Assembly: GCA_007695175.1 (NCBI GenBank)
Contig: REEH01000114.1
Location: 1-64,000 of the forward strand
Length of the DNA: 64,000 bases
Reading direction: 5' to 3'
Source: Spirochaetaceae bacterium
GTDB lineage: Bacteria > Spirochaetota > Spirochaetia > DSM-27196 > Alkalispirochaetaceae
The notes beneath the pieces were generated by a model that saw only the letters and a list, made by a program, of their open reading frames with translations, was not told where the DNA came from and ran no database searches. Of this stretch, positions 1 to 64,000 are shown one piece after another. The first letter of the stretch is position 1. Each line of letters opens with the position of its first letter. The position numbers were made by a program, and so were the translations under genes.

Positions 1-2
1 AC

Positions 3-1118
3 TCCTCCGTCCCCTCTTTTGTCCTGGGTGGCCGCTCCATGATGATCGCCTACAACGAGGAGGAACTGCAGTCGTACCTGGACGGTCCGGTGGAACTCAG
101 TCCGCACCGGCCTATCCTGGTGGATCAGTTTCTGGAGGATGCCTTCGAGTATGACGTGGATGCCCTGTCGGACGGAACCCACGTCTACGTGGGGGGCATA
201 ATGCAGCACATTGAGGCGGCGGGCGTCCACTCCGGCGATTCCGCCTGCGTCTTCCCGCCCTTCCGGAGTGATCCTTTCACGGAAAACGCCATGGTTTCGG
301 CCACCGCCGCGATTGCCCGGGAGCTGGAAGTGCGGGGCTTCCTGAACATACAGTTCGCGGTGAAAGGGGGAGAGCTTTACGTTCTCGAGGTGAACCCCCG
401 GGCGTCCCGGACCGTTCCCTTTCTGTCCAGAGTTTCCGGTGTCGATCTTGTGGACGCGGCGGTGCGGATCTGGGAGGGGGAGGACCTGGCGGAGCAGGGT
501 CTCGTCACAACCGGTGTCACCCTCGAGGGGACGTTGAACGTTGCCCTGGGCTCCTGCGTCACCGGTTGGGCGGTCAAGGAAGCGATGTTCAGCTTTGACC
601 GCTTCACCGGACACGATCCGCTTCTGGGGCCGGAGATGCGATCCACCGGGGAGGCGATCGGGATCGGGGAATCCTTCGGCGAAGCCTTTGCAAAGGCTTC
701 CACCGCTACCGGCACGAGGTTGCCCCGTTCGGGCCGTGTCTTCGTGTCCGTGGGTGACCCGGACAAGGCAACGATCCTCCCGGTGGTTGAATCCCTCATC
801 CAGGAGGGATTCACCATAGCCGCCACCCGGGGGACGGCGGCGTTTCTGTTCACTCACGGGATAATGGCGGAAGTGATCCTGAAGGTTCACGAGGGGCAGC
901 CCCACGTAGTGGATCATCTCCGGGCGGGCCGGATCGACCTTGTGATCAACACGCCTCTCGGGCGGTACAGCCACGCCGACGATGATTACCTGCGGATCGA
1001 GACGCTGCGTCAGCGCATCCCCTATACCACCACCACCTCCGCCGCCCGGGCGGCGGTGGAGGCGATCCGGTACCTGCGGAAAGGTGTCGTTACGGCCCGG
1101 CTGCTTCCGCAGGGGTAG
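3..1118 (+). CDS. carB: Carbamoyl-phosphate synthase large subunit, C-terminal part (5' truncated by window edge)
   Basis: The reading frame is already open at base 3 and begins mid-protein (SFVLGGRSMMIAYNE matches the ATP-grasp entry of CarB), so the gene starts outside the window. The visible part holds the end of the second ATP-grasp domain (DQFLEDAFEYDVDA, then VLEVNPRASRTVPFLSR, the metal/nucleotide-binding stretch). It then has the C-terminal MGS-like allosteric domain from about residue 240 (GRVFVSVGDPDKA, ATRGTAAFL, VINTPLGR). The enzyme makes carbamoyl phosphate from glutamine, bicarbonate and two ATP, feeding pyrimidine and arginine synthesis, with CarA as partner. The stop overlaps the stop of convergent cimA by 29 bp, and no hairpin terminator is visible between them. 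Confidence 0.97.
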   Translation, partial: SSVPSFVLGGRSMMIAYNEEELQSYLDGPVELSPHRPILVDQFLEDAFEYDVDALSDGTHVYVGGIMQHIEAAGVHSGDSACVFPPFRSDPFTENAMVSATAAIARELEVRGFLNIQFAVKGGELYVLEVNPRASRTVPFLSRVSGVDLVDAAVRIWEGEDLAEQGLVTTGVTLEGTLNVALGSCVTGWAVKEAMFSFDRFTGHDPLLGPEMRSTGEAIGIGESFGEAFAKASTATGTRLPRSGRVFVSVGDPDKATILPVVESLIQEGFTIAATRGTAAFLFTHGIMAEVILKVHEGQPHVVDHLRAGRIDLVINTPLGRYSHADDDYLRIETLRQRIPYTTTTSAARAAVEAIRYLRKGVVTARLLPQG

Positions 1119-2754
1119 CATTGGCCGGGGTGGCACCAGCGGGCGAACTCCCCGCCGCGGTCGGGTGATCGATCACTACCGCATTGTAATAGAACTCGAT
1201 TGAGTCGATCAGCGCCTGCCAGGACGCTTCCACGATATTCTCGTGAACCCCCACGGTGTCCCACGTTTTCTCGTGGTCCGTGTATGTTATGAAGACACGC
1301 ACTTTTGCGGCGGCTCCGCTTTCCGGGTTCAGAACGCGGACGCGATAGTCAGTGAGAGTGATCTTCTTCAGCCACGGGTAAAGCGGCTCCAGGGCGTCTC
1401 GGAGGGCGTGGTCAAGCGTATCCACCGGTCCGACGCAGACCGCCGCGCCCATGAGTTCCCGCCCCCCCACGTCCAGAAAAAGGCGGCCCACAGTTTTGGA
1501 GGGCATCTCGGAGGTCTTGTAGCTCTCCAGGTGGTAGTTTCTCAGGGTAACCAGGGGCTGATACGTTCCAAGAGCGCGGCGGATGAGGATATCGAAGCTT
1601 GCTTCCGCCGCCTCGTATTCAAAACCTTCATTCTCCTTCAGCTTCAGCAGGGACGTCAGTTCGTTCACAATGGGAGCCTGTTTGTCGAACTCACCATACT
1701 CCCGCAGTTTCTCCACGATCGTGGACTTGCCCGCCAGTTCGGAAAGGACAATGTGCCGTTCATTTCCGACCAGCGCTCCGTCGATGTGTTCCATCAGGTG
1801 CGCCGCCTTGTTGACCACATCCGCGTGCTGCCCCGCCTTGTGGCTGAAGGCGGCGTCTCCCACGTAGGGCATGCGCCGATCCGGTATGATATTGGCTTTC
1901 TCCGCTACAAACCGCGAAAGGTGCGTCAGGTGCTGCAAATGATCGGCACAGTTTGCCCGGTATCCCGTTTTGAGGACGATATTCGGTATGAATGTACAGA
2001 GGTTGGCGTTGCCGCACCGTTCTCCCCATCCGTTGACCGTACCCTGTATATGGACCGCTCCGTTGTCGACGGCCACCAGACTGTTGGCGATGGCTACCCC
2101 GCAGTCGTTGTGAAAGTGACCTCCCAGGGGAGCCAGCCTATCCTTCGGGAGCGATTCGTATATCCGGGCAACCTCATGGGGCAGAGCTCCTCCGTTGGTA
2201 TCACAGAGAATGCAGCAATCCGCCCCGGCCTCCGTACCGGCCCGCAAAACCTGGAGTGCGTAGGCGGGATCATCCTTGTAGCCGTCAAAGAAGTGCTCCA
2301 GATCGAAGAATACTTCCCGATCCTGCTGCTTGAGAAAACGTATCGAGTCATGGACCATGCGGAGGTTTTCCTCCTGGTCCGTCTTCAGCACTTTCTCCAC
2401 ATGGGCTTTCCACGTTTTACCCACCACGATTACGGTGGGTGTCTCCGCGTCGAGCAGCGCCCGGACCATGGGGTCCTCCGAAGCGGAGATTCCGGCCCTC
2501 CGGGTGGAACCAAAGGCAACGATCCGTGCGTGGTGGAGGTTTTCCTTGCGCATTTGGCGGAAAAAGGCCGCTTCCTTCTCGTTGGAGAGGGGAAACCCAC
2601 CCTCAATGTAGTCGATTTTCATCTCATCCAGGGCGTGGGCGATCTTGATTTTGTCGTCCAGCGTATAACTCACCTGGATACCCTGCATACCGTCCCGCAG
2701 GGTGGTATCGTACATGACAACCTGTCGGGTTCCATTTTCAGCCGCGGTACTCAT
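1090..2754 (-). CDS. cimA: Citramalate synthase (2-isopropylmalate synthase family)
   Basis: Member of the HMG-CoA-lyase-like acyltransferase family. The N-terminal TIM barrel shows YDTTLRDGMQG (catalytic Arg-Asp), the metal ligands in GGHFHNDCGVAIANS and the family signature GTVNGWGERCGNANL. The C-terminal third resembles the LeuA regulatory domain. The long form with this RDGMQG signature is the citramalate synthase type, which condenses pyruvate and acetyl-CoA to (R)-citramalate, the first step of the threonine-independent isoleucine route known from Leptospira. Two adjacent ATG codons (2757 and 2754) follow AGGAGG; 2754 has the better spacing (7 nt). The frame stays open upstream but crosses a terminator hairpin, so a longer start is unlikely. 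An Ile-rich leader peptide and attenuator lie immediately upstream and support the isoleucine assignment over a leucine or homocitrate enzyme. The C-terminus is a low-complexity Ala/Pro tail. Confidence 0.93.
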   Translation of the reverse strand: MSTAAENGTRQVVMYDTTLRDGMQGIQVSYTLDDKIKIAHALDEMKIDYIEGGFPLSNEKEAAFFRQMRKENLHHARIVAFGSTRRAGISASEDPMVRALLDAETPTVIVVGKTWKAHVEKVLKTDQEENLRMVHDSIRFLKQQDREVFFDLEHFFDGYKDDPAYALQVLRAGTEAGADCCILCDTNGGALPHEVARIYESLPKDRLAPLGGHFHNDCGVAIANSLVAVDNGAVHIQGTVNGWGERCGNANLCTFIPNIVLKTGYRANCADHLQHLTHLSRFVAEKANIIPDRRMPYVGDAAFSHKAGQHADVVNKAAHLMEHIDGALVGNERHIVLSELAGKSTIVEKLREYGEFDKQAPIVNELTSLLKLKENEGFEYEAAEASFDILIRRALGTYQPLVTLRNYHLESYKTSEMPSKTVGRLFLDVGGRELMGAAVCVGPVDTLDHALRDALEPLYPWLKKITLTDYRVRVLNPESGAAAKVRVFITYTDHEKTWDTVGVHENIVEASWQALIDSIEFYYNAVVIDHPTAAGSSPAGATPANATPAEAAGP

Positions 2755-2820
2755 CATCCATCCTCCTTTTTTCTCCTGGTCCTGTTTGCCGGCGCACCGA
2801 TTCCGCCGGGGTAAAAAAAA

Positions 2821-2848
2821 GGCCGTCCTCCCCGGGGGAGGACGGCCT
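2821..2848 (-). terminator. Attenuator terminator hairpin in the cimA leader
   Basis: On the minus strand an inverted repeat of about 11-13 bp (arms GGCCGTCCTCC and GGAGGACGGCC) is followed directly by eight T residues (plus-strand A run 2813-2820). It is a textbook intrinsic terminator, but it lies between the leader peptide stop (2872) and the cimA start (2754), so it must act as a conditional terminator for cimA. The 5' arm can instead pair with the end of the leader ORF (minus strand 2882-2874), giving an antiterminator. Confidence 0.92.
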
Positions 2849-2871
2849 GTCACCGCGACGCCTCTCAAGGC

Positions 2872-2964
2872 TCATCCTCCCGCGTGTGTCCCTGGACCGC
2901 CAATAATGATAATTATTCCCGGGAGATGCTGCAGGACTGGTGCCACGGTCGTCGTTCCGTTCAT
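2872..2964 (-). CDS. Isoleucine-rich leader peptide of the cimA attenuator (30 aa)
   Basis: A 30-codon open frame reads MNGTTTVAPVLQHLPG-IIIII-GGPGTHAGG. Codons 17-21 (2916-2902) are ATA ATT ATC ATT ATT, five isoleucines in a row, with three Thr, two Val and two Leu codons before them. The stop lies 24 nt before the terminator hairpin. Three pairings can be drawn: segment 1 (2926-2920, TCTCCCG, just before the Ile codons) with segment 2 (2882-2876, CGGGAGG); segment 2 with the 5' arm of the terminator (7-9 bp); and the terminator itself. A ribosome stalled on the Ile codons would cover segment 1 and free segment 2 for antitermination. This is the standard logic of enterobacterial ilv/his/trp attenuators. 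No Shine-Dalgarno precedes the ATG, so initiation may be leaderless. Confidence 0.88.
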   Translation of the reverse strand: MNGTTTVAPVLQHLPGIIIIIGGPGTHAGG

Positions 2965-2972
2965 CAGAAAGA

Positions 2973-3003
2973 AAAGATCGCCTGTTTTCCGCTCTCATGT
3001 CAA
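2973..3003 (-). promoter_or_regulatory. Promoter of the cimA leader transcript
   Basis: A perfect -35 TTGACA reads on the minus strand at 3003-2998. An 18-nt spacer leads to a weak -10 (GATCTT) at about 2979-2974. The predicted transcription start falls within a few bases of the leader peptide ATG (2964), consistent with a leaderless or nearly leaderless mRNA. The -10 is poor, so the exact start is uncertain. Confidence 0.5.
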
Positions 3004-3051
3004 GGAACTATGGAAAAAAGGAAGAAAAGCGCGCAATCGGTTCTGCCGGGG

Positions 3052-3057
3052 TATACT
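3052..3057 (+). promoter_or_regulatory. -10 element (TATACT) upstream of the hypothetical gene at 3064
   Basis: TATACT lies only 6 nt before the likely ATG of the following gene, in an otherwise GC-rich stretch, and no clear -35 or Shine-Dalgarno is seen. It would place the transcript start at or next to the start codon. Confidence 0.4.
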
Positions 3058-3063
3058 GTAATT

Positions 3064-4776
3064 ATGTCCATGAAGGAGAACACCGTATTTGAACGGCTTT
3101 CGGCGGAACTGACCAGGGAGGAGCGGGATCGGCTCCTTGAATCGGTGCGTCGGGGTATTGAGGAGCAGCTCGCACCGGTGAGTTGCCACGAGGAAACGGT
3201 ACCACCGGCGATCGAGGTCCAGATCAGAACCCTGAGCTTTCTCGCCCGGATGAGCATCTTCTTCAGGCAGCTCTTCACCGGGATGAGCCAGGAGGACCTC
3301 ATCCTTCGACGAACGCTCGCGGCTATGCGCAATCAACTGCAGAAGACTTCGGTCTCCGGCGTTGAGCCGCGCCGGCTGCTATTTACCGAACAATTTGCCC
3401 TCGCTCTGGAAAACCTGCGGCATTCGCAAATCGCTGTCGCCCCCGCTCTCGAGCTTGTCTCCTCCAGGAGGCCCGAGCTCGTTTTTCGTCTCGTTGCCGC
3501 GGAGTGCCCCGAGATCAACCGGGATCTGATTCGCCACACATCCAGTTCGTACGTGGAGGAGCAGGAAGAGCGGAATGAACGTATCCTGCGGAGCACTCTC
3601 ACGCGCTACGTGGAGGAGCGTTTACAGGAGGTATCCACGGAGAACTCTGTCCGCATCCGCCGGGCTCTCGCACAGGTAGACCAGCTGGTCGCGCTCGCAC
3701 AGTTTCCCTTTTCCTCCATGATCAGCTCCTTTTCCGGTGATCCCGAATCGGGCGGACGTTACTGCCCCTTCGATTACCTCGCCCACTCCCTGGAGCGTCT
3801 GGCCTCGGAGCTCTCCCGTCTCGCGGAGCCGCTGGAGCAAAACGCCCTGGAAACGATTGTACTTGTAGCGTGCAGGCCGGAAAACTACGGGACCCAGGAT
3901 CTTTTCCAGGCAGCTCTGGAGGCGAGTTTCGCCGTGCTCGCCGATTCGATCAGAGCCTTGAGGGACTTTTCCCGGCAGTATCCTCTTCTTTCCCTCGTGC
4001 GCGTCATACGGGAAGATCCCTGGTGGATGCCGCAGGCACCGGAGAAAACGGGTCACGACTGGCTTTCCATCTACCGGTCGACCGTGGGCGAGAGAATCAG
4101 TGCCGAGGTGCTGCGCGTCTCGCTTCACCGGCAGTTGCGGGAGAAGATTCGCGTTCTGGAAGAAATCCTGGAAGGGCCCCTTCTTCCTTTCGAAGGCCTT
4201 CCGGGAGATGTGAAGAGCTTTCACACCGCCATGATTCTCTGGAGTTTCGTTGAGTCCTTTCGACGCAACACACTCACACCCCTGCGACTGATCCTCAACG
4301 GGGCTGAGTTCTACAAGAGCTCCAACCGGGCCCAGTACAACGATGCCTTCAACGACTACGAACAGATACCGCTGGAGCTTCAGGCGCTTCGCAATCTTAT
4401 TGTGCCCGAAGGGGACTGGGGGAGAATTCTCCACGGAGGCGAGCCCTCGGGCGAGGCCTCGGGCGAGACCCCCGAGGGCCGTCCCGCCATGATAGCCAGG
4501 GTGGAGGAGGAACTCCTCCGTCTCGCTACCGGGACGAGAATTACCCTGGAGACGCTGGTTAACGTGCTGGGGGGAATCCTCTACGCGCGACCGGGAAGCT
4601 CCTACGACTCGATCGCCAATTACGGTCAGATCGGGGGACGGAGGAACGCGGAACTGATCGACGAGATCAAGCAGGTCCATGCCGGGTTGCAGCAGATAGG
4701 TACGATTATCAGCGAGGTGGACGTACTGGAAAAACGCGCTCGGGAAAACGGTATCCTTTTGCGGGCTTCCTCCTGA
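3064..4776 (+). CDS. Conserved hypothetical protein next to argS (possibly the spirochaetal DUF5312 family)
   Basis: A 570-residue, largely alpha-helical, soluble-looking protein with no signal peptide or membrane segment. I recognise no enzymatic motif. Its size and position before argS fit a conserved spirochaetal family of unknown function (I believe DUF5312, from memory only). Notable segments are a hydrophobic helix near residue 60 (LARMSIFFRQLF), an Arg/Glu-rich middle, a short repeat-like insert PSGEASGETPEG around residue 460, and a C-terminal helix ending IISEVDVLEKRARENG. ATG 3064 or ATG 3070 (MSMKEN) is the first start after TATACT; the open frame upstream to 2884 is probably noncoding because it crosses the divergent cimA promoter. 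argS follows after 34 nt and is probably cotranscribed. Confidence 0.75.
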   Translation: MSMKENTVFERLSAELTREERDRLLESVRRGIEEQLAPVSCHEETVPPAIEVQIRTLSFLARMSIFFRQLFTGMSQEDLILRRTLAAMRNQLQKTSVSGVEPRRLLFTEQFALALENLRHSQIAVAPALELVSSRRPELVFRLVAAECPEINRDLIRHTSSSYVEEQEERNERILRSTLTRYVEERLQEVSTENSVRIRRALAQVDQLVALAQFPFSSMISSFSGDPESGGRYCPFDYLAHSLERLASELSRLAEPLEQNALETIVLVACRPENYGTQDLFQAALEASFAVLADSIRALRDFSRQYPLLSLVRVIREDPWWMPQAPEKTGHDWLSIYRSTVGERISAEVLRVSLHRQLREKIRVLEEILEGPLLPFEGLPGDVKSFHTAMILWSFVESFRRNTLTPLRLILNGAEFYKSSNRAQYNDAFNDYEQIPLELQALRNLIVPEGDWGRILHGGEPSGEASGETPEGRPAMIARVEEELLRLATGTRITLETLVNVLGGILYARPGSSYDSIANYGQIGGRRNAELIDEIKQVHAGLQQIGTIISEVDVLEKRARENGILLRASS

Positions 4777-4810
4777 CGCAGCGGGGCCTTTCGGGTTATG
4801 CTCCCACTCC

Positions 4811-6565
4811 ATGAGAGAATACTGGAGCATCTGGAAAGAGGCTGTGACGCGCGCCCTGGTGGAGGCATACCCCGAGACGAGGGGTGAGCTGATCCGTGAG
4901 ACCCTGGTAATTGAGACGCCACCGGAAATCGAGAAGGGTGATATTGCCTTTCCGATGTTCCCCTTTGCGCGTGTTCTGAAGAAGAGTCCCGCCCAGATCG
5001 CAGCCGCGGTCGCCGGGAAGATGGAAGACGCCTGTCCTTCCACCGATGATGGCGCCCCCGCGGGGCGTGCCGTTGCGATCGGCCCGTATGTGAATGTCTT
5101 CCTGGACCGCGTTGCCGTGGCGGATACGGTGGTGAACCGTGTACTCGCCCAGGAAGCGCTGTACGGCAACAGCGGTGATCTGGCGGACCGTCGGGTGGTG
5201 GTGGAGTTTTCCTGCCCCAATACCAACAAGCCCCTTCATCTGGGTCATTTGCGCAACGATGCCCTCGGGGAGAGCGTCGTTCGCATGCTGAGGGCGGCGG
5301 GAGCGGTTGTCCGGCCGGTAAATCTCATCAACGACCGGGGTATTCATATCTGCAAGTCCATGCTGGCGTACCGGGAGTTTTCCGAAGGATCCACCCCTGA
5401 AAAAGAGGGAAAGAAACCGGATCACTTCGTGGGAGACTATTACGTTCGCTATGCCCAGTGGGAAAAAGAGAATCCGGAAGTGGAGGAGCGTGCCCGGCGG
5501 TTACTCCAGTTGTGGGAGCAGGGTGATCCTGAAGTCCATGAGCTCTGGCTCACCATGAATCGCTGGGCTATCGAGGGGATCGAGGAAACGTACAGGCGCA
5601 CCGGGATCAGCTTCGAAAAAGTCTATTACGAGAGCGAAACGTACAAGCAGGGCCGCGAGGAAATCCTGAAGGGCGTGGAAGCGGGTGTTTTCTACCGGGA
5701 TGAGAAGGGAACGGTCTGGGTCGACCTGACGGATATCGACCTTGACAAAAAAGTGCTCCTCCGTGCGGACGGCACTTCCCTGTACCTTACCCAGGACGTA
5801 GGTACAGCGATCATGCGTCATCAGGACTGGCCCTTCGATCAGCTCATTTATGTTGTCGCCAGCGAACAACGGTACCATTTCCAGGTGCTCTTTGAGGTAC
5901 TGCGACGCCTGGGATTCAGTTGGGCGGAAAACCTTCACCACCTGGCATACGGCATGGTCAATCTGCCGCAGGGCAAGATGAAATCCCGGGAAGGTACGGT
6001 TGTGGACGCGGATGATCTGATCGACACCCTGGCGGAACTGGCCCTCCAGGAGATCCGGCGGAAGGGGAGGGATGAGACCGGTGATGAATCGCCGCGCCGG
6101 GCGGAACAGATTGCCCTGGGCGCATTGCATTACTACCTGCTGCAGACAGGCCCGGTAAAGGATATGATATTCAACCCCGAGGAATCGCTCTCCTTCACCG
6201 GCAATACCGGTCCGTATCTTCAGTACGTGGGAGCCCGCGTGTCGAGCATGCTGCGCAAGCAGGCGGCGCCGGAACGCGTATCGGCCCCGGGGGAACTTGT
6301 GGCGGAGGAGTGGCTGCTCATACACCGCGTCGCGAGCTATCCCCGTGTCGTATCGGAGGCTGCCTCAGCGCTCAACCCCTCGATACTGGCGGGTCACCTC
6401 TACGAAACGGCGAAAGCATTCTCCCGGTTCTATCACGATCATCCCATAGCTGTTGCGGACGATCCGAAGGTGCGGGATTTTCGCCTCGGTCTCTCCCGGG
6501 CGGTGATGCACGTGATGCAGCATGGTCTCGAACTCCTGAATATCCCCTTCCTGGAGGCGATGTGA
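4811..6565 (+). CDS. argS: Arginyl-tRNA synthetase
   Basis: Class I aminoacyl-tRNA synthetase of 584 residues, the usual length for ArgRS. Present are the N-terminal Arg-S additional domain, the HIGH motif as HLGHLRND after SCPNTNKP (about residue 140), the GMVNLPQGKMKSREG loop standing for KMSKS, and the C-terminal DALR anticodon-binding domain (NTGPYLQYVGARVSSMLRK onward). It charges tRNA-Arg with arginine in the cytoplasm. It sits 34 nt after the hypothetical gene; no strong Shine-Dalgarno is seen before ATG 4811. The stop codon lies inside the first copy of a direct repeat that opens the gltB regulatory region. Confidence 0.97.
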   Translation: MREYWSIWKEAVTRALVEAYPETRGELIRETLVIETPPEIEKGDIAFPMFPFARVLKKSPAQIAAAVAGKMEDACPSTDDGAPAGRAVAIGPYVNVFLDRVAVADTVVNRVLAQEALYGNSGDLADRRVVVEFSCPNTNKPLHLGHLRNDALGESVVRMLRAAGAVVRPVNLINDRGIHICKSMLAYREFSEGSTPEKEGKKPDHFVGDYYVRYAQWEKENPEVEERARRLLQLWEQGDPEVHELWLTMNRWAIEGIEETYRRTGISFEKVYYESETYKQGREEILKGVEAGVFYRDEKGTVWVDLTDIDLDKKVLLRADGTSLYLTQDVGTAIMRHQDWPFDQLIYVVASEQRYHFQVLFEVLRRLGFSWAENLHHLAYGMVNLPQGKMKSREGTVVDADDLIDTLAELALQEIRRKGRDETGDESPRRAEQIALGALHYYLLQTGPVKDMIFNPEESLSFTGNTGPYLQYVGARVSSMLRKQAAPERVSAPGELVAEEWLLIHRVASYPRVVSEAASALNPSILAGHLYETAKAFSRFYHDHPIAVADDPKVRDFRLGLSRAVMHVMQHGLELLNIPFLEAM

Positions 6566-6614
6566 GGTGATCTGAGGCGACGTGAGTCCGACGTGAGGTG
6601 ATCTGAGGCGACGT
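6562..6614. repeat. Direct repeat, two 22-bp copies, 31-bp period
   Basis: The same 22 bases, starting GTGAGGTGATCTGAGG and ending CGACGT, occur at 6562-6583 and 6593-6614. The first copy contains the argS stop codon. A weaker echo (GGCGATGTGAG) lies at 6555. This looks like a local tandem duplication at the end of argS; no function is evident. Confidence 0.8.
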
Positions 6615-6621
6615 TTTTGTA

Positions 6622-6672
6622 GTACATTCTGGTAGTTTGTGCTACATTATGGTAGGTCCCACATTCCGGTAT
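6622..6672. promoter_or_regulatory. Three tandem dyad-like sites upstream of gltB (possible activator sites)
   Basis: Three similar 14-mers occur: GTACATTCTGGTAG (6622-6635), CTACATTATGGTAG (6642-6655) and CCACATTCCGGTAT (6659-6672). The middle copy has perfect outer dyad symmetry (CTAC-N6-GTAG). They lie 60-110 bp before the sigma-54 promoter, where enhancer-binding activators of the NtrC class usually bind. That they are activator sites is inference from position and repetition. Confidence 0.5.
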
Positions 6673-6711
6673 GCTTCGTGCGATTGCGGTAATTGACGCA
6701 CCCATCGTCAT

Positions 6712-6727
6712 TTGCATATTATATGCA
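6712..6727. promoter_or_regulatory. Palindrome TGCATA-TTA-TATGCA upstream of gltB
   Basis: A perfect inverted repeat (6713-6727), preceded by T, nearly identical to the palindrome at 6743-6758 and exactly 31 bp (three helical turns) upstream of it. It is a candidate operator for a dimeric regulator. Confidence 0.5.
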
Positions 6728-6731
6728 TAGT

Positions 6732-6758
6732 TGGCACGGTAGTTGCATATTTATGCAA
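6732..6758 (+). promoter_or_regulatory. Sigma-54 (RpoN) promoter of gltBD, overlapped by a palindrome
   Basis: TGGCACG (6732-6738), 4 nt, TTGCA (6743-6747) matches the -24/-12 consensus TGGCACG-N4-TTGC(A/T) at every conserved base, with correct GG-GC spacing. The start site would be near 6757, just before the AAGGAG ribosome-binding site of gltB. The -12 region is embedded in a perfect palindrome TTGCATA-TT-TATGCAA (6743-6758), so a second regulator may compete there. Confidence 0.85.
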
Positions 6759-6772
6759 ACCAAGGAGTTCTC

Positions 6773-9700
6773 ATGCAGCTTAGTAGAAGACCGGTGCGCC
6801 AGGGGCTTTATGATCCGTGGTTTGAACATGACTCATGCGGCGTCGGATTTGTGGCCCACATGAAGGGGCGAAACCACCATGATCTCATTCCGATGGCGCG
6901 TGAAATTCTCGTGAATATGACCCATCGAGGTGCGGTGGGAGCAGAGAAGAACACCGGCGACGGCGCGGGGATACTGACCGCTCTGCCACACGCGCTCCTG
7001 GAGCATATCGCAGCGACTGAGCTGGGCACCTCCCTTCCCGCTCGCGGGTCCTTTACGGCGGGACTTGTATTTCTTCCCCAGGATGCAGGGGAGCGCAAGA
7101 CCTGTGAAGAGGCGCTGGAACGCATAACCGGGGAGGAGGGACAGCGTCTCATCGGCTGGAGGGATGTACCGCGGGACAACAGTACTCTCGGAGCGGGCGC
7201 GCTGGCCGCCGAGCCGGTGATCCGCCTCGTCTTTATCGCCGCCGGTGAGAAGGTGCCGCAGGATGCGTTCGAGCGGAAACTCTACGTCATACGCAAGCGG
7301 GCGACCAGCTCGCTGCGTGGCACTCCTGCCGACACGGGTCATTTCTTCTACATCAGCAGTCTCAGCACACGAAACATCGTGTACAAGGGGATGCTTACAC
7401 CGGAACAGCTCTTTGACTATTATCTCGATCTGGCGGATCCCCTGTTTGAGACGCACCTGGCCATGGTCCACAGCCGTTTCTCCACAAATACCTTCCCCAG
7501 CTGGGACCGGGCGCAGCCGCTGCGTTTCATGAGCCATAACGGGGAGATCAACACGCTTCGGGGAAACATCAACAAGATGCGCGCCCGGGAGGGCACGCTC
7601 CGAAGCGATCTCTTTGGTGACGATATCCGTAAAACCTTTCCCGTGGTGGAACCCAACCTTTCGGATTCCGGCAATTTTGACAACGTTCTGGAAATGCTGC
7701 TCATGGCGGGACGCGAGCTTCCCGAAGCGGTTATGATGATGGTGCCCGAAGCGTGGCATCACCACACCCATATGCCCGATCACGGTCGTGCGATGTACGA
7801 GTTTATGAGCGCCCAGATCGAGCCCTGGGACGGCCCGGCCTCGATCGCCTTCACCGACGGTCGTGTGATCGGAGCCGTGCTGGACCGTAACGGCCTGCGT
7901 CCGAGTCGGTATTACGTGACGGATGATGATCTGGTAATCATGGCGAGTGAGGTCGGCGCTGCTCCGATTGAACCGGAACGGGTCCTCCGGAAAGGTCGCC
8001 TTCAGCCGGGAAGGATGTTTCTTGTTGATTTTGACAAGGGGCGTATCGTAGGAGACGAGGAACTCAAGGACCGGATAGCTCTGCGCCGACCCTATCGCGC
8101 ATGGCTGGAGGAGCACCGCCTGACCCTGGAGCAGCTGCCCCCGCCGGAACAGGTGCCGCTTCTGGAAAGCTCCACGATCCTCCAGCGCCTTCGCGGATTC
8201 GGATACACTCTTGAGCATCTGCAGATGATTCTCAAGCCGATGGCGGAAGACGCCATGGAACCGCTCGGATCGATGGGAAATGATACTCCCCTGGCGGTCC
8301 TCTCGGACCGGCCCCGCCTGCTCTTTGATTATTTCAAGCAGCTCTTCGCGCAGGTAACCAATCCACCGATAGATTCCATACGGGAAGAGCTGATCATGAG
8401 CCTCGCCTCTTATATAGGACCGGAGGGCAACCTTCTGATGGACAGCCCTGAGGATGCGAAGAGGCTCTGGCTGGACCATCCCATCCTATCCAACGGGGAC
8501 CTGGCAAAACTCAAGGTTCTTGATTTCCGGAACTGGCGATCCATGGTCGTGGACTGCACCTTTCCCGCCACAGCCGGTGAAGGAGGGCTGGAACCCGCTC
8601 TGGACCGGATTGCCGGCGAGGTGGAGGATGCCATAGCGCAGGGTTACAGCCTGGTCATCCTGTCGGACCGCGCCATGTGTCGCGAGCGGGTGGCAATTCC
8701 CGCTCTGCTTACAACCGGAGCGGTGCACCATCGGCTCGTCCGCACCCACAAACGCACGCAGATCGGGATTGTTCTGGAGAGCGGTGAACCGCGGGAGGTG
8801 CATCACTTCTGTACCCTTCTCGGGTACGGCGCCGACGCGATCAACCCCTATCTGGCCTACGAAGCGATGTGGCGTCTCAAGCAGGACGATCAGATCCGGC
8901 AGGACCTCCCGGATGAGGATATTGTTCAGGCGTACCAGTACGCGATCCAGAAGGGGATGCGGAAAGTATTCGGGAAGATGGGGATCAGTACTCTGGAATC
9001 CTACAAAGGAGCCCAGATATTCGAGATCCTGGGGCTCTCCGATGAGGTCGTGGATCGCTGTTTCGCCGGTACCGCAAGCCGAATCCAGGGGGCGGGGTTT
9101 GCCCAGATAGCGAGGGAGACCCTTCGTCGCCACGCTTTGGCCTTTCCCGCCGGCAACGAGCAGATCGGTTCGGACTACCTCAACCCGGGCGATTATCAGT
9201 GGCGTTTCGGGGGAGAGAAGCACATGTGGGATCCTGAATCCATTACGGATCTGCAGATCGCCGTGCGCACCGGGGACCGGTCCGCCTTCACCCGTTTCAG
9301 TGAACGGCAGAACGAGCGAAGCACCTCCCAGGCGACCCTGCGAGGGTTGCTGAAGTTCAGAAAAGACACCTCTTCGGTGCCCCTTGAGGAGGTGGAACCG
9401 GCCGAGGCGATCATGCGCCGCTTTGCCACCGGCGCCATGAGCTACGGATCGATCAGCATAGAAGCGCACGAGACCATGGCGATTGCCATGAACCGTATAG
9501 GCGGAAAGTCCAACACCGGCGAGGGCGGCGAGGAACGGGAGCGCTACGAGCCGCTGCCCAACGGCGACAGTCGCCGTTCCGCGATCAAGCAGGTGGCTTC
9601 AGGCCGCTTCGGGGTGACGATCGAATACCTGACAAACGCGGACGAACTCCAGATCAAGATGGCGCAGGGAGCAAAGCCCGGGGAGGGTGGAGAGCTGCCG

Positions 9701-11398
9701 GGGCACAAGGTGTTTGACCGCATCGCCCGGGTGCGTTTCTCGACCCCCGGAGTGGGTCTCATCAGCCCCCCTCCGCATCATGATATCTACTCGATCGAGG
9801 ATCTGGCCCAGCTCATCTTTGACCTGAAGAACGCCAACGAGCACGCCCGTATCAGCGTCAAACTGGTGAGTGAGGTGGGGGTGGGCACCGTCGCCGCCGG
9901 CGTCGCCAAGGCCCACGCGGATCACATCCTCGTCTCCGGCCACGACGGAGGAACGGGAGCAAGTGCGCTGACAGGCATCAAGAACGCGGGCCTTCCCTGG
10001 GAACTTGGCCTCGCCGAAGCTCACCAGACGCTGGTGCTCAATGATCTGCGCAGCCGGGTCGTCCTGCAGACTGACGGTCAGATCAAGACGGGAAGGGACG
10101 TGGTGATAGCTGCTTTGCTCGGGGCGGAGGAAGTAGGATTTGCCACCAGCGCACTCATAAGCATGGGTTGTATCATGATGCGCAAATGCGAGAAGAATAC
10201 CTGCCCCGTCGGTATCGCGACGCAGGATGAGGTACTGCGGAAGAAGTTTACCGGTAAACCGGAAGACGTGGTAAACCTGGTGCGCTTCGTCGCGGAGGAG
10301 ACGCGGGAGATCATGGCGGAGTTGGGATTCCGCTCCTTTGAAGAAATGGTAGGGCGCGTGGATCTCCTGGAGATGGACGAGGCGGTGCGCAACTGGAAGA
10401 GCGAAGGTGTGGATCTATCGGGGATTCTCACGCCAATAACGGTCACTCCCGGTCATTCCGGAGTCGTCTGTTGCGTTCCGCAGGACCACGGACTTGAGAA
10501 CGTACTGGACCGGAAGCTGGTGGTGGCGGCGGAGCCGCTCTTTCGGAATGGTACGCCCGTTCAGGTGGAGATGCGGATAGGGAATACGGATCGAACCACC
10601 GGAGGAATGTTGAGTCATCAGATCGTGCGAAGGATCGGCGCCTACGAACTGCCGCCGGACAGCTACCGCGCCCGTTTTCGCGGGAGCGCGGGCCAGAGTT
10701 TCGGGGCGTGGCTCGCCCAGGGCGTGACGCTGGAGCTGGAGGGTGACGCCAATGACTACGTGGGAAAAGGACTCTCCGGAGGGCGGATCATCGTGTACCC
10801 CCCCAGGTCGTCCCGTTTTGCCGCGGAGGAAAACGTGATTATCGGCAACGTGGCCTTTTACGGCGCTACCTCGGGCGATGCCTATATCAGAGGCATGGCG
10901 GCGGAGCGCTTCTGCGTCCGTAATTCCGGCGCCCGGCTTGTCGTGGAAGGCGTGGGTGATCACGGTCTGGAATACATGACGGGAGGCCGAGCGGTCATCC
11001 TCGGTGCGGTGGGACGCAACTTCGCCGCCGGCATGAGTGGTGGCATAGCATGGGTTTTGGATCCGGAGGAGAGACTGTCGGAATACACCAATATGGGGAT
11101 GGTGGAACTGCTGCCCCTGGATGAAGCGGAAGACGAGGAACTGCTCACGCTGATACGAACGCACCGGGAGCTTACGGGAAGTACCGTCGCCGACGGCGTA
11201 CTCGCCGACTGGCCCGGCGCCCGGAACCGCTTTGTGCGGGTTGTGTCTCCCGTCTACCGGCGCATCCTGGAGCTCCAGCGACTGAGGAGGGGCGATGCTA
11301 CGGAAAAAGCGGACCTTCTCGGGGCCGCACGTTCCTTGGAAGCAACCCCGGAGCCGACCGGCGACGCCCGTCTGAGCGAGGAGGTGCTGCATGGGTAA
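6773..11398 (+). CDS. gltB: Glutamate synthase (NADPH) large subunit
   Basis: A 1541-residue protein, the normal GltB length. A 21-residue propeptide precedes the class II amidotransferase nucleophile Cys22 in HDSCGVGF. The glutaminase domain is followed by the central domain, the FMN/synthase domain (about residues 800-1200; GGKSNTGEGGEE, PPPHHDIYSIEDLAQLI, KLVSEVGVGTVAAGVAKA, SGHDGGTGASAL), the 3Fe-4S cysteines (CIMMRKCEKNTCPVG) and the C-terminal beta-helix domain with Gly-rich repeats. It transfers the glutamine amide to 2-oxoglutarate. ATG 6773 follows AAGGAG at a good distance. The gene is driven by a consensus sigma-54 promoter and overlaps gltD by 8 bp, so both are translated from one mRNA. 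Confidence 0.98.
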   Translation: MQLSRRPVRQGLYDPWFEHDSCGVGFVAHMKGRNHHDLIPMAREILVNMTHRGAVGAEKNTGDGAGILTALPHALLEHIAATELGTSLPARGSFTAGLVFLPQDAGERKTCEEALERITGEEGQRLIGWRDVPRDNSTLGAGALAAEPVIRLVFIAAGEKVPQDAFERKLYVIRKRATSSLRGTPADTGHFFYISSLSTRNIVYKGMLTPEQLFDYYLDLADPLFETHLAMVHSRFSTNTFPSWDRAQPLRFMSHNGEINTLRGNINKMRAREGTLRSDLFGDDIRKTFPVVEPNLSDSGNFDNVLEMLLMAGRELPEAVMMMVPEAWHHHTHMPDHGRAMYEFMSAQIEPWDGPASIAFTDGRVIGAVLDRNGLRPSRYYVTDDDLVIMASEVGAAPIEPERVLRKGRLQPGRMFLVDFDKGRIVGDEELKDRIALRRPYRAWLEEHRLTLEQLPPPEQVPLLESSTILQRLRGFGYTLEHLQMILKPMAEDAMEPLGSMGNDTPLAVLSDRPRLLFDYFKQLFAQVTNPPIDSIREELIMSLASYIGPEGNLLMDSPEDAKRLWLDHPILSNGDLAKLKVLDFRNWRSMVVDCTFPATAGEGGLEPALDRIAGEVEDAIAQGYSLVILSDRAMCRERVAIPALLTTGAVHHRLVRTHKRTQIGIVLESGEPREVHHFCTLLGYGADAINPYLAYEAMWRLKQDDQIRQDLPDEDIVQAYQYAIQKGMRKVFGKMGISTLESYKGAQIFEILGLSDEVVDRCFAGTASRIQGAGFAQIARETLRRHALAFPAGNEQIGSDYLNPGDYQWRFGGEKHMWDPESITDLQIAVRTGDRSAFTRFSERQNERSTSQATLRGLLKFRKDTSSVPLEEVEPAEAIMRRFATGAMSYGSISIEAHETMAIAMNRIGGKSNTGEGGEERERYEPLPNGDSRRSAIKQVASGRFGVTIEYLTNADELQIKMAQGAKPGEGGELPGHKVFDRIARVRFSTPGVGLISPPPHHDIYSIEDLAQLIFDLKNANEHARISVKLVSEVGVGTVAAGVAKAHADHILVSGHDGGTGASALTGIKNAGLPWELGLAEAHQTLVLNDLRSRVVLQTDGQIKTGRDVVIAALLGAEEVGFATSALISMGCIMMRKCEKNTCPVGIATQDEVLRKKFTGKPEDVVNLVRFVAEETREIMAELGFRSFEEMVGRVDLLEMDEAVRNWKSEGVDLSGILTPITVTPGHSGVVCCVPQDHGLENVLDRKLVVAAEPLFRNGTPVQVEMRIGNTDRTTGGMLSHQIVRRIGAYELPPDSYRARFRGSAGQSFGAWLAQGVTLELEGDANDYVGKGLSGGRIIVYPPRSSRFAAEENVIIGNVAFYGATSGDAYIRGMAAERFCVRNSGARLVVEGVGDHGLEYMTGGRAVILGAVGRNFAAGMSGGIAWVLDPEERLSEYTNMGMVELLPLDEAEDEELLTLIRTHRELTGSTVADGVLADWPGARNRFVRVVSPVYRRILELQRLRRGDATEKADLLGAARSLEATPEPTGDARLSEEVLHG

Positions 11399-12854
11399 AC
11401 CTACCGGTTTCATGGAGTTCAACCGCCGCACGGCGGATCACGTGAAGGAGCTGCGAAGGATCGGGAACTTCCAGGAGTTCAAGACGGAACTGGACCAGCC
11501 GGAACGGGAGTCTCAGGGCGCGCGATGCATGGATTGCGGAGTGCCCTTCTGCCAGTCCAATTACGGGTGCCCCGTGGACAATCTGATACCTGAGTGGAAC
11601 GATCTCATCTATCACGGTCGCTGGGAAGATGCGTTCTACCGTCTGATGAGGACGAACAATTTCCCCGAGTACACCGGACGGGTCTGTCCGGCTCCCTGCG
11701 AGCACGCGTGCGTCCTGGGGATCAATGAGCCTCCCGTGACTATCAAGGAGAACGAGGCGGCGATCATCGATCGAGCCTACGAGAACGGCCTGATGCTGCC
11801 CCGCGTGCCGGTAAACCGGACGGGCAGGAGAGTGGCCATCATCGGAAGCGGACCGGCGGGTCTGGCCGCGGCGGACCAGCTCAACCAGGCGGGCCATGCA
11901 GTCACCGTCTACGAGCGACAGGATCGCATCGGGGGTCTCCTGATGTACGGGATACCAAACATGAAGCTGGACAAGCAGCTGGTGGAGCGGCGCAATGCGC
12001 TCATGGCCGCGGAGGGTATCGATTTTCGACCCGGCGTGGATGTGGGGCGCGACATTACCATACAGGAGCTGATGGAGTCCCACGATGCAGTAATTCTCGC
12101 TTGTGGAGCTACCCGGCCCCGGGACTTGCCGGTACCTGGCAGGGAGCTCAAAGGAATCCACTTTGCCATGGAGTACCTCACCGAGAATACGCGCAGTCTT
12201 CTCGATACCGGTCTTAAGGAGGGCACCTACATTTCCGCCCGGGACAGGCAGGTGATCGTAATCGGCGGAGGAGATACCGGAAACGACTGTCTCGGCACCG
12301 CAATCCGGCATCGCTGCGCGGGGGTGCGCAACTTCGAACTGCTTCCGCGCCCCCCCCAGGAGAGAAACGAGGAAATGCCCTGGCCCACCTTCGCCCGAAC
12401 GATGAAAATGGACTACGGTCACGAGGAAGCGGCTGCGGTCTTCGGAGAGGATCCCCGGGAGTGGTCGATTCTCACCAGGGAGTTTCTCGACGACGGAGAG
12501 GGCAACGTCCGGGCGGTACGGACGATCCGGGTGAAATGGACCAAGGAACCGGGATCCCCCCCGAAAATGGAGGAGATTCCGGGGACGGAGGAAGAGTGGC
12601 CGGCGGATCTTGTCCTCCTTGCCATGGGTTTTCTGGGACCTGAGGATTACCTGGCGGAGCAACTGGGCCTCGAAAGGGACCCGCGGAGCAACTACCGGGC
12701 GGATTATGAGAAATTCGCCACCTCCGTCCCCGGCGTCTTCGCCGCCGGAGACGCCCGGCGCGGACAAAGCCTCGTGGTCTGGGCGATCAAGGAAGGGCGC
12801 GGAGCGGCCCGGGAGGTGGATCGCTTTCTCATGGGCGATACGATTCTGACCTGA
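11391..12854 (+). CDS. gltD: Glutamate synthase (NADPH) small subunit
   Basis: A 487-residue partner of GltB that passes electrons from NADPH through FAD and 4Fe-4S clusters. The N-terminal cysteine clusters [17 protein letters not shown] and [12 protein letters not shown] are intact. The FAD-binding Rossmann motif [13 protein letters not shown] lies near residue 145 and the NADPH motif GGGDTGNDC near residue 285. The C-terminal [18 protein letters not shown] is the usual flavin-contacting end. ATG 11391 overlaps the last codons of gltB. No T-rich hairpin terminator is visible after the stop, and the next promoter (12867) begins 13 nt downstream. Confidence 0.98.
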
Positions 12855-12866
12855 TACCGGGCCCTC

Positions 12867-12895
12867 TTGACGCGAGAGGGGCAAAAAGGTTAAAT
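12867..12895 (+). promoter_or_regulatory. Promoter of the rplU operon
   Basis: TTGACG (12867-12872), a 17-nt spacer and TTAAAT (12890-12895) form a good housekeeping promoter 32 nt before the rplU start. The spacer contains a small inverted repeat (CCCTCT...AGAGGG, 12862-12880) that partly overlaps the -35. Confidence 0.7.
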
Positions 12896-12926
12896 AAATG
12901 CCTTCAACAGGCGGGAGAGTAATACG

Positions 12927-13244
12927 ATGTACGCATTGGTAGAGATCAAAGGTAAGCAATACAAGGTTGCACAGGACAGCGTGATAAAAGTGGATCATCT
13001 GGACTCGGAGGAGGGCGCGGAGCTCGAGTTCGGGGAGGTGCTTCTTCTCAGGACGGAAAAGGACACCACCGTAGGGACCCCCTTCGTGAAGGGTGTTTCC
13101 GTGAAGGCTGTGGTCGAGCAGCATGGCCGTGACGCCAAGGTGGTGGTTTTCAAGAACAAGCGGAGAAAAAACTACCGCCGGACCAAGGGTCACAGGCAGC
13201 ATTTTTCCCTCGTCCGGGTCAAGGAGATTGCCGGAGTAGCATGA
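12927..13244 (+). CDS. rplU: 50S ribosomal protein L21
   Basis: A 105-residue L21. It has the [16 protein letters not shown] start, the [27 protein letters not shown] rRNA-binding end and the expected length. GGGAG precedes ATG 12927. It is the first gene of the conserved block rplU-prp-rpmA-obg, with its own promoter at 12867. Its stop overlaps the start of prp by 4 bp. Confidence 0.98.
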
Positions 13245-13564
13245 TCCGTGTGACGGTCCATACCCGGAAGGGAGAGCTTGTCCGGATTATCGCGGAGGGC
13301 CACGCCCACCGCGGACCGGGAGAGCTGAGCGCCGCCTGCGGCGCGGTTTCGGCAGTTCTCAAGGGCCTTGGACTGTCCCTGCTGGATCAGCCCGATTGTA
13401 CGGTAGAGGGTTCTGTTGAGTCGGAGGGCAGGTACGATCTGACGATACGGGAGTGCGCAAACGGCCCGTGGCTCACGGGAACATGGGATCTTGCCCGCGC
13501 AGTCCTGGGGGAGATCGCCCGGGAGTGGTCCCGGGACGTAGTTTTTACTATAAGCGAGGAGTAG
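13241..13564 (+). CDS. prp: Prp/YsxB-family cysteine protease (ribosomal protein L27-associated)
   Basis: A 107-residue protein between rplU and rpmA, the usual place of prp. The catalytic pair is visible: His in AEGHAH (about residue 21) and Cys in [10 protein letters not shown] (about residue 33). In Firmicutes, Prp removes an N-terminal extension from L27. Here the rpmA product starts MAHKKGGGS with no extension, and an in-frame TAA lies 18 nt before its ATG, so the usual substrate sequence is absent. The ATG overlaps the rplU stop (ATGA). Confidence 0.88.
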
Positions 13565-13568
13565 AGTT

Positions 13569-13835
13569 ATGGCACATAAAAAGGGTGGAGGAAGCTCCAA
13601 GAACGGTCGCGATTCCAATTCCCAGCGTCTGGGCGTCAAGAAGTACGGCGGGGAGCTGGTGAGTGCCGGGTCAATCATCATCCGGCAGCGCGGTACCAAG
13701 GTTCATCCCGGCGAGTTCGTCGGCCGCGGCAAGGACGATACTCTCTTTGCCAAAGCGGACGGAACGGTAAAGTTTCACATACGGCGAGGTAAGAAACTGG
13801 TATCGATTGAGCCCGTCGCCGCGGCGACAGGCTGA
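13569..13835 (+). CDS. rpmA: 50S ribosomal protein L27
   Basis: An 88-residue L27 beginning [28 protein letters not shown], with the conserved [13 protein letters not shown] core. The AGGAG ribosome-binding site overlaps the end of prp. There is no Firmicutes-type cleavable N-terminal peptide. The stop TGA (13833) lies within the ribosome-binding region of obg. Confidence 0.98.
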
Positions 13836-13846
13836 GGAGTATCGCC

Positions 13847-14872
13847 CTGTTTGTAGACGAAGCGGAGATTCTGGTACGCTCGGGACATGGTGGAGCCGGG
13901 GCAGTCTCGTTCCGGCGTGAGAAATACGTTCCCCGGGGTGGTCCCGACGGCGGCGACGGTGGTCGCGGGGGCGACGTGGTATTCCGGGTACGGCGGAACG
14001 TGAAGACGCTGGCGCATATAAGAATGCGGCAGCGTTTTTTTGCGAATAACGGACACCCCGGAGCGGGCCGCAATCGGGACGGTGCCACGGGTGCGAGTGC
14101 GGTTGTAGAGGTCCCTCCCGGCACCGTAGTAACCGACATCGAAACGGGAGAACGTCTGCTGGACCTCGTCCGGGAGGAGCAGGAGGAGACTCTTCTCCGG
14201 GGCGGGCGAGGTGGCAAAGGCAATGCCCATTTCAAAACTGCCCATAATCAGGCGCCACGCTTTTCTCAACCCGGCGAGGAGGGGGAAGAGCGCCGCCTGA
14301 AGGTAGAGCTCCAGATTATTGCCGATATCGGCTTTGTGGGCCTTCCGAACGCGGGGAAGTCCACCTTGCTGAAGGTGCTGACGGCGGCGGACCCCAAGAT
14401 CGGGAACTATCCCTTCACGACGGTGATCCCCAACCTGGGGGTGATGAACCACTACGATACGGATATCGTTCTCGCCGATATTCCCGGGTTGATCGAGGGC
14501 GCCGGATCAGGAGCGGGACTGGGTATCCGTTTTCTGAAACATGTGGCCCGAACGCGCGGAATCGCCTTCGTCATCGATATCGGTGACGAGAACCCCGCGG
14601 AGAGTCTGCGCATTCTCAGGCAGGAAATGGGCGTATACTCCCGGGATCTCCTGAAGAAGCCCTGTATCATCATAGTGACGAAAATGGACCGTGTGGAAGC
14701 GGAGGATCTCGACGAATTCGCCCTGGAACGCTTTCGTTCCGCGGTCGAGGGAACGATCGTACCTGTTTCGGCCTTGACTCGCTCCAACCTCGATTCGCTC
14801 CGGAGCGCCCTTTTTGAACTCGCCCGGGGAACGGCCGACCAGGATATGGATCGGGAGGTGAAGGGATCGTGA
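13847..14872 (+). CDS. obg: Obg/CgtA GTPase, apparent CTG start
   Basis: Ribosome-assembly GTPase. The glycine-rich Obg fold comes first (FVDEAEILVRSGHGGAGAVSFRREKYVPRGGPDGGDGG). The G domain follows: G1 GLPNAGKST, the switch/G2 region around NYPFTTVIPNLG, G3 DIPGLIEGA, G4 TKMD, G5 VSA. Obg proteins start MFVDE. Here the codon aligned with that Met is CTG (13847), 7 nt after GAGGAG. Between the in-frame stop at 13808 and FVDEA there is no ATG, GTG or TTG; only CTG (13832, 13847) and ATC (13841) could serve. The first standard start downstream would delete about 40 conserved residues. I therefore call a CTG start; a base error at 13847 is the alternative. The stop overlaps the nadD start (GTGA). 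Confidence 0.93.
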   Translation: MFVDEAEILVRSGHGGAGAVSFRREKYVPRGGPDGGDGGRGGDVVFRVRRNVKTLAHIRMRQRFFANNGHPGAGRNRDGATGASAVVEVPPGTVVTDIETGERLLDLVREEQEETLLRGGRGGKGNAHFKTAHNQAPRFSQPGEEGEERRLKVELQIIADIGFVGLPNAGKSTLLKVLTAADPKIGNYPFTTVIPNLGVMNHYDTDIVLADIPGLIEGAGSGAGLGIRFLKHVARTRGIAFVIDIGDENPAESLRILRQEMGVYSRDLLKKPCIIIVTKMDRVEAEDLDEFALERFRSAVEGTIVPVSALTRSNLDSLRSALFELARGTADQDMDREVKGS

Positions 14873-15465
14873 GGTATCGCGGCCCGGCACAGGCGTTCTT
14901 CGGCGGCTCCTTCGACCCCGTTCACAATGGACATCTTCACGTGGCCCGGACGGTGCGTGAGGAGACGGCCTACAAGACGATTCTCTTCGTGCCGAATCGC
15001 GCGAATCCTCTCAAGGATGGCGGAGCGGTGGCGAGCGCTCATCACCGGTACCGGATGGTACTGGAGGCGATCCGGGAAATGGAGTGGTGCGCCGCGAGCT
15101 CGGTGGAGATCGATACGCCGGCTCCCTCCTACACTGTGGATACCATTACCGCGCTGATCGAGAGGGGAGAGCTGATCGAACGGCCCGGCATGATTATCGG
15201 CGACGATCTGCTGGAACAGCTCCCGCGGTGGCACGATGCGGCGGAGCTTCTGACCAGGGTCGTTCTGATTCTCCTCCGGCGGGAAACGGGAGACAGCCCT
15301 GCTGCCCCTTCCGATCTCCCCGCCGGTACGATTACGGTGCAGAACAAGCGGTGCGAGCTCTCTTCCACGGATATTCGGCGGAGGCTTCAGCTGCGAAAAC
15401 CGATCCGTGGTCTCGTACCGGAACAGGTTTATGAGTATATCCAACGACACCACCCGTATCAGTGA
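14869..15465 (+). CDS. nadD: Nicotinate-nucleotide adenylyltransferase
   Basis: A 198-residue nucleotidyltransferase making deamido-NAD from nicotinate mononucleotide and ATP. The N-terminal FFGGSFDPVHNGHLH contains the GSFDPxHxGH signature, and the C-terminal LSSTDIRRRL matches the ISSTxIR motif. GTG 14869 overlaps the obg stop by 4 bp, indicating translational coupling. The 3' end overlaps the yqeK start. Confidence 0.96.
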   Translation: MRYRGPAQAFFGGSFDPVHNGHLHVARTVREETAYKTILFVPNRANPLKDGGAVASAHHRYRMVLEAIREMEWCAASSVEIDTPAPSYTVDTITALIERGELIERPGMIIGDDLLEQLPRWHDAAELLTRVVLILLRRETGDSPAAPSDLPAGTITVQNKRCELSSTDIRRRLQLRKPIRGLVPEQVYEYIQRHHPYQ

Positions 15466-16033
15466 TCTCCTTGATCTGCACCTGTCCCGGTGGCTCTCGG
15501 AGCGACGCCTCAGACACATAAAGGGAGTTGAACAAACAGCCCTCGCCCTGGCACGGCGGTTTGGGGTCGATCCCGCACCGGTCCGACTGGCCTCTCTCGC
15601 GCACGATATGGACCGGGAAACGCCCGCGTCAGTTCAGCTCGCCCTTGTCTCCGACTGGAGGATACCCCTTACTCCCTTCGAACGGGCAAACCCTAAAGTC
15701 CTGCACGGTGCCGTCTCGGCGGAGCGATTGGTCCGGGAGTATGGCGTGCGGGATACGGCCGTATACGACGCGGTCCGCCATCACACTCTGGGCGATCCCG
15801 TACTGGCGGAACAGGAAATACCGGTGGGCCTGATCCTCTACGTTGCTGATTATTGCGAACCGGGCCGCGTCACGGTGGATCAGGAGACCAGGCTGACCAT
15901 TCTGAACCTGCCGGAAATTCCCCTCATGGTGCTGCGCATCCTGGAGAGCGTCCGGAATGTCTACGGCCCGCTTGAAGAACCGACTGAGCGCCTGTATGCT
16001 AGCCTGGTCCGGGAGAGGGACGATGCTACGTAA
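15431..16033 (+). CDS. yqeK: YqeK-type HD-domain hydrolase (probable Ap4A hydrolase)
   Basis: A protein of about 200 residues after nadD, as in many genomes. The HD pair is LASLAHDMDRE (about residue 62) and AVRHHTLGDP and VADYCEPGR follow as further metal/substrate positions. Characterised YqeK proteins split diadenosine tetraphosphate symmetrically to ADP; that function is inferred from the family. ATG 15431 (MSISNDTT) is preferred over upstream codons because it removes most of the overlap with nadD; 35 bp still overlap. The end overlaps the next gene by 11 bp. Confidence 0.87.
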   Translation: MSISNDTTRISDLLDLHLSRWLSERRLRHIKGVEQTALALARRFGVDPAPVRLASLAHDMDRETPASVQLALVSDWRIPLTPFERANPKVLHGAVSAERLVREYGVRDTAVYDAVRHHTLGDPVLAEQEIPVGLILYVADYCEPGRVTVDQETRLTILNLPEIPLMVLRILESVRNVYGPLEEPTERLYASLVRERDDAT

Positions 16034-17216
16034 GATAATGAATGCTACCACGGTTTTTCTCATCCTGATTGTCCTGGCGATTGCCGTCACCGGGGGGATT
16101 CTCTACGCGCAGCTGCGTACCGACAGCGTGAGCGCAATTCTCGCTGAGGAGCAGGCGATGCGTGCTCTCCTGGTCGCGCACGATGAGGACGGACCCTTCC
16201 TCTCGGTCCTGCTTTTCTTTGACAATCGCACCGGACGGGCGGCGGTGCTCGATATCCCCGCTTCCGTCGGCGCGGTCCTGCGCCCCCTCGGCAGGGTCGA
16301 TGGTATCGGTGCGATATTTGATGCCCGGGATCCGGGGGAATACCGCCGGCAGGTGGAGAGTCTCACGGGAGTCTCGATTCCCCTCGTTTTTCTTCTGGAT
16401 ACCTCCCAGCTGGTGGACTTCATCGATCTTCTCGGAGGGATGGATCTGTTCATAATCAGTGACTATCGCGATCCCGACGGGGCGGACCCGATGCTGCTCC
16501 CCTCGGGCAGCACACGGCTGGACGGGGAGAAGTCCGTCCAGTACCTGAAGGAACAGCTGCGGAGTGATGTGGACGCTGAACAGGCGGGGCGCCGCCAGAC
16601 TTTTGTTCAGGCTTTGCTCAGGGAAATCAAGGCAAACGCGGCGTTTCTCGGACACCGGGACGTGGCTCCGGTTCGGGATCGTCTGATCAGTACCGAGACG
16701 GAGTCGCGCGGTGTCACCGCTTTCTTCACGGCCCTGGGGAGGATCGACCCGGATCGCCTGGTGAGGCGGAGGATACAGGGTACGGTCCGACGGGTCGAGG
16801 TAGCAGGTGTTCCGCGGGATCTTCTCTTTCCCCACTTCGAGGGGCAGTGGCTTAAACAGTCGGTACAGCAGATACAGCAGACTCTGGCCGACCGGAGTGA
16901 GGACGAGGGGCTGGAAATGCTCGTTTCCCTGGAGATTCTCAACGGCACCTCCCGAACGGGTCTCGCCCGTCGGACCTCGGAGCTGTTCGAGAACTTCGGG
17001 TTTCAGGTACTCAATGTGGGCAACGCCGAGTCATCGAGTGTCGACCATACCCTTATCATCGACCGGCGGGGAATCGGAGACCTGGCGGAACGGGTTGCCG
17101 CGGTTATTGACGGGCGACGGGTGCTGACGGAGATCAGGCCTGACAGCGACGTGGACATTACGATAATACTGGGGGGAGATTTTGATGGAACCAGAGTCCG
17201 CACCGAGAGACAATAG
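16023..17216 (+). CDS. LCP (LytR-CpsA-Psr)-like membrane protein with LytR_C domain, catalytic residues apparently lost
   Basis: An N-terminal membrane anchor (residues 5-28, NATTVFLILIVLAIAVTGG) is followed by an extracytoplasmic LCP-like domain. A C-terminal LytR_C domain follows (LEILNGTSRTGLARRTSELFENFGFQV, about residues 305-390). Active LCP enzymes carry SIPRD and an RxR pair. Here the first is DIPASV and the second region reads QYLKEQLRSD, so key arginines seem absent. It may be a non-catalytic scaffold. It lies between yqeK and rsfS, where spirochaetes keep a similar gene. ATG 16023 follows GGGAGAGGG. The 3' end overlaps rsfS by 32 bp. Confidence 0.83.
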   Translation: MLRKIMNATTVFLILIVLAIAVTGGILYAQLRTDSVSAILAEEQAMRALLVAHDEDGPFLSVLLFFDNRTGRAAVLDIPASVGAVLRPLGRVDGIGAIFDARDPGEYRRQVESLTGVSIPLVFLLDTSQLVDFIDLLGGMDLFIISDYRDPDGADPMLLPSGSTRLDGEKSVQYLKEQLRSDVDAEQAGRRQTFVQALLREIKANAAFLGHRDVAPVRDRLISTETESRGVTAFFTALGRIDPDRLVRRRIQGTVRRVEVAGVPRDLLFPHFEGQWLKQSVQQIQQTLADRSEDEGLEMLVSLEILNGTSRTGLARRTSELFENFGFQVLNVGNAESSSVDHTLIIDRRGIGDLAERVAAVIDGRRVLTEIRPDSDVDITIILGGDFDGTRVRTERQ

Positions 17217-17565
17217 GAACGATCTGGCTCGTGCGCTGGCCCGTTTTCTCGATGAATCCGGAGCTCAGCACGTGCTGGCCCTGGACATTTCCGCACAATC
17301 CTCCTTTGCCGACTGCTTCGTCATCGCGGGCGCTTCAAGCCAGGCGCAGCTCGGGGGATTTCACCGCAGAGCGGAGGAGTTCTTGCGCGAACGCGGAGTC
17401 TTCCCACGGAACCATCGCAAGCGCGGTGATGAGAGTGGCTGGCTGCTCCTTGATTGTGATTCTCTGGTTGTGCACCTGATGTTGAAAGATATTAGAGAAT
17501 TTTATGATCTTGAGAGACTCTGGTTCGACGCCGAGCTCCTCTGGCAGGCAGAAAACGCACCCTGA
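17185..17565 (+). CDS. rsfS: Ribosomal silencing factor RsfS
   Basis: A RsfS/Iojap protein of about 126 residues. It has SFADCFVIAGASSQAQL (family S-x-x-D-x-F-V-I-A-T-G position), GWLLLDCDSLVVHLM and the C-terminal YDLERLWFDAELL. It binds L14 and blocks subunit joining under starvation. ATG 17185 is 6 nt after GGGGGGAG; a TTG one codon upstream is a less likely start. It ends the obg-nadD-yqeK-LCP-rsfS run; a new promoter for spoVG follows 12 nt after the stop. Confidence 0.95.
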   Translation: MEPESAPRDNRNDLARALARFLDESGAQHVLALDISAQSSFADCFVIAGASSQAQLGGFHRRAEEFLRERGVFPRNHRKRGDESGWLLLDCDSLVVHLMLKDIREFYDLERLWFDAELLWQAENAP

Positions 17566-17577
17566 AGCTCTAATTGT

Positions 17578-17605
17578 TTGACACGCCACCGTGGGCCTGT
17601 ATACT
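17578..17605 (+). promoter_or_regulatory. Strong sigma-70-type promoter of spoVG
   Basis: TTGACA (17578-17583), 16-nt spacer, TATACT (17600-17605). A perfect -35 with a 5/6 -10 in front of spoVG, about 38 nt before its ATG. It allows spoVG, and possibly the genes after it, to be expressed apart from the upstream operon. Confidence 0.82.
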
Positions 17606-17642
17606 TGTACTCAGCAACCGGGTTGGACAGGAGAGCCGGACA

Positions 17643-17951
17643 ATGGAGATAACCGATATCCGTGTGCGTCGCGTAGGCGGAGATGGCAAGCTGAAGGCGT
17701 ACGTAACCGTAACGTTTGACGGATGCTTCGTGGTGCACAACATCAAGGTGATACACGGCCGGAGTGGTGTCTTTATTGCCATGCCCAGTCGGCGGACAAA
17801 GACGGGGGAGTACAAGGACGTCGCTCACCCCATAAACTCCGATTTCCGCACGAATCTTCAGGAAACCATTCTGCGCGCCTATGAGGACAGCCGGGACGAT
17901 CCCGCCTCGCTCGACGAGGATGGGGACGAGCAGGTGCCTCCCGACGCTTGA
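17643..17951 (+). CDS. spoVG: SpoVG-family nucleic-acid-binding regulator
   Basis: A 102-residue Spo[39 protein letters not shown], then [26 protein letters not shown], which are the family signatures. Spirochaetes do not sporulate, and the Borrelia homologue is a DNA/RNA-binding regulator, so the sporulation name is historical. ATG 17643 follows AGGAGA. The acidic C-terminal tail ([12 protein letters not shown]) varies between species. It has its own strong promoter. As in Borrelia (from memory), rplY follows, but here a tRNA-Gln gene lies between. Confidence 0.96.
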
Positions 17952-17954
17952 TGG

Positions 17955-17997
17955 TCCCGCCCGCCGCCGCCCGCCGCCGGTCGCCCGCCGCTCGCGC
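17955..17997. other. C-rich low-complexity stretch between spoVG and tRNA-Gln
   Basis: The stretch consists of CCCGCC and CCGCCG units. The minus strand carries four GGG tracts, so a G-quadruplex is possible. No coding potential or terminator is evident in it. Confidence 0.5.
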
Positions 17998-18014
17998 GCC
18001 TCGTTCTCTCTCCC

Positions 18015-18044
18015 TTGACGACGCATCGCCACTTGAAGTATCGT
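18015..18044 (+). promoter_or_regulatory. Candidate promoter of tRNA-Gln/rplY
   Basis: TTGACG (18015-18020), 18-nt spacer, TATCGT (18039-18044), about 20 nt before the tRNA 5' end. The -10 is weak. Confidence 0.45.
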
Positions 18045-18063
18045 TTCGCCTCGATTGACACGG

Positions 18064-18135
18064 TGGGGCGTAGCCAAGTGGTAAGGCACCGGGTTTTGAT
18101 CCCGGCATGCGCAGGTTCGAATCCTGCCGCCCCAG
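18064..18135 (+). tRNA. tRNA-Gln (anticodon TTG)
   Basis: A 72-nt cloverleaf. Acceptor TGGGGCG pairs with CGCCCCA. The D arm is GCC...GGC, the anticodon stem CCGGG/CCCGG has loop TTTTGAT (anticodon TTG), and the T arm GCAGG/CCTGC has loop TTCGAAT. The discriminator is G and CCA is not encoded. It lies between spoVG and rplY and is probably cut from the rplY transcript. Confidence 0.97.
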
Positions 18136-18166
18136 CAATCCGTGATCGTTTCAAGGAGATTTCATT

Positions 18167-18802
18167 ATGGCACAGACAGTTGTATTGCAGGGTAAGCCGA
18201 GAGCGGGAGCGGGAACCGGTGAAGCCCGTCGATTGCGTCGGGAGGGTATGATTCCCGCCGTTGTGTACGGACACGCGGAACCGCTTCACTGCTCCATCAG
18301 TGACAGGGATTTCTTCCATACCTTTCACACCGTCTCGGAAAGCACGATCGTCACTCTCACGGTCGGTAAGGAAAAACGGGAAGTTCTCATCAAGGATTAC
18401 GACGAGGACATCACCACCGGTAAGGTCCTTCACATCGATTTTTACGAGATCGAGAAGGGTAAGAAGCTCCGTACCAATATCGCTATCGAACTCACCGGTT
18501 CGCCCCGGGGCGTGCGTGAGGGAGGTATTCTCGATCACAACCTGTACCAGATCGAGATTGAGTGTCTTCCCAAGGATATCCCGGAGCACCTCATCGTTGA
18601 CATCAGCGGTCTTGGACTTGAAGAAGTCCTGCATGTGCGGGACCTGGTCATTCCGGAAGGGGTACGGGTCCTCACAAACCCGGATCAGACGATTGCATCG
18701 ATCGTTCTGCCTCGCGTAGTCGTCGAGGAGGAGACCGAGGCCGAGGAGGTCGAGGTCGAAGGAGCCGCCGCCAGGGAGGAATCCGCCAAGGAGGAAGAAT
18801 AG
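18167..18802 (+). CDS. rplY: 50S ribosomal protein L25/TL5/CTC family
   Basis: A 211-residue long form (CTC type). The N-terminal 5S-rRNA-binding domain contains GEARRLRREGMIPAVVYG and the second beta-rich domain contains IECLPKDIPEHLIVDISGL. It ends in a strongly acidic tail (EEETEAEEVEVEG...KEEE). Located in the cytoplasm on the central protuberance of the 50S subunit. AAGGAG precedes ATG 18167. The pth start lies 4 nt after the stop, so the two are coupled. Confidence 0.96.
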   Translation: MAQTVVLQGKPRAGAGTGEARRLRREGMIPAVVYGHAEPLHCSISDRDFFHTFHTVSESTIVTLTVGKEKREVLIKDYDEDITTGKVLHIDFYEIEKGKKLRTNIAIELTGSPRGVREGGILDHNLYQIEIECLPKDIPEHLIVDISGLGLEEVLHVRDLVIPEGVRVLTNPDQTIASIVLPRVVVEEETEAEEVEVEGAAAREESAKEEE

Positions 18803-18806
18803 CTTC

Positions 18807-19436
18807 TTGGAGGCTTCTCCTTTTTTCCTGGTCGGCCTGGGCAATCCGGGACCGGAATACGCGGGAACGCGTCACAACGTGGGATTTGATCTTCTCGACC
18901 GGCTCGTCCGGTCGCTTGGAGTCCCGTGGACGAAACCGTGGTTCCGGCCCCTCTTCTTGGCGCGATCGATGGCGCGATCGCCCGCTATTATCTGCGTGAA
19001 ACCGCAAACCTACATGAATAGAAGCGGCACCGTTCTCCCCTGGCTTCAATCCCGCTACGGCCTTGATGTTTCGCGGTTGTGCGTGATTACGGACAATATG
19101 GATCTTCCCCCGGGAGAGATACGGATGAAGCGACGGGGGGGGCATGCCGGACATAATGGCCTCAAATCGGTGGGCGCCGGCCTGCGGACCGAGGAGTTCG
19201 CGAGGCTCTATGTCGGAATCGGACGGCCACCCCGGGAGAGCAACACCGTGGACCACGTGCTGGGGAGCTTCAGCCCCGATGATCGCCGGTCCGTTGATGC
19301 CGCGTTCGAGCGGGTAGTTCCGCTCCTGGAGCGTGCTTCCGGGACTACTCTGGATCAACTCATTACTCTGGTTAATGAGCGACGGCGGGCGTCGGCCCAG
19401 CTCCCCTCAGGCCAGCTCCCCTCAGGGGAAGCGTGA
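18807..19436 (+). CDS. pth: Peptidyl-tRNA hydrolase
   Basis: A 209-residue bacterial Pth. It shows FLVGLGNPGPEYAGTRHNVGFDLLD (catalytic His in TRHNVG), KPQTYMNRSG, and DNMDLPPGEIRMKRRGGHAGHNGLKS with the catalytic Asp and the GGHNGLRS-type signature. It recycles peptidyl-tRNA that drops off ribosomes. The frame starts at TTG 18807, since no ATG or GTG lies before the conserved LVGLGNPG; GGAGG lies 12 nt upstream inside rplY. The 3' end carries a 15-bp tandem repeat coding QLPSGQLPSG, absent from typical Pth tails. The stop overlaps the tilS start (GTGA). Confidence 0.95.
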   Translation: MEASPFFLVGLGNPGPEYAGTRHNVGFDLLDRLVRSLGVPWTKPWFRPLFLARSMARSPAIICVKPQTYMNRSGTVLPWLQSRYGLDVSRLCVITDNMDLPPGEIRMKRRGGHAGHNGLKSVGAGLRTEEFARLYVGIGRPPRESNTVDHVLGSFSPDDRRSVDAAFERVVPLLERASGTTLDQLITLVNERRRASAQLPSGQLPSGEA

Positions 19437-20852
19437 GGCTGGTGAGAGGCCGGCAAATGGCGCGGGAACACGATGCGTTGCCGGATTTTCTCCAGGCTGA
19501 ACTGGTCCGACTGAAGGTACCGCGGAGCGATACCCTGCTTGTGGCGTGTTCCGGCGGCGTCGACAGCACGGCGCTCGCCCATGCCGTGAGCAGATGTACC
19601 GGACAGTCGCTGGTGCTGGCTCATATAGATCATGGTATCCGGGAGGCCCCGTCCCGCCGAGAGGAAACCTCAACGGTGGATCGTCTCGCCCTCCTTCTGC
19701 AGGTACCTTTGAAACGGCGCTCCGTTCCTCCGGACAGGATACGCCGCATTGCCGGGGAGGAGAGCCGAAGCCTTGAGGAGGTTGCCCGGGAGATACGGTA
19801 CCGGCTCCTCTGCGATATCGCTCTCGAGATGGGCCAGGGGGTAACGATCCTCACGGCCCACCACGGCGAGGATCAGCTGGAAACGATTCTCATGAGACTT
19901 TTCGGCGGCCGCTCGATACTCGATTCCATTGCGATCGGGGAAGAGCGTTTCCTCGCAGGGGGAGCGGTCAGGGTGGTGCGCCCTCTTCTGGACGTCTCCC
20001 GGGAGCTTCTGGCCGGCTACGTGGTTGCCCGGGATCTTCCCTTCCTGGAGGATCCTTCCAACAGGGATACCCGGTTTCTCCGCAACCGCATCAGAAACAG
20101 CATTGTACCGGCAATAAAGGATACCTTTCCGGCACCGGCACTTTCCCGTGCGGCAGCGCGATTTTCCCGTGACCTCTCCGCGCTGCGCCGCGGTCTGGAC
20201 GAACTGATCCCGGCGGAGGCACGAGGAGAATACGGGGAAGACCGATGGCGGGTGAAAACGGAAACGTTTCTGGGACTGCCCGACGCGGCGAGAGAGATCG
20301 TACTGCGGAATGCGTTGTACCACTATGCGGGGACGAAGCGCCTCTCCTTCGCGCCCTTTCGTGAGGCGGCGGACCGGCAGCGATCCACGAGCGCCTCGGG
20401 GATCCGCTTTCTCTGGGGCGGACAATACGTGGAGGTAGCCCGTGATATTGTCCGTTCCGGCTCAAGGGGTTATCTTTGGGTTCTGGATGGCGCGGCGGAT
20501 CTCATCATAAGCGGAGACGAGGGGAGCGTAACCGTCGTGGACGGGATCGATTGCGGTCCCGACCGGTGGTTTATCGGTCCCGTGAGGGCGCCTGTCCTGG
20601 TCCGGCCGCTTCGGAATGGTGAGAGGGTCTTTCAGCGGGGGGCCATGCGGGATGTGCGTACCCTTCTGGAGAAGCACGGACTCCCGAGGGAGGAGCGCGA
20701 TAATGCGCCGATCCTGGAGGATCGAGGCGGATTTGTGACGTTTCTGCATCGTATGGGTCCTCTTTGTACCCGCGATGGGATAGAGTGTACACAGGTCATC
20801 AATACGCGACAAAGGGGATTTGTTTCCCTCCATGTCAAGCACGAGGATAGGA

Positions 20853-20869
<17 letters not shown>
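19433..20869 (+). CDS. tilS: tRNA(Ile)-lysidine synthetase
   Basis: A 478-residue N-type PP-loop ATPase with LLVACSGGVDSTALAHA (SGGxDS motif), LAHIDHGIR and TAHHGEDQLETILMRLFGG, the TilS signatures. It modifies C34 of the AUA-decoding tRNA-Ile to lysidine, an essential step. The C-terminal part (FLWGGQYVEVARD onward, VRPLRNGERV) matches the TilS C-domain. GTG 19433 overlaps the pth stop; ATG 19457 is an alternative after GAGAGG. The 3' end overlaps ftsH by 17 bp. AUA reading by this enzyme is relevant to the cimA leader, which contains one ATA codon. Confidence 0.95.
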
Positions 20870-22853
<1,984 letters not shown>

Positions 22854-24398
22854 CGGATCGTTCCTCAATCCGGCGGCGCTGATAGCGGTTATTCTGATAG
22901 TGCTCGGGACGATCCCTCTTTCGGCTCAGGAGGATACCCGTGATTACGTCCCGGAAGGTGCGTCCTTTGACGGCATTCTTGCGGCGGATCTGGTCGGGGA
23001 GGCGCGGCGTCTCATCGAGCGGGAGGATCTCCAGGGTGCGCGCTTTCTCCTGGAGAGGGCTCATGCGATCGATCCCGACTCCGGTGATGCCCTGTATCTT
23101 CTGACCACGCTTGAGCCGCATCAACGCGACACCGTCCAGTGGCGGGAGCAGCTTCTTCGCCGCGCGGGAGAGCTCTCCCTGGAATCCGTCGCCGTGGAGG
23201 ACCTCCTGGCGGATCTCGCACGTCTGCTGGTCGACACCGGTCGCGCCGCGGAAGCGGTTGATCTGCTCGACGGGCATATCCGGGAACGGGACGGTATCGG
23301 TGCCGTTCACGGAGCGATGGCCGCCGTTCTTTCCGGTGACACCGGCGAACCCCGTCCGGCGACGCTGCAAACGCTTCCTTCCCTGGAAATCCTTTTTCTT
23401 GAAGCGCTCCTGCGGGACAATCCCGGATGGTTCTCCGCCGCCGTGCTCGCTCGCATGCGTTCGCGCTACCCCGAGGATACGCGCCTGGCGCTCCTGGACT
23501 GGCGCAGGTACGATGTTCTGGTACCCTCCTTTCCTGAGTGGCTGGGACCGGCGCTCAGCGAGTCCGCTCCGGACAATCGGGATGCGCTGCGGGATATCCT
23601 GCTTCACTACCTTGCGTTGCTCCCGGCGGACGTGGAAGAACCACGAAGGGGCCTTGCCCGTCGGTACTACGAGGACCTGGATGGACGCGATCCCCTGCCG
23701 GCCCTGATGGTGCTGCTGCTCCCCGGTGCCGACACCTTACCGGCCTACCTGGAAGACTACTCCTTCCCCGGAGAATCAAAGCGGCTCTGGGAATTCCTTG
23801 CGACGCACCGTGATCCCCGGGATTGGCCCCGGTCGCTTCCCGCGCCCCTGCGGCTTCTTCTGGAGGATATCCTGGATCGGCCGGCGGTGGAGATCATCCG
23901 GCGTGATGCCGCAACCTTCGCCGCCGAGAGCTACCATCTGGAGCATGGGCAACTTCTGCGCTGGACCCGGGATACCGACGGCAATGGGATGGCGGATGTG
24001 GTTCTGGAGATACATTCCTCCGAGGCGGCCAGCCTTTACGAGCGGTACAATGACCGGGTAACGAGGATTGACTACTCCCCCTTTCCAATGGTTTCGCGGG
24101 TATGGTCCATCCCGCTCGAGGGGGATGGTATCCGCCGATGGACGGTACTGGAGCGGGAGCGAATCGTGCGCGATGGCGGCCGCCGGTGGAATCCCGTCAC
24201 GCCGGTGCCCTTTGATCCGGGCCTGCACGGACCTCATGCCGGCCGATCGGGAGCACAGGCGCTGGTGGAGCGGCTCTCCCTGGCCCGTTCGATACACAGC
24301 CGGTTTGACCGTCAGCTCGCATCGGATGACGCAATAATGCTTTCTCCCTTGGACGAAGAAGAAACGACGAGATACCTTAGAAGTGTGGGTATGATGCG

Positions 24399-26225
24399 AT
24401 GAAAGAGTCCGGATCGGTTTTACTGCGGTCATGCAGCCTTCTAACGGTGTTACTCCTCCTGGCGGGATGTATCTCCTTCGGCAAGGATCCAACGGGACCA
24501 CCCCTGGACCGACGGGATCTCCTTGTGGAGCACGTGGAAGAGCATCTGGAGCGGGGGAATCACGGTGTCGCGATTGACCGGATCAGTTACGGCCTTGACA
24601 GGGGCCTTGTAACGGGAGCCTGGGTGGCGGAGATGCTGGACCGCATCGCCGAAGAGATACGCCGCGATTACCGGGAGGCACTGGACCGGGGCGAGTACGA
24701 CAGGGCCCTGCAGAGCGGCTGGAATCTCAAGCGTCTCTCCCAGGATTCGCTCGGGGTAGGTCTCGTGGTTGACACGGCGGACATAATTTCGCGGGATGAG
24801 ATGCTGCTGCGGTGGGCCCATCAGGATCTTGACAGAAACGAGCCGGTCCTGGCGCTGTACCGATTGCTGCGCCGTTCCTCCCTGGGGGATCTGGATCGGG
24901 AGACGGCCTTCACGTTTTTTGAGATAGCCCGGTCTCTGAACAATGACGAGGTGGCGACACGCCTCTCCCGGGCAATCGTTCGCATCGATGAGGGAGAGGA
25001 AGGCCCCGAACTGATTATACCGATCGAGAGAGCGCCTTCGGAGATGCTCTCCGGAACCGTTACGGTGTGGGTCAACCGGGGATTCCGCATCGTTGATGGT
25101 GTAGGAGTGCCGGACCGGGTAGTGGGCAGCGGCTTCTTCGTGGATCCCCGGGGATACCTGCTTACGAACTACCACGTGATATCAAGCGAGGTTGATCCCA
25201 CCTATAACGGGTATTCGCGCCTTCACGTAAAGCTTCCGGGGCGACCCAACGAACGAATCCCCGCTCGGGTAATCGGGTACGACCGGGTATTCGATCTGGC
25301 ACTGGTCAAGGTGGAGGTGGATGCTCCCTACGTCTTTTCTCTGAGCGATACCCGCCGCCTTGCACCGGGCGAGAGGGTTCTTGCTCTGGGATCGCCTGGT
25401 GGCCTGGACAGCACCATAACCGCGGGAATCGTTTCCGCATCAGGACGGCGCTTTCTGCAGATGGGTGAGGCGGTGCAGATCGACGCGCCGGTAAATCCCG
25501 GGAACAGCGGTGGCCCCCTCGTGCTCTCCGATGGACAGGTAGCGGGAATCGTTTTTGCCGGCATACCTCAGTTCGAGGGTGTCAACTTTGTCATACCCTC
25601 CTACTGGGTTCGTCACTTTTTCCCCCGCCTCTTCTTCGGCGGCGAGGTGGTACACCCCTGGATCGGTACGGCAATGCATGCCGGCCGTGAGGGACTGAGC
25701 GTTGTTTACGTTCATCCTGATTCACCGGCGTACCGGGCAGGCGTCCAGAAAGGTCATATTCTCAGGACCATAAACGGCACGGCCGTCAGCGATCTTGCGG
25801 GAGCCCAGGATCTCATCATGGAGCGACGGCCGGGAGATCTCCTGGTGACGGAGTGGTCTACCGATTCCCCCGGCGAGACAGTCTCACGCATCGTGGCTGT
25901 AGCGGAGCGCCCCTTCAGCCCCGTGGAGGACGCCCTCAAGAGCCAGTCCATAGAATCTCTTTTCCCCGTGCTCTTCGGTATGGACGTGGATGCGGTCGTG
26001 GGGCCACCCTGGGCGCCGGACTTCGTGATCACCGCGGTGCATCCCGGTTCCATAGCGGATGAATCGAATCTTTCCCCCAACGATCCCTTCTCCCTGCGCA
26101 ATTGGAGGATTGACCGGGATCTGCGGGCCGCTTTCATACAGATAATTATCCGGAGAAGAAAGGCAGGTTTTCTTGAAAGCGGTGTGCAGCTCGGAGCATT
26201 CCTGGAGATCGATTCGTTTTTGTAG
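24399..26225 (+). CDS. Lipoprotein serine protease of the HtrA/DegP type with PDZ domain
   Basis: The signal peptide ends in the lipobox LLAGC (Cys about residue 24), so the protein is lipidated. About 200 helical residues of unknown kind precede a trypsin-like domain: GSGFFVDPRGYLLTNYHVIS (His near 258), VFDLALVKVE (Asp near 299) and NPGNSGGPLV (Ser near 369). The catalytic triad looks complete. A PDZ domain follows (VVYVHPDSPAYRAGVQKGHILRTING), then a further domain of about 100 residues. It probably degrades or senses damaged envelope proteins. It is coupled to the upstream exported protein (ATGA overlap) and follows ftsH, giving an inner-membrane plus envelope protease cluster. Its N-terminal helical region is not usual for DegP. 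Confidence 0.9.
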   Translation: MKESGSVLLRSCSLLTVLLLLAGCISFGKDPTGPPLDRRDLLVEHVEEHLERGNHGVAIDRISYGLDRGLVTGAWVAEMLDRIAEEIRRDYREALDRGEYDRALQSGWNLKRLSQDSLGVGLVVDTADIISRDEMLLRWAHQDLDRNEPVLALYRLLRRSSLGDLDRETAFTFFEIARSLNNDEVATRLSRAIVRIDEGEEGPELIIPIERAPSEMLSGTVTVWVNRGFRIVDGVGVPDRVVGSGFFVDPRGYLLTNYHVISSEVDPTYNGYSRLHVKLPGRPNERIPARVIGYDRVFDLALVKVEVDAPYVFSLSDTRRLAPGERVLALGSPGGLDSTITAGIVSASGRRFLQMGEAVQIDAPVNPGNSGGPLVLSDGQVAGIVFAGIPQFEGVNFVIPSYWVRHFFPRLFFGGEVVHPWIGTAMHAGREGLSVVYVHPDSPAYRAGVQKGHILRTINGTAVSDLAGAQDLIMERRPGDLLVTEWSTDSPGETVSRIVAVAERPFSPVEDALKSQSIESLFPVLFGMDVDAVVGPPWAPDFVITAVHPGSIADESNLSPNDPFSLRNWRIDRDLRAAFIQIIIRRRKAGFLESGVQLGAFLEIDSFL

Positions 26226-26276
26226 ACGCGATCGCCACAATCCGGCTTATATAGTTTTATTTGTCTTGTATTGTTT

Positions 26277-26282
26277 TATAAT
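26277..26282 (+). promoter_or_regulatory. Perfect -10 (TATAAT) of the STAS-cheA operon
   Basis: TATAAT (26277-26282) sits in an unusually AT-rich 40-bp stretch between the HtrA-like gene and the STAS gene, about 21 nt before the latter's ATG. No good -35 is seen at 16-18 nt, so an activator or the AT-rich upstream sequence may contribute. Confidence 0.6.
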
Positions 26283-26303
26283 GACTGCAACTGTGAGGGC
26301 AGC

Positions 26304-26645
26304 ATGAGTTCAAATGTGAAAGTAGTAAATCTGACAGGTTCTGTCACCGTCTCCTCGGTTGACGCCCTGGCGGGGCAGATCCGGGATAGTGTCGCGGAGA
26401 AGGAGATGGTTCTCCTCAGTTTGAGTCAGGCTACGGAAATCGATCTCGCCGGTGTACAGTTGCTGTATGCCGCTCGCCGGTATGCTGTGGGTCAGGGCAA
26501 GGCGCTGCATATCACGGGAGCGGTACCGATGCCGGTGGCGCAGAGATTATTACGATGCGGTTTTACGGAGGAGCTGATCCAGGACGGTCGCGCTCTGGAT
26601 GAGGGGTTGCACGGCTTTTCCGAGGGAACGGTCCCCGATGCTTGA
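26304..26645 (+). CDS. STAS-domain protein (anti-sigma-factor antagonist-like)
   Basis: A 113-residue single STAS domain: VKVVNLTGSVTVSSVDALAGQI, then LLSLSQATEIDLAGVQLLYAARRYA (the loop that in SpoIIAA carries the phosphorylated Ser; here the equivalent is EIDLAGVQ, with Asp rather than Ser at the key position). The C-terminal half has VAQRLLRCGFTEELI. A partner anti-sigma kinase is not encoded nearby. It is the first gene of the chemotaxis operon and overlaps cheA by 8 bp, so it may modulate CheA output or complex assembly rather than a sigma factor. GAGGG precedes ATG 26304. Confidence 0.85.
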   Translation: MSSNVKVVNLTGSVTVSSVDALAGQIRDSVAEKEMVLLSLSQATEIDLAGVQLLYAARRYAVGQGKALHITGAVPMPVAQRLLRCGFTEELIQDGRALDEGLHGFSEGTVPDA

Positions 26646-28756
26646 CGGTTTTCAGGAAAGCTTTCGCGCGGAAGCACAGGAGCTCCTCTCCGGTCTGGAG
26701 CAGACCCTGCTGGAGCTGGAGCAGAATCCCGACAATCGTGAGAGCATCGCCGCCGTCTTCCGGGCGATGCACACGATCAAGGGATCCGCGGGAATGTTCG
26801 GATTCGACGATATCTCCGCCTTTGCCCATCATGTGGAATCAATTCTTGATGGTGTCCGGAATGGTGAGGTTTCGATTACCGCATCGTTGATCGACCTTAC
26901 CCTTCAGTGTCGCGATCATATTCAGCAAATGCTCGACAACCCGGACGACCCGGATCTCCCCGCGCGATCCCGGACGCTTCAGGAAGCGCTGGAGGCAGAG
27001 GCGCGTCCCGCACCGAAAGAGCGATCCCGGACCTTTGACACCCCTCTCCCGACGGAGGGTATAGGCGGTGATGAAGCGGACGGGACCACTCCGGACAGGG
27101 TTTCGGCGGAGAGCTCCTCTTCCGCTCCGGGTGTTCCGGCTACGTGGCATATCAGATTTGTCCCGCACGCGGATATCATGGCAAACGGAACCAATCCGCT
27201 CCTCCTGCTGGAGGAACTCCATGAGATGGGGGACTGCACCGTGGTCGCCCATACGGGCGGTATCACGGATCTCGATGCGATTGACCTTCATTCCTGCAGC
27301 GTGTTCTGGGACGTATTTCTGACCACCCGGGAGGGCAAGAGCGCGATTTCCGACGTTTTCATGTTTGTGGTCGACCAGGCGGATCTTACCATTCGCCTGG
27401 TGGAGGAAATCGATTTCGGCGACGAGCAGCAGTACCGCCGGCTCGGGCAGATCCTGATAGAACGAGGCGTCGTGGAACCGGCGGTAGTGGAAGAAGCCCT
27501 GGCAGGCCAGAAGCGGCTGGGACAGGTACTGCGCGAACGCGGCGTCGACCAGGATGAGATAGACGCGGCCCTTCGTGAGCAGGAGCATGCGAGGCGCACC
27601 AGGGAGAAGGTCCAGAGCGAGGCGGGATCCGCCAGCATCAGGGTGCAGTCGGAGAAACTGGACGATCTGGTGGATCTGGTGGGAGAGCTGGTTACGCTTC
27701 AGGCGAGGCTCAACCAGACGGCGCATCTTTCCGGTGATGCCGGCGTGGGAGTCATCGCGGAGAACTTCGAACGCCTGATCGGGGAACTGAGGGACCATAC
27801 GATGAGCATCCGAATGCTTCCCATCTCCAGCTCCTTCAGTCGGTTCCGGCGTCTCGTCCGGGATCTCGCGAGGGATCTCGGAAAGGAAGTGGACCTCATA
27901 ACCGAGGGAGGCGACACCGAGCTTGATAAAACGGTGATCGAACGGCTGCACGACCCTCTCGTCCATGTTATCCGAAACAGTGTCGACCATGGTCTTGAGC
28001 CGCCCCAGGACCGCATTGCCGCGGGCAAATCCTCAAACGGCACGATAGCGCTGCGGGCGCGTCACGTGGGGGCAAACGTGGAGATTCGGGTCGAGGATGA
28101 CGGGCGCGGACTCAATCGGGAAAAAATTCTCCTTCGCGCCGCTGAACGGGGGCTCGTATCCCCTGAGGCGCAACTGGAAGACCGGGAATTATACGATCTC
28201 GTCTTCATGGCGGGGTTCTCCACCGCGGAGGCGGTGACCAGCGTATCGGGCCGGGGAGTCGGGATGGACGTGGTACGACGTGAGCTCGATTCGATAGGCG
28301 GGAGCGTCTCGATCGAATCCCGGTCGGGCGAGGGATCAGCCCTGGTGATGACCATCCCGCTCACACTGGCAATTATCGATGGTCTTCTGGTCCGCATCGG
28401 GGAGGAACGTTTTGTCTTTCCCCTGTCCAACGTGGAGGAGTGTATCGAGTACCTCCGTACTCCGGAAAATCGGGGTACCGTCGTCAACAGGGGCACGATG
28501 ATGCCGGTTATCGACCTCAGAAGCGAGTTTTCCATACAGGGCGAGTATCCTGAAATCGAACAGGCGGTCGTGGTCAGGACGGGAAACGGGTGTATCGGCT
28601 TTATTGTGGATGCCGTAATAGGAGAGCACCAGACGGTGATAAAGAATCTCGGAAAGTTGTATAACAACGTAGAAGCGGTGAGTGGGGCCACCATCCTCGG
28701 TGACGGGACGGTGGCTCTCATAATCGATGTGCAGCGACTCATGGGCCGTATCACTG

Positions 28757-28779
<23 letters not shown>
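26638..28779 (+). CDS. cheA: Chemotaxis histidine kinase CheA with MshEN-like insert
   Basis: A 713-residue CheA. The HPt (P1) domain has AMHTIKGSAGMFGF (phosphorylated His about residue 43). A CheA-type intermediate domain (WHIRFVPHADIMANGTNPLLLLEELHEMG) occupies about residues 165-265. Next comes a two-unit motif at about 266-320: RLGQILIERGVVEPAVVEEAL and RLGQVLRERGVDQDEIDAAL, resembling the c-di-GMP-binding MshEN motif of pilus ATPases. Then the dimerisation helix, the ATPase (VHVIRNSVDHGLE, VEDDGRGL, GRGVGMDVV) and the CheW-like P5 domain (GLLVRIGEERFVFPLSNVEE). ATG 26638 overlaps the STAS stop. No cheW lies in the window. Confidence 0.95.
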
Positions 28780-32756
<3,977 letters not shown>

Positions 32757-32760
<4 letters not shown>

Positions 32761-33164
32761 ACAGGGTGCGAGTTCTAATTGTGGAAGATGACTTTGGTAG
32801 CCGGCGATATTTGCAGGTTCTCCTGCGGGACTCCTCCGAAGTGGACGTGGTGGTGGATGGAGAGGAGGCAGTAGAGGCGTTCCGGCTTGCCTGGGAGGAC
32901 AAGCAGCCCTACGAGCTCATTCTCATGGATATCATGATGCCCAACAAGGATGGTCATGAAGCGCTTCAGGAGATCCGGGGGATTGAAGGGACAATCGGAG
33001 TCCATCGCAACGACAGGGTCCGTGTCATCATGACTACCGCTCTGGAGGATCCCCGAAACGTGGTCGATGCCTATCATCGCGGTGAAGCCGACGCATACCT
33101 CGTAAAACCCATCGAGCAGGAAAAGCTTTTCAGCACAATACGGAGCCTGGGACTGGAACTGTGA
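32757..33164 (+). CDS. Single-domain response regulator (CheY-like)
   Basis: A 135-residue lone receiver: RVLIVEDDFGSRRYLQVLL with acidic pocket, phospho-Asp in LILMDIMMPNKDG, Thr in IMTTALED and Lys in AYLVKPIEQEKL. There is an insertion between beta-4 and the preceding helix (IEGTIGVHRNDRVR) not found in classical CheY. GTG 32757 overlaps the stop of the upstream kinase. It may take phosphate from that kinase or from CheA; whether it binds the flagellar switch cannot be judged from sequence. Confidence 0.92.
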
Positions 33165-33168
33165 CCGC

Positions 33169-35088
33169 ATGAAGGCCGTCGACTCCAGGGATATTCCGGA
33201 ACGCATACTCGTCGTTGAGGATGAGCAGATTGTTGCTCTGGATATTCGTCTGCACCTGGAGCGGTTCGGCTACACTGTGGTGGGAATATTCCCGGAAGCG
33301 GAACAGGCCATCGATTTCCTGGAGGAAAACCGGGATACCCTCCCGGACCTCGTCATCATGGACATTCACCTCCAGGGTGAGATGGATGGCGTGGAAGCGT
33401 CGGAGATCATACGGGAACGGCATGATATTCCGGTAGTATACATGACCGCCTACGCGGACGAGGCGACACTCGCCCGGGCCAAGGTCACCGAGCCGTTCGC
33501 CTACATAATCAAGCCCTTCGAAGAACGGGAACTGCGCACCGCCCTTGTCCTGGCAATGCACCGGCACCGCATGAGTCTGGCGTTGCGGGAGCGGGAACAG
33601 CTGCTTTCCCGGGTAATGGAAGCGGTAACCAGCGGTATACTCGTGACCGACGGGTCCGGTACAGTACGGTATTCCAATTCCCAGGTGGAAGGTCTTGCGC
33701 GGGTGGATGTTTCCGCCGGTACTTCCATCGATACCGTCATACCGGTGCAGCTCCTCCGCGAGTTGAGCAACACCCTTTCCGGCGACGCAACCACGGGGAG
33801 CGTTCAATGGGAACGGACCGGGGCGGAAGAGACGATGGAGACGATTGAGATCCGGGTCTTTTCGCTCCCCCCGCAGTTCCCCGGCAAGGTCTGGCTTCTT
33901 ACGGACCTTACGGAACGATTGAACCGGGAACGTGCTCTCCGGGAACAGGAGGAACAGCTCTCCTATTCCCGGCGTATGGAAGCGGTGGGGCGGATGGCAG
34001 GCGGACTGGCTCACGACTTCAACAACCTTGTAACGGTCATGCTTGGGTACGCTCGCCTGGCCCTGGAGGATGTTGTCGATTACCCGGACCTCAAGGAATT
34101 ACGGGAAAATGTTCAGGGTCTGTACGACACGGCGCATCGCTCCGCCGAACTGACCCGTCGCCTCCTGACGGTAAGCCGCGTTCCGGCAAGTGCCCGAGTG
34201 CTCTTCGCCCCCGACGAGCTTCTGAAGGAGACGCTCCCCATGATCGAGGGAGTGCTGCGTGAGAACATCCAGCTTCACGCCACCGGACACGCGGGAGCAG
34301 TCAAGGTAAGTGCGGACAAGCGGGGTATGCAGCAGGTTCTCATCAACCTTGCGCTTAACGCGCGTGACGCCATGCCCAGGGGCGGTATCGTACACCTGAC
34401 CACCGAGACGGTTCAGATAGAGTCCTCCCTGGCGACGTATAGCCGCACGCTTGAGCCGGGCTCCTACGTCCTGATCAGCGTCGCGGACACGGGAGAGGGA
34501 ATCGCTCCGGATGATCTTCCTCACGTTTTTGAGCCGTTCTTTACCACCAAGGACGAGCTACAGGGGAGTGGTTTCGGTCTCGCCACCGTGTACAGCGTGA
34601 TCTCCGATGCCGACGGGGCGGTGAGTGTTTCCAGCACGATCGGTCGGGGTACGCGCTTTTCCCTCTATCTGCCCGTGGAAGAGGGGCCGATGGAAGCGGG
34701 AATCAGCACACCCGATCCGGAAGCAGCGGAGGACCTGCGCGGATCCGGGACCGTTCTTGTCGTGGAGGAGGAAAGCGGCGTCCGGGGAATGCTCGTTCGG
34801 ACGCTGCGAACCCATGGGTACAGTCCCGTTTCCGCCCGCTCCGTCGGGGAAGGACTTCTTCTTCTCGATCATTTCGCGGGCTGCGAGCTGATCGTGACCG
34901 ATCTCTCCGCTCCCTACCACACAACATCCGAGATTGTAAGCCTGTTCCGAAATGCAAGTCCCCGAGCCCGGGTCGTTCTTCTGCTGGGGGGGGAGCCGGT
35001 TGATGCGGGACAGGATGCGACTCTTCTCAAACCCTTCGAGCCGGCGCAGCTGCTGAGGGCACTGCGACGGTTGAACGGGACTGCGTGA
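33169..35088 (+). CDS. REC-PAS-histidine kinase-REC hybrid protein
   Basis: A 639-residue paralogue of the kinase at 30802 in its first half. The N-terminal receiver has VVEDEQIVALDIRLHLERFGY, phospho-Asp in LVIMDIHLQGEMDG and Lys in YIIKPFEER. A PAS domain follows, then a phosphoacceptor of the LAHDFNNLVTVMLGYARLAL type near residue 282, the ATPase (NLALNARDAMPRGG, ADTGEGIAPDDLPHVFEPFFTTK, SGFGLATVYSVI), and a second, divergent receiver (VVEEESGVRGML, Asp in LIVTDLSAP, Lys in LLKPFEP). No membrane segment. It begins 4 nt after the CheY-like gene and ends the signalling operon, 21 nt before lepA. Confidence 0.92.
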   Translation: MKAVDSRDIPERILVVEDEQIVALDIRLHLERFGYTVVGIFPEAEQAIDFLEENRDTLPDLVIMDIHLQGEMDGVEASEIIRERHDIPVVYMTAYADEATLARAKVTEPFAYIIKPFEERELRTALVLAMHRHRMSLALREREQLLSRVMEAVTSGILVTDGSGTVRYSNSQVEGLARVDVSAGTSIDTVIPVQLLRELSNTLSGDATTGSVQWERTGAEETMETIEIRVFSLPPQFPGKVWLLTDLTERLNRERALREQEEQLSYSRRMEAVGRMAGGLAHDFNNLVTVMLGYARLALEDVVDYPDLKELRENVQGLYDTAHRSAELTRRLLTVSRVPASARVLFAPDELLKETLPMIEGVLRENIQLHATGHAGAVKVSADKRGMQQVLINLALNARDAMPRGGIVHLTTETVQIESSLATYSRTLEPGSYVLISVADTGEGIAPDDLPHVFEPFFTTKDELQGSGFGLATVYSVISDADGAVSVSSTIGRGTRFSLYLPVEEGPMEAGISTPDPEAAEDLRGSGTVLVVEEESGVRGMLVRTLRTHGYSPVSARSVGEGLLLLDHFAGCELIVTDLSAPYHTTSEIVSLFRNASPRARVVLLLGGEPVDAGQDATLLKPFEPAQLLRALRRLNGTA

Positions 35089-35109
35089 CCGTAGTACAAA
35101 GGCACACCG

Positions 35110-36912
35110 ATGAAACAATCACACGTACGTAACTTCTGCATTATCGCGCATATCGATCACGGAAAGTCGACCCTGGCCGACCGGTTCATCCAGCGGTCGA
35201 AGATCGTGGAGGATCGAGACTTCCGCGATCAGCTGCTCGATTCGATGGACATCGAACGAGAACGGGGTATTACGATAAAAAGCCAGGCAGTTACGCTGCC
35301 GATGGAAATTGGTGGTACCCACTACGATCTCAATCTCGTGGACACACCGGGGCACGTGGACTTTTCCTACGAAGTATCACGGGCGATTTCCTCCTGCGAA
35401 GGGGCGATTCTCCTGATCGATGCGGCCCAGGGCGTGGAAGCCCAGACCCTGAGCAATCTCTACCTCGCGCTGGAGCACGATCTCCAGATCATTCCGGTGG
35501 TGAACAAGATTGATCTCCCCGCGGCCAACGTGGACCAGTGCCTTCACCAGATAAACCATGACCTGGGTCTCGATCCCGACGAGGTGGTGCTGGTGAGTGG
35601 AAAGACGGGACAGGGTCTGGAGGAGCTCCTCCTGGCCCTGATCGAACGGATACCGCCGCCCCGGGGAGATGCAGGAGCGCCTCTGCAGGCGCTCGTCTTT
35701 GACAGTCACTACGATTCGTACAGGGGCGTAATCGTACATATCCGGGTTTTTCACGGCAAGATTCACCCGGGGGACACCATCGAGATGTGGTCCAACGGAT
35801 CGACCTACGAGGTGGAGGAAGTGGGGCGCTTCAAGATCGCCCTGGAGAAGGGAAATGTCCTTGCGGCGGGTGATGTGGGATACTTCATCGCCGGAATCAA
35901 GACGATCCGGGATGTTCGCGTGGGCGACACCGTTACCCGTCCCGAGAATCGCTGCAACGATCGCCTGCCGGGATTCCGGGACGTGAAACCGGTCGTGTAC
36001 TCCTCGATCTACCCGGTGGATACAAACGATTACCAGGATCTGGTCAGGGCGATGGACAAGCTGAAGCTCAACGATGCATCCCTTGTCTTCGAGAAGGACA
36101 ACTCCGCCGCTCTGGGTTTCGGTTTCCGGTGCGGGTTTCTCGGCATGTTGCACCTGGAAGTCGTTCAGGAACGAATCGAGCGGGAGTTCGGTCTCAACAT
36201 CGTGCTCACCGCCCCCTCCGTTGAGTACGAGGTAACGCTGAACGACGGGAGTGTGCGTCTGGTGGACAGTCCCGTGGACTACCCGGAACCCGGCACCGTC
36301 CAGGAGGCGCGGGAGCCCTACATACGGTCTTCCATCATTACTCCGGATCAATACCTGGGGCCTATGCTCAAGCTGTGCAACGACAAGCGGGGCATACAGA
36401 AAGACATGATCTACCTCGATACATCCCGGGTCGAGCTGGTTTTCGAGATGCCGCTCGCGGAAGTGCTCTTCGATTTTTACGACAACCTCAAATCCCTCTC
36501 CCGGGGATATGCATCGTTCGACTACGAACTCATCGACCGCCGACCGGTCAATCTGGTACGCCTCGATATCCTGGTGAACGGAAAACCGGTGGATGCCCTC
36601 TCAATGCTCGTGTTCCGGGGCAACGCCGAAATGCGTGCCCGTGCCGCATGCCGGCAGCTGCGAAACGAGATTCCCCGACATCAGTTCAAGATACCGATTC
36701 AGGGGGCGATCGGAGGCACGATAATAGCCCGGGAGACTATTTCAGCGTTGCGCAAGGATGTAACCGCGAAGTGCTACGGCGGGGATATTTCCAGGAAACG
36801 GAAACTGCTGGAGAAGCAGAAAGAGGGCAAGAAGCGCATGAAGACGGTAGGTAACGTGGATCTGCCGCAATCCGCTTTCCTCTCGGTGCTCAAGGGTTCG
36901 CCGGAGGATTAG
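35110..36912 (+). CDS. lepA: Elongation factor 4 (LepA)
   Basis: A 600-residue translational GTPase. G1 is AHIDHGKST, G2 includes RERGITIKSQ, G3 is DTPGHVDF and G4 is NKID. The EF4-specific C-terminal domain is present (RNEIPRHQFKIPIQGAIGGTIIARETISALRKDVTAKCYGGDISRKRKLLEKQKEGKKRMK). It back-translocates or remodels stalled ribosomes. AAAGG precedes ATG 35110. The 3' end overlaps the convergent DUF115 gene by 23 bp. Confidence 0.98.
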   Translation: MKQSHVRNFCIIAHIDHGKSTLADRFIQRSKIVEDRDFRDQLLDSMDIERERGITIKSQAVTLPMEIGGTHYDLNLVDTPGHVDFSYEVSRAISSCEGAILLIDAAQGVEAQTLSNLYLALEHDLQIIPVVNKIDLPAANVDQCLHQINHDLGLDPDEVVLVSGKTGQGLEELLLALIERIPPPRGDAGAPLQALVFDSHYDSYRGVIVHIRVFHGKIHPGDTIEMWSNGSTYEVEEVGRFKIALEKGNVLAAGDVGYFIAGIKTIRDVRVGDTVTRPENRCNDRLPGFRDVKPVVYSSIYPVDTNDYQDLVRAMDKLKLNDASLVFEKDNSAALGFGFRCGFLGMLHLEVVQERIEREFGLNIVLTAPSVEYEVTLNDGSVRLVDSPVDYPEPGTVQEAREPYIRSSIITPDQYLGPMLKLCNDKRGIQKDMIYLDTSRVELVFEMPLAEVLFDFYDNLKSLSRGYASFDYELIDRRPVNLVRLDILVNGKPVDALSMLVFRGNAEMRARAACRQLRNEIPRHQFKIPIQGAIGGTIIARETISALRKDVTAKCYGGDISRKRKLLEKQKEGKKRMKTVGNVDLPQSAFLSVLKGSPED

Positions 36913-38587
36913 AGTCCACCCCGGCGCGCAGTGCCCGTTCCAGCCGGCGCCGGTAGTCCCGCACGGATCGCGCGATACCCCGGGCGTGGGTGCGCGCCCA
37001 TTCCTGTCGCAGGACCACCAGGGGCCATTGCGGCATGTCCAGCAGAACAAAAGCGAGGTCCGCGTCCAGGAATACCCCCTCCGCTTCATCGGCGCGGGTC
37101 GCTCCGGTCAGGTGCTTTTCCTGGGCTCTGAGACGATGAAGGATACCCCTCAGGGCTTCCCGACGAAGACGAAAGGCGGCGTGTTCCGGCTGCTTCGGCG
37201 CGGGATCGGCCGGAATGGATCCGACGGTGGCGGAAGCTACCCGCCGCAGCGCATCCGCTCGCAGAAGAGCTCCCGTGGGCAGACCGGAGGCGTCAGGGGT
37301 GCTGATTTCGAGCCCGGGATAAAGCTGGTGCAGTTCCATCACAACCTGTCGCATCTGGCGAGCCTGGTCCTCCAGAACGCCGTCGCACCACGCATCCTGC
37401 CCGTCCCGGAGCGTTGCGGTCCTGCCGGGACGATTCAGCAGCTCCTCGTACCCGTCGTTGCGTAGAAGCCGTGCCATGGTCGCACGCATTCGCCGGTCCG
37501 GCCCCGTCATCATGGCGTGGGTACGGGGCGGGTGATACCAGAAATCGACTCCGACAGTAACGATGTGGCGCACCCCGAGATGTGTTGTGAGTATTTCCAG
37601 CGCCGCCGGGGCTACCGAACCGCGGGGAGCGACCAGAGGAATACCTTCAAGTACGGGTCCATGGAGCAGGGACACGGTTTCGGAAAACCGGCTCGCGAAG
37701 AAGGCTCGACGTTCAACCGGAAATCGTCGGGCGATACTCGGATGGACGGTGATATCCGCGATGAGAGTTGCCCCCTCCCACCGCCAGGGCATGAGATCGT
37801 AAGCGTTTGCCAGTTGCCCGTCCATGGAGAAGACAAGATGGGGACGGAGGCCCGCTTCGGCCAGCGCGGGGAGGGCTGTGTCGAGCGCTACCAGGGAAAC
37901 TCCCTCCGGAGGGCACCGCCCTGCTTCTGCCCGCGATGCGAACGAGCGCTGAAGCTCTTCCAGGTGGCGATCCAGATTTGGTCCGGCACCCACAAGAACG
38001 ACCCGGGGCGATAGGGTTTTGCCCAGTGCGGCAAGGGGTAGAGAATCCAGCAGAGCATTGCGCATAAGATTCGTAATCCAGCGTCGGCCCAGTCTGATCT
38101 GTGCTCCCCGGTTGTTCCAGAAGAGTCGGATGCGATCGTCTACCAGCCGGGTCAGATGCGCGTAATCCCGGGTATGCAGTCGGGTGCCTCCCGTAAGGTT
38201 CACCGTGAGAAGACGGCGAATGCCGTACCGGGCTATGAGCTGATCGGCGATCTGCACCGCCCCGGCGACGGACCAGGCCTGACCTGCCATTTCGGGGAGC
38301 GGATTCGGGATCACGCTCTTCTCGTGGTGTTGGATCGTAGCAAGTCTATCGTCCAGTTCCACCAGAAGCATCGCTGAGGTTGGATCCAGGCGCTCCCTGA
38401 GCTCCTGTACTCCATAGCCGAGGAGCGGTGAGTAAAGGAGTACCAGTGTCTGTGAGGGGACTTCCCGGGGAATGCGTCGCAGGCTGGAGGCGGCCGGATC
38501 GTTTCCCGTCAGGGAACGGCCGCCCAGGGATACCGCCACCCCGGAGGGGGTGGCCTTGAAGAGCAGATCCCCTTCAGCTCTGTCCAA
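36890..38587 (-). CDS. DUF115 / motility-accessory-factor-like protein (PF01973 type)
   Basis: A protein of about 565 residues with the DUF115 core near its middle: RVVLVGAGPNLDRHLEEL, VSLVALDTALPALAEAGLRPHLVFSMDGQ, then VAPRGSVAPAALEILTTHLGVRHIVTVGVDF. The family includes flagellin-glycosylating Maf proteins and the archaeal MptE fold; a role in glycosylating flagellar or surface proteins is an inference. There is no signal peptide. The start is uncertain: no ATG occurs near the N-terminus. TTG 38587 overlaps the stop of the upstream isomerase gene; an internal GTG (MAVSLGGRSL) would be shorter. It is convergent with lepA, overlapping its end by 23 bp. Confidence 0.82.
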   Translation of the reverse strand: MDRAEGDLLFKATPSGVAVSLGGRSLTGNDPAASSLRRIPREVPSQTLVLLYSPLLGYGVQELRERLDPTSAMLLVELDDRLATIQHHEKSVIPNPLPEMAGQAWSVAGAVQIADQLIARYGIRRLLTVNLTGGTRLHTRDYAHLTRLVDDRIRLFWNNRGAQIRLGRRWITNLMRNALLDSLPLAALGKTLSPRVVLVGAGPNLDRHLEELQRSFASRAEAGRCPPEGVSLVALDTALPALAEAGLRPHLVFSMDGQLANAYDLMPWRWEGATLIADITVHPSIARRFPVERRAFFASRFSETVSLLHGPVLEGIPLVAPRGSVAPAALEILTTHLGVRHIVTVGVDFWYHPPRTHAMMTGPDRRMRATMARLLRNDGYEELLNRPGRTATLRDGQDAWCDGVLEDQARQMRQVVMELHQLYPGLEISTPDASGLPTGALLRADALRRVASATVGSIPADPAPKQPEHAAFRLRREALRGILHRLRAQEKHLTGATRADEAEGVFLDADLAFVLLDMPQWPLVVLRQEWARTHARGIARSVRDYRRRLERALRAGVDSNPPANP

Positions 38588-40097
38588 GCACGTAACGGTT
38601 GAAGACCCGCACGAAGTTATCCTCGAGCCGATCCTCGTTGACGTAGGTGGATTCGACCTCGTCCGATTGCAACTGACCACGGATCGAATCGTAGTATTCC
38701 TGCAGGTAAGCCATCGTGTCTTCATCCGCCTCGCGCTCGTCCCGCAGGCTGAGAACGACGGCGGATTGCCGCAGCATCACGGGCTCGCTGATCTCACCGG
38801 GATCGAGGGAGAACGCGGTGATGAAGAAGGTATCCCGGTAGGCTGCATCCTGGAGATCCGGAATCCCCGGGACGTTCACCCGCGTAAAGAGCTGCAGGTT
38901 CCCGTAGTTGATCGGGAAAAAGGGCGTCTGGTGAACGGTCCGGTTCTGGCCGGCCGCAGCCGTCGGCAGGTCCGTACCCGCCCCGCCCCGGGCAAACTCC
39001 TGCGCTTCGCGACGGACGAAATCCTGGATGCGTCCCTGCTCAAACATCTGCATGTACGAGCGTGCCTCCCGGATCATCTCATCCTGGGTGGAATCAAATG
39101 GGACCGGCTCGGATTCAGCGCGGAAAAAGGACCAGCCGGAGGTTGTCTCCAGCGGCTCGCTCAGCTCTCCCACCGCGAGTGTCGCCACGTGGCGCAGATC
39201 CTGGGGATCCAGCAGTTCCTGCTGCAGCTCGTATCCGTAGAGACGGCCTATTTCTCCGCTCTGGTCCGCGTAGAGATCGCGGGAGTAGGTACGGGCCAGT
39301 TCCCCGAAAGGATTGCCCGGCTCAAGCGCCCGGGATCGTATCCGCGAGGCTTCGTCCCTTGTACCAAGTGTTACGATGGAAAGGTTGAACTCCGTGAAAA
39401 GTTCGGCGTTTTCCTCGGCGTAGGCGAGAACCTGCTGCTCCGGAAAGGAGTCAAATGGAAAACGAACGATATCAAAGGATCGCTCCGGCCCGGCCATACC
39501 GGCCACGAACTGCGCCTCCCCCGAGGAGGCTACGCTTCCGGTGAGCACATCGCCCACGAAGAGATCGAAAACTTCCGACTCCCGGTGAAAACCGCGCAGG
39601 GAGAAGCGTTCCTGATTGCCCATGTTTCGGTATGCGGTCCGGTCAAAACGGCCGTTCTGCTGAAAACGTGGATCCATTGCGATGAGCTCGTCCACCCGCT
39701 CCTCGGTGACGCGCACCTGTGAGCGGTCCGCCTGCTGCAGAAGGGCGGTGCGGAGTACCGTTCTGTTGAAAGCCTGACGCCAGGCGATCCGGAGCTGAAG
39801 CTCCAGGTCCAGATCTCCGCTGGAATCGCGCAGCGACTGGGCTACGATTTCATACTGCCGTGCAAAGAAGTTGCCCGGTCGGTACGCGATATCCTCGCCA
39901 TTGTAACGACCGAATACGAGACTGCCCGAGCCCTGCCCGAAACTGCCGACGGCAGGAACTCCTACAAAGGTGACTACCACTAGGACCAGGATAACTACGC
40001 TGCCGATGTACAGCAGAGTATTTCTCGGCGATTTCACCGCCTTCTTCCTGGGTTTTTCTTCTGGCCGGGTATTTCCGGTCGATCTGGATTCTCCCAT
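38574..40097 (-). CDS. PpiD/SurA-like membrane-anchored peptidyl-prolyl isomerase
   Basis: A 507-residue protein with a basic cytoplasmic start (RPEEKPRKKAVKSPRN) and a single membrane anchor (TLLYIGSVVILVLVVVTFVGVPAVG). A long extracytoplasmic part follows: a SurA_N-like helical region (RPGNFFARQYEIVAQSL..., EERVDELIAMDPRFQQNGRFDRTAY), a parvulin-type middle (SRALEPGNPFGELARTYSRDLYADQSGEIGRLYG) and C-terminal helices. The arrangement is that of PpiD, an inner-membrane periplasmic chaperone. ATG 40097 (MGESRS) is preferred over an earlier in-frame codon because it removes an uncharacteristic N-terminus; GAGAGGA lies 13 nt upstream. The DUF115 gene follows with a 14-bp overlap. Confidence 0.86.
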   Translation of the reverse strand: MGESRSTGNTRPEEKPRKKAVKSPRNTLLYIGSVVILVLVVVTFVGVPAVGSFGQGSGSLVFGRYNGEDIAYRPGNFFARQYEIVAQSLRDSSGDLDLELQLRIAWRQAFNRTVLRTALLQQADRSQVRVTEERVDELIAMDPRFQQNGRFDRTAYRNMGNQERFSLRGFHRESEVFDLFVGDVLTGSVASSGEAQFVAGMAGPERSFDIVRFPFDSFPEQQVLAYAEENAELFTEFNLSIVTLGTRDEASRIRSRALEPGNPFGELARTYSRDLYADQSGEIGRLYGYELQQELLDPQDLRHVATLAVGELSEPLETTSGWSFFRAESEPVPFDSTQDEMIREARSYMQMFEQGRIQDFVRREAQEFARGGAGTDLPTAAAGQNRTVHQTPFFPINYGNLQLFTRVNVPGIPDLQDAAYRDTFFITAFSLDPGEISEPVMLRQSAVVLSLRDEREADEDTMAYLQEYYDSIRGQLQSDEVESTYVNEDRLEDNFVRVFNRYVLGQS

Positions 40098-40218
40098 GGG
40101 TCCGATAAATCCTCTCAAGAGAGTGTGTTGTGCGGCGCTCAACGTATCACGTGCCGGGGAGGGTGTCAACGCGGGCGGTTGACCCGCGGGCCGGACGTCT
40201 GGTACAGTCGGCGTGAAT

Positions 40219-40291
40219 CGGGCTGTAGCGCAGGGGCTAGCGCGCGCCGTTCGGGACGGTGAGGTCGGAGGTTCAAATCCTCTCAGCCCGA
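40219..40291 (+). tRNA. tRNA-Pro (anticodon CGG)
   Basis: A 73-nt cloverleaf. Acceptor CGGGCTG pairs with CAGCCCG. The D arm is GCGC...GCGC, the anticodon stem CGCCG/CGGTG has loop TTCGGGA (anticodon CGG) and the T arm GGAGG/CCTCT has loop TTCAAAT. The discriminator is A and CCA is not encoded. A terminator follows at 40358. Confidence 0.96.
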
Positions 40292-40357
40292 CTTTGTGGA
40301 CCCGCGGTCTTTATGGACCGGCCGGCTTTGAACCGGTAAGTTGCTCTTTGCACGGAA

Positions 40358-40393
40358 GCCCCTTCGGTAGCGATGCCGGAGGCGGCTTTTTTT
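40358..40393 (+). terminator. Intrinsic terminator after tRNA-Pro
   Basis: Hairpin with arms GCC-C-CCTTCGG and CCGGAGG-C-GGC (7 bp plus 3 bp around a 1x1 mismatch, 8-nt loop), followed by seven T residues at 40387-40393. It lies 66 nt after the tRNA and 74 nt before the next gene. Confidence 0.8.
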
Positions 40394-40467
40394 GTGCATA
40401 CTTCGCCTTCTTTGCCTTCTTTACGAAACCACGGTAAAAATGAACTCCACATCTGCCGACGATTAAA

Positions 40468-41334
40468 ATGGAAACAACTATGCGATACGTGCTTTTTTTC
40501 CTGATCCTCAGTTTACTCGGCGTTGTGACCCTGCCGGCGGAAGAGATCCGGCACGAGGTCAAACCCGGTGATACGCTCTATGGTATCGCCAGGCAATATG
40601 GCATCTCCACGAACGAACTTACCCGGATCAACCGCATCGAATCACCTGATCTGCTTCTGCCCGGGACGATGCTCTCCGTGGGACGATCGTACCGTGTTCA
40701 ACCGGGAGATACACTCTATGCGATTGCCCGCGCGCACGAGACGAACGTGTCGATACTGCAGGAACTCAACCGACTGGACTCTACCGTCATCGTTCCGGGG
40801 CAGCGGCTGCGGATTCCTCTCGAGCCACGGGATTGGGTCGCCGAAAAACCGGAGCGAGAAGACACCGGCAACGAAGCGGAGGGGAAGGATACAAAACAGG
40901 TCAGGGAAGAACCGGCGGGCAGGGTAAACCGGGACGTCATACCGGTAGCGCTCTCCCTGGAGAATCCCATCACCTTTGCCGAGGGCGGAGCCTGGCCGGT
41001 GGCCGGCACACGGACACGCCTGGAGGGTAAGCTGCCGGGAGTCCTCATCCGGGCGGAACGGGGAGCGCCCGTATCCGCCATCGCGTCTGGGCGCGTCGTG
41101 TATGCCGGCCCCCATTCGACATTCGGCAACGTGGTCTTCATTCAATCCATCCAGGGATATATCTATGTCTACGGTGGTCAGGAGCAGGTACTCGTCGGTG
41201 TGGGTGATACCGTAAGGGCAGGCTCGACTGTCGGCACAGTGGGCACCAACCCGGGAGAGCCCGGAGCGGGATTATTCTTCTCCGTCTGGAGGAACAATAC
41301 CTTCGTGGACCCCGAGTCGGCCCCCCGCGGCTGA
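40468..41334 (+). CDS. Exported LysM-LysM-M23-like protein lacking zinc ligands (NlpD/EnvC-like)
   Basis: A 288-residue protein with signal peptide (RYVLFFLILSLLGVVTLPAEE). Two LysM domains follow (HEVKPGDTLYGIARQYGISTNELTRINRI and YRVQPGDTLYAIARAHETNVSILQELNRL), then a charged linker and an M23/LytM-like beta domain (GAPVSAIASGRVVYAG, YVYGGQEQVLVGVGDTV, GTVGTN). In active M23 enzymes the metal is held by HxGxD and HLH motifs; here the equivalent places read KLPGVL and GLFFSV, so the domain is probably catalytically dead. NlpD and EnvC are such inactive LytM proteins and activate amidases at division sites. ATG 40468 or ATG 40480 could be the start. An RpoS-type sigma gene follows, as nlpD-rpoS in Proteobacteria. 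Confidence 0.88.
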   Translation: METTMRYVLFFLILSLLGVVTLPAEEIRHEVKPGDTLYGIARQYGISTNELTRINRIESPDLLLPGTMLSVGRSYRVQPGDTLYAIARAHETNVSILQELNRLDSTVIVPGQRLRIPLEPRDWVAEKPEREDTGNEAEGKDTKQVREEPAGRVNRDVIPVALSLENPITFAEGGAWPVAGTRTRLEGKLPGVLIRAERGAPVSAIASGRVVYAGPHSTFGNVVFIQSIQGYIYVYGGQEQVLVGVGDTVRAGSTVGTVGTNPGEPGAGLFFSVWRNNTFVDPESAPRG

Positions 41335-41391
41335 AGACTCGGAAAAAGTTCGTGAAAATGGAATCAAGATTCTGGAAAAACCTCCAACCCG

Positions 41392-41400
41392 TGATAGTAT
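41392..41400 (+). promoter_or_regulatory. Extended -10 promoter before the sigma factor gene
   Basis: TGATAGTAT (TG at 41392-41393, TAGTAT at 41395-41400) forms an extended -10, 34 nt before the preferred ATG of the sigma factor. The -35 is unclear. Confidence 0.45.
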
Positions 41401-41434
41401 AGTACGAAATGTCATTGTGACCGGGGGGCATCCA

Positions 41435-42421
41435 ATGGGTTCGACAACGACGGGAAGACGGGGCAGTCGCCGCCGGGAGGACGAGTACCAGCGTTCTCCG
41501 GCCGGAACTGAACGATCCGTTGCCAGTGATTCCGATCCACTCGCGTTTTATCTGAAACAGATTTCATCCTACAGTCTGCTTACGGTTAAGCAGGAGCAGG
41601 CGATCGGAAAAAAGATCCAGGAAATCCGCGCGACGCTCCGGGTGCTTCGGGAGGATGAGTCGGTCCCCCGATCGGTCGTTCTCCGGCAGGAGGAAGAACT
41701 GCGCGCCTGCAAGAGCAGGATGATAAACGCCAACCTGAGACTGGTGGTCTCGATCGCCAAGAAGTACCAGAACCGGGGTCTTTCTCTGCTCGATCTGATC
41801 GACGAGGGAAACATCGGTCTCATTGAAGCGGTTGAGCGTTTTGATTACACCAAGGGATGCAGGTTTTCCACATACGGTACCTGGTGGATCCGGCAGGCGA
41901 TAATTAAAAGCCTTGCCGACAAGGGACGGGTGATCCGCATTCCGGTGCATATGCTCAATACGATCAAGAAGTGCTTTTTCGTGGCGAAACACCTCACGCA
42001 GGAGCTGGGACGCGATCCGGCCAGTGATGAGGTGTCCCGGTACATGAACGTTTCTCCCGGCAGGGTGCAGGAGATTAACCGCCTTTCCCAGGATACGACG
42101 TCCCTGGACGTAACACTGGATGACGACAGTTACACGCGTCTGGCGGACCTGATTGAGGATGAGCAGCAGATACAGCCCTTTGACCTCGCCTTCCACCTTA
42201 CCCTGCAGGATACGCTGGAAGAGGTGCTGGCCGAGTTGAACGAGCGTGAAATGCGTATCATCAAGCTGCGCTTCGGTCTCGGCGGGGAGGGCCCCTACAC
42301 CCTGGAGGAAACCGGCCGTTTTCTGGGGATAACCCGGGAGCGGGTACGGCAGATCCAGGAAAAAGCGATCGAAAAACTTCGCGAAAACATGGTCATCCAG
42401 GACTACCGGAACCTATATTGA
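41435..42421 (+). CDS. RpoS-type (group 2) sigma-70 family factor
   Basis: A factor of about 328 residues without the long region 1.1 of RpoD. Region 1.2 is DPLAFYLKQISSYSLLTVKQE. Regions 2.1-2.4 are ANLRLVVSIAKKYQNRGLSLLDLIDEGNIGLIEAVERFDYTKGCRFSTYGTWWIRQAI. Region 3 begins PVHMLNTIKK and region 4 ends GGEGPYTLEETGRFLGITRERVRQIQEKAIEKLR. The -10 and -35 recognition regions are intact. Length and architecture match RpoS/group 2 factors rather than the primary sigma. ATG 41435 is 7 nt after GGGGGG; GTG 41417 is an alternative. The gene sits directly after the NlpD-like gene and before the cobalamin adenosyltransferase gene (4-nt gap). Confidence 0.88.
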   Translation: MGSTTTGRRGSRRREDEYQRSPAGTERSVASDSDPLAFYLKQISSYSLLTVKQEQAIGKKIQEIRATLRVLREDESVPRSVVLRQEEELRACKSRMINANLRLVVSIAKKYQNRGLSLLDLIDEGNIGLIEAVERFDYTKGCRFSTYGTWWIRQAIIKSLADKGRVIRIPVHMLNTIKKCFFVAKHLTQELGRDPASDEVSRYMNVSPGRVQEINRLSQDTTSLDVTLDDDSYTRLADLIEDEQQIQPFDLAFHLTLQDTLEEVLAELNEREMRIIKLRFGLGGEGPYTLEETGRFLGITRERVRQIQEKAIEKLRENMVIQDYRNLY

Positions 42422-42425
42422 GGGG

Positions 42426-43022
42426 ATGAAGAAACCGGAAGAGGATCTGACTCCCGTAACCACCCGGGGCGGCGATGACGGCCGGAGCGGTTTGATAGAC
42501 GGGTCGCGCCGCTTCAAGGACGATATGCTCTTTGAAGCTCTCGGCTTCATCGATGAATCGCAGGTTGCGATCGGGTGCTGCCGGAACAGCGTAATCCGCC
42601 AGGGCGAACAAAGGGACGGGGTGAAGCCTCTCCCGCGGCTTGTGAAACAACTGGAATCCACACAGTATCTCATGTTGACTGCCGGAGGGGTTATGGCGTG
42701 TCCCGTGACCGCGCCTCCTGGTCCGACGCAACCGGTGATCACTGAAGAGGACATCAGCAGAATTGATGGCTACATTGAATGGTGGCGCGACCGGACCGAG
42801 CTGGAACCCCGGTTTTTCATTGCCGGCGACACTCTGTGCGGGGCGGAGTTTGATCGTGCCCGAACGGTCGTCCGCAGAGCCGAGCGCGCCGTCGTTGCGG
42901 TTGTGCGTCACCAGGGGCTGGAGGAGCAGAAGCGCGTCTCCCGCTTCCTGAATCGCCTCAGCGACTGGATGTTCATCCTGGCGCGCTGGGCCGACATGGA
43001 GCTGGCAGATACAGTGGATTAG
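42426..43022 (+). CDS. ATP:cob(I)alamin adenosyltransferase, PduO type
   Basis: A 198-residue protein with the PduO-type signatures. The N-terminal TTRGGDDGRSGLIDGSRRFKDD stands for the TrtGDxGxT...R.sKdd motif, and FEALGFIDESQVAIG for yGtvDELns.iG. The C-terminal FIAGDTLCGAEFDRARTVVRRAERAV and FLNRLSDWMFILARWAD match the ATP-binding helices. It makes adenosylcobalamin from cob(I)alamin and ATP. GAGGGG abuts ATG 42426. It probably shares a transcript with the sigma gene; no other B12 genes are in the window. Some N-terminal residues differ from the family consensus (GGD instead of TGD). Confidence 0.84.
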   Translation: MKKPEEDLTPVTTRGGDDGRSGLIDGSRRFKDDMLFEALGFIDESQVAIGCCRNSVIRQGEQRDGVKPLPRLVKQLESTQYLMLTAGGVMACPVTAPPGPTQPVITEEDISRIDGYIEWWRDRTELEPRFFIAGDTLCGAEFDRARTVVRRAERAVVAVVRHQGLEEQKRVSRFLNRLSDWMFILARWADMELADTVD

Positions 43023-43027
43023 ACTCC

Positions 43028-43543
43028 CTACCGCTTACCGCTGATCCGCGTGCCGTCGGACCAGCGGATATCCCAGCAGAGCATCCTGTCTCCATCGAAG
43101 CACATCTCACCGTCAACACGTCTGCCCGCCAGTACGGCCGGCAGCCAGTGAATATCGTCCTCCCACATCCGATCAAAGGGAATATTCTCGAGGCGCACCC
43201 AGAAGGGAATCGCCTCCGCCGTTTCGACGGGTTCACCACTCCATGAAGGGGCGGTGAATATGTGAACCTCCAGATTGTAACCGTCGGAAAAGGCAAAGCG
43301 CAGAGTTCCCCGGTGGTCCGGGTTCTCCGGAATGATCCCCACCTCCTCGTACAGTTCCCGCGTGGCGGTCAGTACGAGGGATTCACCCGCTTCCCGTTTT
43401 CCTCCGGGGCCATTCACCTTGCCCGCGCCGAGGCCGCGCTTCTTGTGTATCAGGAGTACCCGGCCGTCACGCACCAGAAAACAAAGAACAGCCTGATCCT
43501 GTGGAGTATACTCGGTCCAGTCGATTGGACATTCCTTCTGCAT
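43028..43543 (-). CDS. Nudix hydrolase (MutT/MTH1-like)
   Basis: A 171-residue protein with a complete Nudix box GGKREAGESLVLTATRELYEEVGI (residues about 48-71) after VNGP. The approach HKKRGLGAGKVNGPGGK resembles that of eukaryotic MTH1 and bacterial 8-oxo-dGTPases, so sanitation of oxidised nucleotides is likely. The substrate cannot be fixed from sequence. It is convergent with the cobalamin adenosyltransferase (5-nt gap) and divergent from the promoter at 43563. Confidence 0.93.
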   Translation of the reverse strand: MQKECPIDWTEYTPQDQAVLCFLVRDGRVLLIHKKRGLGAGKVNGPGGKREAGESLVLTATRELYEEVGIIPENPDHRGTLRFAFSDGYNLEVHIFTAPSWSGEPVETAEAIPFWVRLENIPFDRMWEDDIHWLPAVLAGRRVDGEMCFDGDRMLCWDIRWSDGTRISGKR

Positions 43544-43562
43544 GATCGTTCCGACGATAACA

Positions 43563-43592
43563 TTGCGGGAGCACTTTTGAAAATGGTATAAT
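43563..43592 (+). promoter_or_regulatory. Promoter with extended -10 before the gene at 43602
   Basis: TTGCGG (43563-43568), 18-nt spacer, TGG-TATAAT (TATAAT 43587-43592). A perfect extended -10 lies 9 nt before the GTG start, overlapping the Nudix gene's 5' side. Confidence 0.65.
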
Positions 43593-43601
43593 TGGGAGGC
43601 A

Positions 43602-43889
43602 GTGGAAAAAGGAAATGATGACCGTGATGATTCTGCCGCCTCGCCCCGCCCGGAGGAGATAATTGCCGCGGTCTATGGTCGCATCCGGAGTTTGCGGGAA
43701 GAGGGCAGGACTGCCACGGCGATCATACTGCCCCCGGCAATGTACAGAATTCTGCAGGACTACCGGGCGCGTCTCGGCGAGGTGCCCGGCGGCCTTCCCG
43801 ATTATCTGGGCAAGTATGAACTTTTTGGCGTGCCGTTATATACTGATACCGGTACGGATATCGTGATCCGATCGGGATCACGGCACTGA
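43602..43889 (+). CDS. Small protein of unknown function
   Basis: A 95-residue acidic N-terminus (EKGNDDRDDSAASPRPEE) followed by a compact domain (IIAAVYGRIRSLREEGRTATAIILPPAMYRILQDYRARLG, then PDYLGKYELFGVPLYTDTGTDIVI). I do not recognise the family. The fold looks alpha/beta without membrane segments. GTG 43602 is 2 nt after GGGAGG, which is close; the start is still preferred because the promoter TATAAT lies just upstream. If the transcript starts near 43599 the mRNA would have almost no leader, so a later start inside the acidic region cannot be excluded. The next gene begins 18 nt downstream. Confidence 0.72.
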   Translation: MEKGNDDRDDSAASPRPEEIIAAVYGRIRSLREEGRTATAIILPPAMYRILQDYRARLGEVPGGLPDYLGKYELFGVPLYTDTGTDIVIRSGSRH

Positions 43890-43907
43890 AGGAAAAGTGA
43901 GGGAATT

Positions 43908-45650
43908 GTGCGGAGGATACAGGCAGCTTTAGCTCTCGTGCTGGTGTTCTGGCTGCCGCTTCGGGCGGAGGGCCAGGAAACACTGGATCGGATTCGTGGT
44001 TCTCGCATTGCGGTGTTGCCCTTCGTGAATGCAACGGAGGTCTCCGAGTTTGACCGGATCGCGGAGTCCGCATCCGATTCGATCCGCCTCATCCTTCATT
44101 GGAGCCGCCAGTACGACGTCCGTGAGATGCCTGCCTTCAATCCCTTTGAGCCTGATGGACGGACCAGTATGGCTCGCATAGCCCGGGATCAACGCATACG
44201 GACCGTGCTTTTCGGCCGAATCGTGGAAATCCCCGGGGGAAGAATAGAGCTGGAATCCGCCGTCTACGGGACCGAGGAGGGGCGCATCCTGGGAGGGGCG
44301 CGCAAGGAAGCATTTGGTGCGTTTGACCTGGTGGAAGCCTCGGATGAGCTTGTCATTACGACCGTCTCAGCTCTTCTGGGTTATAACGTTGAACTGGGAG
44401 CCATCATTTTTTCACCCTCCCGTAGCGACGTACCGTACCGCGTATACGTGGACGGAATAAGGGTGGGGGACAATGTCCGTGCCCTGCCGCAGGTTCTGAC
44501 GGGGCGTCGGGCGGTGGAAATCGTGCTGAATACGGCGCAGGGTGAAATTCCGGTGTATTCCCGGGACCATCTGGTCCGGCCGGGAGAGGCTCTGGCCGTT
44601 GCGTTTGACCTGCCGGCGGTAACACAGCGGGAGCAGGTGGAAATCATGGTCCGCCAGGGTATTGCCTTACGGCTTCTGGGGGACCCGTCCGATTATGGAT
44701 GGGCTCAGGCAGCGCTTGGCGAAAGCCGAGAGCTTCTGCGGCGATCCGATTCCGCCGCCCTGGAGCCGCTGAGAGCCGAACAGGACGTGCTCGAGGCCGC
44801 GTGGCGACTGGATCGGGAATTCATGCACGTACAACCGGAGCTCTTTGCCCGCCAATCCGGTCGTTACGAACCGGGTGATCCACTGCCGGTTCTGCCGGAG
44901 ACCCAGCGTATCAGCAGATCACCCCTTTCAGGCGATCCCCGGGTGGCGGAACGGGTGCGAAGAAACGGGTATGCCCAGTATCACCTCACGTGGCTGCGCT
45001 GGGGAGAAAGCCTTTCCCATAATGAATGGGATGAGGCCTCAAGGATACTGGAGGATCTTGCCGTCCTGGAGCGGCAATACGGCATCGGCGGGCAGGAACA
45101 CCGGGTTCGGGTCAACAGGGAGTACGGGAATGCCCTGGAGGAGGCGGAGAGCCTCGCCCGGCGCCGTCGCCGTCCATGGCCATACGTGACCCTCGGGATC
45201 GGCCTCGGCGGGATCGGTTTCGGTACCTACATGTACGCGACCGACGAGGTAGACAACCATAGCGGTTCGGACCGGGACACGGCGAGAATCGTTCAGTGGG
45301 GCTCCATCGCGGGAGGAGCGGTAATCTCGATCGCATCGATCGCGCGCATTGTCCGGAACAACAGGGCAGGGGAGACGTACCTGCGCGAGTGGGCACGCGA
45401 AACGCATGGATACCTCATGGATATGGCCTCACGGGTTCTGGGTGACCCCGGCTTTCCCGGCCCCGGAGCAACAGCACTTGTTCTCGGGCCGGTGGGCGAG
45501 ATGACAACGATCGGAACAGGGATTCACCGCCTTCCAGCTCTTGTCACCGGCGTGGAAGGCGAGCCTCTCTCGACGGGGCGGGCTCCCCTCGTAAGCGGCG
45601 AGGCGGCGCGCCTGCTCTCTCCGGGGTTGACGATTCTCACGGTTGAATAG
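43908..45650 (+). CDS. Large exported protein with TolB-N/CsgG-like and PEGA-like regions
   Basis: A 580-residue protein with a signal peptide (IQAALALVLVFWLPLRAEG). The first domain (GSRIAVLPFVNATEVSEFDRIAESASDSIRLIL...VREMPAFNP...RIRTVLFGRIVEI) resembles the nucleotide-fold used by TolB-N and CsgG-type lipoproteins for periplasmic assembly. A PEGA-like stretch follows (VPYRVYVDGIRVGDNVRALPQVLTGRRAVEIVL). Two hydrophobic segments near residues 427-445 and 463-485 (VTLGIGLGGIGFGTYMY; SIAGGAVISIASIARIV) suggest insertion in a membrane late in the chain. Function unknown. GTG 43908 follows GAGGGAATT. Confidence 0.8.
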   Translation: MRRIQAALALVLVFWLPLRAEGQETLDRIRGSRIAVLPFVNATEVSEFDRIAESASDSIRLILHWSRQYDVREMPAFNPFEPDGRTSMARIARDQRIRTVLFGRIVEIPGGRIELESAVYGTEEGRILGGARKEAFGAFDLVEASDELVITTVSALLGYNVELGAIIFSPSRSDVPYRVYVDGIRVGDNVRALPQVLTGRRAVEIVLNTAQGEIPVYSRDHLVRPGEALAVAFDLPAVTQREQVEIMVRQGIALRLLGDPSDYGWAQAALGESRELLRRSDSAALEPLRAEQDVLEAAWRLDREFMHVQPELFARQSGRYEPGDPLPVLPETQRISRSPLSGDPRVAERVRRNGYAQYHLTWLRWGESLSHNEWDEASRILEDLAVLERQYGIGGQEHRVRVNREYGNALEEAESLARRRRRPWPYVTLGIGLGGIGFGTYMYATDEVDNHSGSDRDTARIVQWGSIAGGAVISIASIARIVRNNRAGETYLREWARETHGYLMDMASRVLGDPGFPGPGATALVLGPVGEMTTIGTGIHRLPALVTGVEGEPLSTGRAPLVSGEAARLLSPGLTILTVE

Positions 45651-45668
45651 AAGAGGGGTTGCTCCGCA

Positions 45669-46922
45669 TCAGGATCCGGAAAGCAGACTGCGCCGGCGTT
45701 GAGCCAGAAGGAGTTCCACAAAGGCCCGGCGGCGGCGGGGGTCGGAGGTGAAGTAAAAGAGGTGTGACGCCCGGGGACTGTCGGTCGATCCGAAACCGGG
45801 CAGGGATCCATCGGCGATTTCCTCCACCGCCGCTGCCAGCGCCGCCTCCCGGTTGTCCGCGGGGGCCTCGGCAAGGGGCTCCCGGACCAGAAAGGCTTCC
45901 TCCCATCTGCTCGCTTCCCGAAGATAATCGATGTGCCAGTGCATTCGCTTCCTCCCCCGCCGGCGGTGGCGCGCAACGCGGGCAGTCAAGCCGCTCCGCG
46001 CCGACCCCACGTAGATGTACCACCCCGCGTCCAGCGTAATCGTTCCCATGGCTCCCACGCCGACCCGACCGCCGGGATTGGAAAGAAGCACCATGTACAG
46101 ACCGGTATCGACGAGATGCCGGTCGATCCTGCTCCAGGGAATCGAGATATCGGTCCGGATCCCCTCAAGAGCACCGGCGTTGCTCCAGCCGACACCGACC
46201 GGGATGATGGGTAACCGGAATCGTGCCCGGGCCAGCGAGCGTGAGAAGGCGAGATCCGAGTGGAAATCCGGTACGAACCACTTCGTTCTGAGGGAGTGAA
46301 CGATGAAGAGCACCGCTCCCGCACCCGTTTCCGCCAGTTCCTCCACGTGGCGGCGACCCCGCTCAGTGACAGCGTCCGGAAACATCGCGAAGGGACCGTT
46401 GAAAAGCGTGCAGGATTTGACCTCCAGGTAGCGAATGGTCGCACCTCCGACACCTCCCGCATCATGATGGTCTGAAGCCTCCCTGGGAGTGAGCACGTAA
46501 TCAATACGGCTCCGGGTACCCGGCAGCGACGCCTCGGCCCGTTCCACCCGATAAGGGGCCAGGGTCGGCACCAGTTGATTCTCCAGCAGGTAGCGGGCCA
46601 CCCCGTTTGTACCGCCCGTGTCCAGGTAGACTGTTTCTCCCGTGGGCAGACGGGCACTGCTCACGCGCCAGGGATGGATCCCGCCTGCCGGACCGGGGCG
46701 TAGATTCAGGATGACGTCGGGCAGGAGAATTTCGCCCAGTCTTCCCGGATTCGGCAGGCTGGCGGTAGTGCGATGTGCTCCTTCACCCTCGACCTCACCC
46801 CTGATCGGGTCCGGAAGCAAATCCACCTCCAGGACGAAACGATTGCGCCGGAGCACGAAGCGTGCCTGCCGCAAGGGCTCCTGATCCGTTGCGAACAGAC
46901 TTGACCCGGGAGGGTCGGTCAT
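45669..46922 (-). CDS. sfsA: SfsA-family protein fused to a DUF123 (GIY-YIG-like) domain
   Basis: A 417-residue two-domain protein. Residues 1-260 are SfsA: LPNPGRLGEILLPDV, LDTGGTNGVARYLLE, RIDYVLTPRE, RYLEVKSCTLFNGPFAMFPDAVTERGRRHVEEL, GAVLFIVHSLRTKWFVPDFHSD, the last two carrying the acidic/Lys nuclease-like motif. Residues 275-400 are DUF123: GLYMVLLSNPGGRVGVGAMGTITLDAGWYIYVGSARSGLTARVARH...HWHIDYLRE, related to GIY-YIG endonucleases. The role of SfsA is disputed (regulator or nucleic-acid enzyme); the fusion favours a nucleic-acid function. ATG 46922 lies 24 bp from the divergent tRNA-Gly. Confidence 0.9.
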   Translation of the reverse strand: MTDPPGSSLFATDQEPLRQARFVLRRNRFVLEVDLLPDPIRGEVEGEGAHRTTASLPNPGRLGEILLPDVILNLRPGPAGGIHPWRVSSARLPTGETVYLDTGGTNGVARYLLENQLVPTLAPYRVERAEASLPGTRSRIDYVLTPREASDHHDAGGVGGATIRYLEVKSCTLFNGPFAMFPDAVTERGRRHVEELAETGAGAVLFIVHSLRTKWFVPDFHSDLAFSRSLARARFRLPIIPVGVGWSNAGALEGIRTDISIPWSRIDRHLVDTGLYMVLLSNPGGRVGVGAMGTITLDAGWYIYVGSARSGLTARVARHRRRGRKRMHWHIDYLREASRWEEAFLVREPLAEAPADNREAALAAAVEEIADGSLPGFGSTDSPRASHLFYFTSDPRRRRAFVELLLAQRRRSLLSGS

Positions 46923-46946
46923 GGTATTTTCCGCACCAGGAAATTA

Positions 46947-47019
46947 GCGAGCGTCGTATAATGGCTTATTACCCCAGCCTTCCAAGCTGGAGATGTGGGT
47001 TCGATTCCCATCGCTCGCT
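46947..47019 (+). tRNA. tRNA-Gly (anticodon TCC)
   Basis: A 73-nt cloverleaf. Acceptor GCGAGCG pairs with CGCTCGC, the anticodon stem CCAGC/GCTGG has loop CTTCCAA (anticodon TCC) and the T arm GTGGG/CCCAT has loop TTCGATT. The discriminator is T and CCA is not encoded. It lies between the SfsA start and the end of the convergent icd gene. Confidence 0.96.
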
Positions 47020-47030
47020 CTCTCATCCCT

Positions 47031-49259
47031 TTACCGCGTAAAGCCTTCCAGAATGGCGTTCAGTGTTGTACTCGGTCGCATGGCTGCCCCGGTTCTGACC
47101 GGATCGGGGTGGAAGTACCCTCCCAGGTCGACGGGAACTCCCTGGGCGTCGTCCAGTTCCTGCAGAATTTGCTGCTCCTTCTCCTCAAGCTCCCGGGCAA
47201 GGAGCGAGAACCTTTCTCCGAGTTCCCGGTTATCCGCTCGTTCCGCCAGAGCACGACTCCAGTAGAGGGCGAGGTAGAAGTGGCCGCCCCGGTTGTCAAG
47301 TTCCTTCACTTTTCTCGAGGGAGATTTTCCATTATTCAGAATCTCACCTGTCGCCGTGTCCAGTGTCTCCGCCAGGAGCCGTGCCCCGGGATTGTCGAAA
47401 GTCCGGCCCAGGTGCTCAAGCGAGACCGCCAGGGCAAGATACTCTCCGAGTGAATCCCAGCGGAGGTGCCCCTCCTTCTGGAACTGCTGAACGTGCTTGG
47501 GCGCGGAGCCTCCGGCGCCTGTCTCGAAGAGGCCTCCTCCGTTGAGAAGGCGGACAATTGAGAGCATTTTGGCGCTCGTTCCCAGTTCCAGTATCGGAAA
47601 GAGATCCGTCAGGTAGTCGCGAAGTACGTTTCCCGTGACCGAGATCGTGTCCTCTCCGGCGCGAAGGCGCCTGATCGAGTACCGGGTGGCCTCGGCGGGC
47701 GACATTATCGGCATCTCGAGTTCTTCCGTATCGTAATCGCCCAGGTACAGTTCCACTTTCCTGATCAGTTCCGCATCGTGGGCGCGTTCGCGATCAAGCC
47801 AGAAGACGGCAGGTGTCCCCGTTTCGCGGGCGCGGTCGACGGCGAGCCTGACCCAGTCACGGACGGCCACGTCCTTCACCTGGCACATCCGGAAGATGTC
47901 GCCCCCCTGTACGCGCTGTTCCAGAAGTACGGTCCCGCCCCTGTCCACCACCTGTACTCGCCCGGCCCCCTGTATTTCGAACGTTTTATCGTGGGATCCG
48001 TATTCTTCCGCTTTCTTCGCCATGAGACCAAGGTTGGATATACTGCCCATTGTGCGGGGGTCGTAGGCTCCGCGGGTTCGGCAGTCATCCATGACGGCCT
48101 GGTAAACGGCAGCGTATGACCGGTCCGGCACCACGAATTTCGTGTCCTGCATCGTTCCGTCCGGCGCCCAGGTCTGTCCCGATGCGCGAATCGCGGCGGG
48201 GATCGTGGCGTCGATAATGAAATCGCTGGGCACATGGAAACTCGTGATACCCCGATCGGAATCAACCATGGACACAGCGGGACCACGTTCCAGGCACGCT
48301 GCGATATCGTCGGCAATTGCCCGGCATTCCTCCGCGGGCAGCGCCTTGATGCGATCGTACAGATCTCCGAGACCATTATTCGGGCTTATCTGGAGACGTG
48401 AAAAGGTGTCGGCGTATTTCTCGAATACCTCGTGAAAGTACACGGAAAGAGCGTGTCCGAAGATGATCGGGTCGGATATTTTCATCATCGTCGCTTTGAG
48501 GTGTACCGAGAAGAGCACTCCCTTCTCGCGGGCGTCGGCGATCTCCCGCTCCAGAAACGCACGCAGTTCCTTTCTGCTCATTACCGCCGCATCGATGATT
48601 TCACCCTCATCCAGGGGGATGGTCTCACGAAGAACCAGGGGATCCCCCCCGGCGTCGGGAAGAAAACGAATCGACACGGAGGTTGCCTCTCCCACCGTGG
48701 TGGATATCTCGCTGCCGAAGTAGTCGCCCTTCTGCATGCTGGCGACGTGGGACCGCGAGTCGGTACTCCAGGGACCCATGGAATGGGGGTTGGCTCGGGC
48801 GTATTCCTTTACCGCGTGCGCCGCGCGGCGGTCGGAGTTTCCCTCTCGGAGAACGGGATTTACGGCGCTTCCCTTGATACGATCGTACCGCGTCCGGACA
48901 TCCCGTTCCAGATCGGTCACCGGCGCTTCCGGATAATCGGGGACCTGGAACCCCTGCTGTCGCAGTTCCCGTATCGCCGCGCTGAGCTGGGGGACGGAGG
49001 CGCTGATGTTGGGCAGCTTGATCACGTTTGCGTCCTGCTGCTGAACGAGTTCGCCCAGCTCCGCGAGATCGTCGGACACGCGTTGCTCCGGGGTGAGATG
49101 CTCCGGAAATGCAGCCAGTATGCGTCCGGCCAGTGATATATCGCGACTCTCCACGGCGACTCCGGCCGCATCGGTAAAGGCACGGATGATCGGCAGAAGA
49201 GAGTAGGTCGCCAGCGCCGGTGCTTCATCGGTCTGCGTAAAAATAATCGACTGTTTCAT
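47031..49259 (-). CDS. icd: NADP-dependent isocitrate dehydrogenase, monomeric type
   Basis: A 742-residue monomeric IDH, the typical length of this class (about 740). It starts [24 protein letters not shown]. It has [59 protein letters not shown], the metal-binding [24 protein letters not shown] and [16 protein letters not shown]. It converts isocitrate to 2-oxoglutarate and provides NADPH, both substrates of the GltBD system encoded in the window. ATG 49259 is preferred over an in-frame upstream codon (49277). The stop is 11 bp from the 3' end of tRNA-Gly on the opposite strand. Confidence 0.97.
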
Positions 49260-49325
49260 GGAACAAGAAGATAACAATAATTGTCCCGCTCGTGGTCTCC
49301 AGCCGGGTACGTGACCGGTGAGAAA

Positions 49326-50312
49326 CTACCAGAGGTGGTGTACTGAGGGCTTGATATACTTTTCGTACACATCCCGGACAGCGCTCATCTCTTCCTCCGT
49401 GAACGGCGGCTCCTTCACGGCGCCAACATTCCTCTGCACCTGCTCGGGCCGGGATGCTCCGGGGATCACGCAGCTCACCTCCTCGAACATGAGAATCCAT
49501 CGCAGCGCGGCTGCAGCAAGATCCTTCCGGGCCGGGAGTGCAGCCTTTAGTGCGTCCACCGCTTCCAGGCCGAGCGAATAATCGACGCCGGAGAACGTTT
49601 CCCCTTTGTCGAATGCGGCGCCGTCGCGATTGAAGGTGCGGTGGTCCTCGGGCTGAAAGGTGGTGGAGCGTGTGTACTTGCCGCTGAGCAGTCCGCTGGC
49701 CAGCGGCACGCGCACGATGATTCCGATGTCCCGTCGTGCCGCTTCCCGGAAGAAGAGCTCCGCCGGTCGCTGTCGGAACATGTTGAAGATGATCTGGACG
49801 GTATGCACGTTGGGGTACTCGATCGCCTTGAGCGCTTCTTCCACCTTCTCCACGCTCACTCCGAGAAACTGGATCTTTCCCTCCCGCTTGAGCTCCTCAA
49901 AGAGTCCGAATATTTCCGGACGGTAGTATACCTCCACAGGCGGGCAGTGCAGCTGAATCAGGTCAAGGGTCTCCACTTTCATGTTTGAAAGGCTCTTCTC
50001 CACAAACTGCCGCAGCGCTTCCGGGGTGTACGCCTCGTTGACGTGGGGAGACAGAAAACGACCGCACTTGGTGGCGATCCTGACATCCTCCGTGCGCCCC
50101 CGCACCACCCGGGCCACCGCCGCCTCACTGAGTCGATCGTCGTACACGTCGGCCGTATCGATGAAGGTGATTCCCGCATCAATCGCCTCGTTGGTTATCC
50201 TTTCCGCGACGGTGTCGTCGAAGGGCTTCCCCCAGCCGCCCCCCACCTGCCAGGAGCCCAGGGCGATTTCCGAGACTTTGTAACCGGTGGAACCGAGTGT
50301 TCTGTAGTTCAT
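49326..50312 (-). CDS. Aldo/keto reductase
   Basis: A 328-residue NADPH-dependent oxidoreductase of the AKR family. The TIM-barrel signature LGSTGYKVSEIALGSW opens it. The catalytic tetrad is visible: Asp and Tyr in FIDTADVYDD, Lys in RIATKCG and His in LIQLHCPP. The C-terminal cofactor region reads ALRWILMFEEVSCVIPGASRPEQVQRN. The substrate cannot be predicted. Two adjacent ATG codons (50315 and 50312) are possible starts. It is in the same direction as icd, 66 bp away, and follows the CoA-disulfide reductase gene by about 30 bp, so the three may form one transcript starting at the promoter near 52434. Confidence 0.92.
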   Translation of the reverse strand: MNYRTLGSTGYKVSEIALGSWQVGGGWGKPFDDTVAERITNEAIDAGITFIDTADVYDDRLSEAAVARVVRGRTEDVRIATKCGRFLSPHVNEAYTPEALRQFVEKSLSNMKVETLDLIQLHCPPVEVYYRPEIFGLFEELKREGKIQFLGVSVEKVEEALKAIEYPNVHTVQIIFNMFRQRPAELFFREAARRDIGIIVRVPLASGLLSGKYTRSTTFQPEDHRTFNRDGAAFDKGETFSGVDYSLGLEAVDALKAALPARKDLAAAALRWILMFEEVSCVIPGASRPEQVQRNVGAVKEPPFTEEEMSAVRDVYEKYIKPSVHHLW

Positions 50313-50342
50313 CATGACTCAAGAATAGTTGAAACGGGGTGT

Positions 50343-52376
50343 TCATGGAAGGGTCATGGCCATTACATCATGGAGCCCTCCGCCGTTGCGCACCCCGGTG
50401 TATCCCATCTGCTGCAGCATCCGTACGCCGTAGGCGGAGCGAGCCCCGGAAGCACAGTACAGAATGATCTCCCGTTCCCTCTCACCGAGCTCGTCCAGGC
50501 GCTGACCCAGCTCATCCAGTGGAATACTGAGAGAGCCCGGGAATGCACCCATGGAAAACTCCATCGGTGTGCGCACGTCCACGACCAGGGGACCGGTCCC
50601 GTTGTTCGCACCAGGTGAATCATCTGAAGTGGGCTGCTCCGGTTCGCCGGACACGGAGGCGGCTTCCGCCGCCGTCGGTACCGCCCTTTTGCGATCCACC
50701 GGAACGAGCCCGACCTGCAGATGTCCGTAGCCGACGGCGCGGGCATGCCGCTCCAGGGAAATGTATCCGCCTGAAAGGTTGTACACGCTCGTGAATCCCG
50801 CTCCGCGGAGCATCCGGAGCGCCACGTGTCCCTTTTGTCCGTCCTCGCTGACCAGGAGAATCGTCTCTTCCCGGGGTATGCGAGACATGGTTTCGCGCAG
50901 CAGATTCTGGCTCAAATTGCTGCTGCCGACCAGGTGAGCGCGACGAAAGGTAATGGGGTCACGCAGATCCACCACGGTCGGCCGGTGTTTCAGAATGAAC
51001 TCCTCCGCCGACCCGGCCCGTATGGAGGGGCTGAAGGCGTTCCGGTGGTTTATCGCGGTAAAGGCCGCCATGTTGACGGGGCCGTTCGGACTGTTGAAAG
51101 GAGGCGCATAGGCGAGGTCCAGCTCCGCCAGGTCATCCACCGTCAGTCCGCCTGCGATGGCGGTGGCGATTACGTCAAGTCTCTTGTCGACGCCCACCCG
51201 TCCTGCCGCCTGGGCGCCCAGTATCCGGCCGGAGGAGCGGTCGAATACAAGCATGAGGCTGACCCGTTCCGCCCCGGGGTAGTACGCTGTGTGGCTGGAC
51301 TTGTGAACGACCACCGCTTCGGCATCGAATCCCCCCTCCCGGGCCGCGGTCAATCCCAGTCCGGTGGATCCTGCTACGGCCTCGAAGAGTTTGACGATCG
51401 ATGTGCCCAGGGCACCTTTGTAGCGCCGGTTGCCGCCCAGGGCGTTTTCCGAAGCGATTCGGCCCTGCCTGTTGGCCGGACCGGCAAGCGGTACGCGAAC
51501 CGTTTTTCCCGACACGATGTGGGCGATTTCCACCATGTCCCCGGCGGCAAATATCGCATCGTCGCTGGTCTGGAGCCTCTCGTTTACCGCCAGACCGCCG
51601 GAGGGACCCATTTCGAGGCCGGCATCACGGGCAAGCGCGATGGTGGGTCGCACACCGACCGAAAGCAGTACGAGATCAGCGTCCACCAATGAACCATCGC
51701 TGAGAGTCACCCGATTCTCACCAATACTTTCTATTGAACGGCCGGGACAAAGCTGCACTCCGTAATCCTGAAGCTCCCGGGTGAGAAAGCCGGCAAACTC
51801 CGATTCCAGGTTCGGCATCACATGGGGCGCCTTCTCCACGACGGTGACGTTCATTCCCCGCTTCACCAGAGCTTCCACCATTTCCAGGCCTATGAAACCG
51901 CCTCCGACGACGACTGCCGAACGGGGCTGCCGGGTTTTGATGAAATGGTCGATTCCGTCCATGTCCCCCAGCGTCCAGAGCTGGAAAACGTGCGTTCGCT
52001 CCACACCAGGGAGGGGAGGAACGAGAGGTTTGCCGCCCTGTGTGAGAATGAGCGAATCGTAGGAATGAGTCGATATCCGGCCCGATTCGGTATCGCGCGC
52101 CGTTACGAGACGGCGGCCGCGATCAATCGAGGTGGCTTCCCTGTTGGTATGAACGGTAACGCGGTACTGGTCATGGAACGTCTCGGCGCCGGCGAGAATC
52201 AGGGAGGACCTGTGTGCAATATCCCCGCCCACGTAGTAGGGCAGGCCGCAATTGGCAAAGGAGACGTCCGGTCCCGCTTCAAGGATCGTTATTTCCGCCT
52301 CGCTGTCCAGCCGTCGTGCCCGCGCGGCGGCCGTCGCGCCCGCCGCCACGCCGCCGATTATCAGAATTCTTTTCAT
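50343..52376 (-). CDS. CoA-disulfide reductase with two C-terminal rhodanese domains
   Basis: A 677-residue flavoprotein. FAD motif GGVAAGATAAARARR. The single redox-active Cys is in SFANCGLPYYVGG (about residue 43), NAD(P)H motif GGGFIGLEMVEAL, and a second FAD contact FAAGDMVEI. The dimerisation domain ends around residue 445. A first rhodanese-like domain (FILKHRPTVVDLRDPITFRRAHLVGSSNLS) has ILLVSEDGQKG where the active Cys should be (Ser instead). A second (GPLVVDVRTPMEFSMGAFPGSLSIPLDEL) has the intact loop ILYCASGARSA. CoADR-rhodanese fusions reduce CoA disulfide or per/polysulfides. ATG 52376 follows AGGAG. A strong promoter lies 30-58 bp upstream. Confidence 0.93.
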   Translation of the reverse strand: MKRILIIGGVAAGATAAARARRLDSEAEITILEAGPDVSFANCGLPYYVGGDIAHRSSLILAGAETFHDQYRVTVHTNREATSIDRGRRLVTARDTESGRISTHSYDSLILTQGGKPLVPPLPGVERTHVFQLWTLGDMDGIDHFIKTRQPRSAVVVGGGFIGLEMVEALVKRGMNVTVVEKAPHVMPNLESEFAGFLTRELQDYGVQLCPGRSIESIGENRVTLSDGSLVDADLVLLSVGVRPTIALARDAGLEMGPSGGLAVNERLQTSDDAIFAAGDMVEIAHIVSGKTVRVPLAGPANRQGRIASENALGGNRRYKGALGTSIVKLFEAVAGSTGLGLTAAREGGFDAEAVVVHKSSHTAYYPGAERVSLMLVFDRSSGRILGAQAAGRVGVDKRLDVIATAIAGGLTVDDLAELDLAYAPPFNSPNGPVNMAAFTAINHRNAFSPSIRAGSAEEFILKHRPTVVDLRDPITFRRAHLVGSSNLSQNLLRETMSRIPREETILLVSEDGQKGHVALRMLRGAGFTSVYNLSGGYISLERHARAVGYGHLQVGLVPVDRKRAVPTAAEAASVSGEPEQPTSDDSPGANNGTGPLVVDVRTPMEFSMGAFPGSLSIPLDELGQRLDELGEREREIILYCASGARSAYGVRMLQQMGYTGVRNGGGLHDVMAMTLP

Positions 52377-52405
52377 ATTGTGCTCCTGGAATGTATAGCA
52401 AATCA

Positions 52406-52434
52406 TATATAAAAAGTTTTTGTGCAGATGTCAA
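52406..52434 (-). promoter_or_regulatory. Strong promoter of the CoA-disulfide reductase gene
   Basis: On the minus strand TTGACA (52434-52429), a 17-nt spacer and TATATA (52411-52406), about 30 nt before ATG 52376, in an AT-rich stretch. This is one of the best housekeeping promoters in the window. Confidence 0.82.
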
Positions 52435-52514
52435 GAGAAGCAGGGGACCATAATATTGTGGTTCCACGGTAAAAGAAGTAGGCTTCTCTTTCGGTCGGGG
52501 AGGCGTACATTGTT

Positions 52515-53762
52515 GTGACAGCTCGCGATGAAACCGACAGTTTTTCCTTGACTTCGCTCGTTTTGCCCTTTTATGTCCCCTCGGTTCTCTCCTTTGTGGG
52601 TTTCGGCATGGTGGTACCGCTCCTCGCCCTCTTTGCCCGCGCCATGGGCGCGACCGTGGCGGGCGCGGGTATTATCGTGGGGCTTTTTGGTCTCGGTCAT
52701 GTGCTTTTCAATATTCCTGCGGGCTTTCTGATTACCCGCTTCGGGATGCGCCGGACGCTGCTGGGAGCCACCATGCTGGAGGCAGCCGTGGCGTTCGTGC
52801 TGGGCTTCGTCGGCTCGCTCCCCTTTCTCGCTCTTTTCGTTTTTCTGCTCGGCTGTGTTCACACCGTTTTCTACGTGACACGCCTCTCCTTCTTCCGGGC
52901 GCTCGTGCCCCTTTCCCACCGGGGAAGAGCTCTGGCCATGCTGGGCGGCTGCAACCGTTTCGGTCAGTTTGCGGGGCCGATCGCCGGGGGCGTGGTAACC
53001 GAGCTCTTCGGATACTCCTATGCGTTCTGGGGTTTCTCCGCTTTCATGTGCGTGAGCTCTGTCCTGCTCTTTCTGCGTTTGCCCAGGGCTGAGGTTGATA
53101 CTGGAGATGTCTCCGGCGACGGCGTGCACTGGATCGCCCGGGCGATCGATATCGTGAGAACGAATGGCCGTATCTTTGCTACCGCCGGTACGGCGATCGT
53201 CGTCCTTCAGCTTCTCCGGGCGTCGAGGCAGGTGCTCATTCCCCTGGTGGGTGAATCGGTCGGTCTCAGCGTTTCCCAGGTGGGGTACGTCTTCGGTATA
53301 ATGTTCTTTCTGGAGCTGCTCTTTTTCTATCCCGTTGGGATAATCATGGATCGTTTCGGACGGAAGGCAACAGCGATTCCCTGTCTTGCCCTTCTGTCCC
53401 TGGCCTTCCTTTTGCTGCCCCTGGTGACCGGTTTTTTCTCCATGATTCTGGTGGCCCTGGCCGCCGGTATCGGAAACGGACTGGGTAGCGGAATAAACAT
53501 GACCCTCAGTGCCGACTTTGCCCCCTCCCGGAATCCCGGGGAGTTTATCGGGGTATGGCGGTTCATCGCTGATTCCGGTACCGCCGGAGGGCCCTTTCTG
53601 GTGGCCGCCGCCGCGGGCGTCCTGAGCCTCGGAGGTGCTTCCGTGGCGGTTACGCTGATCGGCCTGGGCGGTGTGATGATCATGGCCCTGTTCGTACCGG
53701 AGCCGTTGCAGCGGGTGGGAATGAAATCCGGAACGGGGGATCGGCGGGTTGGCGGTACGTGA
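52515..53762 (+). CDS. Major facilitator superfamily transporter
   Basis: A 415-residue protein with about 12 hydrophobic segments, starting at LPFYVPSVLSFVGFGMVVPLLALF. The MFS motif A lies after the second segment (GFLITRFGMRRTLLGA), and a related motif in the second half reads GIIMDRFGRKATAIP. The GPIAGGVV stretch in segment 5 resembles drug/sugar exporters (motif C). The substrate is unknown. GTG 52515 is 11 nt after GGGGAGG; there is no ATG before the first membrane segment. It is divergent from the CoA-disulfide reductase gene, and the two share a 138-bp regulatory interval. Confidence 0.9.
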   Translation: MTARDETDSFSLTSLVLPFYVPSVLSFVGFGMVVPLLALFARAMGATVAGAGIIVGLFGLGHVLFNIPAGFLITRFGMRRTLLGATMLEAAVAFVLGFVGSLPFLALFVFLLGCVHTVFYVTRLSFFRALVPLSHRGRALAMLGGCNRFGQFAGPIAGGVVTELFGYSYAFWGFSAFMCVSSVLLFLRLPRAEVDTGDVSGDGVHWIARAIDIVRTNGRIFATAGTAIVVLQLLRASRQVLIPLVGESVGLSVSQVGYVFGIMFFLELLFFYPVGIIMDRFGRKATAIPCLALLSLAFLLLPLVTGFFSMILVALAAGIGNGLGSGINMTLSADFAPSRNPGEFIGVWRFIADSGTAGGPFLVAAAAGVLSLGGASVAVTLIGLGGVMIMALFVPEPLQRVGMKSGTGDRRVGGT

Positions 53763-53829
53763 AAGGCGGATCGCTGTTTCCTTGCGATCCGGCCCGTAGG
53801 CAACTATGATTGCTGGGTGAGGTTATTCC

Positions 53830-54714
53830 ATGAGTAAAGAAAAAACAAAAAAGAAGCGAAAGGCTCCGGCGGACCGGGATCAGTCCGGAGATCTCTCCCG
53901 GGAAACACCCCTGAAGAAAGAGGGCAGGATCAGCAACAAAGTCTACGAGCGGGAGTTGCGAGCGCTTCAGATTGAGCTGGTCAAACTGCAGCAGTGGGTA
54001 AAGCAGGAGGGACTCAAGGTAGTAGTCCTTTTTGAGGGACGGGATGCCGCCGGCAAGGGAGGCGTTATCAAGCGCATTACCGAGTCCCTCAACCCCCGCT
54101 ACTGCCGGGTTGAGGCGCTCGGCACACCTACGGAACGAGAAAAGACCCAGTGGTACTTCCAGAGATACGTGCCGCGCCTCCCCGCTGCCGGAGAGATCGT
54201 GCTCTTCGACCGCAGCTGGTACAACCGTGCCGGAGTGGAGTACGTGATGGGATTCTGTACGGATCAGGAGTACGAGGAGTTCTTTCGCTCCTGTCCGGAA
54301 TTCGAACGCATGCTGGTCCGATCGGGAATAATCCTCGTCAAGTACTGGTTCTCCGTGAGCGACGAGGAGCAGGAGCGGCGATTCCAGTCCCGCATCCAGG
54401 ACCCCACCAAGCGCTGGAAGCTGAGTCCCATGGATCTGGAGTCGCGCAAGCGATGGGTGGAGTACTCCCGTGCCAAGGACAAGATGTTTGCCCATACGGA
54501 CATCAAGCAGGCTCCCTGGTACGTGGTGGACGCGGATGTCAAGAAGCACGCCCGTCTCAACTGTATTCATCACTTTCTGAGTCTGATCCCCTACCGGGAC
54601 CTGACTCCGGAACCGATCGAGTTGCCGCCGCGGCAGGATCCGGAGGAGTATGTGCGCCCGCCGATCACCGATCAGAACTGGGTGCCCGGGGTGTACGGGC
54701 CCGATTCGCGGTAA
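53830..54714 (+). CDS. ppk2: Polyphosphate kinase 2
   Basis: A 294-residue PPK2. After a Lys-rich start (KEKTKKKRKAPADRD) come Walker A LFEGRDAAGKGGVIKRI (about residues 68-85), the family LNPRYCRVEALGTPTEREKTQWYFQRYV, Walker B-like IVLFDRSWYNRAGVE with VMGFC, and the lid DPTKRWKLSPMDLESRKRW. It moves phosphate between polyphosphate and nucleotides; the one-domain form with this lid resembles class I enzymes that phosphorylate nucleoside diphosphates. ATG 53830 follows GTGAGG. It is 67 bp after the MFS gene, with a perfect 7-bp inverted repeat between them at 53768-53790. Confidence 0.94.
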   Translation: MSKEKTKKKRKAPADRDQSGDLSRETPLKKEGRISNKVYERELRALQIELVKLQQWVKQEGLKVVVLFEGRDAAGKGGVIKRITESLNPRYCRVEALGTPTEREKTQWYFQRYVPRLPAAGEIVLFDRSWYNRAGVEYVMGFCTDQEYEEFFRSCPEFERMLVRSGIILVKYWFSVSDEEQERRFQSRIQDPTKRWKLSPMDLESRKRWVEYSRAKDKMFAHTDIKQAPWYVVDADVKKHARLNCIHHFLSLIPYRDLTPEPIELPPRQDPEEYVRPPITDQNWVPGVYGPDSR

Positions 54715-54723
54715 GCTACGCGC

Positions 54724-55425
54724 TCAGTATATGACCGGCTCCGCGTCCAGGTCGCGCCAGATGTACCAGGTGGCGACGGTACGCCAGGGCCGCCACAGTT
54801 CCGCCTGGTCCCGGAGGGCCGATACCGTGTCCCACCCGTACAGGCGGGCCGCGCTATTTATGAGTCCGATATCCTCCAGGGGAAGCACGTCCGGTCGGTG
54901 CAGGTAGAAGATGAGCATCATGTCGGCGGTCCAGGGGCCGACTCCGCGGAGGGCGATCAGCTCGGACCGCACCTCATCGTCGCTCATCGTCTTCCATCGT
55001 TCCGGATCGATTTCGCCGTCGCGAAATGCCCGGGCGATACCCTGGAGGTATTCGACCTTGCGCCCTGAAAGGCCGACGGCTCGCAGTTGTGCCGGTGTTG
55101 TTTCCAGAATGTGAAGGGCTTCAATCCCCGGGGGCTGCTGAATTGACTGGAGGCGTGACCATATGCGTTCGGCGGCGACAACGGAGATCTGCTGCCCCAC
55201 AATTGCATTGGCCAGTGTACGGAAGGCGTCGCCACTTCCACGCAGCTGCTCTCCCCGGTGCCGCGCCACCAGGCGCGCCATCACGTCGTCCTTCTCCACC
55301 AGATGGGCACACGCTTCTTCCCAGTAACCACGGCAATCCACGAAGGGACTATACACGATGGGGAGGAGGGTGTGCCACCGGGCCGGTCCACCATGCGATT
55401 TCTGACTGAAAGAGTTCGTTGCCAT
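54724..55425 (-). CDS. DNA-3-methyladenine glycosylase II-like (AlkA/HhH-GPD)
   Basis: A 233-residue base-excision enzyme. LANAIVGQQISVVAAERIWSRL opens the HhH-GPD domain. The helix-hairpin-helix is LIALRGVGPWTADMMLIF, and the catalytic Asp lies 15 residues later in DVLPLEDIGL. AlkA-type enzymes remove alkylated purines from DNA. There is no iron-sulfur cysteine cluster, unlike endonuclease III. Two in-frame ATG codons (55434 and 55425) are possible; both lack a clear ribosome-binding site. It is convergent with ppk2, 9 bp apart, and divergent from the CrtI-like gene with a 38-bp gap between the preferred starts. Confidence 0.9.
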   Translation of the reverse strand: MATNSFSQKSHGGPARWHTLLPIVYSPFVDCRGYWEEACAHLVEKDDVMARLVARHRGEQLRGSGDAFRTLANAIVGQQISVVAAERIWSRLQSIQQPPGIEALHILETTPAQLRAVGLSGRKVEYLQGIARAFRDGEIDPERWKTMSDDEVRSELIALRGVGPWTADMMLIFYLHRPDVLPLEDIGLINSAARLYGWDTVSALRDQAELWRPWRTVATWYIWRDLDAEPVIY

Positions 55426-55463
55426 CCCGCGCATCGGAGGTTACGTTGTGTGCTGGAGGAAAC

Positions 55464-57002
55464 GTGGCCGATTACGATGTGATTGTGGTGGGAGCCGGAA
55501 TCGCCGGGTCCGTGTGCGCAAACTATCTCGCCCGGGAGGGCAAGCGAACGCTCCTTCTGGAACAGAACCACCAGGCCGGGGGGAACATGTCCGGATTCAC
55601 CCGCCGAGGCTTTACCTTTGACGCGGGTGATCAGTCCTTCGAAAGCCTGGGTATCGTCTTCCCCATTCTGGAGGATCTGGGTGTCTACGATCAGCAGGAT
55701 TGGATCAAGTGCCGGTATCGCATGGTGAGCGAGGACTTCGATTTTTTTATAGACAGTATCGACGCGGTGGAGGACGCGCTTCGTACAGCGTTCCCCCGGG
55801 AGCCCGGCTTCGGGCAACTCTTCGCGGAGATACGGGAGGTTTCCCGGTTTCTGGACAGGGTGTACACACCCCGCTCCTTTCCGCTCCTGCACGATTTTCA
55901 TCCGGCCCGCGCGGCCCGTGCGATCCTTCCATGGCTGCCCCGTCTGAAGCGGTGGAGCACCTTTCGCTACCGTGAAAAGGCGTGTTCTCTCATCCAGGAC
56001 AAGCGCCTGAGGCACTGGCTTACCAATATCGGATACTACCGCATGCCCTATCTCTTCTTTGCCGGTTTCTGGCACCTCTGGTCCAGCGACTACTGGTATC
56101 CTGCCGGGGGGATGCAGGCGTTCCACAACAGGCTCGTTGACGCCTATACCGGCTCGGGCGGGGAGGTCCGTTTCAATACGAGAGTGGCGCGCATCCGGGA
56201 CTCCGCTTCCCGGGAAGTGGTGGTGACCACGGCGGAGGGCATGGAAATTTCCGCCTCCAAAGTGATCTATGCCGGTGACTACCGCGCCCTGGTGGACTCC
56301 ATAATCGGCCCGGAACAATTTGGAGCGCCCCTGGTCGGGCGCTTGCGGGATACGAGGCTTACGGAGGGGCTGGTGAGTGTGTATCTCGGTCTGGACATGG
56401 ATGATGAGGAACTCTCTCGGATACTGGGTGGAGCACACCATCCCTTCTATTTTCCCAATTACGAGGTCATATTTCCCGATGAGAACTCGCCGGAAGCGGT
56501 TCACCGCGATATGTGGGTAGCTCTGAACCATTTCGGCCCCCGGAGCGTTTCCGCTCCACCGGGCAAGTCGACACTCACCGTGCAGACCTACAGTTCCTGG
56601 TCCTGGCAGAAGTACTGGCGGAACGGGGGGGACTCATTCCCGCGGACGCAGGAATACCGGGAACTGAAGGAGCGGGTTGGCTACGAGCTGGTGGGGACCG
56701 CGGAGCAGCTCGTTCCGGGTCTGCGGAACCGGATCGAGTTCATGGACGTGGGCTCGCCCCTTTCCCTGAAGCGCTTCACCCTCAACTCCGAGGGATCCAG
56801 CGGGGGATGGTGTTACGATGACCAGGTGTCCCCGGTCTTCCGCTTTCCCGGACTCAATCGCATCAGGACGCCCCTGCGCAATGTGTACGCCTGTGGCCAT
56901 TACGCTCTGTGGCCGGGAGGGGTGATTTCCGCCGTTCAGTGCGGCAGGATCGTAGCCAACCTCGCAAGCGGGAAGAAGATACTGGCCCCTCTCGGTAGCT
57001 GA
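55464..57002 (+). CDS. FAD-dependent oxidoreductase, phytoene-desaturase/CrtISO-like
   Basis: A 512-residue flavoprotein with an N-terminal dinucleotide-binding motif DVIVVGAGIAGSVCANYLAREGKRTLLLEQN, then GGNMSGFTRRGFTFDAGDQSF, typical of the CrtI/retinol saturase group. Near the middle, YPAGGMQAFHNRLVDAYTGSGGEVRFNTRVARI is the usual substrate/FAD stretch, and near the end PLRNVYACGHYALWPGGVISAVQCGRIVA closes the FAD site. The substrate (carotenoid or other isoprenoid/lipid) is not fixed; no crtB or other pigment gene lies nearby. GTG 55464 is 4 nt after GGAGGAAAC and matches the family start MxDYDVIVVGAG. Confidence 0.88.
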   Translation: MADYDVIVVGAGIAGSVCANYLAREGKRTLLLEQNHQAGGNMSGFTRRGFTFDAGDQSFESLGIVFPILEDLGVYDQQDWIKCRYRMVSEDFDFFIDSIDAVEDALRTAFPREPGFGQLFAEIREVSRFLDRVYTPRSFPLLHDFHPARAARAILPWLPRLKRWSTFRYREKACSLIQDKRLRHWLTNIGYYRMPYLFFAGFWHLWSSDYWYPAGGMQAFHNRLVDAYTGSGGEVRFNTRVARIRDSASREVVVTTAEGMEISASKVIYAGDYRALVDSIIGPEQFGAPLVGRLRDTRLTEGLVSVYLGLDMDDEELSRILGGAHHPFYFPNYEVIFPDENSPEAVHRDMWVALNHFGPRSVSAPPGKSTLTVQTYSSWSWQKYWRNGGDSFPRTQEYRELKERVGYELVGTAEQLVPGLRNRIEFMDVGSPLSLKRFTLNSEGSSGGWCYDDQVSPVFRFPGLNRIRTPLRNVYACGHYALWPGGVISAVQCGRIVANLASGKKILAPLGS

Positions 57003-57009
57003 GCGGACT

Positions 57010-57363
57010 TCAGCACGTGAGATGGAGGATGGCGTTTGTGTCGGCCAGGTCCGCCGTCGCGAGCATCCGGCACGCCTCGGCGGTCTTTACCGTGACCAGT
57101 TCCACCTCCTGTTTGCGTGCGGCGGCGCGCACCCCCTCCGTGAGGGGGAGCATGCCATGGGCTCCCGTCCCGACGATCAGCTTTGCGCAGTCCCACGGAA
57201 TCGGTTCCCTCTCCGAGAGGGGAGTGTGACCGTATTCACCCTTGAGCTCCCGCGATGCGGACTTGGCGCGGGGCTGTACACGGCCTTTCACGATCATCAC
57301 GTCCTCGCTGTAGGTTTCCCCCTCGATCTCGACCCGGCCGAATCCGATAAAACGGGCCTTCAT
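57010..57363 (-). CDS. Mth938-domain (DUF498) protein
   Basis: A 117-residue protein of the Mth938/AAMDC fold: IEGETYSEDVMIVKGRVQPR, IPWDCAKLIVGTGAHGMLPLTEGVRAAARKQEVELVTVKTAEACRML. The GTGxxG stretch is the family hallmark. Biochemical function of the family is unknown. AGGAGGAACA directly precedes ATG 57363. It overlaps the upstream hypothetical gene by 4 bp (ATGA), so it is the last gene of the NfeD-FloA operon. Confidence 0.88.
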   Translation of the reverse strand: MKARFIGFGRVEIEGETYSEDVMIVKGRVQPRAKSASRELKGEYGHTPLSEREPIPWDCAKLIVGTGAHGMLPLTEGVRAAARKQEVELVTVKTAEACRMLATADLADTNAILHLTC

Positions 57364-57902
57364 TGTTCCTCCTGATAGAGTCCCGGAAAGGGCGGGCGCA
57401 ATCCTTTCGGAGCGTCCAGGATTTCCCGGTAGAGGAACGCCCGCTGCAGAAGGGGCCGCCTCTCTATCCGCCCAAAGACTTGCTCCGCCGGGTCTTTCCT
57501 GCTTTTTCCGGTGCCCGGACGCTCCGGTTCGGTCTTGAACGCGCTCACGCGGACCTTGCCGGACGGCGCCGCGGACGCACCTCCCGCCTGGGAGGCGGGG
57601 CGGCGGCGTGGCGTGGCGGGCCGATCCGGAAGGGGCGACTTCACCGGGATTTCCCGCAGATCCTCGTCGCCCCGCATCATGGAAGTCCGGACCGATTTCA
57701 TATCGGCCCGGATCCTGCGGACCAGACCGGTCAAGGGGCGGCGCCGCTCTCGTAAACGTCTGGCGGGCGCCGGCTCCTGCCGCGGAGTATCCTCAGCGGA
57801 AGCGCGCCGGCGTTGCTGCTGACCTCTCTTGATAGCCAGCAGCAACGGGAGGGATGCAAAGAACACCGCCACGATCAAACGGAAAATTGCGTCTATTCTC
57901 AC
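57360..57902 (-). CDS. Membrane-anchored basic protein of unknown function
   Basis: A 180-residue protein with one N-terminal membrane segment ([23 protein letters not shown]), then a long Arg/Pro/Ala-rich basic region that is probably disordered. A short conserved-looking C-terminus follows ([31 protein letters not shown]). GTG 57902 overlaps the floA stop (GTGA) and its stop overlaps the next start, so it is translationally locked into the floA operon. It may connect the flotillin assembly to a partner; this is inference from context only. Confidence 0.75.
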
Positions 57903-58930
57903 TGCGGATTGCCTCCGCCGGTGCCGCCGGTACCTCCGGAACCGGTCGGCTCCTCACCGCCTATAGTGTTGCGCATCTGCGTATCCGCCTGAATATTTCG
58001 CAGGCGGTAGTAATCCATGATACCCAGATTGCCTTCCCGGAAAGCTTGCGCTATAGCCTTGGGGATCTCCGCCTCCGCGAGCACAACCTTGGCGCGGTTT
58101 TCCTGTACCTGCGCGCGCATCTCCTGTTCCTGCGCTTCCGCGATAGCCCGGCGCTGCTCCGCCTGCGCCTGGAAACGTCGTTTGTCCGCTTCCGCCTGGT
58201 CCGCCTGAAGCTTGGCTCCCACGTTCTCCGAAACGTCGATATCGGCAATATCGATCGAGAGTATTTCAAACGCTGTTCCCGCATCGAGGCCCTTTTCCAG
58301 CACGCGACGGGATATCAGATCCGGATTCTCCAGAACAACCTTGTACGTCTCGGAGGAACCTATGGTGGTTACAATTCCCTCACCAACCCGGGCGATGATC
58401 GTCTCCTCCGTGGCGCCGCCCACCAGACGCTCGATGTTGGCCCGCACCGTAACGCGCGCCTTCACCCGCAGCTGAATCCCGTCCTTCGCAACCGCTTCAA
58501 TGGAGGCACGTGTCTTTTCCGGGTCGGGGCAATCGATGACTTTCGGGTTTACACTGGTCTTGACCGCCTCCAGCACGTCGCGACCGGCCAGATCGATTGC
58601 GGCGGCACGCTGGAAATCCAGGGGTATATTGGCCTTGTTCGCGGCTACGAGCGCCTGACTCACGCGACGCACGTTTCCCTGGGCGAGGTGGTGCGTTTCC
58701 AGCAGTTCCGGGTCGATGGGAATACCCGCCTTGACCAGCATGATTCTGCTGTCCACGATGATCGCGGGATTAACCTTTCGCAGCCACATTCCGACGATCC
58801 TGGCCAGGGAAACGGACGCTCCCGAGAGAAGCGCCCGGAACCAGAGACCGAAGAATTTTACAAAAACAAAGAAGAGCGAAAGACCGGCGAGACCGATCAG
58901 CAGGTAGAAAATGATCACTTCAAACGTCAT
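57899..58930 (-). CDS. floA: Flotillin-like protein FloA (YqfA/UPF0365)
   Basis: A 343-residue protein that organises membrane microdomains. The N-terminal hydrophobic hairpin ([30 protein letters not shown]) is followed by the SPFH-like domain ([92 protein letters not shown]). A helical coiled-coil stretch rich in Ala/Glu/Gln comes next ([31 protein letters not shown]), then a Gly-rich tail. GGAGG precedes ATG 58930. It overlaps the short nfeD gene by 11 bp, the usual floA-nfeD pairing. Confidence 0.97.
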
Positions 58931-59444
58931 GAGAACCTCCTTCTGAAGATGGGGTTACCTTTTCGCGTACAACGATACGGGAACCGAAGTGCCCCGCCAC
59001 AACAACTTCCTTGCCCTGGGGCAGGTATTCTCCATTCGTCACCACGCTGCAGCGCTTTTCTCCTATCGTAGCGAAGCCTGCCGGGTGAAGGGGTGTCGTA
59101 GTAATTCCGCTCATTCCGACGAGATTGGAACCGGCCGATCCGGAATCGGTCGCGTTGTTGGCGCTCCCGACGCCAAGTTGCGTGTTGAGTATAAGGCGGC
59201 GTCCGAGAAAGCTCCGGGAAAAGCGCCGCAGCAGCACGATGAGCGTAAGAGGAGTGACGAGAAGAGCGGTGAGCAGCACGATTATGGCCTGTGTGTCGGG
59301 CAGATTCCGGAATCCCAGTACGACGGCAGTGGCGATTACGATTACCCCACCGATCCCGATCACACCAAAGGCAGGCACAAAAAACTCCAGGTATATCGCC
59401 AGTATACCGACTGCAATCAATGCCAGGGCGACCCATATGGTCAT
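58920..59444 (-). CDS. NfeD-family membrane protein, short form
   Basis: A 174-residue protein with three closely packed membrane segments ([42 protein letters not shown], then [20 protein letters not shown]). A C-terminal OB-like domain follows ([54 protein letters not shown]), the usual NfeD end. It lacks the protease domain of the upstream gene. NfeD proteins partner with flotillins. ATG 59444 is 9 nt after GGAG, 1 nt after the stop of the long nfeD; the frame extends a few codons upstream to TTG 59465 without need. Confidence 0.92.
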
Positions 59445-59445
59445 C

Positions 59446-60921
59446 TCAGCTGCTCCTTCGGACAACGACGCGGTTGCCGTCCACCCGGGATACGGTAACG
59501 CGCGCGCCCCGTTCCACGTACTCGCCCTCGCTTTCCACGGTAATCACCTCGCCGTTCTCAAGGATTACTGATCCGGCGGGGCGCAGATCGCCGCGCACCG
59601 TCCCTGACTTCCCCAGGAGCTCCGCTGCGACCGATTCGGGCTGCGCGCTGTATCCCATGGCGGCGTCCTGCGTCGTCACCAGCGCCAGCCGGGAAAAAAA
59701 GGGCCTTCTGGGAATGATCATCGCCATGATGAGGAGCGCGAAGAGCGCCAGGGCCATGCTTCCGAGTACGACCAGAGCGTTGCGGCCCACCAGCTCCCAC
59801 TGCCAGGCCTGCTCCGGAACGACGAACTCCTGAAGCGAGAGGATGAGGGACGTGGCGATCGCCGCCAGTCCCGTGATTCCCGCCACACCGAACCCGGGGA
59901 TTATCAGAATCTCAAAGACGAGAAGCACCAGACCAACCATGAAAAGGATGATTTCCAGTGAACCCACCCTGCCGAGTAGCATGTTTCCCGCAAAGAGCGT
60001 GGCGAATGCAGCCACGGCAACCGTGCCGGGCAGGCCGAATCCGGGATTGCTCACCTCCAGGAAGACTGCGACGATGCCGATCAGAATCAGAAGTGAGGTG
60101 AAACCGGTGCTTGTCAGGACGGCCACCACCCGGTCCGCCGGGGCCGGTGTTATTCGCGTTATTGCGCCACGATCCAGATCGAGCATTCCGGCGAGCTCGT
60201 CCAGCGTCGCGGGAGAGCCCGCGGAAACCCCCAGGGAAAGCATTTCTCCTGCCGTGAGGGTAAGGAGGGATCCCGCTTCAACGATAGTCCGGAGAAGGGA
60301 GAGCTGAAGCGTGCCCGATTCCTCTCCACGCCTCAGCGAATCGAGGCCGTCCCGATCCACGATACGTTCTTCCCCATCAACCTCCACGAGGTACGCCTCG
60401 AGGGCCGGATCCACCATCGCCCGGGCAATTACGGTGGAGTGCCCGTTTTTCTCGGCCAGAGCAGCTATCTGCCCCCGGATCGCGCTGACCGTTTTCTCGT
60501 CCGCCGCCGAGGACTCCGCTCCCGGAGCCTGAACGACCGGGGCAGCCGCACCGATTGATGTACCGGGTGACATGTAGATGCGGTTGGTAGCCAGAGCGAT
60601 GAGAGCTCCCGCGGACCAGCTTACACTGGTGCCGTCCGGTTGACTCGCGACCCACGCAACGGTGGGGACGGAGGAGGAACCGAGCGCACTGGCTATGCGC
60701 AGCGCGGAATCCACGAGTCCTCCAAAGGTATCGATCTCCACGATGAGGTATTCCGCCTCTTCCCGCTGCGCCCGTTCCACGGCACGCTGGATGTAGACTG
60801 CCTGAAAGCGGTCGATTGTCCCGCGCAACTCCACAAGCAGCGCCTCCCCCCAGGCGGGACCGACGGGGAACAACAGGGCGAAAAGAAGGAGTAACGCGCT
60901 CTTCCTGATTCTCAAGACCAC
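59446..60921 (-). CDS. NfeD-family membrane-bound serine protease, long form
   Basis: A 491-residue protein. A signal sequence ([17 protein letters not shown]) precedes a ClpP/SppA-like protease domain: [49 protein letters not shown], then the catalytic Ser region [34 protein letters not shown] and the Lys of [12 protein letters not shown]. Four or five membrane segments follow, then an OB-like C-terminus ([43 protein letters not shown]). Such proteins cleave hydrophobic membrane proteins of the stomatin/flotillin system. GTG 60921 follows GAGAAAGAGAG; a nearby TTG is an alternative. It is the first gene of the NfeD-NfeD-FloA operon. Confidence 0.94.
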
Positions 60922-61018
60922 CTCTCTTTCTCCTATTGTAAGCTATGCAGGCCGACGATTTTCGTCAAACCCCCGCATGGCCGGGACAGAAAAAGATTTT
61001 TTTTGTACATTCTGGGCG

Positions 61019-64000
61019 ATGCCTGTTGAGACAATCGGATTTGTTCTACTGACGCTCGCCGGGATTGGCGCCAACGCGATACGGCTGCCCCTCTTTCTGG
61101 AGGTGGATTTCATCTTCGGAAGCGTCTTTGCCATGCTCGTTCTTCTGAAGTACGGCTTGTGGAGGGGCGTACTCTCCGCGGCGATCATCGCTTCATACAC
61201 GTGGTTCCTCTGGGACCATCCCTTCGCGATTCTGATCTTTACCATGGAGGTGCTGCTGGTCGGACTCATGATCCGATGGCGGCGGGACCGGTCCCATATC
61301 CTCCTGTGGGATACGCTCTACTGGATCGCTCTGGGCATACCCCTGGTAATTCTTTTTTACGCTCGATTTCTGGGTCTTCCCTTCGTTAATGTGGGGGTGA
61401 TCATGGTGAAGCAGGCGGTAAACGGGATAATGAATACCGCTCTGGCCATGGCGCTGTACATGGCGGCAAAGGTGTACCGCGCGCGACGTACCCGCGTCCT
61501 TTCCTCCACATCCGTGTCGACCTTGCCCTCGATCCGGTCGATCCTTTCGATCGCGACCGTACTCATGGTGCTCTTTCCGGTAATCGCCACGATTTCCCAC
61601 TTTACGCGCCTTGAGGCACGCCGTTTTGAGAATGAAATCGTTCAGCAGGTTGAACGGGCGGCCTTTTCAGCGGTTCGGATAGTGGATGTCTGGGAACAGG
61701 ACGTGATCACCACGATGTACGCGGTGGTGGAGAGGGTGGAGAATCATCCGGAGTACTACGACCCATCCCCCGATTCATCGGAGCCGACCCCGATCGAGAT
61801 GTTTCACCAGGGGTTCTTCCGCATTGGAACGGTCGACCGGGAGAATCGCATCATCGCGGCCGGTCCTCACGGGACAATGGAAACGGGGGAACTGTACCAG
61901 ATGGTCCTCCCGGAGGAAACGGATTCCGCACCGATGACCCAGTATCACGGACTCAGCGGTTACAGTACGGAGCTCTCCTTCCGAGGTGAGACGATTCCCG
62001 TCTGGCGCCTCCTTTATGATTCGAAGGAGGCGGTAGTTTTTGGCGACGTCAGTCTCTTTCGGCTGGGGGAGCTTGTTACGGAAGCGGCCGCCTCGCAGGA
62101 GGTGGAGATCGTTCTGCTCGACGACAGGGATCGAGTGATCGCTTCCAACACGGAGGGAGTTGATCTTCTGAACAGGTATGCCGGCCCGGAGGAGGCCCAG
62201 CGCATAACACTGACTCCGGTCACCTACCTGAGCGTGCCCGATCTGCCCCACGGTACGGGACTCATGAACCGCTGGCGCAATACACGGGTAATGAGCGTGC
62301 ATGAGTTGCTCGGCCCTGCCCGCTGGAGGGTGGTGGTGCACACGGGATTCGACCGTTATCACGATATCCTGTATGGACGGATTCTCTCCAACCTGTACGT
62401 GATGGGGGTGATTACGCTCGTCGCGATAGTCCTTTCAACTCTGCTCAGCGGAAGCATGGTACGGTCCCTGCAGAAACTTACGGGGCTTACCACGGAACAG
62501 GCCGAGACGATCGGATCCGGGGATAGCGGCAGTGGGTCGTTTCCTCCCTGGCCCGTTTCCGGTATCCTGGAGGTTGATCAGCTGGGACGCACTTTTCGGC
62601 GAAACCTGGAACAGATCCGGGATTACGTGAAGGAAATCAACGATGCGCGTCTCCAGGCGGAGGAGGCCAGCCGGGCCAAGAGCAGCTTCCTGGCAAACAT
62701 GAGTCACGAGATTCGCACGCCCATGAACGCGATCCTGGGGTTCTCCGATCTGCTCCGGGAGCAGACCGACCGTGACACCGTCCAACGGGAATACCTGGAG
62801 AACATCCAGCGTTCCGGTCGAGCGCTCATGCAGCTCCTGGACGATGTGCTGGACCTCTCCCGCATTGAATCGGGACGTCTTGCGATTACGAATCGGGCGA
62901 TCGATCCCCGGAGCTGCATGACGGATGTGAGAGCCATTTTCTCCGAAGCGGCGCGCCGGAAAGGCATTCTTTTCGAGATGGAGGCTCACGAGAGCGTGCC
63001 CTCGGCGGTCCTCGCCGATGAACTGCGGTTACGTCAGGTCTTTTTCAATCTGGTGGGCAACGCCGTGAAATTTACCGATTCCGGTAGCGTCACCGTCCTC
63101 CTGACCGCGGAGGAGCCCGTTCCGACTCCGGAATACCCGGAAACGATTACGCTCAGGATTGCTGTAGAGGATACCGGTACCGGCATCACCGCGGACCAGC
63201 TGGAACGCATATTTGAGCCCTTCACGCAACAGCAGGAGCAGGATTCCCGGCGCTACGGCGGAACCGGTCTGGGGTTGGCGATTACCGCCCGGCTCGTGGA
63301 GATGATGGGCGGCAGGATCGATGTGGACAGCGTTCCCGGCCGGGGATCGGTCTTCAGTGTCCTCCTCCCCCGGGTGCCCGTGGCGGTAAAGGAAGACTTC
63401 CTGCCGCAGGAACAGGAGGATGATGAGACGCACTCGATTGACCTCACGGGAAGTCTGGAAGGCAGGACGCTGCTCGCCGCTGAGGATGACCCCATAAATG
63501 TCACCGTACTGAAGAAGCTTCTCGAACCAACCGGCGCGGAGCTGCTGGTAGCGGCAAACGGTGCGGAAGCGTATGATCTGGCGTGCCGGCACATCCCGGA
63601 TCTCGTGTTGATGGACCTGCAGATGCCTGTCCTCGATGGAATGCAGGCCGCGGGGAAACTGAAAAAGAACCCCGATACGCGGAATGTGCCGGTGGTGGCT
63701 CTTACGGCGGGGACGGAGGAAGCCTTTTCCCGAGAGCAGACGGGGGCGTCCCGTTTTTTTGCGATCCTGAGAAAACCCTACACCCGGAACGAACTCTACA
63801 GGGTCATCCATGATGCGCTGGGATTGACGGGACTCCAGGATGAAGCGGATCGATCGGCTCATGCCGATGCCCCGGGGAACGAACCGATAATCATCCCGCG
63901 GGAGGACCTGCCCCGGGATCTCATCATGCAGTTCGCGGTGGATCTGGGGGACCATTACTGGTCGCTGCGAAGGGGTATCAATCTGCCCGATCTGCGTGAC
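61019..64000 (+). CDS. Membrane-bound hybrid histidine kinase (3' truncated by window edge)
   Basis: The frame runs from ATG 61019 ([17 protein letters not shown]) to the window end without a stop, 993 codons so far. About seven N-terminal membrane segments (to roughly residue 195) resemble a MASE-like sensor. An extracytoplasmic Cache-like region (about 205-450; [35 protein letters not shown]) and an eighth membrane segment follow. HisKA has the phospho-His in [16 protein letters not shown] (about 563), the ATPase has [21 protein letters not shown] and GGTGLGLAI, and the receiver has [17 protein letters not shown], phospho-Asp in [13 protein letters not shown] and Lys in [10 protein letters not shown]. 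The last 30 residues may begin an HPt domain. No clear ribosome-binding site precedes the ATG. It is divergent from nfeD. Confidence 0.93.

Follow-up and report, generated by a model that had tools for sequence, protein, structure and literature searches.

A Predicted Ribosome-Mediated Isoleucine Attenuator Upstream of Citramalate Synthase in the Spirochaetia, with Leader Codons That Match the Downstream Operon

The window (the whole 64,000-nucleotide stretch of DNA analyzed here) carries on its minus strand a gene for citramalate synthase, cimA, at positions 1090–2757. Its product scores 620 bits against TIGR00977, well above the cutoff of 450 bits, which bears out the preliminary description in placing a citramalate synthase downstream of the putative attenuator. 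The start codon is the ATG at 2757 or 2754, following GGAGG. The TTG at 2868, listed as the start in a mechanical compilation of open reading frames, was ruled out: its frame crosses the terminator described below, and the cimA genes of relatives begin near 2757. Citramalate synthase opens the threonine-independent route to isoleucine, and the enzyme of Leptospira is inhibited by isoleucine. The upstream neighbor, a divergent DUF5312 gene of unassigned function (3064–4776, plus strand; PF17239, 213 bits), shares the intergenic region with the putative attenuator of cimA. On the minus strand, the DNA between these two genes holds a TTGACA, a short ORF with five isoleucine codons, and a terminator. 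Because the neighbor is divergent, there is no other gene whose transcript this terminator could close.

All features of the leader region lie on the minus strand. The ORF, at 2872–2964 (30 codons; MNGTTTVAPVLQHLPGIIIIIGGPGTHAGG*), was found as previously claimed, with its five consecutive Ile codons (ATA ATT ATC ATT ATT, 2902–2916), the proposed stall site. It ends within a GGGAGGA stretch (GGGAGGATGA at the end of the ORF), for which two pairings are possible, one with upstream sequence and one with the terminator's 5′ arm. More exactly, segment 2 (CGCGGGAGGATGAGCCT, 2868–2884), which overlaps the leader stop codon, has two candidate partners. One is segment 1 (UCUCCCG, 2920–2926), identified by reading the sequence and evaluated by the swap test below, which would bind segment 2 on ribosome-free RNA; nucleotides 2926–2920 match CGGGAGG at 2882–2876 in seven pairs, one of them G-U, as had been described for the sequence before the Ile codons. 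The other is segment 3 (2834–2849), the terminator 5′ arm and putative antiterminator strand. The competing 2:3 helix had been given as 7–9 bp; it is present and longer, joining approximately 2884–2868 with 2849–2834 at −26 kcal/mol. The intrinsic terminator (3:4, 2820–2848) is the strong one expected, with 13 pairs, a 3-nt loop and a T8 tract at 2820–2813, and a stem energy of −27.7 kcal/mol.

An exact TTGACA, assigned as the −35 element of the leader promoter, is located at 2998–3003, 39 nt before the leader ATG. The −10 region (2974–2980; CGATCT or GATCTT, spacer 17–18) is poor, GATCTT having three mismatches to TATAAT, and is the least secure element of the promoter as assigned. From these elements we infer a transcript start at approximately 2967–2964. 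Among 67 leaders compared, 55 have an in-frame ATG or GTG 35–39 nt after TTGAC(A), while other 7-nt offsets give between 1 and 17. None of those 55 leader starts is preceded by a Shine-Dalgarno-like sequence, compared with 28 of 31 cimA starts at the loci where cimA is the first gene. With a 17-nt spacer, the 35–39-nt spacing would place the 5′ end of the transcript on the start codon or just a few bases ahead of it, so that the leader mRNA is probably leaderless or nearly so. With such a start, ribosomes could initiate on the RNA the moment it appears. The combination of TTGACA spacing and a leader start without Shine-Dalgarno sequence is a point that the preliminary description had missed. 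Across the window's genome, TTGACA is followed by ATG at 35–39 nt 96 times, against 43 times for the reversed pattern and 48 times at 50–54 nt, a surplus suggesting that this organism makes many near-leaderless mRNAs. Two other genomes of the same order, G012 and G021, have no leader before cimA; there TTGACA stands 35–36 nt before the cimA ATG itself (L247, ~2497–2535; L248, reverse strand, ~3401–3438), which is the layout one would expect of a leaderless cimA mRNA with no leader ORF in front.

We searched for cimA in 118 relatives and examined its upstream DNA in about 93 Spirochaetia genomes. A leader followed by a terminator was found 52 times, the window's included, in 17 families: 31 before cimA, 14 before a leuA-cimA operon (one of them counted with its cimA off the contig), and 7 before an ilvB operon containing cimA. 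The same arrangement is seen in the nearest relative tested (G002, 85% CimA identity), where the leader peptide reads MFEKTPATVVNRSIPVIPGFIIIIGLGTHVEG. The Ile runs and terminators that an alignment of relatives had been expected to reveal are thus kept. Conserved sequence occurs only in the coding run, in segment 2 (a GGAAGGA-like block ending at the leader stop codon) and in the terminator; outside the Ile/Leu runs, the peptide sequence differs widely between families. The codon run mostly ends 8–16 codons before the leader stop, the exceptions being L146, L156, and L158 (3–4 codons), and its distance to segment 2 fits the footprint that a stalled ribosome would leave. Leaders of related species are not independent of one another. 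Leaders were not found in the DNA upstream of the more distant cimA genes of the Spirochaetia (~42–48% identity), and the cimA loci of other phyla (L036–L111) showed no convincing Ile leader with a terminator. Two loci that satisfied the loose leader criteria, L171 and L183, were recognized as false leaders and set aside.

To gauge how readily such an arrangement arises by chance, we counted ORFs of 15–60 codons with at least four clustered Ile codons that end 15–40 nt before a strong terminator. Of 53 real leaders, 47 had such an ORF, whereas none turned up in 2120 dinucleotide shuffles or on the 53 reverse strands. As the real leaders had been collected under less strict versions of these requirements, their pass rate is not independent and the informative figures are those for the shuffles and reverse strands. 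When 13 genomes were searched with an Ile5 pattern, the only short ORF followed by a terminator was the window's own leader. Within the flanks examined, ilvB, ilvD, and hisD of the window's genome have neither a leader nor a terminator of the attenuator type. We also built a covariance model, R1, of segment 2 plus the terminator. It matches the window at 2813–2889 (72.2 bits, E = 1.9e-12, the window's own sequence being part of the underlying alignment), the sole match in that genome at E ≤ 1e-4. Of 47 whole genomes of the order, 34 contained an R1 match at this threshold; the matches numbered 35, and all but one fell on described leaders. Many of these sequences had trained the model, and what is telling is that hardly any match occurs elsewhere. 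The exception, on contig C46 of genome G015, precedes an unrelated gene. Seven weak phylum-wide matches (37–42 bits) proved to be ordinary terminators of other genes, and R1 is therefore unspecific below ~43 bits.

The folding of the competing helices, proposed earlier as a check, gave species-matched pairing for both. In the swap test, each segment 2 was paired with its own terminator arm or with those of other species: the mean 2:3 energy was −19.5 kcal/mol for the own arm versus −15.2 for the others, a difference reached in 0 of 5000 permutations, and for 37 non-redundant leaders the values were −19.4 and −15.0 (0 of 10,000). The 2:3 helix is also stronger than those formed by shuffles of its own segment (mean z −1.95). 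For the protector helix 1:2, cognate pairs averaged −21.8 kcal/mol and swapped pairs −17.7 (0 of 5000); its advantage over shuffles is modest (z −1.2) and weaker than that of 2:3. Covarying stems had likewise been anticipated. They are evident in the terminator, where 97.8% of cells are paired and seven pairs have changed on both sides (29 sequences), but column-wise covariation in the antiterminator is weak, its four two-sided pairs being reached by 282 of 500 shuffles, in part because the pairing is shifted by one base from one species to another. The swap test was used in its place.

Folding of the window's leader illustrates how the switch could operate. When the 5′ side is hidden, to imitate a stalled ribosome, and RNA polymerase has reached 2833, the leader is predicted to fold into the antiterminator, at −25.9 kcal/mol. 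When the full stretch is folded at equilibrium, the terminator state (−40.1 kcal/mol) is favored over that antiterminator stage. Since the terminator prevails once its 3′ arm exists, the predicted switch must be kinetic, as in trp attenuation, where the decision is established to be so.

The codons of the leaders follow the amino acid of the operon downstream, as attenuation predicts. Counting Ile and Leu over the last 28 codons of each leader, we obtained means of 5.9 Ile and 1.8 Leu where cimA is first, 4.9 Ile and 5.1 Leu before leuA-cimA, and 6.3 Ile and 4.9 Leu before ilvB. Leaders of stand-alone leuA genes (PRK03739/TIGR00970 type) have 0.5 Ile and 6.6 Leu, LLGLLLALP being typical. The difference in Leu between cimA-first leaders and those of the other cimA operons was reached in 0 of 20,000 permutations. 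A Leu-rich leader with a terminator is present at 15 of 16 separate-leuA loci examined, that of the window's genome included. The pattern recurs within the window's genus. Three members (G003, G005, G006) have leuA-cimA and no separate leuA; a fourth (G004), also without a separate leuA, has a mixed leader before a leuA on a contig that does not include cimA; and the window's genome and G002 have cimA alone together with a separate leuA. In the window's genome, cimA has the Ile leader and leuA a Leu leader. This match between codons and operon is the strongest argument that the leader codons would serve as the sensor. As the same device, with matching codons, stands before cimA, leuA-cimA, ilvB, and leuA, the specificity of the attenuator appears to have been re-tuned with operon rearrangement.

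The separate leuA of the window's genome (G000:C226:32777–33041; L206, L256) has an attenuator of its own. Its leader is Leu-only (SLLSLLLALPV), its antiterminator has a 9-bp core, and TTGACA lies 35 nt before the leader ATG.

Could the short ORF instead encode a functional small hydrophobic protein, with the hairpin merely its terminator? Conservation of the ORF and the presence of a terminator after it would fit. However, the variability of the peptides between families outside the Ile/Leu runs, the replacement of Ile by Leu or by mixtures according to the downstream gene, the species-matched pairing of the ORF's end with the terminator arm, and the almost exclusive occurrence of R1 before branched-chain amino acid (BCAA) synthase genes make this explanation highly improbable. 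Codon identity that follows the operon also speaks against an incidental ORF upstream of a terminator controlled by a metabolite- or tRNA-binding riboswitch (a T-box, or a ppGpp or BCAA aptamer). T-box leaders do occur upstream of cimA in other phyla, at two Clostridia-type loci from Anaerovorax and Vallitaleaceae MAGs (L099:108–348 and L100:1–224). Yet an Rfam search of the window returned tRNAs only, with no known riboswitch or T-box; the window leader and six related leaders have no Rfam match, including none to the T-box family RF00230 (window, L003, L156, L146, L199, L141, L206); and no aptamer-like core is conserved. We consider a riboswitch scarcely credible here.

Another possibility is that translation of the leader acts on cimA through translational coupling, reinitiation, or exposure to Rho rather than through intrinsic termination. 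Reinitiation at leader genes has been proposed in many bacteria (PMC4833913). At this locus, however, ~114 nt separate the leader stop from the cimA start, with the 13-bp terminator and T8 in between, and cimA has a Shine-Dalgarno-like sequence of its own at 28 of the 31 cimA-first loci. We consider such a mode of action very unlikely.

The reading that we favor, with high confidence, is that the element is a classical ribosome-mediated transcription attenuator through which the supply of charged tRNA-Ile would set cimA expression. Every computable prediction of the earlier attenuation proposal held, namely conservation, species-matched helices, a covarying terminator, and operon-matched codons, and by the features tested the predicted element belongs among ribosome-mediated attenuators. 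The transcript would start with the leader ATG or with the last few bases preceding it, and a ribosome would load on the leaderless 5′ AUG. With ample Ile-tRNA it would reach the stop codon and cover segment 2, and the transcript would end at ~150 nt. With scarce Ile-tRNA it would stall on the Ile codons, covering segment 1 and leaving segment 2 free; 2:3 would then form ahead of the synthesis of segment 4, and transcription would continue into cimA. If no ribosome were present, 1:2 would form and the terminator would win. In the relatives the device would be the same and the codons would suit the operon, Leu for stand-alone leuA and Ile plus Leu for leuA-cimA and ilvB. Very probably, then, the cell senses its own amino-acid supply via the translating ribosome, and we infer that control would be exerted through charged tRNA-Ile.

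We further think it likely, though with less assurance, that the Spirochaetia possess a BCAA regulon built on leaderless leader peptides, in which the promoter fixes the start without a Shine-Dalgarno sequence and the codons have been repeatedly switched among Ile, Ile plus Leu, and Leu according to the synthase gene. If these readings are true, no attenuator of citramalate synthase would have been described before this one, and dozens of species would together amount to a natural experiment in codon swapping.

The preliminary description knew of no ribosome-mediated attenuator for a cimA gene or in a spirochaete. The first part stands, as none for cimA was found in the literature searched, which left out Lopatovskaya et al. 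2010 (Mol Biol 44:128); the second does not, since a uORF attenuator has been proposed for the Leptospira ilvB (WRC-14-1) motif (PMC8632094; PMC10272879, 2023). That motif and the window's element share a spirochaete host and a short BCAA-rich ORF before a BCAA synthesis gene. Compared by its description, the Leptospira motif precedes ilvB, has at least three consecutive Val codons, and comprises seven sequences from Leptospira only, whereas the elements reported here precede cimA, leuA-cimA, or ilvB in the class Spirochaetia, carry runs of Ile or Leu, and have species-matched helices. A leader ORF without a ribosome binding site, BCAA codons, and attenuation are also features of the Corynebacterium ilvBNC leader (ilvB-II motif) as summarized in PMC10272879, which cites Morbach 2000; on that account it differs in belonging to the Actinobacteria and to an ilvB gene. 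The attenuator RNA of Sinorhizobium meliloti trpL begins with the ATG of the leader ORF (PMC7298713) and is thus leaderless, like the transcript proposed here, but it concerns Trp and trpE in an alphaproteobacterium, and the attenuated RNA also acts in trans (PMC7298713). The T-boxes before cimA at the two Clostridia-type loci are likewise upstream RNA controls, but they bind uncharged tRNA directly and have no leader peptide.

Leader peptides were known only in Proteobacteria and Actinobacteria before Naville and Gautheret (2010) added Firmicutes (PMC2965389). With the enterobacterial ilvBN, ilvGMEDA, leu, trp, his, and thr attenuators, the element described here shares an ORF of regulatory codons, the 1:2, 2:3, and 3:4 pairings, a terminator, and a biosynthetic gene downstream; it differs from them in its phylum, in the gene cimA, in having no Rfam match, and in a leader start apparently without a Shine-Dalgarno sequence. 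The comparative support is strong, and these predicted attenuators would extend ribosome-mediated attenuation to a spirochaete class and to citramalate synthase.
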